In this document: piece by piece, positions 1 through 34,509 of the stretch
How positions within the stretch are numbered: the stretch's first letter is position 1
Layout: every line of letters starts with the position of its first letter
Assembly: GCA_022844265.1 (NCBI GenBank)
Contig: JALHMA010000016.1
Span: forward strand, 1-34,509
Source of the DNA: Saprospiraceae bacterium
GTDB taxonomy: Bacteria > Bacteroidota > Bacteroidia > Chitinophagales > Saprospiraceae
DNA length: 34,509 nt
Reading direction: 5' to 3'
Position numbers and translations under genes: made by a program
The notes under the pieces: generated by a model
What the model was told of the DNA's origin: nothing
Seen by the model: the letters and a program-made list of their open reading frames with translations, nothing else
The model's database searches: none

Positions 1-1403
1 CGAATTTCTTTCGAGAGGTAAGAGCCGATGGTGTACGGCAATACGAAGTAGCCGTCGGCGAGACCCTGCATCAGCGCGGAAGCGCCGAGACGGTTGGCGC
101 CGTGATCGCTGAAGTTGGCCTCTCCGCAGGCATAAAGGCCCGGCACCGAGGTCATCAGTTCATAATCCACCCACAAACCGCCCATTGTATAGTGTACGGC
201 GGGGTAAATACGCATCGGAACTTCATAAGGATTGTCGCCGGTTATTTTGGCGTACATATCAAAAAGATTGCCATAAGCAGCCGAAACTGCTTCCTTTCCT
301 TTGCGTTTGATGGCATCTGCAAAGTCGAGGTAAACGGCCAGGCCGGATTTGCCGACGCCCAAACCTTCATCGCAGACCGTTTTGGCGGCCCGGCTGGCAA
401 TGTCGCGTGGAACAAGGTTGCCGAAAGCAGGGTACCTGCGTTCCAGGTAATAATCGCGGTCTTGTTCCGGTATCTGGCGCGGGTCTTTCAGGCGGTCTTC
501 GGCTTTTTTGGGCACCCAGCAGCGCCCGTCGTTGCGCAGCGACTCCGACATGAGCGTGAGTTTGGATTGATATTCGCCCGAAACCGGGATACAGGTCGGG
601 TGAATCTGGGTGTAGCAGGGATTGCCGAAAAACGCGCCGCGGCGGTGCGCCCGCCAGGCAGCAGTCACGTTGCACATCATGGCGTTCGTGCTCAGGTAGA
701 ATACGTTGCCGTAACCGCCGGTACACAAAACTACGGCATGCGCTGCGTGGCGTTCCAGTTCGCCTGTAAGCAGGTTGCGCACGATGACACCACGGCATTT
801 TCCGTCGACGACCACCGTATCGAGCATTTCATGGCGGTTGTACAGTTTGACCGTTCCGAGGGCTACCTGGCGACTGAGCGCCTGGTATGCGCCGATCAGG
901 AGTTGTTGTCCGGTTTGTCCGCGGGCATAAAAAGTGCGGGACACCTGGGTGCCGCCAAAAGAACGGTTGTCGAGCAGACCGCCGTATTCGCGGGCAAAAG
1001 GCACGCCCTGCGCCACACACTGATCGATAATATCCGTAGAAACTTCTGCCAGCCTGTGTACGTTGGCTTCGCGGGCACGGAAGTCGCCACCTTTGATGGT
1101 ATCGTAAAACAGGCGATAAACCGAGTCGCCGTCATTTTGATAGTTCTTGGCCGCATTGATACCGCCCTGTGCCGCAATAGAGTGAGCACGTCGCGGGCTG
1201 TCGTGGAAAGTGAAACATTTCACATTATAACCCAATTCGCCCAGTGATGCGGCAGCCGATGCGCCAGCCAGGCCGGAGCCGATGATGATAATATCAATCC
1301 GGCGTTTGTTATTGGGCGCTACGAGTGGCACATGGCCTTTATAAGACTCCCACTTTTCGGTGATGTTGCCTGGAGGAATTTTGGAATCGATCGCAGTTGC
1401 CAT
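1..1403 (-). CDS. sdhA: Succinate dehydrogenase/fumarate reductase flavoprotein subunit (3' end outside window)
   Basis: ATG (complement of 1401-1403) opens [56 protein letters not shown].., an FAD-binding GxGxAG motif; lies directly downstream of sdhC; frame stays open to the window edge. Confidence 0.9.
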
Positions 1404-1556
1404 ATTTTTTTAATCAATAATAGTTATTGAAAGTAGTTATCCGTTGTTAATTATTGGTCATTAGTATTGAAAATCAAGCATTTACGAAGAACTTGACTTA
1501 AACTAATGTTGCACACCTGACTTCATAAAAAGCAGGAGCGAGTTGCCTGATATTGC

Positions 1557-2243
1557 TCAACGGACAAAGTACATCCACAATGGAATGAGTGCAAAACCCG
1601 CCGGTACGCCTACCGCATACAGGTAGCCGATTGTTTTAATAAGCGGGTTGTAACGCGGATGATTGATACCCAGGGTCTGGAAAGATGACCAGAAGCCGTG
1701 CCACAGGTGCAAGCCGACCACGACCATGCAAAAGACATAAAAAAGCACGTACAAGGGATTCAAAAATGCTTCCGCAACGGGTAAATAGAGGTTCTGAACC
1801 GGATGCGAATAGGCTTCCACTTCAACAGGAGGCAGCGCCCCTAATTTCATCTGGAGCCAGAATTGCCACAAGTGCAGCACCAGGAATACAAAAATGACAA
1901 TGCCGAACCAGGCCATGTTGCGGGAACTCCGTTCCTCCGTCCGTATGTGGGATACGGCATACCTCGAATTCCCAGCGGCAGCCTTGTTTTTGCGCCACAG
2001 GAGAATACCCTGGATGGCATGCCATAAAATAAAGGCATACAGGGAATAAGAAATGGTCTTAATCACGGGATTGTGGGTCATGAAAAAGGCATAGGTGTTG
2101 AAGGCCTCTCCACCGTCGTCCTTTAATAACTGCAAATTACCCAGCAGGTGTACAATCAAAAAAAGCATCAGGAATATGCCGGTCAGCGACATGATGACTT
2201 TTTGACCGATGGATGAAGAGAGAAATTTGGTAAACCAACTCAT
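1557..2243 (-). CDS. sdhC: Succinate dehydrogenase cytochrome b subunit (Bacteroidota b558-type)
   Basis: 228-aa multi-TM protein MSWFTKFLSSSIGQKVIMSLTGIFLMLFLIVHLLGNL...; placed upstream of sdhA as in the usual sdhCAB order. Confidence 0.9.
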   Translation of the reverse strand: MSWFTKFLSSSIGQKVIMSLTGIFLMLFLIVHLLGNLQLLKDDGGEAFNTYAFFMTHNPVIKTISYSLYAFILWHAIQGILLWRKNKAAAGNSRYAVSHIRTEERSSRNMAWFGIVIFVFLVLHLWQFWLQMKLGALPPVEVEAYSHPVQNLYLPVAEAFLNPLYVLFYVFCMVVVGLHLWHGFWSSFQTLGINHPRYNPLIKTIGYLYAVGVPAGFALIPLWMYFVR

Positions 2244-2472
2244 CTTATTAGTTATGAATGATACGTTCTTGTTTGTTTTGAAGATGCCTCGTGAGGCAAT
2301 TGCGCAAAGAAACAGAACAAAATGAAGTATTGCACTGTATTGCTGTTTTTTTCGCGGAACAAAACTACTTACACCAACCGCGGTACCAAATTATCGTTCG
2401 ATAAAGATGTGTAAATGAGGTCTATTTAGAAGGGGTAAAAATTCGGGAGGGAGATGGGACGGATTTTGGGAT

Positions 2473-2562
2473 AAAAAAGGAACACAGATTGGGGGGATTG
2501 GACACGGATTTCCCCGAGGCAGAGTATTGGAGAAAATCCGTGTCCAATTCGTGTTCCTTTTT
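2473..2562. repeat. Imperfect inverted repeat (hairpin A), core AAAAAGGAACAC..ATTGGACACGGATTT / AAATCCGTGTCCAAT..GTGTTCCTTTTT
   Basis: Left arm aaaaaggaacac[agattgggggg]attggacacggattt; reverse complement of right arm aaaaaggaacacgaattggacacggatttt. Confidence 0.8.
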
Positions 2563-2583
2563 GAGCAAACACCCACTCAAAAA

Positions 2584-2624
2584 TAAAAAATCCCGAATTT
2601 TTCCTCTGAGGAAAAATTCGGGAT
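2584..2624 (-). terminator. Rho-independent terminator for the ferredoxin gene
   Basis: Perfect stem atcccgaatttttcctc / gaggaaaaattcgggat (2590-2606 / 2608-2624), followed on the minus strand by TTTTTTATTTTT. Confidence 0.8.
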
Positions 2625-2657
2625 CAAATTCTTTACAAATGCTTGATTATCAACACG

Positions 2658-2685
2658 GATAACCAATAACGAATAACCGATAACA
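2658..2685. repeat. 7-nt tandem tract gataacc-aataacg-aataacc-gataaca abutting the ferredoxin stop codon
   Basis: Four consecutive degenerate heptamers read directly; ferredoxin stop is at 2688-2690. Confidence 0.7.
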
Positions 2686-2687
2686 AC

Positions 2688-3035
2688 TCAAAGGTGCAGC
2701 CGCGCTTTCCTTTCCAGCAAAAACTCCTTCGATTCTACACGATCGGGGTCGGGCACACAACAATCCACCGGGCAAACGGCTGCGCATTGTGGTTCTTCGT
2801 GAAATCCGACGCATTCCGTACACTTATCCGGTACGATGTAGTAAAAATCGTTGGATACGGGACTGTTTTTTTTACTGACGGGTACAACGGTGCCGTCTTC
2901 TAACTCGTATTCCCCTTTTACTGTATTTCCATCTGAAATAGCCCACTCCACGCCGCCTTCATAAATGGCATTGTTGGGGCATTCCGGTTCGCAGGCTCCA
3001 CAGTTAATACACTCGTCGGTGATGATAATGGCCAT
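2688..3035 (-). CDS. 2[4Fe-4S] ferredoxin, Alvin type
   Basis: [28 protein letters not shown]...[22 protein letters not shown]; two cluster motifs with the CxxC-x8-C insertion. Listed ORF extends upstream to 3167, but that extension is hairpin sequence, so the internal ATG is preferred. Confidence 0.88.
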
Positions 3036-3062
3036 TTTTTTTCTTTTACAGGCTGTTTTAAG

Positions 3063-3183
3063 GGGTTGATAAAGGTTTATGAGGTTGATAAGGTTGATAT
3101 ACATCCGCTCTAAAAAGCAAAATCGTCTCATTCCAGAGCGGATGTATATCAACCTTATCAACCTCATAAACCTTTATCAACCC
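3063..3183. repeat. Perfect 49-bp inverted repeat (hairpin C), GGTTGATAA-type units
   Basis: 3063-3111 gggttgataaaggtttatgaggttgataaggttgatatacatccgctct is the exact reverse complement of 3135-3183; 23-nt loop. Confidence 0.97.
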
Positions 3184-3240
3184 GTTAAACAACGCATTTT
3201 TCCGAAAGTTGGCGCAAATGTACGGAGAGATAACGAAAAA

Positions 3241-3384
3241 GGTTGTTGAGGGTTGATAAAGGTTGATGAAGGTTTATAAAGGTTGATATACACCCACTCG
3301 AAAAATGGGAAAATGGATCATATTTCGAGTGGGTGTATATCAACCTTTATAAACCTTCATCAACCTTATCAACCCTCAACAACC
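3241..3384. repeat. 62/63-nt inverted repeat (hairpin D), five 10-nt GGTTGATAAA-type units per arm
   Basis: 3241-3303 versus 3323-3384: identical as reverse complements except one 1-nt indel; left arm parses as ggttgttgag ggttgataaa ggttgatgaa ggtttataaa ggttgatata. Confidence 0.97.
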
Positions 3385-3394
3385 TCATCAACCC

Positions 3395-5731
3395 CTACTG
3401 CACCGCCCGTACAAATGCATCTATGTTTGCACTTTCCAATTGGCGTTCCAGCGCATCGGCTTCCCGGCGGGTGCCAAAACGGCCCACGCAGACGGAGAAA
3501 AACGAAGAATTGGGGAAACGCACAATTTCTGCCGCTTCATAACCGGCAGCCTGTAGGGTGGCGACCTGGTTGTATGCGCGGTTTTCCATCAGGAATGACC
3601 CGGCAACAACATAATAGGTGTCACGGTCTGCATTGGTCACGATGACGCCTCCATTACCAGTGTTCTGCTTTTTGCCACCCGGAGCAGTTACTTCCGGAGA
3701 GATTGGCGATGGGCTGTTCATCTGGCCATTGACATAAATCATGGAAGCGCCTTGCATACCCGTCAGGATACGGATTTCGGTACGCCTGTTGCGCGCATGT
3801 TCCTGATCCGTGCAGGAAATACCGTCCTGGCAAATATTGCGCGGTTCACTTTCGCCATATCCGACCGGTTTGAGGCGGGTGCGATCGACGCCACGGCTCA
3901 CCAGGTACTCCACCACGCCATTGGCGCGGCGCTGGCTGAGTTCCTGGTTGTACATATCATTGCCGCGGCAGTCGGTATGGCTGGCTAATTCTACCGTAAT
4001 GGAAGGTTGCTGGCGCATCAGCGAAACCACCAGGTCTAGGTCTTTACGCCCGTCGGGCCGCAGGGTAGCGTCGTTGAAGTTGTAATAAATGTTGGGCAGG
4101 TCGACGATCGTGCCCGGCAAAAGGGGCGCCACCGAGAGGTTCTGCATGATGGGCTGTCCTGAAGTAGCCCCATGCGTATCCACTTCCGTCGATCCGATAA
4201 TGCGTCCGCCCTGGTACAAATCCACTTTATACTTTTTATTGGTGTCCAGATAATAGTCAACCAGACCGTTTGCGTCTGCTACTACGGTATCCTGTTTACC
4301 CGATTCGTCTGTCAGCACAAACATGGCGCCGGCAAGCGGCGCATTGGTGACATAGTTGAACGCCGAGGCATTCCACTGCACTTTGCCAGGCCCGGCCATC
4401 GAAGTGCGCTCCAATTGTATGGCGAGTTCATTGCCCGGTTTGGAAACGGTCAGACGGATTTGTTTGGTCTGATAACCTTGTTTGGAAATGATAATCACAT
4501 AATTACCGGGTTTCACCTCGGTCGAAAAACGCCCTTTCCCGTCGGTTACACCATTGATTCCTTTATCGGGAGCCATGGATTTGATTACATCCTGACCGTT
4601 GACATTCTGGATGGTAATCAGATTGCCGGATTCATCCCGGCCGATCACGTTGTTGGCATCATAGTTCAATACCTGCGCATCGGCATCGCTGATGGCGGCG
4701 CCCGACGACTTGTCAGTCACCACTACCCTGATATCGAGGTTGCGGTCGGGTACGCGCTGGTTTTGCAGCAGGTAATCGTCGAGGTTGCCGTTTTCTGTAT
4801 GAAAACTAAAGATTTCATCGCCGCCTTTACCGCCGCTGCCATTGGTGGAATAATAGCCGTTGATTTTATTCAGGTCTACAATCAGTCCTAAATCATCGCC
4901 ACTGGTATTAAACGGGCTGCCTAAGTTGACCGGTTTCGTCCACTGATTATTTTCCATGATGGCATAATACAAATCGAAACCACCCTGGCCGCCTTCCATT
5001 GCATCGGAGGCGAAATAAAGCGTATTATCGGCATGTATGAAAGGAAATGCTTCCCGACCGGTTGTGTTGACACCCGGCCCAAGGTTTACCGGCTCGCTCC
5101 AGGATTCTCCCACACGATAGGAAACATATATATCTGTGCTGCCCAGACTGCCCGGGCGGTTGGAAGCAAAGAACAATTTATCGCCATCGATGCTGATTGC
5201 AGGGTGGAAATCGTCAAATTCATTGTTGTTGAAGGGTAGCGCTTCCGGTTCGCTCCACACGCCATTCACTTTTTTAGAACTGTAAATGCGCGTTTTTTGC
5301 GTTTTGTCTTTCGCAAACTTCTCTTTCCCTCCGATCATGGCGTTTCGGGAAAAAAATACCGTTTCCGTCGTACGGTCAAAACAAACAGGCCCTTCATGTT
5401 CCACTAAGGAAGACAATTCTTTAGCAAAAAGTTCGGGCGCCGAAAGTGCTCCGGATGTGTCGCGGCGGGCGCGGAGAATACTCAAAGCAGGCAGTTTCAG
5501 GTCATCATCTTTTTTCTTTTTCAGTCCGACGCCACTGGCATTGGTAGAGATAAAAACGATCCCGTCTTCATAAAAGGTGGGGCTGAACTCCAGTCCGCCA
5601 GTATTCACGGCATCCTCATTTTTCACTTGTACTGTGATCAATGGCGGTGCGGAGGGTGTGGTCTGGGCTTGCACCAGACCTGCGAAAAAGCAGCAGGCGA
5701 GTAAAGAGATAAAAAGTCGAAGGGCTTTCAT
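3395..5731 (-). CDS. OmpA-family protein with PD40/WD40-like repeats, carboxypeptidase-regulatory-like region, OmpA domain and C-terminal SPOR domain (PorE-like)
   Basis: FDDFHPAISIDGDKLFFASNRPGSLGSTDIYVS (PD40); GRFSTEVKPGNYVIIISKQGYQTKQIRL (CarboxypepD_reg-like); YYNFNDATLRPDGRKDLDLVVSLMRQQPSITVELASHTDCRGN..NRRTEIRIL (OmpA); YYVVAGSFLMENRAYNQVATLQAAGYEAAEIV..VCVGRFGTRREADALERQLE (SPOR). Confidence 0.88.
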   Translation of the reverse strand: MKALRLFISLLACCFFAGLVQAQTTPSAPPLITVQVKNEDAVNTGGLEFSPTFYEDGIVFISTNASGVGLKKKKDDDLKLPALSILRARRDTSGALSAPELFAKELSSLVEHEGPVCFDRTTETVFFSRNAMIGGKEKFAKDKTQKTRIYSSKKVNGVWSEPEALPFNNNEFDDFHPAISIDGDKLFFASNRPGSLGSTDIYVSYRVGESWSEPVNLGPGVNTTGREAFPFIHADNTLYFASDAMEGGQGGFDLYYAIMENNQWTKPVNLGSPFNTSGDDLGLIVDLNKINGYYSTNGSGGKGGDEIFSFHTENGNLDDYLLQNQRVPDRNLDIRVVVTDKSSGAAISDADAQVLNYDANNVIGRDESGNLITIQNVNGQDVIKSMAPDKGINGVTDGKGRFSTEVKPGNYVIIISKQGYQTKQIRLTVSKPGNELAIQLERTSMAGPGKVQWNASAFNYVTNAPLAGAMFVLTDESGKQDTVVADANGLVDYYLDTNKKYKVDLYQGGRIIGSTEVDTHGATSGQPIMQNLSVAPLLPGTIVDLPNIYYNFNDATLRPDGRKDLDLVVSLMRQQPSITVELASHTDCRGNDMYNQELSQRRANGVVEYLVSRGVDRTRLKPVGYGESEPRNICQDGISCTDQEHARNRRTEIRILTGMQGASMIYVNGQMNSPSPISPEVTAPGGKKQNTGNGGVIVTNADRDTYYVVAGSFLMENRAYNQVATLQAAGYEAAEIVRFPNSSFFSVCVGRFGTRREADALERQLESANIDAFVRAVQ

Positions 5732-5843
5732 AATTCCCGTGTTTTTAAGGTGCCGGAACGGTTGATCCCAGCGTTATTTCTTATGTTTGGATATGTACAA
5801 GATGTGCAGACGATATTTTAAAAATGACAGCAGGTGTTTCATC

Positions 5844-5882
5844 CTCTCACTTCTCACCTCTCACTTCTCACCTCTCACTTCT
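5844..5882. repeat. 7-nt tandem tract, alternating CTCTCAC/TTCTCAC
   Basis: ctctcac ttctcac ctctcac ttctcac ctctcac ttct, ending 9 nt from the PorP/SprF stop codon (5892-5894). Confidence 0.95.
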
Positions 5883-5891
5883 AAAAAAGGC

Positions 5892-6833
5892 TTACAGGAA
5901 GAAACGAGGATTCGACATTTTTTTACTGCGTTTTTTCAAATCTGCCTGTACCATCAGTTCGACCGAGCCGGCATTGTAATCTTTGAGGCTCGACAAGCCA
6001 AAATCATACGCTGCGCCTACGCCAAATTGGGGTGATGCCTGCCAGAATGCGAGTAATCCGATGGATTCACCCGGGCCATCACCACCCAAACGATAGGAAA
6101 GACCGGCAGTAAATTTCTTACGAATATCCAGGTTAAGGTTAATATCCGCATCAAATGGTGCATTTTTTACATATTTTAACAAAATAGCAGGCATAAGGTT
6201 GATGTCATCCGCAATCGGAAAAACACCTCCGGCCATGCCGTAGTAGTGCTGGTATTCTTTGGCAATGAGCACTGCACTACCATTGGCATATCCCACTGCA
6301 TTGGAATATATACGCGGTACGGAAAAACCGAAGTAGAACCGGTCAGATACCGTACCATATATTCCCGCGCCCACATTACCATAAAAATCATTCACCTGAG
6401 CGTCGCCAAGCGAAGGATCGCCGCCTACATTGGGCTCGGCATCACTGAATGCGATGCCCAGCGACCTCAAAGAAATGGTAATACCCGTTCGCAGGGAAAA
6501 TTCATCACTTGCGACGAGGTCGTAAGAATAAGCCAGCGCCATGTGGAAATCGCGCTGTAACCCGATCTGCCGGTGCGACAAAGTGACGCCTACCCCTACA
6601 CGTGGAGAAAGGAAAGGAGAGTTGAAACTCACCAGTGCCGATTGGGGAGCACCCTTGAAACCGATCCATTGGTTGCGATAGATGGCTGTAACAGACGGAA
6701 CACCCCGGGCACCCGCATAAGCCGGATTGATGAGCAGTTTATTGTACATAAACTGTGTGTAGTGGTGCTCTTGTTGAGCGAACATGGTCGCTCCTGCCAA
6801 AAGCAAAGCGAATGAAAATATAAGTTTTTTCAT
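5892..6833 (-). CDS. Type IX secretion system membrane protein, PorP/SprF family
   Basis: MKKLIFSFALLLAGATMFAQQEHHYTQFMYNKLLINPAYAGARGVPSVTAIYRNQWIGFKGAPQS, the typical PorP/SprF N-terminus. Confidence 0.93.
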   Translation of the reverse strand: MKKLIFSFALLLAGATMFAQQEHHYTQFMYNKLLINPAYAGARGVPSVTAIYRNQWIGFKGAPQSALVSFNSPFLSPRVGVGVTLSHRQIGLQRDFHMALAYSYDLVASDEFSLRTGITISLRSLGIAFSDAEPNVGGDPSLGDAQVNDFYGNVGAGIYGTVSDRFYFGFSVPRIYSNAVGYANGSAVLIAKEYQHYYGMAGGVFPIADDINLMPAILLKYVKNAPFDADINLNLDIRKKFTAGLSYRLGGDGPGESIGLLAFWQASPQFGVGAAYDFGLSSLKDYNAGSVELMVQADLKKRSKKMSNPRFFL

Positions 6834-6905
6834 GGCGCAATATTTTTATAGGAAACCGGGTCAAAGGATTGGAATCCGACCGCGATGACCCGGTTTTCAA
6901 GTTTT

Positions 6906-9900
6906 TTAACGGAAAATTTCAATAAAACCCTTCACAGTTGCTTCGTTCGGGCCTGGTTTGAAAATGAAGAAATACGTGCCGTCCGGCAGGTCTTTGCCAG
7001 GCTCGCCTTCGAAGGTGCCACGCCATGCGAGGCTCATATCGTTGGAATAAGGCGCCGCTTCGTATACTTTATCGCCCCATTGGTTGTATATCACCAGCGA
7101 ATTGCTCTCATAAAAACCGGAATCCAGACATGGAATTTCCAGCCAGTCATTGACCCCGTCGCCATTGGGTGTAAAAATATTGGGGACGAACGTACACTTC
7201 GCATCGCGTATCGTGATCGTCACAGTTGCCATGTCGCAAAGCAAGGGACAGGATTGTGAACAAACCTCATAGAAGAAGGATGCACTACCCGGTTCGGCGC
7301 CTGCCTGGTAAGAGAAATTGCCATTGCCCAGATTAGTCAGTCCATTCAGTGGGCTAACTTCGGTAATGATAAAATCGCCGGCAGGAGTCAATATGTCGTT
7401 GGTCAGTACATTAAAGGTGTCCAGCGTGGAAGGATCGAGCATAAAACCGGTATCGTCCACTGCATCTGGCTGTACCGCTATCTGAACCACAATGGTATCA
7501 CGCGGTGTGGTACATCCGTTGATGACAGCCTGTACAAAATAAGCGCCTGCATTACTGGTCGTCAGCGACGGGATCGTCACCGTATTGGAGCTGGCAGTGA
7601 ATCCCTGTGGTCCTGTCCAGGTATAAGTAGCGCCGGCAATCAGCGGTACGGACAACACAACCGTTTCTCCTGCACAGCCGGGATTGGGGTCTGCTGTCGG
7701 TTCGAGCGGCCGCAGCGGCAACACTTCAATAATGACCGAACACTGGGCACTCGAGCCGGATGCATCTGTTGCCTGGAAAGTCAGCGTATCACGCCCCACC
7801 TCAAAGATGGCGCCTGAAACCGGCCCTGCTATCTGCGAGACCAGCGGAACACCGCAGTCGTCGATAGCAGGCGGCAGATTGAACGTCAGTGCCGTTGCGA
7901 GACAGTCGTCGACCGGATCCGTTCCAGTGATAAAGTCTCCGGGATTTGCAAACAGGCCCCCGGCTGTATTGACCATCACCTCCCCGGTCGGACAGGTAAT
8001 CTGAGGAGGCACACCCGCCGTCACCGTCACCGTGAAGGTAGCCGTGGTTGAAAATCCATCGTTGTCAACTGCTGTGTATTGAACGGTCGTGACGCCAATG
8101 GGGAAGGTGTCGCCTGGCTGGAAGTTGGAGTACAAGGTATCCAGGTCGCAAAAACCTACTGCGATCGGTGGCGTCCAGGTCGCAACAGAGTCGCAACCTG
8201 CCAGGTCAATGGACATAGGTATTTGCTCAAACCGTTTGAACGGCCCGTTTACCGTTATGGTAAAAGTACAGGTATCGTAATTGTTGCTGAGATCGAAAGC
8301 CCTGATAACCAACGTGGTCGTACCTATAGAGAAGGTATCTCCCGGCTGAAAGGAGGATTCGAATTCAGGTACGGAGCAGTTGTCCGTAGCGGTTGGAAAT
8401 GTCCAGTCTACCTCTACACCGCAGGGGTTTTCTGTCGAAATAACGATATCCTCGGGACAGCTGGTAAACACTGGCGGCACCAGGTCGACCAATATTACAT
8501 TGAACGAACATTCCGTTGTATTGCCGGCCAAATCGGTTGCCGTGTATACCACAGTTGTTGTTCCGGCAGGAAATACGCCCGGTTCAAGTTCCGATTCTAT
8601 GATTGGGTCTCCACAGTTGTCTGTCGCTAAAGGAGGTATCCAACTGACCAGGGAATCGCATTTATTGGACGGCAGTTCGATGAGAATATCGTCGGGACAA
8701 CCTGTAATGGCAGGCGGTATGTTTTCAGATACGGTTACCTGGAAAGTACAGGTGCCGATATTGCCGACATTGTCAACAGCAGAATAAGTTATAATGGTCG
8801 TTCCAACCGGCAAAAAGCCGCCGGATTGATAATCTGCAAAAATATCTATGCCGTCAATATCGCAGTCGTCCGTAGCATTGGGTACGGGCCATGTCGGGAA
8901 CGCCCCGCAGGTGTCGAGTGCTGTATCGATCGTCAGGTCATCCGGGCATTTATCAAACACAGGCGCATTGTTGTCAATGACCGTAATGCTAAATGTACAG
9001 GAGCCGACATTGCCGGCATCATCTGCCGCAAGATAAATAAGGCTGTTGGTTCCGGTTTCCAGGGGAAGCACAGGCTCGAATCCAAACAATTCGGGCGTAT
9101 CATCGCAGTTGTCGGTGATAACGGGCAGATCAAAAAATACAGTAGCGATACACAGGCCGCTGTCAGGCGGTATAACCATATCTTCCGGACATATGATGAC
9201 CGGCGCCAGGGTATCGCGTATTTCTACAGTAAACAAGCAAGTTGAAACATTTCCGGAGACATCCGACGCTTCGTAGGTAACCGTAGTAATACCAACACTG
9301 AACAGTTCGCCCGGCTCAAAGTCGTTTGTCAAAAAGACTGCGCCTTGTTCGCATGTGTCGATTGCCGTGGGAGGAACCCAGAAAACAGCCAGCACACAGG
9401 AATCAGCGGTGGTATACGCTATAATATCTGTCGGACAGTCCACGATTTGCGGGGGCAAAAATTCAAAAACCGTCACAATCAAGGAGCAGGAAGCCGAGTT
9501 GCCCGCTGCATCGAAAGCGGTAAACGTTACCGTGGTAGCGCCTGCTGTAAATAAATCGGTGTCTTTGCTGGAAATAATAGACTCTACCGTACCGCAAGCA
9601 TCCGTTGCATCGGGAAGTGGAACAATGATGGTTTCACTACATGTCCCGATCTCGGCATCTACCTCAATATTATCAGGGCAAACCAGAACAGGAGGAGATT
9701 GGTCTTCAATGGAAAAATAGCCGCTGGTAATATTAAACGGTACGGAGTTGAAAGCCGTATTCACCGCATCGAAGGGTGGAATAAAGGCAATTTCAGTGGT
9801 TGCGTTTGTATTGAGTACGGTATAGTAAACAGTAAACAAAATACCGTCGTCGGGGATCGTAGGCCAAAATGGAAAAACAGGATTGCCCGACAAAAAGCGC

Positions 9901-11630
9901 AACAGACCGGAAGTAGTGCCCAAATAATTCAGGAAGTCGGCAGCATCCAGGTTAAGCCCGGGATAACCGTTGCCGACGGAGTCGAATTGCAGCACAGTCG
10001 GATCCCAGCCCAGTGAAAACTGGAGGCCGATAAGGTCGCTAAAATCCTGAACACGCACGTTGAATGCCACCGTGCCGCCGCTCTGGCAATCTGCAGCGAT
10101 GGAATCTACACTTAGGCCCAGGCCTGCGCTCGAATTCACCAATACATTGAAAGAACAGGTGGCTGTGTTGTCCGATGCATCTGTAGCGGTATAGGTTACC
10201 GTGCTAAGTCCAATATTGTAATTTCCATCCGCGTTCCCGGCGCCTTGTCCGGTTGTAGCGCCGGTGATGGCATAACCCAGCGTCACAGCGCTACAGTTAT
10301 CAGCAAAAACGGGCGCCAGGTTGCTCACAGGCGCAGAAGTATTGCCTACCGCAGCCATTGTGGTGGCATTTGGCGGACAAGAGATCGTTGGCGGTTCAAG
10401 GTCGGCAAAATTTACCTGGCCATCCACATAGGAGGCTGCCGTTTCTTCCGGGGGAGAAACAGCGCTGGTGTACGCTTCCCGGACAGACGGGAAGTCGCCG
10501 AATTGTATCAGGGAATTGTTATTGTTGCCTCCGATGACATTAAACGTGATGCTGAACAATACAGCGCCATTCGGAATCGTAGTGCCTGTAAGAGAATTTG
10601 TGGTCCAACTGAAAGCCAGAAATCCTGCATTCACAGATGTGGTGCCGAAATTGGTCGGCGACAATTGCAGCGCCGGGTTAAGGTTGCCAAAAGTTCCATA
10701 TTGCAGGACAACAGGGTCCCAGCCCAGCGAAAACTGAAGGGAACCCAGGGAATCAAAATTCAGGGCTGTGATATTCAGCGTATACGTTTGCCCGCAATCA
10801 GCCGCCCCGCTTTCTGCAATAACCGTCAGGATGTCACTCGTATTCGACACTTCCAGGGTTACATTAAAAGAACAGGTAGCGGTATTCATGCCCACATCTG
10901 TAGCGCGGTATACCACCGTAGTGGTGCCAAAGTTAAAAATGTTACCGCTGGCATCCGGGTCATTGGGCGCATTGGCCACGGTCGCTCCGGAGGAAGACCA
11001 GCCTACGGTTGGCAAACTGCAATTGTCGATGGCTGAAAGCGGCCCAATATCATTGACCGCTGAAGGTGTACTGACAGCCACCGTCAAATTATCAGGACAA
11101 ACAATGGTAGGAGGCGTCGTATCAATTGGTCTGACACCACCATTCATGGTTTCCACCATCAATTCATTGCCATTGGCATCCGCAATTTCAATCACCACAG
11201 GCGTACTGATAATTTGTACCGGCGAAAACGGGCCGCCAATGCGGCGAAAAGCCAGCGAAAACAGCGTTGTATCGTTTGGTACCGATAAACCGCCGAACCG
11301 GGTCCAGTTAAACGTGATACGCCCTGTCGCCAGGTAAGTAGTAGAGTCGAAGCCGATATTTACGGCGCCTTGTGTGAATAAAATGTTGAGTGGTGTGGTA
11401 TAGGCATAATCCAGATCGGCAGGATTCCAGGAAACAGTAAACTGCATGGAACCCACATTGGTGAAGTTGCGCACCCGCACCGGGATCAGGAATGTGTCAG
11501 ATGACTTACAGTCGATGGAGACTGAGTCGGTTTTCAGGATGACTGTCTGCGCGGACATTTGACTTGTAAAAGCAAACGACGCAAACAGCATCAGGATTAG
11601 AAAAATATTTCTCATGGTTTTAAAAATCAT
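6906..11630 (-). CDS. Secreted multidomain protein: cohesin-like modules alternating with HYR domains, Ig-like and cadherin-like regions, T9SS type B (CHU_C) C-terminal domain
   Basis: About 10 HYR cores (IVCPDNLTV, ISCPPNATT, LVCPDNIEV, IICPEDMVI, TSCPEDIVI...); three GSxQFxxxWDPxxL cohesin-like segments; C-terminus FVPNIFTPNGDGVNDWLEIPCL..LVIYNQWGDKVYEA..LPDGTYFFIFK..KGFIEIFR. Confidence 0.9.
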   Translation of the reverse strand: MIFKTMRNIFLILMLFASFAFTSQMSAQTVILKTDSVSIDCKSSDTFLIPVRVRNFTNVGSMQFTVSWNPADLDYAYTTPLNILFTQGAVNIGFDSTTYLATGRITFNWTRFGGLSVPNDTTLFSLAFRRIGGPFSPVQIISTPVVIEIADANGNELMVETMNGGVRPIDTTPPTIVCPDNLTVAVSTPSAVNDIGPLSAIDNCSLPTVGWSSSGATVANAPNDPDASGNIFNFGTTTVVYRATDVGMNTATCSFNVTLEVSNTSDILTVIAESGAADCGQTYTLNITALNFDSLGSLQFSLGWDPVVLQYGTFGNLNPALQLSPTNFGTTSVNAGFLAFSWTTNSLTGTTIPNGAVLFSITFNVIGGNNNNSLIQFGDFPSVREAYTSAVSPPEETAASYVDGQVNFADLEPPTISCPPNATTMAAVGNTSAPVSNLAPVFADNCSAVTLGYAITGATTGQGAGNADGNYNIGLSTVTYTATDASDNTATCSFNVLVNSSAGLGLSVDSIAADCQSGGTVAFNVRVQDFSDLIGLQFSLGWDPTVLQFDSVGNGYPGLNLDAADFLNYLGTTSGLLRFLSGNPVFPFWPTIPDDGILFTVYYTVLNTNATTEIAFIPPFDAVNTAFNSVPFNITSGYFSIEDQSPPVLVCPDNIEVDAEIGTCSETIIVPLPDATDACGTVESIISSKDTDLFTAGATTVTFTAFDAAGNSASCSLIVTVFEFLPPQIVDCPTDIIAYTTADSCVLAVFWVPPTAIDTCEQGAVFLTNDFEPGELFSVGITTVTYEASDVSGNVSTCLFTVEIRDTLAPVIICPEDMVIPPDSGLCIATVFFDLPVITDNCDDTPELFGFEPVLPLETGTNSLIYLAADDAGNVGSCTFSITVIDNNAPVFDKCPDDLTIDTALDTCGAFPTWPVPNATDDCDIDGIDIFADYQSGGFLPVGTTIITYSAVDNVGNIGTCTFQVTVSENIPPAITGCPDDILIELPSNKCDSLVSWIPPLATDNCGDPIIESELEPGVFPAGTTTVVYTATDLAGNTTECSFNVILVDLVPPVFTSCPEDIVISTENPCGVEVDWTFPTATDNCSVPEFESSFQPGDTFSIGTTTLVIRAFDLSNNYDTCTFTITVNGPFKRFEQIPMSIDLAGCDSVATWTPPIAVGFCDLDTLYSNFQPGDTFPIGVTTVQYTAVDNDGFSTTATFTVTVTAGVPPQITCPTGEVMVNTAGGLFANPGDFITGTDPVDDCLATALTFNLPPAIDDCGVPLVSQIAGPVSGAIFEVGRDTLTFQATDASGSSAQCSVIIEVLPLRPLEPTADPNPGCAGETVVLSVPLIAGATYTWTGPQGFTASSNTVTIPSLTTSNAGAYFVQAVINGCTTPRDTIVVQIAVQPDAVDDTGFMLDPSTLDTFNVLTNDILTPAGDFIITEVSPLNGLTNLGNGNFSYQAGAEPGSASFFYEVCSQSCPLLCDMATVTITIRDAKCTFVPNIFTPNGDGVNDWLEIPCLDSGFYESNSLVIYNQWGDKVYEAAPYSNDMSLAWRGTFEGEPGKDLPDGTYFFIFKPGPNEATVKGFIEIFR

Positions 11631-11698
11631 GCAATTAGAGAAAAATGATTGTGCCTACCTCTTGTCTCCTATTTGTCGACCGGTTAAGTACCGCAGCT

Positions 11699-11739
11699 GT
11701 CTGGAAGGGTTAAAAGTAATCGTTTAACCCATTCCAGAC
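11699..11739 (-). terminator. Hairpin between the two giant genes, candidate terminator of the ~2835-aa gene
   Basis: gtctggaagggttaaa (11699-11714) / tttaacccattccagac (11723-11739), one bulged nt; no strong U-run seen. Confidence 0.5.
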
Positions 11740-11761
11740 TGCCACAGTTCAGAGGTTTATC

Positions 11762-14700
11762 CTACTTTATCAGAATCATTTTCTTACGATCGCTGTGTGT
11801 GGGTGTTTCAAGTTCATAGTAATACACGCCGGGTGCACCGAGTTCTGATTCGCGGAACTGGAATTCGTTGTAACCTTTTTCAAAGTTGCCGACAACCGTA
11901 CGAACCAACTGACCAGATGCATTGAACACCCGTAACGCTCCCCGGCTGCTTTCCGGCAGGCGGAATCCGATGGTGGTCGTGGCATTGAACGGGTTAGGCT
12001 GGTTCTGATACAGCGTGAAGGAGGCCTGGTCATCCGTTGTGCTGCGTTCTGTGAACTCGAAATCAATTTTCATCAATTCGCCGTCAAAGTTGTATGCTTC
12101 AGCCACGGTCAGTGCGGAACTTGGTCGCAGTATTTCTGCAATTGTACCGTTGCGCAGGGCGCGGAAACGCAAGGTGAACAACACCTCGTCGTCCGCGATG
12201 GTCATTGATTCGCGGCTTACCCACAGGGTTGTCAGGTGACCGTCTGACAGGTAGTTTGTACCAAAATTGTCGTCTGTCAGTGGCAAAACACCGGGTGTAA
12301 TATCTTCGAGTGCAAATACATTCGGATCAAAATCGATCGTCATCTGGTAGGCTAAGCGCTGGTTGAAATCGCTTGCTTTGAATGGGACTGTCACGATCTC
12401 GCCGGCTTTGAATGCGCTGTCGTCGAGGCGGAAACGGAATGATTTACCACCAAAACGCTCTTCTGACTGGTCATTGGTCAACATCGGCGTGATATTGCCG
12501 TTCACGTCGCCCATTCTAACCGCCACAAAATCATCGTCGAGGAAGTCCATATCTGCCGGGTTGTGTACAATACTTTGTGGTACTGGCGCGCTCAGCGGAT
12601 TAGGGCTTGGGAAAACGTATGATTTTGGAACAAATTTCCAGTCAGGCGAACCCAGGATATGCATATCTGTGGCCAACACAACACGCTGAATGCGCAGGTA
12701 GTCATTGAGCGAGATATTGGCGTCGCCGTTTACGTCGGCTGCAACCCACTGGTATGGAGACAACAACTGTGTTCCAAAAATGTGATTGACAATAAACAAC
12801 AGGTCGGCGGAAGAAATACCGGCAGAACCCGCAGTTGCTTTGCTAGCCGCAATAGTAACATCCGAATTGTTCGGAATTTCACTAAAGAGGTAGGTGCCTG
12901 GAACGCCGGTGGTCTGGGTATCACTGACATCCCCTGAAAGCGTAACCACTACGCCGGGAACCGGTTGTGTGGGCAATCTCCATGTCTGAATGTCGCCGCC
13001 AATTTCGATCGCATCAGCAGTACAGTTGATGGTAGCCGAACCGTTTGTTGCATCGATTGGAACAACAACCGGAATGCCGAGGCTATCCTGGTTAAATTCA
13101 ATGCCAACCGGGACGCCGACAACCGTAACAGGAGCAGCAGAACCTACTGCTGCGCTATTGCTGAGCAGTATTTGAACATCGAACAACTTGGTTCCGTCTG
13201 TGAAAATCTGCGGAGCGCCATTGCCCGTCCATACTACGCCTAAGTTATTGAGTGGCAATACATTTGCAATAAATCCGGTCAACTCGGGGTTGACGTTCGT
13301 CACGCCTGTGATGGTACCGACGGTACCGTCGCCGGCATTCAGGGTAAATGCGAAAGAATGCACTTCAAAGAAATTTTCCACCGTAACAGGCACCAGGGCC
13401 ACACCATTCTGGCAACCCGTGTCATCGCCGACAATCAACTGGATTTTTGCGCCTTCATCCACCACTGCGGTGTCTGACTGTATGCAACCGTTGTCTTCGT
13501 CAATCACCGTGATGATGTATATACCTGCCATCAAATTATCCAGTGCGGTAGTCGTATCGCCAGTGCTCCAGGCGTAGGAGAAGTTGCCCGAACCGCCGCT
13601 TGCAGTTGCAAGTGCAGTGCCGTCATCCGATCCGAAGTAGGATTCCGGAGTGGCAGTCGTAGTCAGCGAGAAACCTGCGCTGGCGCCGAGGGTTACTTCC
13701 ACGTCTACGGTGCAGGAGTTGATATTGCCGGAGTTATCCACCACGAACAATGTCAGCGGGTTAATACCCAGTTCACTGCAAACAAAAGTTGTCTGCGAAA
13801 GGTACATCGTATCGATCTCGCAGTTGTCGGTCGTGCCGGCAAGTACAACATCCTGTGGCAGGATAGTTGCCGAGCCGTTGGAACCGAGCGAAATGATGAT
13901 GTCATTGTTACAAACGACGGTCGGAATGCTGTTGTCAATAATCTGGAGCAAAATGGAGTCTTGCCCTGCATTACCGCATGCATCCGTGGCTGTAAAGTGA
14001 ATTGTATATTCACCCACACCGTAATTGCCCGCGATACTCAGTTCGCCATCACCTTCAGGTGCGTCATTCGTGACCGTTATGGCCGAATCCGGCTGACAGT
14101 CGCTGAGGTATTGCAGCACATTAAATTCATTGAGACCGATATTGGCAGAACAGGAGTCGTTCGGCGGATAGTTGGCAGTGAAAATTTTCACCGTATCCGG
14201 CATGCCGAGGAATTGCGGCGCCTGTTCGTCAAGAATCGTAATCGTACGGGTATGTGTAGTCGTATTTCCACAGTCATCGACAGCAGTACGGGTGCGTACA
14301 ATGGTGAAATTGTAAGCGCCGCAAGGGCCGACCGCAACACTGATCGTATCCTGCGTCAACAATACTTCTACGCTGTCGGAGCAATTGTCTGTGGCAGTTA
14401 CCAGCAAGGGTGATGGTACCAAGGAGAAGCAATTGATCGTATCATTCGGGGCCGTTGAAGACAGAATAGGTGCGATCGTGTCCTGAATATTCAATTTCTG
14501 AATACAAACGGCCACATTGCCGGTAAGGTCACGCGCCTGCCAGTAGCGGTTGAGCACCGTACAGGTAGCGCCCGTTCCTGCCGTCAGTGTGTCGGAGAAC
14601 GTAATCATAACGGTGCCCTGACAGTTGTCCGTAGCCGTTGCTGTTCCGTTTGTTGCCGGCGCAGTTGAATCCGTACACTGGATAGTTTTGTTGGCCGGGC

Positions 14701-17700
14701 ATACGACCATTGGCGCAACATTATCCTGTACTACAATGTAAGTCTGGCAGGATGATTCATTGCCGGCCAGGTCTTTTACAAACAGTTTGACCGGGTGCTG
14801 CGTCAGAGCATCTGCATCAGCGCAGTTAAACAGGATACTGGTTGTAATCGGACCTAGTGGTTCGAGGCGTTGTATTTTCAGGTCCAGCGAATCCAGGCTG
14901 GTACAGTTGTCCGAACTGGCGGCATTGATTTGAGCCGTCGTTACTAATACCGTACCGGATGCCTGCAAAGAGACGCTGACGCCGTTGATACAGGCTGCAA
15001 TCGGGTTGGTGCCGTCTTTCACCACAATGACGATTTTGTGCGAACTTTTGTTTCCGCAGGCGTCTGTTGCAAAGAAGGTCGTGGTAAACGTACCCAGACC
15101 GAATGTTTCCGAGGTGTCCGTTTTGGAATAAAACGCTTCGAGATTCGCTATCGTGAGGTCAACGCCGTCGGAACAATCTGAAACATAATTCAGGATATTA
15201 ATATCCACTTTCGCGGTACAATCCGTATTATTGGTAGCCGTAAATGCATTAATCGTATCCGGCGCACCCACAAATATCGGCGCTTCAATGTCCTGCACCG
15301 TAATTTTTTGTGTTCCGGTGGAAACGTTACCGGCTGCGTCCACTGCTGTCCAGGTGCGGGTGATCATGTAATTGTATTGGCCGCAACCTACCGTATCCTG
15401 TGTAGAGGTTTGTACAAAAGTCACGATTGCATTGCTACAGGCGTCAGTTGCCGTCAGTGTAGGGGATGTCGGGATGGCATCCTGACAGTTGATGGTATCG
15501 TTGGCTGGAATATTCTGCAGCATCGGCGCCACTACGTCTTTTACTTTGATGGTTGCAATGCAAGGTAAAGAGGTGTTACCATTGATGTCAACTGCAACAA
15601 AATTGACCACATTATTGCCCAACTGAGTACAGCTGAAACTCAGCGAATCGACATACGTCGTGGCGCCGGTTCTGAATTTGAAAGTAATGGGGCCGCAATC
15701 ATTCTGGTCAAAACTGCCGTTGTCCAATTGACTGGCCGCAATGGTGAAGGTACCTCCTGCGCTCAGGTTTACAGAATCCGATTTGCAGATGGCAACCGGC
15801 GGGAAAATATCCGCCAGAACGGTAATATTCTGTGGTTGAGTGCTGATATTGCCATTTCCGTCATTGTAAACCCAGGTAATGACATAGTTGCCCAGCATCA
15901 AATTGTATGAAGGCGGATCAGTGTTCAGGAACTCACCAACCTGTGCGGAAGGCGTTCCGTAAATTGTATCAGCCAGTGGGTTGCAGGGGTCGAATGCCAG
16001 CGGAGCAAATATGATGAACATACCGCAGGAATCCACAATAGCCGGCAGGGTAACGAGCGCCGGGATCGGATCGTCGCCATCCTGCAATGTCAATTTGAAG
16101 AAACAGGTACTGGTATTGTAGCCATCCGTTCCGGTGATGAAAATGGTGTCATTGTCGCCGGTTAAAGGCGCCGGACCAAAGAAACTGCCTAATGTTGTAT
16201 TTGGCAGCGGATTCTGAGTCAGTACCACATTGCCGGAACAGTTATCCGTGATCTGAACCAGGTTCGTATAGTTCGGAATTTGCGCTTCAGGACAAGTGGA
16301 ACTGAGCAACTGGTTAGCAGGGCAGTTCAGTATAGGCGCCTGCGTATCTTCTACTTCCACGGTGAATTCACAAACAGAAGAGTTGGATGGAACAGCATTA
16401 TCACGCGCCGTATACCGCACCGTGGTAACGCCTACCGGGAACTGCGCCGTCGGGAAAATCTGGAACGGGAAGTTGGCATTGTAATTAAACGGATTCGTCA
16501 GGTTGATGGTCGTTTGAACCGAGTTCGACGTGCTGCCGGCAGCATTCAGAATTTGCTCCTGGATGGTAAATGGCAGGCAATCGTCCACATTGCTCAGCGC
16601 AGCCCAGGGGCGTTGCCAGGTAAAGATATTGGAACAAGCGCCGGGGGTATTTGGAATGACATAGTGTGCGCCGCAAATCGTATCGAAAGGCGGATCAAAA
16701 ACAAATATCGGTCCCTGCGTATCTTTTATGATAACGGAAACCGTGTGCGTGGCGCTATTGCCGCAGGCATCGGAAGCAACCATCGTAACGATGCTGGTGC
16801 CAATCGGGAAATAAGCCGTAATCGGCGTATTCAAGGGCAGTGGCGACGGAACGAGCTCATCCGTATAACCGAAAGAAGGTGTCGGGTAGTCAATTGTAAC
16901 GTTAACGGTTACATCGCCGCAGGCATCTGTAATAACGCCAGGAGAAGTAAGTTCAAAAGTGACCGGCCCGTCGCAGAAAGTCGGATCGTCCGTTGCACTG
17001 GTAATGGTGGTGGGCAGGTTCCATACAGGCGCTGTATTGTCTTCAATAACAATAATTTGTACGGCAGTACCGGTGTTGCCCGATGCGTCGGTAGCCACCC
17101 ATTTGCGCTGGATGGTAAATTCGTCGGCACAACCGCCCGGCGTGATGATGTCATCGCCCGTGCTGTATGTGATAGAAACGACCGAACAGTTGTCCGTTGC
17201 CGTAGCAGTGCCGCCGGAAGTAGCCGGATTATTCGGATTGAATGTAGCGCAATCGACCACAACATTTGCCGGAGGCGTCACCACCGGATTGGTCATGTCC
17301 TTGATCATTACGATCAGGTTGCATTCGTCTGTATTGCCACCGGCATCCGTTACTTCCAGGGTAACCAGGAAGGAGCCGGTCTGGCTGCAATTAAACAAGT
17401 GTGCTGTTTCATAAGGCCCTGCACCTACTTTAAGTCTGTATCCTGTAACACCGCAATTGTCGGTGCTGCCATTGTTCAGGGTAGCAGCCGCCAGGTTAAA
17501 CTGGCCGCTTGCATTCAACACATAAGTCTGGTTGCCGATACATATGGCATCCGGGTCAATATCGTCGATGACCGTAACCCTTGCCTGGCAGGTATCCTGG
17601 TTGCCTTGACCGTCGCGGAGGTCAAGCACTACTGTATTTAGGCCGAGATCGCTGCAATCGAAGTTGTATTCCGTCAGCAGACTGCCTGTGCCATATTCGT

Positions 17701-20269
17701 AATAATCAAAGAAACAGTTATCGGTGCTGCCGTTGTCGATTTCGGTAGGCAATACCGTTGCATCGCCGTTTACATCCAGCGTAACACTGACGTCTTTACA
17801 TTTGGCGATCGGCGCCTGTACGTCTACTACATTCACCTTGAATGAGTGGATTCTTACATTACCCGCAGCATCCGTAGCCGTATAGGTTACGGTCGTCATG
17901 CCAAACTGGAAGAAAGTGTTTGGGGTATGGGTTGAGAAGACAGACACAGCGCCCGGACAGTTATCCGTAAAAGTAGGCGCAACCCAGTTGACCTGACGCA
18001 GGCAACTGGAAACGTTTGTGAAAACAGTAATCGTGGTATTGGCAGCCTGGCCACCCGAGTGAGAAGGCGCTTCCAGGTCGTTCACTGTAACATTGAAGTT
18101 ACAAACAGTATTGTTTGTACCGTCGCTCAGGGTATAGGTAACGGCTGTTGTACCTTTATTAAATGCTACAGTGCCTATGTTAGCATATGGGCCGGAGCCG
18201 GTGGTTACGCCGCTCAGGCTGTATGTAACGGTCGGAGCGCTACAGTTATCGGTATACTGTCCTACTGTTGTCAGCATGGAGCCCGGTGCAACGAGGGTCA
18301 AACCGCCGTTGAAACTGGCTACGCAGTTGTTGCTGTTGGTTGGCAGGGTAATACCGGAAGGGCAAATCACTTGTGGCGCCAGGTTATCTACAATATCAAT
18401 GGTTGTGTTGCAGGTAGCCGTATTGGCAGGTACAGCGAGGTCGGAAACCGTCAAAGTCACGGGAATGGCGTTGTTTGCCAGATCGCCGCAATTGAACAGG
18501 CCCGTTGTGATCGGATCATCATCCGGCGAAGAAATGGACAGAATTACGTTTCCGCAGTTGTCGTTGGAACCGTTATCCACCATAGCCGGCGTAAGCAATA
18601 CATTGCCGGTGGCGTCCAATGCCAGGACAATGCTTCCGGCCGGTTTGCAAAGTGGAACAGGCGCTTCATCTTCATTTACTATAAAGGTGTAGTCGATGGT
18701 CACAGTATTATTGGCGTCATCTGTCCAGGTATACCGTATTACAGTGGTGCCGGCAGGAAATTGCACCGTGATGTCGCCGCCGCCTGTTGGCGGAAATGCG
18801 GGCGCGCCACTCAGTACCAGCTGATCAGGACCTGAAAAGTATGCTTCCGTAAAGGTTACATTCACATCGCAGTCGCTCACCATACCTTTAGAGGGGCGTG
18901 TGAACGTAATTACTTTTGAACAATCACCCGCTGTTACGGATTGAACCGGGTAGTTGAAATCAACCGGCGCCGGTGCGATGACCGGTGCGACATCATCTGA
19001 TACCGTTACAATGAAAGAAGTGCTGCCCGTATTGCCATTGGCGTCAGTGGCAACATAAGTAACTGTTGTAGCGCCGAGGTTGAAAAACTGAGTGGTTGGA
19101 GCGCCTTGCAAAGCAGCAGCAGCAGCCACTACGGTTGCGCCGCTGAATGCTACCGTCATAGTATAAGGCCCTACGCAATTGTCAACCACAGCAGGATGAT
19201 CCCAGCCCAGAAAGCCATCGCACAGGTTCAGAGGCGTAGCGCCGCCGGTGGAAGTTCCGATTGGTTCATCGTCTGGTACATCCACAAAAGTGGGGTCTTC
19301 ATCATCCGTCACCGTCACCATAAAAGAACAGGTGCCCGTATTACCGGCTGCATCTGACACCGTGTAGGTCACCGTCGTAATGCCGAGGCCGAAATTGATG
19401 GCGATATCGCCGGAACCGGTAGCGGAAGTAGCACCGGTGGCTTCCCAGTCAACCGAAATAAAATCGGGACAGTTTTCGATGATTTCAGTTGGATAAGCTG
19501 GGGCGATAATATTGGATAAATCGCTGAGGCAAGAACCGGGAGCAGTTGTGTACACTTCATCTGCCGGGCATGGTGAAACAACAGGCGGTTCCGTATCTTC
19601 GATTTCAATTTGATATGAAATGCCGTTGGATACATTGCCGGAGGGATCTACGCCGGAAAAATTAACCGTCGTAATACCTGTGTTAAAATTCACAAAATCG
19701 AGCGTGCCGGCATAATTTCCGGTTGTAGCACCGCTTAATACGTACGTAATGACAACGCCGCAATTGTCGCCAATCGTTGCGTCAAATTCTGATCCGGACG
19801 CCTCATAAGTACAGACTCCAACATCAGCAGGGCGAAGCTCGTTGCCAGGGTTCACAAAGATAGTAGGGGGAATATTATCCACCACCGTAACACTCAGGGT
19901 CCGAACGGTAGCGCCCGGGCCGCCATCGGTGCCCGGAGGAGCGCCGTCGACCCGAACATACCAGGTTTGAGGAGAGGTGGAGACATCGCTGCAATCGAAT
20001 GTCACCGGCGTAGCAGACCAGGGGCCTCCGGGATTTTGAGACAAATAGTATTCACAGGCAGGATTTTTTACAAAGCCCTTATTGTCAAGTACCGCTTCAT
20101 TTAGGTCTACTGTACCTCCGGCGCCGAGAGCCAGTATGATTTGGACGGATGCATCAGGCGGGTATGACACAAAGTCCGCGCATTGGCTGTAAAGGTTTTG
20201 GCTGACAAGCAGGGACAAAAAGGTCATAGCAGTCAACGCCCAACGCCGAGGTGTTGTCGAGTTGTTCAT
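11762..20269 (-). CDS. Giant secreted HYR-repeat mosaic with SprB-like, cohesin-like and dockerin-like modules and T9SS type A C-terminal sorting domain
   Basis: Start reassigned to MNNSTTPRRWALTAMTFLSLLVSQNLYSQ (signal peptide); many HYR repeats; SprB-like GTALATASGGSGNFSYAWSTGDTTTALDNLMAGIYIITVIDEDNGC; dockerin-like AADVNGDANISLNDYLRIQRVVL; C-terminus LYQNQPNPFNATTTIGFRLPESSRGALRVFNASGQLVRTV..GVYYYELETPTHSDRKKMILIK. Confidence 0.9.
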   Translation of the reverse strand: MNNSTTPRRWALTAMTFLSLLVSQNLYSQCADFVSYPPDASVQIILALGAGGTVDLNEAVLDNKGFVKNPACEYYLSQNPGGPWSATPVTFDCSDVSTSPQTWYVRVDGAPPGTDGGPGATVRTLSVTVVDNIPPTIFVNPGNELRPADVGVCTYEASGSEFDATIGDNCGVVITYVLSGATTGNYAGTLDFVNFNTGITTVNFSGVDPSGNVSNGISYQIEIEDTEPPVVSPCPADEVYTTAPGSCLSDLSNIIAPAYPTEIIENCPDFISVDWEATGATSATGSGDIAINFGLGITTVTYTVSDAAGNTGTCSFMVTVTDDEDPTFVDVPDDEPIGTSTGGATPLNLCDGFLGWDHPAVVDNCVGPYTMTVAFSGATVVAAAAALQGAPTTQFFNLGATTVTYVATDANGNTGSTSFIVTVSDDVAPVIAPAPVDFNYPVQSVTAGDCSKVITFTRPSKGMVSDCDVNVTFTEAYFSGPDQLVLSGAPAFPPTGGGDITVQFPAGTTVIRYTWTDDANNTVTIDYTFIVNEDEAPVPLCKPAGSIVLALDATGNVLLTPAMVDNGSNDNCGNVILSISSPDDDPITTGLFNCGDLANNAIPVTLTVSDLAVPANTATCNTTIDIVDNLAPQVICPSGITLPTNSNNCVASFNGGLTLVAPGSMLTTVGQYTDNCSAPTVTYSLSGVTTGSGPYANIGTVAFNKGTTAVTYTLSDGTNNTVCNFNVTVNDLEAPSHSGGQAANTTITVFTNVSSCLRQVNWVAPTFTDNCPGAVSVFSTHTPNTFFQFGMTTVTYTATDAAGNVRIHSFKVNVVDVQAPIAKCKDVSVTLDVNGDATVLPTEIDNGSTDNCFFDYYEYGTGSLLTEYNFDCSDLGLNTVVLDLRDGQGNQDTCQARVTVIDDIDPDAICIGNQTYVLNASGQFNLAAATLNNGSTDNCGVTGYRLKVGAGPYETAHLFNCSQTGSFLVTLEVTDAGGNTDECNLIVMIKDMTNPVVTPPANVVVDCATFNPNNPATSGGTATATDNCSVVSITYSTGDDIITPGGCADEFTIQRKWVATDASGNTGTAVQIIVIEDNTAPVWNLPTTITSATDDPTFCDGPVTFELTSPGVITDACGDVTVNVTIDYPTPSFGYTDELVPSPLPLNTPITAYFPIGTSIVTMVASDACGNSATHTVSVIIKDTQGPIFVFDPPFDTICGAHYVIPNTPGACSNIFTWQRPWAALSNVDDCLPFTIQEQILNAAGSTSNSVQTTINLTNPFNYNANFPFQIFPTAQFPVGVTTVRYTARDNAVPSNSSVCEFTVEVEDTQAPILNCPANQLLSSTCPEAQIPNYTNLVQITDNCSGNVVLTQNPLPNTTLGSFFGPAPLTGDNDTIFITGTDGYNTSTCFFKLTLQDGDDPIPALVTLPAIVDSCGMFIIFAPLAFDPCNPLADTIYGTPSAQVGEFLNTDPPSYNLMLGNYVITWVYNDGNGNISTQPQNITVLADIFPPVAICKSDSVNLSAGGTFTIAASQLDNGSFDQNDCGPITFKFRTGATTYVDSLSFSCTQLGNNVVNFVAVDINGNTSLPCIATIKVKDVVAPMLQNIPANDTINCQDAIPTSPTLTATDACSNAIVTFVQTSTQDTVGCGQYNYMITRTWTAVDAAGNVSTGTQKITVQDIEAPIFVGAPDTINAFTATNNTDCTAKVDINILNYVSDCSDGVDLTIANLEAFYSKTDTSETFGLGTFTTTFFATDACGNKSSHKIVIVVKDGTNPIAACINGVSVSLQASGTVLVTTAQINAASSDNCTSLDSLDLKIQRLEPLGPITTSILFNCADADALTQHPVKLFVKDLAGNESSCQTYIVVQDNVAPMVVCPANKTIQCTDSTAPATNGTATATDNCQGTVMITFSDTLTAGTGATCTVLNRYWQARDLTGNVAVCIQKLNIQDTIAPILSSTAPNDTINCFSLVPSPLLVTATDNCSDSVEVLLTQDTISVAVGPCGAYNFTIVRTRTAVDDCGNTTTHTRTITILDEQAPQFLGMPDTVKIFTANYPPNDSCSANIGLNEFNVLQYLSDCQPDSAITVTNDAPEGDGELSIAGNYGVGEYTIHFTATDACGNAGQDSILLQIIDNSIPTVVCNNDIIISLGSNGSATILPQDVVLAGTTDNCEIDTMYLSQTTFVCSELGINPLTLFVVDNSGNINSCTVDVEVTLGASAGFSLTTTATPESYFGSDDGTALATASGGSGNFSYAWSTGDTTTALDNLMAGIYIITVIDEDNGCIQSDTAVVDEGAKIQLIVGDDTGCQNGVALVPVTVENFFEVHSFAFTLNAGDGTVGTITGVTNVNPELTGFIANVLPLNNLGVVWTGNGAPQIFTDGTKLFDVQILLSNSAAVGSAAPVTVVGVPVGIEFNQDSLGIPVVVPIDATNGSATINCTADAIEIGGDIQTWRLPTQPVPGVVVTLSGDVSDTQTTGVPGTYLFSEIPNNSDVTIAASKATAGSAGISSADLLFIVNHIFGTQLLSPYQWVAADVNGDANISLNDYLRIQRVVLATDMHILGSPDWKFVPKSYVFPSPNPLSAPVPQSIVHNPADMDFLDDDFVAVRMGDVNGNITPMLTNDQSEERFGGKSFRFRLDDSAFKAGEIVTVPFKASDFNQRLAYQMTIDFDPNVFALEDITPGVLPLTDDNFGTNYLSDGHLTTLWVSRESMTIADDEVLFTLRFRALRNGTIAEILRPSSALTVAEAYNFDGELMKIDFEFTERSTTDDQASFTLYQNQPNPFNATTTIGFRLPESSRGALRVFNASGQLVRTVVGNFEKGYNEFQFRESELGAPGVYYYELETPTHSDRKKMILIK

Positions 20270-20736
20270 GGTCAACAAATTAGATGATGGGAAATGAAAA
20301 AAGGTGGGAATTCTTCTGAATAAATGTAATCTTAGCCTCATCAAAGCTGAGTCGGTTTGGAATGAATAAATGTTGTTACAAATGTTGGGTTCATCGCGTC
20401 AAATGTTGGACACAAAAAAATAAAAAACACTCAATCACGAGAAACCAACTTTGAAAGGCGGAAGATTAAAAATCTGTTTTGAACCAGACTGTGGGATTAA
20501 AAAAACGGGCGCAAATTTAGTTCAAATTAAACGAACCGCTTTGAGTTTTTTCTCCGCAACAATCAACATTCTAAAAATAAAAGATTGATTGTCAAACATT
20601 TACTCTATATTTTCACTGCCCGGGAAAAATATTCGGAACCTGTGAAAATCTACTTTTCAATTCATTGATGGTGTCTATTTCAATAATCATACCAATTTGA
20701 GGGTATCTTTCAATTGCTGCATTTTTTAGATGTGAT

Positions 20737-20775
20737 CCTCTCACATCTCTCACCCTCTCACTTCTCTCACCGCTC
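20737..20775. repeat. TCTCAC-type tandem tract (8-9 nt units) just upstream of corA
   Basis: cctctcac atctctcac cctctcac ttctctcac cgctc; ends 18 nt before the corA ATG. Confidence 0.9.
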
Positions 20776-20793
20776 TTTATTACCTTTGCCGCC

Positions 20794-21855
20794 ATGAGCA
20801 GGAAATTTCACCAGCATACTAAAATCAGGAAAAAGGGGTTGCCTCCGGGTACCTTGATTTATACCGGTTATCGCACGGACAAGCCTTCCAGTGTGTTTTC
20901 TGTTCAATTTACTGAAAACAAGTATGCCGAGCAGCCTTATTACCGCAACGAGCTTCGGAAAAACCCGGGCCTGATTTGGGTCGATATCCGAAGCCTCACG
21001 GAAACGGCGCTCATTTCCACCATTGGCGACGACTTCCGAATCCACCCCCTGGCGCTGGAAGATGTACTGGACACCCAGCAACGCCCCAAACTGGAAGAAT
21101 TTGACAACGGCCTTTTTATTATTCTGCCCAATCTGACTTTCAAGCCGGAAACAGTGGAAATCGTCTGCGAACAAATTGCCATTTTTATCGGCAGCGATTT
21201 TGTACTTTCTTTTCAGGAAGATCCCGACGACAATTTTGCCCACGTGCGCAAACGGGCGCAGGAAGGATTAGGCCGCATTCGAAAAAAAGGCCCCGATTAT
21301 TTAGCCTACGCACTGCTGGATACCGTTGTGGACGGCTACTACGTGGTGCTTGATGGTATCCAGACGCAGTTGTTCGACCTCGAAGAAACCTTGCACCGCA
21401 ACGGCGCCGAACCGGAAGTAAAAGCGGGCATTTTTAACCTCAAACATGTGGTCAATCATTTCCGGCAAAAAGTACTGCCGCTCCGCGATGCGGCTACCCG
21501 GCTCTACCGAACGGAAAGCGAACTTGTGGATACATCCAACCGACTATACCTGCGCGATGTGGTAGATCATGTAGCTCAGATATTGGATGGCATTGATAGT
21601 CAGCGAGATATGCTGTCCAGCCTGGAATCGCTTTACCACGCCGAAGCCTCGAATCGCCTGAATAACGTCATGCGGCTGCTCACGGTGATCAGCACCATTT
21701 TTATCCCGCTGTCTTTTGTGGCCGGCGTGTACGGCATGAATTTCGACAATATGCCCGAATTGCATACCCGCTTCGGCTATTTCATTGTACTGAGCGGGAT
21801 GCTCGCTGCCATGGTAGGCATGTTGATTTATTTCAGGGAAAAAAGGTGGATATAG
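20794..21855 (+). CDS. corA: Magnesium/cobalt transporter CorA
   Basis: 353 aa; C-terminal VAGVYGMNFDNMPEL (GMN motif) between two TM segments; IHPLALEDVL motif in the N-terminal domain. Confidence 0.93.
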   Translation: MSRKFHQHTKIRKKGLPPGTLIYTGYRTDKPSSVFSVQFTENKYAEQPYYRNELRKNPGLIWVDIRSLTETALISTIGDDFRIHPLALEDVLDTQQRPKLEEFDNGLFIILPNLTFKPETVEIVCEQIAIFIGSDFVLSFQEDPDDNFAHVRKRAQEGLGRIRKKGPDYLAYALLDTVVDGYYVVLDGIQTQLFDLEETLHRNGAEPEVKAGIFNLKHVVNHFRQKVLPLRDAATRLYRTESELVDTSNRLYLRDVVDHVAQILDGIDSQRDMLSSLESLYHAEASNRLNNVMRLLTVISTIFIPLSFVAGVYGMNFDNMPELHTRFGYFIVLSGMLAAMVGMLIYFREKRWI

Positions 21856-21857
21856 GT

Positions 21858-21963
21858 GGTAGCATGGCCTTCAGGCCGTCGGAATGAGCGCCTTTTAAGG
21901 CGCTTTTTGACTGAATTGCGGGCATAAATGCCCTTGTCCTGACAGCCTGAAGGCTGTGCTACC
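21858..21963. repeat. Compound inverted repeat (hairpin J) filling the corA/TBDR convergent gap stop-to-stop
   Basis: 21858-21880 ggtagcatggccttcaggccgtc versus reverse complement of 21941-21963 ggtagcacagccttcaggctgtc (20/23); encloses two smaller hairpins. Confidence 0.9.
21888..21908 (+). terminator. Rho-independent terminator of corA
   Basis: gcgcctt-tt-aaggcgc stem followed by ttttt. Confidence 0.75.
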
Positions 21964-24015
21964 TCACCAATTATACGAGCATTCCACCCGCCATCCCCGC
22001 CCCGGCATGGGCCGGTAAAGGAGTGCCTGGTACGGCGTATTCCAGGCGTTTTCTACCCGGACGCCAAGCATTAATCCCGTCAGTTTTTTGGAAAGCCCGG
22101 CAAATCCGTAGCGCAGGATCAGGTTTCCCGTTTGAAAACCGCGCAACATATCCAGGTTATCAGTGGTGACAAACCGGGGTCCGGTAAACTGATGCAGGTA
22201 AGCGCCTGTGAAACTGCCGCGTCGGGCATGTATGCCTACACCTGCCGTGTGGTTGGGTGTGTATGCCAGTTGCTTGTTTAACACGCCCTGCTCTGCTGTA
22301 TAAACCGATACATTCGTGGCTTTTACATATTGGTAACGCCCGGAGAAGCGCCCCTTCCAGCGCCCCATGCGCCAGTGCCAGGCGCCGCTACCTGCCACTC
22401 CCCTACTCCATACTTTTTTCAGGTTAAGCGGCCTGAATATACCGCCTGAACCCGGTTGCCAGTCAATCCAGTCATCCATAAGTATTTGAAAAACAGAGAC
22501 TTCACCGGAAAAAAATTCATTTTGATATTTCCAGCCCAGGTCACTGCTATATCCGCGTTCAGCCTTCAGGCCTGGCCGGCCATAGAAATTCCAGAAACGG
22601 TCATTAAAGGTGGGCAGGTTGAAATTCCGGGAAAGATGGAAGTGCAGTTGCCCGGCGCCGAGGCGGAATTGCCCACCGGCAGACCAGGTAAAAGGAACGC
22701 CCTGCTCCTGCGCCCATTCCTGCCGAAGCAGCAAAGAGAGGCGGCCGTTTTTAAACCGACGTTCTCCTGTGGCATACGCCGCCAATCGGGCCTGTCCGTA
22801 CCAGCGCGTACTGTCTGCGTAACCATCCACATTTGCCCATTGCTGCTGTGCGCTCAGCCCGGTTTTGAAAAAAAAATGCTGCCGGAATGTTGTGGAATAA
22901 TCGCTGCTGAGCAGCGCGGTTCTGGCACGGCTGGAATCCGTTTTACCATAGAGGTCATAAAAAATGCTTTCATCGAGCCATGCCGCGCGGGTTTGCCAGA
23001 GGCTATGCGCATTCGATTGTCTGTCCCAGGTAACAACCGCCCTGTTAGCCCGGTCGCGCTGCCAGGTTTCTGTGGGCAATTGTGTCATTGTCGGCGGAAT
23101 TTCCCGGAACGCACGCTGGCTCCATAGCGCCGATTTCAGCGTATTTTTTTTATTGATAACCCATTGATTGTGTTGCTGAATATCCCATTTTTCCCCAAAG
23201 TTATTGGCTTGCCGAACAAGGGGTTTGCCAATTTGTGTGGTATTGCGATAGGGGAAATCGTTGTTGGAACGCTGCCAGGATGCCCGGATTTCTGCCGCAA
23301 ATTTTTCGCCGGACAAACCGGCTGAAACCATGTTTTCCACGCGTCCCCAACTACCGGCCGCTGTAGTTGCCGTTCCAAAAAAGCCGGCTTCCTGCCGGAG
23401 CGGTTGCGACTCCAGATGAATGTTGCCACCCATGGAACCGCTGCTTTGCGCAGCGCTTTGTCCGCCATACCGCACTTCCACCCGGTCGTCAGGCCAAATC
23501 GGGATCAGGGCAAGGTCGACCACGCCGTGCATGGTACTTTGGAGGGGAAGCCCGTTCCAGAGCACGGGACTGCGTTTAGGTCCGGCGCCTCGGATGGACG
23601 CCGTGGCTAGCGTACCGGGTGCATTGGGCCGGATATCCACCGCATTATCCCAAAACAAACGCTCCGACAAGGATAAGACGCCCTGAACAGGCAATGTGTC
23701 AGCCCGCCAGATGGTGTATCCATTGCGCTCTGCCTGTTGCCGACGGACCAGCACTTCGGGTAACACAAGGGAGGTGTCCGTTTGTGCCTGCAGTCCGCAA
23801 AAACCCTGAAACATACCGGTCAGGAGCAAAAAAAGCCCGGCAGGCGATAAGCCCCCGGGCGGTATTTTCCGTGCGAGGGTCTTATTGAATTTTTTTGAGT
23901 ATTTGAAGATTTGAATATTCGAGTATCTGACTGATAACGAATCATTTATACTCAAATATTCGAATACTCGAATACTCAAAAATTTAGATAACACAGTATT
24001 TATTATATCTGACAA
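21964..24015 (-). CDS. TonB-dependent receptor (outer membrane); 5' end uncertain
   Basis: Plug-like LPEVLVRRQQAERNGYTIWRADTLPVQGVLSLSERLFWDNAVDIRPNAPGTLATASIRGAGPKRSPVLWNGLPLQSTMHGVVDLALIPIWPDDRVEVRYGGQSA; long barrel region. ORF coordinates begin at a TTG, and no ATG precedes the hydrophobic signal-like segment. Confidence 0.8.
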   Translation of the reverse strand: MSDIINTVLSKFLSIRVFEYLSINDSLSVRYSNIQIFKYSKKFNKTLARKIPPGGLSPAGLFLLLTGMFQGFCGLQAQTDTSLVLPEVLVRRQQAERNGYTIWRADTLPVQGVLSLSERLFWDNAVDIRPNAPGTLATASIRGAGPKRSPVLWNGLPLQSTMHGVVDLALIPIWPDDRVEVRYGGQSAAQSSGSMGGNIHLESQPLRQEAGFFGTATTAAGSWGRVENMVSAGLSGEKFAAEIRASWQRSNNDFPYRNTTQIGKPLVRQANNFGEKWDIQQHNQWVINKKNTLKSALWSQRAFREIPPTMTQLPTETWQRDRANRAVVTWDRQSNAHSLWQTRAAWLDESIFYDLYGKTDSSRARTALLSSDYSTTFRQHFFFKTGLSAQQQWANVDGYADSTRWYGQARLAAYATGERRFKNGRLSLLLRQEWAQEQGVPFTWSAGGQFRLGAGQLHFHLSRNFNLPTFNDRFWNFYGRPGLKAERGYSSDLGWKYQNEFFSGEVSVFQILMDDWIDWQPGSGGIFRPLNLKKVWSRGVAGSGAWHWRMGRWKGRFSGRYQYVKATNVSVYTAEQGVLNKQLAYTPNHTAGVGIHARRGSFTGAYLHQFTGPRFVTTDNLDMLRGFQTGNLILRYGFAGLSKKLTGLMLGVRVENAWNTPYQALLYRPMPGRGWRVECSYNW
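23888..23985. repeat. Imperfect inverted repeat (hairpin E), 8-nt GAATACTC/ATTCGAGT-type units
   Basis: aatttttttgagtatttgaagatttgaatattcgagtat versus reverse complement of right arm aaatttttgagtattcgagtattcgaatatttgagtat; right arm parses as actcaaat attcgaat actcgaat actcaaaa. Confidence 0.88.
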
Positions 24016-24551
24016 ATCTCCTCATAATCCGGTCTGTCATAAGGATTTCGATGGATAAACTGATTTCGAATAACGCCTTTATGTACCAGAAAAACACCGG
24101 GCATTTGAAAACCGTCGCCCAGTTCCTCGCTGGGGTTGTTGTTGCCATGGCCTTCCAGTACGCTGGCCTGAAATCCTCTAATCCAGTTCATCAGTCCGAA
24201 AATTTGCTGTGGCGTGCCACGTGACAGGCCGAATGCCTTGTAAAAAGTTTTCTCCGGATCAGAGATGTGGTCGACCGGGAAAAGTTTGTATTTTTTAAAA
24301 AACTTTTCTGCGGTTTCCTGGTCGGGCGCCATGTGTACAAAAACTACCCGGAAACCGTTTGACTCCAGTCGTTTGCGTCTTTGGGAAATATCACTGATCG
24401 CTTCACGGCAGAAAGAGCAGCCGAAAAAACGCAGAAAAACCAACATAACAGGTTGTTTTTCAGCTATTTCGGCCAGCGACTCGCTACTATTGACCGTAAT
24501 CATTTTTTCCCAAAAATCGGGATACGTCACAGAGGATTGGATTTCAGACAT
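24003..24551 (-). CDS. Peroxiredoxin-like (AhpC/TSA-like thioredoxin-fold) protein
   Basis: 182 aa; QPVMLVFLRFFGCSFCREAISDISQRRKRLESNGFRVVFVHMAPDQETAEKFFKKYKLF..; CxxC in a thioredoxin-fold context. Confidence 0.78.
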   Translation of the reverse strand: MSEIQSSVTYPDFWEKMITVNSSESLAEIAEKQPVMLVFLRFFGCSFCREAISDISQRRKRLESNGFRVVFVHMAPDQETAEKFFKKYKLFPVDHISDPEKTFYKAFGLSRGTPQQIFGLMNWIRGFQASVLEGHGNNNPSEELGDGFQMPGVFLVHKGVIRNQFIHRNPYDRPDYEEICQI

Positions 24552-24564
24552 AACTTTTTAATGT

Positions 24565-24667
24565 GTGTTTGGTGTTTCGTTTTTCGTGTTTGGGGTGCTT
24601 CGCTCAACCATCACAGCATGTCTTGGGCAATGTCCCCCCAAACACCAAACACGAAACACCAAACACG
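24565..24667. repeat. Inverted repeat (hairpin F), 7-nt AAACACC/AAACACG units
   Basis: 24565-24595 versus reverse complement of 24636-24666: 29/31 identical; right arm aaacacc aaacacg aaacacc aaacacg (24640-24667). Confidence 0.93.
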
Positions 24668-24671
24668 AAAA

Positions 24672-25607
24672 TCAAAGTACATTCATAGCATCCAGCGCGT
24701 CAGAAACTTCTTTGACCGCTGCCGCTGATTTATGGAGCAGATCGAGTTCGTCCTTTTTCAGGCGAAGTTTGATAATTTCCTGGATGCCTTTGCGTCCAAG
24801 TTTGACCGGTGTGCCTACGAATACGTCCTTCAGTTTGTACTGACCGTTCAGGCGTACGCAGCAGGGGAAAACGCGTTTTTCGTCTTTAAAAATTGAAATA
24901 GCCATTTGGGCAGCGGCTGCGCCGGGTGCATACCAGGCGGAAGTGCCCATGAGGTTGACCAATTCGCCGCCGCCGAATTTGGTGCGCTCGATAATGGCCT
25001 CTAATTTATCTTTTTTAATCAGTTCCGTGACCGGGATACCACTTACTGTTGTGTAGCGGGGCAATGGCACCATAGTATCGCCATGTCCGCCCATCAGCAT
25101 CGCCTGAATATCCTTCGGCGAAACGTCGAGGGCTTCTGCGAGAAATGCGCGGTAACGGGCCGTATCCAGCACGCCGGCCATACCAATCACCCGTTTGTCG
25201 GAAAGACCGGAGGCTTTCCAGCAGGCGTAGGTCATCACGTCGAGCGGATTGGAAACCACGATAATGATCGGGTTTTTGGTGTATTTCAGGATATTCTGTG
25301 TGACAGAAACCACGATTTTGGCATTTGTGGAAATCAGGTCATCGCGGCTCATACCTGGCTTGCGCGGGATACCGGCGGTAATTACAACGATATCCGAATT
25401 GGCGGTAAGGGCATAATCGTCGCCGCCCGTCATCCGGGTGGAATAGCCGTCGATGGGCGCCTGTTGCCAGGTATCGAGGGCTTTGCCTTTGGCCAGATTG
25501 CCCTGTATGTCAATCAATACGACCTCATTAAAAAGGTCTTCGTGTGCCAGTACATTCGCACAGGTGGCGCCTACATTGCCGGCGCCTACGACGGTAATTT
25601 TGCTCAT
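24672..25607 (-). CDS. mdh: Malate dehydrogenase
   Basis: 311 aa; MSKITVVGAGNVGATCANVLA (Rossmann), DIVVITAGIPRKPGMSRDDL, VSNPLDVMTY, GGHGDTMVPLPR active-site motif. Confidence 0.95.
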   Translation of the reverse strand: MSKITVVGAGNVGATCANVLAHEDLFNEVVLIDIQGNLAKGKALDTWQQAPIDGYSTRMTGGDDYALTANSDIVVITAGIPRKPGMSRDDLISTNAKIVVSVTQNILKYTKNPIIIVVSNPLDVMTYACWKASGLSDKRVIGMAGVLDTARYRAFLAEALDVSPKDIQAMLMGGHGDTMVPLPRYTTVSGIPVTELIKKDKLEAIIERTKFGGGELVNLMGTSAWYAPGAAAAQMAISIFKDEKRVFPCCVRLNGQYKLKDVFVGTPVKLGRKGIQEIIKLRLKKDELDLLHKSAAAVKEVSDALDAMNVL

Positions 25608-25987
25608 TAGAATTATGACTATTTTGTATTGGTAGTAAGATCGGCAAAAGTAGAGAAAAATTCTGCGACACGAAGTGCATCACGATCATTCAAATCCACG
25701 TTTTTCGTCATTTTTTTACCATAATATACAAAATAGACAAGGGAGGTTGTCTAAAAAGGTTTATTGGTATTGATAATAGCCTCATAAATCAGCAAATACC
25801 CCGAGTGCAACCGCAGGAGCAGCCAGCACATTTTGCCCTTTCAAGGCTCCGGTAAAATCTAATTTGTAAAAGCCTTTTCCTTTGTTTTTGGGCCCAATAA
25901 AGATAATTGTCCTTAAAGGTATGGGTAGATTCAGCGGTAAGGGGTAGCAACAGGCACCCAAAGCGGGGGATACGTCGCGACGCAGAC

Positions 25988-26027
25988 ATCTCACCCTCTC
26001 ACTTCTCACTTCTCACTTCTCACTTCT
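25988..26027. repeat. 7-nt TTCTCAC tandem tract overlapping the 3' end of the Ppx/GppA gene
   Basis: atctcac c ctctcac ttctcac ttctcac ttctcac ttct; the ppx stop codon (26013-26015) and the codons for I/RSEK lie inside it. Confidence 0.95.
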
Positions 26028-26942
26028 AATCTCCGCCAGCATCCCTTCCTTCATCGCATACACGGAGGTGTATATGTCGCGGATGTTTGCTTTGTCCAGT
26101 ACGTGCTGGATCAGCACCATGGCGACCACGACCATTTCCACCCGTTCGTCGGGGAGTTGGGGCATGGCCCGGCGTTCGGCAAGGGTACTGCTGGTGAGCA
26201 TATCCCGGAGCGGTTCAAAATCTTCCGGCGACAGGTGGCCGTACAATTCCGGTTTGGTTGCCGGGTCGAGCAGGAAAATATCTATAACGTCGAACGTACC
26301 GGAAGCGCCGATCAGGGAAGAACTGGGATATTGTTCCAAGGCCTGCCAAAGTGCTCCCAGCGTTTTTTCAAGAAACTGATGGAGTTGCCCGATTTCTTCC
26401 CCTGCAATGGGATCGCTGTGGTGAAATGCGCGAAACAACACCGAAACTCCGATCGGAAAACTTTGTTGCCAGTATACCCGTTCGCGGTCGGCAATGATAA
26501 ATTCCACGCTGCCGCCGCCAATATCCATAATCAGTACCCGGTGGTCGGGGAAAGGAACCGCCTGCCGCACCCCTTTGTAAATCAGTGCCGCTTCCCGGTC
26601 GCCGGTGATGGATTCGGGCCGGATACGCGCCATTTCCCAGGCTTCTTTCAAAAAATCGGGGGCATTTTCCGCCGTTCGCAGGGCCGCCGTGCCGAATGCG
26701 CGGATATTTTCCTGTAGCACACCCGCTTCGTCCAATTGTGCCCGAAACTGCCGCAAGGCATTCAACCCACGGGCATAAGGCGCTGCACCGATGCGCTGGA
26801 TACCTTCTTCGGCGAGCCTGACGTATATTTTGTTTTTCAGCAGAACATGCCAGTGGCCATCGGGCTTGTGTTCCACAATGAGGAGGTGAAAGGTGTTGGT
26901 GCCTAAATCAAGTACTGCACTAAGCATGGGAGTATTTTTCAT
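26013..26942 (-). CDS. Ppx/GppA family exopolyphosphatase / guanosine pentaphosphatase
   Basis: Start reassigned to MKNTPMLSAVLDLGTNTFHLLIVEH; RVLIMDIGGGSVEFIIAD phosphate-binding motif; LIGASGTFD. Upstream 22 codons of the listed ORF are hairpin G. Confidence 0.9.
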   Translation of the reverse strand: MKNTPMLSAVLDLGTNTFHLLIVEHKPDGHWHVLLKNKIYVRLAEEGIQRIGAAPYARGLNALRQFRAQLDEAGVLQENIRAFGTAALRTAENAPDFLKEAWEMARIRPESITGDREAALIYKGVRQAVPFPDHRVLIMDIGGGSVEFIIADRERVYWQQSFPIGVSVLFRAFHHSDPIAGEEIGQLHQFLEKTLGALWQALEQYPSSSLIGASGTFDVIDIFLLDPATKPELYGHLSPEDFEPLRDMLTSSTLAERRAMPQLPDERVEMVVVAMVLIQHVLDKANIRDIYTSVYAMKEGMLAEIRSEK

Positions 26943-26947
26943 AATCA

Positions 26948-27027
26948 GGGATGAGGGATGAGGAATGAGGAATGACCGAGCGTGATGTCGGACATCACGT
27001 TCGGTCATTCCTCATCCCTCATTCCTC
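26948..27027. repeat. Near-perfect palindrome (hairpin G), 7-nt GGGATGA/GGAATGA units
   Basis: 26953-26989 versus reverse complement of 26991-27027: 34/37 identical, 1-nt centre; gggatga gggatga ggaatga ggaatga at 26948-26975. Confidence 0.95.
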
Positions 27028-29988
27028 TTTCATGGCTCTGTAAACTACGCTCTGCAATCGAGGTCGAAAATCCCCGTTCCCAAGTTTATTATTCTCCATC
27101 GTCGGGTAAGTCCGGTTGGATAAAAAGATAAAAATCAGGTTTTTATCCGGATCGGCCCAGACGCCAATACCTGTAAATCCAAGATGGCCGAAGGTGTTGT
27201 TGCCCGCCAGATCGCTCATATTTTTTGTTTCTTTCGGATCCAGTTCCTTCATATCGAAACCGATGCCGCGCCGGGTGCTGCCCGGGAAACGCGTGGTGAA
27301 CCGGCGAACCGTTTCGGGTTTCAGGTACTGTATGCCGCCGTAAGAACCGTCGTTCAGCAGCATCTGGAATATTTTGGCCAGGTCGTTGGCATTGGAAAAC
27401 AAACCGGCGTGCCCGCTGACGCCGCCCAGCATGGCCGCGCCCATGTCGTGAACATAACCCTGTACATGCTGGTGCCGAAAATAGGCATCCTCTTCTGTTG
27501 GGGGGCAACGCAGGGTCAATCCTTTTTGCCAGGGGTTGTAGGTCGTCGTGCTCAGGCCAAGCGGACGGTAAAACTGCTGATCCGCGAATACATTCACCGG
27601 CCGGCCGCTGATTTCAGCGATGGCGCGGGCGCCGAGGTACAGGCCCAGATCAGAATATTTGTATTTTTTATCTTCCCGCAGCGGCGAGTCGAATATTTGC
27701 TGCCAGATGGTGTCTACCCAGGTATTTTCCATGTATAAGCCCTGGGCAACCGGCGTATCAAACTTTCTTTCATGCTTTTCGCGGTAAATCATTGGAGACA
27801 GGTTTTTATCAGCGGTGAGTGTTTGCTGATAAAACGGTATCCAGGCCTGCAATCCGGCATGGTGCGCCAGGATTTCCCGCACCAGAAGGTCTTTTTTGTT
27901 GCTCTTTTTTAATTCCGGAATAAAATTGGACATCGGGACATCCAGGCTAATCAGGCCGTCTTCGGTCAGTTTCATCAGGGAAATGGTACTTGCCGCCACT
28001 TTTGTGACCGAAGCCAGGTCGTAAATACTTTCCGTGGTGACCGGCGTCGGCTGGATGTAGGTAAAAGAGCCGTAGGCTTTATGCCAGACGATGGTGTTGT
28101 CTTTGGCAACCAGAATCTGGCAGCCCGGCGCCGCGCCCGTTGCAATCATTTCCTGTACAATACCGTCCATCAGCGCGAGGGTGTCGCTGCGCATCCCCAC
28201 CGATTCCGGTAGCCCGTAGCCGAGGCGTTTATAGGGATAAATTTTTCGGACGCCCTGCCCGAATTTGGCGGCGGGCGAAGCCGTTACGGGCAAAATGCCC
28301 GTCAGGTCGCTGGCGCCAAACAGCGCCATGGCAGCCGTTTCCTGCACCATCGGGTCTTCCGTATAGGCATCCAGCACTATCGGGAAAGATTCGAAATACC
28401 CCATGCTGTACGGATTGCCAAACATGGTTATCGCCACGGTTGTTAATCCGTTCAGGCGGTGCAGCAAGGTCATCTGGCTGGGTGAAAGACCAAAATTATC
28501 ACTGCCTTTGGAACGTGTGCCGTGTATACTCACCAAAACCACATTGTACTGTTTCAAGGAATCCAGCAGCAACTTCTGCGCCAGCGTATCCACTTCTTTT
28601 CCGGCGTTAAAATGTTTCATGGGAGCATAATAACCGCAATAAGTCTGAAAAACCGTGCGGTTGGTATCGCCCAGGGCGAGGGTGGCAAAACGGTATTTTT
28701 CCAGTTCGCGGAAACCGACAATGCCGGGTTCGTCGCGCACCAGCGTGAGTCCGGCAGCGATCAGTTTGCGTTTGAGCACAAGGGCCTGGGGCGTATTGAG
28801 GTCGCGGCGCAGGTTGTTGAGTTCCACCCTTTGCGGCGTGGTTATTCCGAGGCGATATTTGGAGCGAAGCACCCTTTTACAACTATCGTACAGCTGTTTT
28901 TTGTCGATGGTACCATTATCAACAGCGGTCTGCAGCGCTGTCATGGCGGCGCCCAGGTTCTCCGGCAGCAGGTCGACGTCGTTGCCGGCCCGAAACACCT
29001 CCACATCCGCTTCGCCGGGGCCGAAGTGTTTCGTGACCCCTTTCATTTCCATCGCGTCTGTGAATATAAGTCCCTGAAAATCAAACTTTTTCCGCAGCAA
29101 ATCCGTGATAACCGGCCTGCTCAGCGAGGTGGGGCGGTTGACGCGCGGATCAAGCGCCGGGACGTTCAGGTGGGCCACCATAACGGATCCGATACCATTT
29201 TTCGCCAGCATTTTAAACGGATACAATTCGAGGCTGTCGAGTCTTTCGATGCTGTGGTTCAGCAATGGCAAATCGAAATGGGAATCCACATCCGTGTCGC
29301 CATGTCCCGGGAAATGTTTGGCGCAGGCCAACACACCGCCATCCTGTAGTCCTGCCATGTACTGGAAGGATTTGGCCGTCACATTGTAGCGGTCTTCCCC
29401 AAACGAACGTTCATTGATGACCGGATTAGCGGGGTTGTTGTTGATGTCTGCATCGGGCGCAAAATTGACATGCACCCCCAGGCGGCGGCATTGCCGGGCC
29501 ACTTCGACGCCCATTTCGTAAATCAGCCGGTTGTCTTCTATGGCGCCCAGCATAATTTGTTTGGGAAAGGAAATGGTGGTTTCCCGCAGTCGCATGCCAA
29601 GGCCCCATTCCAGGTCCATGGAGACCATGAGCGGCATTTGCGGACTGGCTGCCTGGTAGCGGTTGGTGAGCGCCGCCTGTTTTTCGGGCGTTCCTTTTCC
29701 CGTCGGGTTAAAATAACAAATGCCGCCCGGTTTGTACTGGCGGATCAGGTCTTCCACTTGCTGTTCGTACGCGGAATCCATATCCAGATGTCCCCGGATC
29801 GCGAACAATTGACCGAAACGCTCGGCATCGCTCATAGCATTAAAAAGCGAGTCGACCCAGAATGCCTCTTTTAAGTTGGCAGACCGGGAAAGGTTGGCAA
29901 AGGGCTTGTTATCATGGAAGCCTTCGAAGAAAATCGTCCCGCATACCAGTAACGGAATACAAAATTTCAGGTTGAAAAAACGTCGCAT
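27019..29988 (-). CDS. Fusion of GH3 beta-N-acetylglucosaminidase (NagZ-like) and serine beta-lactamase/esterase-like domain
   Basis: N-terminal half: CAKHFPGHGDTDVDSHFDLP (NagZ signature) and IFTDAMEMKGV; C-terminal half: LASVTKVAASTISLMKL (SxxK) and YSDLGLYLGARAI (YxN-like region). Confidence 0.9.
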   Translation of the reverse strand: MRRFFNLKFCIPLLVCGTIFFEGFHDNKPFANLSRSANLKEAFWVDSLFNAMSDAERFGQLFAIRGHLDMDSAYEQQVEDLIRQYKPGGICYFNPTGKGTPEKQAALTNRYQAASPQMPLMVSMDLEWGLGMRLRETTISFPKQIMLGAIEDNRLIYEMGVEVARQCRRLGVHVNFAPDADINNNPANPVINERSFGEDRYNVTAKSFQYMAGLQDGGVLACAKHFPGHGDTDVDSHFDLPLLNHSIERLDSLELYPFKMLAKNGIGSVMVAHLNVPALDPRVNRPTSLSRPVITDLLRKKFDFQGLIFTDAMEMKGVTKHFGPGEADVEVFRAGNDVDLLPENLGAAMTALQTAVDNGTIDKKQLYDSCKRVLRSKYRLGITTPQRVELNNLRRDLNTPQALVLKRKLIAAGLTLVRDEPGIVGFRELEKYRFATLALGDTNRTVFQTYCGYYAPMKHFNAGKEVDTLAQKLLLDSLKQYNVVLVSIHGTRSKGSDNFGLSPSQMTLLHRLNGLTTVAITMFGNPYSMGYFESFPIVLDAYTEDPMVQETAAMALFGASDLTGILPVTASPAAKFGQGVRKIYPYKRLGYGLPESVGMRSDTLALMDGIVQEMIATGAAPGCQILVAKDNTIVWHKAYGSFTYIQPTPVTTESIYDLASVTKVAASTISLMKLTEDGLISLDVPMSNFIPELKKSNKKDLLVREILAHHAGLQAWIPFYQQTLTADKNLSPMIYREKHERKFDTPVAQGLYMENTWVDTIWQQIFDSPLREDKKYKYSDLGLYLGARAIAEISGRPVNVFADQQFYRPLGLSTTTYNPWQKGLTLRCPPTEEDAYFRHQHVQGYVHDMGAAMLGGVSGHAGLFSNANDLAKIFQMLLNDGSYGGIQYLKPETVRRFTTRFPGSTRRGIGFDMKELDPKETKNMSDLAGNNTFGHLGFTGIGVWADPDKNLIFIFLSNRTYPTMENNKLGNGDFRPRLQSVVYRAMKEE

Positions 29989-30030
29989 AGCCGCAAAGAA
30001 CGGGAACCCGCTTTACATTCGCACTAAAAA

Positions 30031-31518
30031 ATGAGCTGGTCTTCTGTTCTCCAAACCCTGCTGATCGGCGTCGATCGGCGCAAACTGCCTGAAGAAACGG
30101 CAGCAGGCCTTGGTTTGGCAGCAACGGACGATCCCGTTCGCACTGCGCTGGAAGCCCTGGCCGGCGCTGCGCTGCTGCAAAAAGCCGGCCTGGCGCCCGC
30201 TTCCACAGGAGGATTGGAGCACTTTGAGCAGCAGGCGCCAGACGAATCGGCGCTGGCTGTCCTGCAAGATGCGGCTGTGCGTGATTTACAACGGATGTTG
30301 AGTGGTTCCTATGCCGAAGGCCTGCCTGAATTTTTATCCTTGTTGCAGGACCGCGGTTATCGCCTGCCGCCTGAATTACTGCCGGATTTACTGGATCAAT
30401 GTCTCAAGGAACCCGCGCTCGCAGCCCAATTGGCGCCCATGCTGGGCAAAAGAGGTCTTTGGCTGGCGCAACAAAATGAGCGCTGGCGGCATTTGGCCGC
30501 CGATGTGTCGGCCATCGACTGGTTTACGGCTTCTTTTGATGAGCGCCTGCAACTGCTGGAGGCGACCCGCCACCGCAATCCTTTGCTGACTATTGCCTGG
30601 ATGGAAAAAACCTGGCCGGAAGAAAAGGCGGAGCATAAGGTACAGTTTATCCATTTATTGAACATTCGTTTGTCGGAAATGGATACGGATTTGCTCGAAC
30701 GCGCTTTTCTGGATAAAGGCAGGGAAGTACGGCTGGCGGCTTTGTCCTTACTGGTCTTTTTACCGGAAAACGAGACACGGACGGCGCTGCACGCGTTTTT
30801 TAAAGAAAAACTGGCGGGCGCTTTTCCGGCCCACACGCGGGAAAAACACCTGCAATCTACGCTCCCTGATCTGTCGGATGCGGAATTGAAGCCCTGGTTT
30901 GATTTGTTGTCCAAAAAGGAAAAAAGCGACTGGCGCAACGGGCTGTTCCAATTGTTTGTTCGTTTTGTGCCGCCTGCCGATCTGTTGACTGTTACTGGAA
31001 ATTCGCCTGCTGAAATCATTCAAGCCCTCGATGGTGGCAACCAGACCAGCCTGGCGGAAGCTTTACTGGAAAATCTCCTGCGCCACGAATCGGTATCCTG
31101 GGCGGAGGCGGTCTGGCAGCATTACTGCAAGCAGTTCCGGCATCCGTTGTGGCAAAAAACGGCCATGCAAGGCTTTATGAACCGCCATGCGGAAAGTCTG
31201 ATGCAGCACCTGGCGAAGAAGAACATGTCGCTGGATTACGACAATCAGTTTATCCTGAGGATGCTTGAAAATCACCGGCGCCCCTGGTCTACATCCTTGT
31301 TCAACAACCTGTTACAACAATACCGTTCGGCTGTCAACGGCAATATGCCGGGCTGGCATTATTCCCTGGTGCTGCAAATTGCCGCCTGGCATTGTCATTT
31401 GCCCGATGGCCTGGCGTTTTTGCACGCTTCCGAACCGGGCGTTTACCTGCCGAAGGAATGGACGGCGTTTATGCAGGTGTTGCAGTTTAGGCAGAGGGTG
31501 AGAGAAGTGAGAGGGTGA
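30031..31518 (+). CDS. Helical-repeat-like protein, possibly DUF5691 family
   Basis: 495 aa; MSWSSVLQTLLIGVDRRKLP...; HEAT-like helices (DKGREVRLAALSLLVFLPENETRTALHAFFKEKL). Family recalled from sequence style, not searched. C-terminus encoded by a GTGAGAG tract. Confidence 0.55.
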   Translation: MSWSSVLQTLLIGVDRRKLPEETAAGLGLAATDDPVRTALEALAGAALLQKAGLAPASTGGLEHFEQQAPDESALAVLQDAAVRDLQRMLSGSYAEGLPEFLSLLQDRGYRLPPELLPDLLDQCLKEPALAAQLAPMLGKRGLWLAQQNERWRHLAADVSAIDWFTASFDERLQLLEATRHRNPLLTIAWMEKTWPEEKAEHKVQFIHLLNIRLSEMDTDLLERAFLDKGREVRLAALSLLVFLPENETRTALHAFFKEKLAGAFPAHTREKHLQSTLPDLSDAELKPWFDLLSKKEKSDWRNGLFQLFVRFVPPADLLTVTGNSPAEIIQALDGGNQTSLAEALLENLLRHESVSWAEAVWQHYCKQFRHPLWQKTAMQGFMNRHAESLMQHLAKKNMSLDYDNQFILRMLENHRRPWSTSLFNNLLQQYRSAVNGNMPGWHYSLVLQIAAWHCHLPDGLAFLHASEPGVYLPKEWTAFMQVLQFRQRVREVRG

Positions 31519-31554
31519 GAGGGTGAGAGAAGTGAGAGGGTGAGAGGTGAGAGG
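31493..31554. repeat. GTGAGAG/AAGTGAGAG tandem tract (reverse-orientation relative of the TCTCACTT tracts), overlapping the stop codon of 30031-31518
   Basis: agagggtgagagaagtgagagggtgagagggtgagagaagtgagagggtgagaggtgagagg. Confidence 0.93.
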
Positions 31555-31602
31555 CTTCCCGTTTGGCGGCTCTGATGGTTGGGCTTTGGTTTTTCAGGCC
31601 TG

Positions 31603-31658
31603 GAATCGTGAATCGTGAATCGTGAGTAGTGAGTGGTGAGTGGTGAGTGGTGAGTGGC
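31603..31658. repeat. Eight consecutive 7-nt units: gaatcgt x3, gagtagt, gagtggt x3, gagtggc
   Basis: Read directly with exact 7-nt register over 56 nt. Confidence 0.97.
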
Positions 31659-31758
31659 ATTCAGTTGAAAGAAAATTGAATACATTCTACTCGTTTTATC
31701 TTCAAAAACAACCCGATCTGAAAGCAACCTTTTCATCGTTTTTATCGCCTATGGGTGC

Positions 31759-32283
31759 ATGAAAAGAATACTTTTTTGGAGTTTGTTGCTGCTTGTTATC
31801 AGCACTTTTTCCTGCCGAAAAGAAGATCAGGCGCCCGGTTTTGATATGATTTACCAGCAGGAATTTACCATTCCGGCGGGTATCGGCGTGTTTCAGGTCC
31901 ACCATTTTTACCTGAAAAACCTGGCAACACGCTACGAACAATACCTGACCCAGCACGGCAAATCGGACGGAGACATCACAGGCGTCATCACCGCCCAGGC
32001 CGTGTTAAACGGTGTTTTCGGCGATGCCAACCTGAATTTTGTGGATCAGGTGTCGCTGCGGGTGTATGACGAAGCGAATCCCAGCGATTATATCGAAATC
32101 GCTTACCGCCAGCCCGTTCCGCTCGAGCCGGGAAATTCACTGGCGCTGATTCCTTCCCTCGCCGATTGTAAACGCCTGATGACGGGTTCCCGTTTCTCTA
32201 TGGATGTGGTGTTCTGGCTGCGCAATTCGACCGGCCAGGAGACGGATTTGAGGCTGGATTTGCAGTTGAAGGCGACGTATTGA
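31759..32283 (+). CDS. Hypothetical lipoprotein
   Basis: 174 aa; MKRILFWSLLLLVISTFSCRKEDQ, signal peptide with lipobox-like STFSC. Confidence 0.7.
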   Translation: MKRILFWSLLLLVISTFSCRKEDQAPGFDMIYQQEFTIPAGIGVFQVHHFYLKNLATRYEQYLTQHGKSDGDITGVITAQAVLNGVFGDANLNFVDQVSLRVYDEANPSDYIEIAYRQPVPLEPGNSLALIPSLADCKRLMTGSRFSMDVVFWLRNSTGQETDLRLDLQLKATY

Positions 32284-32290
32284 ACTTGGG

Positions 32291-32440
32291 ATTTTTTTCC
32301 CTCGTAGCGTAGTTGGAACACGGATGGGAGGGATGAGACACGGATTTTTTCCCTCGTAGAGTGATGGGACCCGGATGAAACGGATTTTGGCGGATTAAAA
32401 CGGATTTTTCCCTCGTAGATTAGTTGGAACACGAATTTTT
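32291..32440. repeat. Three direct repeats containing ATTTTT(T)CCCTCGTAG(N)..TGG(A/G)AC(A/C)CG
   Basis: ggatttttttccctcgtagcgtagttggaacacgg; cggattttttccctcgtagagtgatgggacccgg; cggatttttccctcgtagattagttggaacacga. Confidence 0.85.
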
Positions 32441-32543
32441 TAAATTGATGATTGTCGATTGATAATTGACAATTTATAATGTAACGCGCAAATCAGCAAT
32501 TGTCAATTATCAATCGACAATCATCAATTAAAAAAATCCGTGT
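32429..32543. repeat. Inverted repeat (hairpin H), 7-nt ATTGATN units
   Basis: 32429-32473 versus reverse complement of 32499-32543: 43/45 identical; attgatg attgtcg attgata attgaca at 32444-32471. Confidence 0.96.
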
Positions 32544-32644
32544 CTCCCCCGCTACTTGTATATGAGATTATTGAGTCAGTGATCTGAACATTCCCGAAGC
32601 AAGCATCTGAAAATGCACCGAAATTGCTAATTTTGCGCCGCATT

Positions 32645-32671
32645 TTCTCACTCTCTCACTCTCTCACTTCT
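32645..32671. repeat. TCTCTCAC tandem tract ending 4 nt before the hppD start codon
   Basis: ttctcac tctctcac tctctcac ttct then aacc ATG. Confidence 0.9.
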
Positions 32672-32675
32672 AACC

Positions 32676-33797
32676 ATGACCGCGCCCACCACCACCACCG
32701 CCACTCAAACCGATACTTTCCCGCTCAAGGGAACCGATCACCTCGAATTTTACGTCGGCAACGCCAAACAAAGCGCCCTGTATTACCAGGCCGCCCTGGG
32801 TTTTGAATGGGTGGCTTATGCCGGCCCCGAAACCGGCGTGCGCGACCGGGTGAGTTATGTGCTGCAACAACAGAAAATCCGCATTGTACTGACGTCTTCC
32901 CTACTGCCTGATACGGAAATCGCGCGCCACGTAGCCAAACACGGCGATGGTGTGCGGGTGCTCGCGCTGTGGGTCGACGACGCCGAAAGCGCCTATTACA
33001 CGGCCATCGAGCGCGGCGCAGAATCGGCCATAGCGCCGCTGAAACGCAGCGACGAACACGGCGATGTGGTGTTGTCGGCAATTAAAACCTATGGCGATAC
33101 CATCCACACTTTTGTGGAGCGCAGCAACTACAACGGCGCATTTCTGCCTGGCTACGAAGCCCGTAAAAGTGTGTATCCGGTGAAGTCCGTCGGCCTGAAA
33201 TACGTGGACCACTGCGTCGGCAACGTCGAACTGGGCGCCATGAACCACTGGGTGAAATTTTACCAGGACGTGATGGGCTTCAAACTGCTGATTACGTTCG
33301 ACGACAACGATATTTCCACGGAGTACACTGCCCTGATGTCGAAAGTGGTGAGCAACGGCAACGGCTATGTGAAATTTCCCATCAACGAACCCGCTAAAGG
33401 CCTGAAAAAGAGCCAGATAGAAGAGTACCTGGATTTTTATAAAGGGGCAGGTGTGCAACATATCGCCGTGGCGACGGATAATATCCTGGAAACCGTGGCG
33501 CAAATGCGCAGAAACGGCGTCGATTTCCTGTATGTCCCCGAAGTGTACTACGAGGATGTGCTGGAACGTGTGGGCCATATCGAAGAAAACCTCGAAGACT
33601 TGAAACGGCAGAATATCCTGATCGACCGCGACGACGACGGCTACCTGTTGCAGATTTTTACCAAACCGATCCAGGATCGCCCGACGGTGTTTTTTGAAAT
33701 TATCCAGCGGCACGGGGCCAAATCATTTGGAAAGGGGAATTTTAAAGCGCTGTTTGAAGCGATTGAAAGGGAGCAGGCGCTGCGAGGGACGTTGTAA
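32676..33797 (+). CDS. hppD: 4-hydroxyphenylpyruvate dioxygenase
   Basis: 373 aa; two VOC domains; metal-ligand contexts VDHCVGNV, VQHIAVATDN, FFEIIQRHGAKSFGKGNFKALFEAIEREQ. Confidence 0.95.
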   Translation: MTAPTTTTATQTDTFPLKGTDHLEFYVGNAKQSALYYQAALGFEWVAYAGPETGVRDRVSYVLQQQKIRIVLTSSLLPDTEIARHVAKHGDGVRVLALWVDDAESAYYTAIERGAESAIAPLKRSDEHGDVVLSAIKTYGDTIHTFVERSNYNGAFLPGYEARKSVYPVKSVGLKYVDHCVGNVELGAMNHWVKFYQDVMGFKLLITFDDNDISTEYTALMSKVVSNGNGYVKFPINEPAKGLKKSQIEEYLDFYKGAGVQHIAVATDNILETVAQMRRNGVDFLYVPEVYYEDVLERVGHIEENLEDLKRQNILIDRDDDGYLLQIFTKPIQDRPTVFFEIIQRHGAKSFGKGNFKALFEAIEREQALRGTL

Positions 33798-33798
33798 C

Positions 33799-33925
33799 TT
33801 TTTTTACCACATAGTTTTTTACCACATAGTTCACAGTAGAATTTCCACATAGATCACATAGGAGTAGTTTCGTTTATGTTATGTGATCTATGTGAAAATT
33901 CTACTGTGAACTATGTGGTAAAAAA
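33799..33925. repeat. Inverted repeat (hairpin I) of CACATAG-type words between convergent hppD and the kinase gene; possible bidirectional terminator
   Basis: 33815-33860 versus reverse complement of 33880-33925: 45/46 identical; outer ttttttaccacatag duplicated at 33799-33829. Confidence 0.96.
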
Positions 33926-33934
33926 TGAATTTCA

Positions 33935-34509
33935 TCACTCAAACCGCTCAAAATCCACCCCATCCGCCTTCATCTTCATCACCTCCAGAATCAAATCCGC
34001 CACCTGTTCCGGGCTGCGTTGCGCCGTATCGATAACCAGATCGAAGTTGTCCAGATTGGTGCTGTCCGCGCCGTATTTTTTCAAAAAACGAGCGTTTTCG
34101 CTTTGTTTCCGGGCTGAAATCTTTTCCACTGCTTCTTCCAGACTCGTGTATTGTTCGCTGTTGCGGGTGGGGTCGCTCAGGATACGCGCGGCGGCAATGT
34201 GCACATCCGCCTGCAGGTACACTTTAAAGGATTCGGGCAGAAAAAACCAGGCCATCCGGCTGTCCACCACGTACCCGTTCGGGTCTTTACCCAGGTCGAC
34301 AAAAATGCCGTCGATACGCTGGTCAATGCTCGGGTCGGTATCGGCGCAGCGGTTCATTTCGAGCGTATCGAGTCCCATTTCCTGGGCCAGTTGCCGCTGA
34401 ATACGCCCCGTAGAGATATATTCGAAGCCCGTGCGGGCGCACAGGATTCTGGAAACGGCGCTTTTTCCACTGCCAAGATCGCCGGTAAGCGTAATTTTCG
34501 TGTTGGACG
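33935..34509 (-). CDS. Cytidylate kinase-like P-loop protein (5' end outside window)
   Basis: Frame open upstream of the listed ATG to the window end: ..SNTKITLTGDLGSGKSAVSRILCARTGFEYISTGRIQRQLAQEMGLDTLEMNR..; P-loop GDLGSGKS. Confidence 0.75.
   Translation of the reverse strand, partial: SNTKITLTGDLGSGKSAVSRILCARTGFEYISTGRIQRQLAQEMGLDTLEMNRCADTDPSIDQRIDGIFVDLGKDPNGYVVDSRMAWFFLPESFKVYLQADVHIAAARILSDPTRNSEQYTSLEEAVEKISARKQSENARFLKKYGADSTNLDNFDLVIDTAQRSPEQVADLILEVMKMKADGVDFERFE

Follow-up and report, generated by a model that had tools for sequence, protein, structure and literature searches.

Hairpins C and D, two neighbouring palindromes in the 34,509 nucleotides of Saprospiraceae DNA analysed here (contig JALHMA010000016.1; hereafter the window), are members of a repeat family that we term F1. 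We consider it probable that F1, including C and D, is a non-autonomous, dispersed mobile palindrome of REP/MITE-like character, whose word-built arms regain their symmetry by intrastrand template switching. C and D differ mainly as distinct members of a mobile, dispersed family do, and not as a local pair that diverged in place.

Hairpins C and D and the F1 family

F1 elements share one plan, in which outer arms built of short words enclose a conserved centre, made up of a loop of about 26 nt with a core of 19 nt on either side, the two cores being in opposite orientations. The outer arms consist of degenerate GGTTKATRA words, whose order varies among copies and is mirrored inside each copy. 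Elements are 98-180 nt long, with stems of roughly 40-75 bp. The two copies in the window and their neighbours are arranged as follows (features without a strand are unstranded).

2688..3035, minus strand: ferredoxin gene (4Fe-4S, Fer4), assigned by Pfam
3057..3189: hairpin C, an F1 copy that separates the promoter-like box of the ferredoxin gene from its start codon
3057..3091: left outer arm of C, a GGTTKATRA word array of 35 nt with one mismatch against the right arm
3092..3110, plus strand: left core of C, GGTTGATATACATCCGCTC, from the core search
3111..3135: loop of C, the 25 nt between the cores, a family loop in reverse orientation
3136..3154, minus strand: right core of C, from the core search
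3155..3189: right outer arm of C, from arm alignment
3215..3222, minus strand: promoter-like -7 box of the ferredoxin gene, TACATTTG, from slot comparison (TACCTTTG or similar in most relatives)
3240..3385: hairpin D, an F1 copy that follows immediately on the OmpA/SPOR stop codon
3240..3280: left outer arm of D, a word array (41 nt against 40 nt on the right, one indel, no mismatch)
3281..3299, plus strand: left core of D, GGTTGATATACACCCACTC, from the core search
3300..3326: loop of D
3327..3345, minus strand: right core of D, from the core search
3346..3385: right outer arm of D, from arm alignment
3395..5731, minus strand: OmpA/SPOR/PD40 gene, assigned by Pfam and relatives, its stop codon abutting hairpin D

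The sequence-only reading had described C as a perfect 49-bp hairpin with a 23-nt loop and D as a long hairpin with one indel, the two sharing the core GGTTGATATACAYCCRCTC, and our analysis agrees on each point. The arms of C extend over 3057-3111 and 3135-3189 (55 nt, one mismatch), with the perfect 49 bp running from 3063 inward, and the arm lengths of D are counted outward from its 19-nt core. That every difference between C and D is mirrored in the opposite arm holds with two exceptions, namely the mismatch in C and the indel in D. Folded as RNA and compared with 200 dinucleotide shuffles, C reaches -90.2 or -93.0 kcal/mol depending on the strand (z about -20 and -19) and D reaches -110.8 kcal/mol (z -22).

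The same reading had proposed a genome search for the core, and this revealed a dispersed family. With at most one mismatch the core matched 57 times in forward and 47 times in reverse orientation in the 6.05-Mb draft genome (561 contigs) from which the window derives; a slightly wider pattern gave 71 forward and 71 reverse matches, and the reversed control of the core pattern gave none in this genome. Matches almost always came in inverted pairs, with the two cores about 45 nt from each other. We extracted 55 complete copies for analysis, and a looser search of the examined parts of the genome yielded at least 63, with possible double counting of a few where the examined stretches overlap. 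The core was present in five of 61 genomes (this one and four further species), all from one genus, which comprises 42 Saprospiraceae-labelled MAGs. In 85,462 species genomes, paired cores were, among the matches listed, nearly all confined to four separately deposited MAGs titled Bacteroidota, Bacteroidetes or Saprospiraceae, and stray single cores elsewhere among these matches occurred, by our own estimate, at about chance level. A literature search found no description of these repeats, and the text matches listed for the repeat words concerned unrelated subjects.

The loops of C and D had been taken as unrelated, which proved wrong. Most loops among the 55 members derive from one consensus, GAAAATGAAGCGATTTTACTTTTTTC, relative to which 25 members are in forward and 30 in reverse orientation. 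The loops of C and D lie 8 and 7 edits from this consensus, compared with a mean of 15 and a minimum of 9 for shuffled loops. Moreover, the D loop is identical to that of another copy (L056, G000:C263), and the C loop is nearest to those of L022 and L038. Since both loops match other copies best, C and D are separate family members and not each other's nearest relatives.

With a draft genome of 561 contigs, the palindromes might be suspected to be assembly or chimera artefacts, as the sequence-only reading had itself considered. We regard the probability of this as negligible, since F1 recurs in independently deposited assemblies, including one of about 50 contigs (G034), with orthologous flanks; for the family, an artefact is ruled out.

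Two variants of the plan were also observed. In a subfamily (L208, L212, L224 and other copies in genomes G034 and G027) an asymmetric core, GGTTGATAAATGGCGGCTC ggggtaag..ttcatc GAGTGGCTGAATATCAACC, is recurrent and the loop ends, GGGGTAAG...TTCATC, are conserved, which looks as though recognition acted on a single strand or end. In a G015 copy (L135, 4789-5083) one arm has grown to about 20 GGTTGATRA words and the other has about four, an instance of slippage confined to one arm.

Insertion sites and comparison with known repeats

A gene end lies at the edge of the element in 50 of the 55 copies, typically within a few nucleotides, and 28 of these copies are located between convergent genes; the gene ends are ORF-based and the genomes are draft metagenome assemblies. 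Empty or near-empty orthologous sites were found for three copies, with 3 nt (L054 versus L101), 12 nt (L041 versus L166) and 54 nt (L023 versus L140) at the corresponding position, and one slot (L045) contains three unrelated hairpin families across three species. These data show that F1 is dispersed, restricted to five sister species and inserted right behind stop codons, with orthologous slots empty or otherwise filled.

The slot occupied by C and D illustrates this. The adjacency of the OmpA/SPOR and ferredoxin genes is kept in most genus members examined, and the window is colinear with G034 across 30 kb, so that slot comparisons are orthologous; sister genomes are 74-88% identical at this locus, and alignments within word arrays are partly ambiguous. 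In G015 the slot holds a hairpin of AAGTGCGAAGTC words unrelated to F1, and in G034 and G027 an unrelated hairpin with ATGAGTT/GTGAGTA words and a TTTTTGTGCTGTAC core. In G030 there is a core-less GGTTGAT remnant and C is absent, and more distant species have simple hairpins or nothing. The box TACATTTG is presumably a -7 box, as judged from the Bacteroidota promoter consensus. On the other side of the ferredoxin gene, a hairpin of CACGGATTGG words (2474-2562) is followed by a plain bidirectional terminator-like hairpin at 2589-2625; in the G030 ortholog of the former, a second hairpin of about 120 nt is inserted in the loop.

REP and REPIN sequences are dispersed intergenic palindromes, mostly located between convergent or unidirectional genes and often providing the stop codon of a flanking gene (PMC3733652). 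F1 shares the placement between convergent or unidirectional genes. However, REPs measure 20-40 bp, with stems of 5-13 bp and a GTAG/CGTC tag, whereas F1 is longer and carries mirrored, variable word arrays, and the tag is found neither in its consensus core nor in its words. Furthermore, the RAYT genes that we examined are flanked by a hairpin other than F1. RAYT-type genes occur in 34 of the 42 genus genomes, that is in all five F1 species and in many genomes without F1, and at the four loci examined (L279-L282; G000 contributes two, G034 and G015 one each) F1 is absent and a hairpin of the AGCCCTGAAAGGGC type lies near the gene. We therefore rejected the RAYT/Y1 transposase as the agent of F1. 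The AGCCCTGAAAGGGC-type hairpin is probably the cognate repeat of these four RAYT genes.

Like MITEs, F1 elements are short, non-coding, multi-copy inverted repeats that are missing from orthologous sites. Unlike in MITEs, the length and the word order of their terminal repeats are variable. A target-site duplication was not found at the empty sites, where the relatives are too diverged to fix the exact junction, and no parent transposon came to light in the sequences examined. Long-loop variants were considered as carriers of an autonomous element and discarded, the inserts that we read being too short for a gene. The TAACTGA heptamers, short degenerate arrays in Beggiatoaceae, cyanobacteria and Bacteroidetes (PMC4679880), resemble F1 in that words of 7-10 nt are repeated between genes and are prone to slippage, but they are direct repeats without a hairpin centre and, in the best-studied genome, lie mostly upstream of start codons.

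Mirrored variation between the arms

Permutation over the 55 copies indicates that mirroring exceeds chance: within copies there are 40 discordant core pairs versus 97.4 +/- 5.8 after shuffling, and the outer arms differ by an edit distance of 139 versus 301.5 +/- 12.2. At core position 10, for example, 30 copies are A/A, 22 are T/T and three are discordant. The arm arrays are uncorrelated with loop kinship (5.86 versus 5.80 edits), and the arms thus change faster than the centre.

In orthologous copies the picture is different. Among 106 core columns from about 15 orthologous sets, which share some members so that the counts are not independent, 70 changed in a single arm, 15 were old shared asymmetries, nine were concerted and 12 were other cases. 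After insertion, the arms mostly drift independently, and from the excess of single-arm over concerted columns it follows that arm correction is occasional and not continuous. The sequence-only reading had suggested arm-to-arm correction, and had regarded independent divergence of the arms in related genomes as evidence to the contrary. Such divergence is found in most orthologous comparisons, yet arm copying is seen in one trio; the proposal stands in that mirrored variation is beyond chance and copying did occur, but not as a continuous process.

This trio consists of orthologous copies in G015 (L148), G027 (L273) and G034 (L159), with well-conserved flanks and a right arm altered in G034 alone. 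The right arm is retained in G015 as CTTATCAACAGTATTATTCATC..CATCATTTAAG, and in G027 with one base different in the word. In G034 the right arm, CTTCATCAACACATTCAAG, holds AACACATT, the complement of AATGTGTT, which is unique to the left flank. The altered arm is rejoined at a CATT microhomology, 18 nt of the ancestral right flank are gone, a third word now matches the left arm, and both arms carry GGG in place of the GG of the other two copies. With 88% identity, versus 80.7% to G015, G034 and G027 are sister genomes, which makes the change derived in G034. An arm has accordingly been replaced by the reverse complement of the opposite arm, including bases unique to the locus, with known polarity. 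The change is a template-switch footprint, and copying via the hairpin explains it in one or two events. This polarised footprint comes from one trio and from a sister-species copy, not from C or D themselves. Two further orthologous pairs suggest arm copying without polarity, one with a mirrored A/G word change (L226/L213) and one with a mirrored 1-nt indel (L155/L225). That arm copying is a general process is what we infer, the two pairs being suggestive.

Template-switch mutations have been reported to create and maintain RNA hairpins, mainly in rRNA stems and microRNAs (PMC8794818). Together with quasipalindrome correction, they are among the known systems nearest to F1. In contrast to those cases, template switching would here act on a mobile repeat family. 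The process predicts mirrored multi-base changes, extension of the stem into the flank and loop inversion in one event, of which the G034 copy shows the mirrored changes and the extended stem. In-place loop inversion had to be set aside as a marker, orthologous loops being co-oriented or too diverged, although both orientations occur in the family; these may simply reflect the orientation of insertion.

Mirrored variants could also be produced by ectopic recombination (gene conversion) among dispersed copies and not by intrastrand copying. Centres and loops do seem to differ by species: those of G000 are symmetric and share one loop consensus, those of G034 and G027 are of the asymmetric GGGGTAAG..TTCATC type, and in one slot (L030) each species has its local type. 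However, the rewritten G034 arm carries unique flanking bases from the other arm of the same copy (AATGTGTT to AACACATT), and no other copy can supply these; we consider this explanation improbable for the arms. Ectopic exchange between copies could also homogenise the centres.

Symmetry could instead be made at birth, if an HUH/RAYT-type transposase or fold-back priming inserted a single-stranded hairpin and its second arm were filled in on the template of the first, with only decay thereafter. Many copies are perfectly symmetric, copies with near-consensus loops have arms as unlike as those of any pair, arms drift independently in orthologous pairs, and RAYT-type genes are present in all five F1 species, all of which would fit. 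On the other hand, the G034 copy was re-symmetrised in place, with the ancestral state preserved in two relatives, the examined RAYT loci have the AGCCCTGAAAGGGC hairpin and not F1, and no parent-offspring match of arms was seen. We therefore give this explanation a minor though real share of the probability. Correction may be rare, and insertion itself may be what gives young copies their perfect arms.

The sequence-only reading had named selection on RNA structure as the other possible cause. A functional RNA (terminator, 3'-end stabiliser or sRNA), with arms kept paired by compensatory mutation, would agree with the very stable folds, the location right behind stop codons and the presence of some hairpin in the C/D slot across several species. 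The data speak against it. Where a copy has one clear sense strand, mismatches of the G-U kind in the transcript are no commoner than A-C (23 versus 22), which argues against pairing kept for RNA, with the reservation that lone mismatches in so stable a hairpin may escape selection. In the G034 and G027 copies about 4 to 5 of the 19 bp in the core remain mismatched, and slots are empty in sister species. A U tract (at least five T in 8 nt) follows the stem at just 7 of 110 element sides, and terminator-like sites in the scan of the window occurred only at 2589-2625, with none at C or D; intrinsic termination by F1 was rejected on these grounds. An Rfam search of 2300-4000 gave no family at the gathering score, the best weak matches being microRNA models that score any long hairpin. 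Selection for RNA structure is thus unsupported, and a functional RNA is in our view a decidedly unlikely explanation.

Returning to template switching, we envisage the following course. The outermost word of the centre, GGTTGATRA, recurs outward on both sides in a hypervariable mirrored array, which slippage and point mutation would alter on one arm. Now and then, a replication or repair strand would fold back at the hairpin and copy one arm onto the other by an intrastrand template switch, which would restore the palindrome while carrying the new sequence. The very stable F1 hairpins at 3' ends may block RNA decay or read-through; selection for such effects is not required.

A wider class of word hairpins

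F1 is one of many such families. With N stretches removed, about 255 kb of this genome contained 56 long hairpins, or one per 4.5 kb, most of them built alike, with a word of 7-10 nt repeated in the outer arms around a core and a loop, and grouping by eye gave a dozen or so word families. The CACATAG family is present in six scattered genus members, and the GACCGAGCGT family is multi-copy in no genomes but this one and its sister G030; one isolated match, with a single mismatch, lay outside the genus. GGTTGATRA arrays occur in 13 of the 42 genus genomes. In G008 and G021, more distant species which do not have the F1 core, they surround another centre, CGTAGAGTACACCGCGATT, in either orientation (L290, L291, L292), and some G008 arrays are one-sided and without a centre. 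Sequences similar to this centre, GTAGAGTAC, are also seen in CACATAG-family loops of the window's genome. The window itself contains five further hairpins.

26932-27048: GGAATGA family
33815-33925: CACATAG family
32429-32543: ATTGATAATTGAC family
23892-23982: GAGTATTTGAAG family
24559-24679: GTGTTTGG family

Three of these slots are comparable in G034, where those of 23892-23982 and 26932-27048 are without such a hairpin and that of 24559-24679 holds an unrelated hairpin. We tentatively suggest, as a possibility that we would not rate highly, that these families form a broad, undescribed class of Saprospiraceae mobile palindromes, at least a dozen families per genome, in which words are iterated outward and mirrored by fold-back, palindromes are continually re-made and centres are swapped between arrays.

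F1 represents a natural high-copy replicated system: several sister species hold about 60 copies per genome, and many families exist in parallel. In this system the origin and continued covariation of long perfect palindromes, long debated, are directly testable. Covariation in stems is usually taken as proof of a functional RNA; here it probably results largely from mobility and arm copying at the DNA level, which calls for caution when RNAs are sought by covariation in genomes of this kind. Moreover, F1 points to a mobilising activity in an environmental lineage, and arm rewriting explains how long near-perfect palindromes change and yet remain palindromes.

Follow-up and report, generated by a model that had tools for sequence, protein, structure and literature searches.

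Reports of heptameric repeats between genes have appeared piecemeal for decades. Regulation, G-quadruplex formation and polymerase slippage have been offered as explanations, and there is no accepted function. The STRR of cyanobacteria are heptanucleotide tandem repeats located between genes, like the arrays described here. To our knowledge, STRR have not been described as gap-spanning palindromes.

The heptamers of Xanthomonas (GGGAATC) and Nostoc (GGGGA(C/T)T) are intergenic, no more than 50 nt from ORFs; the same work also cites three heptanucleotides from Calothrix (PMC4692102). As in our data, the G-rich strand of the Xanthomonas and Nostoc repeats is the coding one after stops and the non-coding one before starts, divergent gaps are under-represented, and some inverted pairs occur in Xanthomonas (PMC4692102). 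Those repeats use one word per genome and are mostly conserved between Xcc and Xac (PMC4692102), whereas many words are used here, palindromes span the gaps and families turn over between congeners. Their four-unit G-quadruplex logic (PMC4692102) is not applicable to TTCTCAC. A GGG or GGGG run per unit was sought in the GTGAGAA, GTGTTTG and GGTTGAT words, and none was found.

The TAACTGA repeats of Beggiatoaceae, Cyanobacteria and Bacteroidetes are likewise heptamer arrays, forward at starts and once reverse after a stop (PMC4679880). That system consists of direct repeats at starts, whereas the arrays here are mostly palindromic and at stops. The TAACTGA word is also present here as a minor family (AACTGAT/TAACTGA). 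The paired elements of Geobacter metallireducens are described as several multicopy classes of tandem 7–8 nt intergenic repeats with some inverted pairs, as here; in that description, they have fewer copies, are read as regulator binding sites and are given no gene-edge or polarity analysis (PMC2700814). REP/REPIN sequences and MITEs are dispersed, non-coding, intergenic and built of inverted repeats too, but they have defined termini or GTAG/CGTC tags (PMC3116915, PMC3733652), whereas the ends are variable arrays here. BrickBuilt of P. gingivalis is a dispersed intergenic minisatellite, also in a Bacteroidota host; its unit is 23 nt and it lies 49–591 nt from genes (PMC4596501), whereas units of 7–9 nt abut the genes here.

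Intergenic heptamer repeats are thus of a known kind. With respect to the open-licence literature, palindromic cassettes that span gaps and turn over in family appear to be new. Scale, polarity and cassette turnover set the cassettes apart from known heptamer repeats.

Data and methods

The window is the whole stretch of DNA that was analysed (34,509 nt). Together with ~755 kb of the same genome (loci L001–L040), it formed a sample of 790 kb, or ~13% of the genome. Gene calling relied on a home-made hexamer model, which is crude: stops are reliable, starts less so. Palindromes were detected by alignment of each gap to its reverse complement. The PorP/SprF gene and the relatives of this genome point to Bacteroidota.

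TTCTCAC tracts in the window

The initial annotation had reported five TTCTCAC-type heptamer arrays at gene borders. All five were found at the same positions (Table 1), and each adjoined or spanned a start or stop codon. The window genes were verified with Pfam (PorP/SprF, CorA, Ppx-GppA, DUF5691 and HPPD-type glyoxalase domains). The word said to be shared by the tracts was far more frequent than expected by chance: CTCTCACTTCT with at most one mismatch had 13 matches in the window versus 0.2 expected, all of them inside the five tracts. The exact two-unit word TCTCACNTCTCAC occurred 8 times versus 0.0 expected.

Two descriptions had to be adjusted. The TCTCAC cores are repeated, but the unit is not strictly 7 nt, as the spacers are mainly 1, 2 or 3 nt and the steps 7–9 nt. 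The tracts are indeed not hairpins by themselves, and no inverted partner was found in the own gap of any of the five; they are, however, orphan arms of a kind that is paired in inverted orientation elsewhere in the genome.

The first tract ends ~10 nt from the PorP stop (5892–5894, minus strand), with its GTGAGA strand being the coding strand of the PorP/SprF gene. At corA, the C-rich strand is directed at the start, and the tract ends 18 nt before the longest-ORF ATG (20794). The array at the ppx stop encodes the last ppx residues (RSEK*), and the hppD tract ends 4 nt before the ATG (32676). The region 31493–31657 is half of a concentric palindromic cassette. Its CTTCCCGTTTGGC...TTTTTCAGGCCTGGAATC module (CAGGCCTG core) had 84 exact core matches in this genome and 0 in G015. 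Six further gaps of the window hold palindromes made of words other than TTCTCAC.

Table 1. Arrays and palindromes in the window
Feature	Position	Strand	Remarks
Palindrome, GGTTGATAA family	3057–3189	no strand	55-nt arms, 98%
Second palindrome of the GGTTGAT family	3239–3394	no strand	same gap as 3057–3189
TCTCAC array, orphan arm at PorP/SprF stop	5844–5882	+	no inverted partner in gap, score 17
TCTCAC array, orphan arm upstream of corA	20737–20775	+	no partner, score 19
Palindrome, GAGTATTTGAAG family	23892–23982	no strand	
Palindrome, GTGTTTG/CAAACAC family	24559–24679	no strand	
TCTCAC array across ppx stop (26013–26015)	25988–26027	+	no partner, score 23
Palindrome, ATGAGGA family	26932–27048	no strand	fills ppx/GH3 gap, extends into both gene ends
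TCTCAC array, DUF5691 stop (31516–31518) inside	31493–31554	-	outer part of half cassette
Core of half cassette, CTTCCCGTTTGGC...TTTTTCAGGCCTGGAATC module	31555–31607	+	dispersed repeat
Inner array GTGAATC/GTGAGTG of half cassette	31603–31657	+	
Palindrome, AATTGAT family	32429–32543	no strand	upstream of hppD
TCTCAC array between promoter-like TAATTTTG and hppD ATG	32645–32671	+	
Palindrome, ACCACATAG family	33815–33925	no strand	convergent hppD gap

The same letters, GCGGAGATTAGAAGTGAGAAGTGA, end two non-homologous genes, at 26013–26040 of the window and at the DUF5691 end of G015 (L208). This common ending could be a junction microhomology.

Heptamer arrays across the genome

In the whole 6.05 Mb draft, TCTCACNTCTCAC occurred 265 times and the reversed control 0 times. 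Tandem Repeats Finder reported 443 arrays in the 790 kb; 195 had a period of 7, and the next most frequent period was 8 (45 arrays). Only 33 of 383 arrays were inside genes. The excess of period 7 and the largely intergenic placement are STRR-like. Placement relative to genes was not random, in line with the initial annotation: 28 of 29 TCTCAC tracts in the 790 kb were intergenic or overlapped a gene end. Of the arrays, 53% were ≤12 nt from a gene, compared with 16% after random placement in the same gap.

TTCTCAC did not turn out to be a special word. It is one of at least eight heptamer words used alike, with the groups TCTCAC, ACTCAC/ATTCAC, AAACAC, TCATTC/TCATCC, CATCATT, AACTCAT, ATAACNR and, rarely, TAACTGA. 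Nor is the single tract the unit that matters; this is the gap-spanning palindrome.

Tandem repeats of variable copy number at gene borders could be simple-sequence contingency loci for phase variation. We consider this highly improbable, as only one of the 29 TCTCAC tracts is inside a gene, the units are imperfect and mixed, and the window genes are housekeeping types.

Polarity at gene edges

Of 273 arrays of the word families, 242 had the C-rich strand pointing towards the nearest gene. Within 40 nt of the gene, 190 of 196 (190:6) did so. The arrays thus follow the Xanthomonas rule (G-rich strand coding after stops, non-coding before starts). A word-free test of all 6–10 nt arrays within 40 nt of a gene edge gave 221:10 (221/231) in this genome and 119:3 (119/122) in G015. 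Polarity was weaker in the other genus members (38:18, 38/56) and in other phyla (31:5). Inverted pairs were G-rich on the left and C-rich on the right in 82 of 84 cases (82:2), and partnerless arrays near edges still obeyed the polarity (73:6).

The polarity holds at starts, at stops and in convergent gaps (79:4). As the latter are stop–stop gaps, avoidance of start codons or SD sequences is insufficient as its sole cause. A stop codon supplied by the array was also rejected as the cause. TGA in GTGAGAA does create some ORF ends; with stops inside arrays excluded, the rule persisted in other phyla for stops wholly outside the array (31:5; 7:4 in the held-out subset alone).

In gaps without palindromes, C exceeded G towards the gene at 84% of starts and 52% of stops. 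In gaps with palindromes, the value at stops was 84–91%.

The same edge pattern was seen with other words in two congeners. At the hppD locus of G022 (L201), CAATCGCT/CAATCACT octamers precede the start and GGGTTTGG follows the stop. In G011 (L199), GAGTGAA follows a stop.

Palindromic cassettes

Long inverted repeats were found in 55 of 72 convergent gaps (76%), 106 of 262 tandem gaps (40%) and 15 of 81 divergent gaps (19%), compared with 0 of 415 shuffled gaps. The palindrome arms were ~60 nt long and 87–89% matched. In L013, concentric palindromes occupy the gaps 14695–15040 and 16366–16657 completely, from one gene edge to the other. TCTCAC forms the outermost ring; a core containing TTTTTCAGGCCTGTAATC comes next, and after it GTGAxTx and GTGTTTx rings and a core of GCTTCGC. 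The palindromes sort into about 15 multi-copy groups, many of them common to this species and G015. The cassettes have inverted arms, and their ends are variable arrays without fixed termini.

The arms of one locus were each other's best match over all other loci in 152 of 243 cases, which argues for copying within the locus. Because the polarity resembles fused telomeres, one idea was that a telomerase-like activity adds heptamers to broken ends; the locus-specific matching of the arms argues against independent addition.

Arm mismatches in the tandem gaps of both genomes were G·U in 341 and A·C in 344 cases. Selection on RNA pairing is therefore not visible, and selection for RNA structure or hairpins was rejected for want of a G·U excess. 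Intrinsic terminators were rejected as well: a T-run followed the 3' arm in 23 of 204 and 12 of 101 cases (11–12%), fewer than the A-runs (40 and 23). The 94.5 kb searched with Rfam, including the window, gave 0 matches at the gathering score.

These results bear on the proposal that the palindromes are bidirectional terminators or RNA-protecting 3' hairpins under RNA-structure selection, where any family serves and families therefore turn over. The enrichment in convergent gaps would fit a terminator role too, and we count it against our main explanation. Moreover, nearly all orthologous convergent gaps were palindromic in both this species and G015, mostly with different families, and inverted repeats are a general feature of bacterial DNA downstream of stops (PMC13155455). 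However, the mismatches without G·U preference, the rare T-runs, the missing Rfam match and the polarity kept by orphan arms speak against the proposal, and we judge it unlikely. The combination of no G·U preference, locus-specific arms and no terminator T-runs is better explained by DNA-level copying than by selection of RNA hairpins. A palindrome copied as DNA could still terminate transcription secondarily.

The word GCTTCGC/GCGAAGC forms a very stable DNA mini-hairpin. It was frequent in the cores of different families and genera, e.g. at L003 18976, L062 5918–6068 and L059 5930–6094.

Turnover between relatives

Abundant TCTCAC arrays were found in only one of 24 congeners, G015 (360 matches). 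Gaps of this relative were as often palindromic as those of the present genome (92 of 206), compared with 0–22% in the larger samples of other genus members. Among 36 orthologous gaps of this species and G015, 13 were palindromic in both, 13 in one only and 10 in neither. Where both were palindromic, the family mostly differed, e.g. GGTTGAT versus GTGTTTG. In the convergent 3' gap of hppD, a ACCACATAG palindrome was found here and an unrelated GCGGATT palindrome in G015. The cassettes fill many intergenic spaces of this bacterium and of a single close relative, with quick gain, loss and exchange.

At the same border, array word and number differed between congeners. The ppx border has a GTGAGAA array in G000, a GTGAGTA array in G015 and no array in G021. 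The DUF5691 stop has arrays in G000 and G015 (short GTGAGAA) and none in G021. A TCTCAC-type leader of hppD is present in G000, G015 and, in short form, G021, and is absent from G006 and G008. In G021, the Thr/Ala-rich low-complexity N-terminus of hppD is expanded, with CTACTGC repeats (L188, ~1300–1515).

Regulatory sites for an RNA- or DNA-binding protein by start and stop codons, as proposed for TAACTGA repeats, would account for the position at gene edges, for the hppD leader kept in three species and for the recurrence of the word near stops of other phyla (31:5). They would not account for many words sharing position and polarity or for words swapped at the same border between congeners, and no functional relation links the flanking genes that were examined in the window. 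This reading therefore seems improbable to us.

Clean gains in G015 were L028_9 and L003_10. At L028_9, a TCTCAC cassette swapped the C-terminus VRAKS* for VIEEVRE*, and hence the array supplies the stop. Such gains, and dispersed families with conserved cores like the 84 CAGGCCTG modules, are what MITE or REPIN-like elements moved by a genome-encoded transposase (RAYT or other) would produce. The gain at L037_4 is flanked by AATGTT direct repeats, the sole clear target-site-like duplication, and this element has no heptamer arrays. No target-site duplication was seen at array-bearing gains, however, and the ends are variable arrays instead of fixed termini. The survey covered Y1 transposases, and no mobilising enzyme was identified. 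Y1_Tnp counts do not track palindromes (3 in G000 and 2 in G015, yet 4–6 in the palindrome-poor G007 and G011), so that no correlation supports a RAYT link. Transposase-driven movement is thus possible but doubtful.

L236 of G015, orthologous to L037 8586–8825, has gained a perfect palindrome of ~76 bp without a loop; the divergent gap in which it lies is conserved. This L236/L037_4 gain looks like a transposition event.

SbcCD

A perfect palindrome of 460 bp kills E. coli cells that have SbcCD but is tolerated by cells lacking it (PMC4245961). Among 16 genus members searched for the family, SbcD was clearly above the cut-off only in G004, G007 and G011 and was marginal in G013; outside the genus, it was found in G026. 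A full-length or near-full-length SbcC candidate was found in the genomes with SbcD. Canonical SbcCD was not found in the palindrome-rich G000 and G015, which have shorter relatives only. Long palindromic gaps numbered 0 of 68 in genomes with SbcD versus 20 of 233 in the other congeners without it (p=0.0099, uncorrected for relatedness). The congeners G010 and G012 lack SbcD, and there were no palindromes in their samples. As such palindrome-free species exist, loss of SbcD is not sufficient and at most permissive. Such palindromes are probably tolerable because the hairpin nuclease SbcCD is missing, the relation being a correlation only.

Proposed mechanism

We favour, with some reservation, the explanation that the five tracts are terminal arrays (here all orphan arms) of palindromic intergenic cassettes. 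Many cassette families exist, each marked by a heptamer-like word and in some cases by a conserved core. Comparison of orthologs shows that cassettes are gained and replaced at gene ends. Their arms may be kept matched by arm-to-arm copying at the DNA level, e.g. hairpin-templated strand switching, and arm length may change by slippage in unit steps. The cassettes would hug genes because insertion or overwriting is tolerated as far as the coding boundary but no further. The arrays would be neither contingency switches nor selected RNA hairpins.

The polarity has a simple candidate cause in G-poor leaders and palindromic symmetry. A general rule that leaders adjoining start codons are G-poor, visible in our data, would set the polarity and select the palindromes that are tolerated. 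Symmetry would then carry the G-rich arm to the stop side, because a C-rich right arm of a palindrome requires a G-rich left arm; the G-rich strand would therefore face outward at stops.

Under this explanation, the heptamer repeats here would be the ends of palindromic cassettes that have a measurable polarity, give way to unrelated families in the same gap of congeners and occur where SbcCD is missing. If this is right, a DNA process has left behind some of the apparent regulatory sequence at gene borders in bacteria, and it reshapes gene ends too. A more speculative extension, which we hold to be rather unlikely, is that without SbcCD self-propagating palindromes overwrite intergenic DNA: any short word suited to G-poor leaders could grow, be mirrored within a gap and be copied into others, and families would compete for gaps, with wholesale turnover between genes and the genes themselves left intact.

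Other genomes and phyla

Three exact TTCTCAC units were found in Bacteroidota, Verrucomicrobiota, Acidobacteriota, Desulfobacterota, Chloroflexota and others. With a degenerate spacer, TTCTCAC units were present in 26 of 297 sampled Bacteroidota genomes. Palindromic TCTCAC pairs occurred in Hymenobacter, Flavobacterium, Prosthecobacter and a Pyrinomonadaceae MAG. The palindrome cores in Hymenobacter contained CATCCTGAGCGAAGCGAAGGATC. The reversed control CACTCTN was abundant in G190 and G011 (85/86 and 127/108 matches), where it represents an independent heptamer family.
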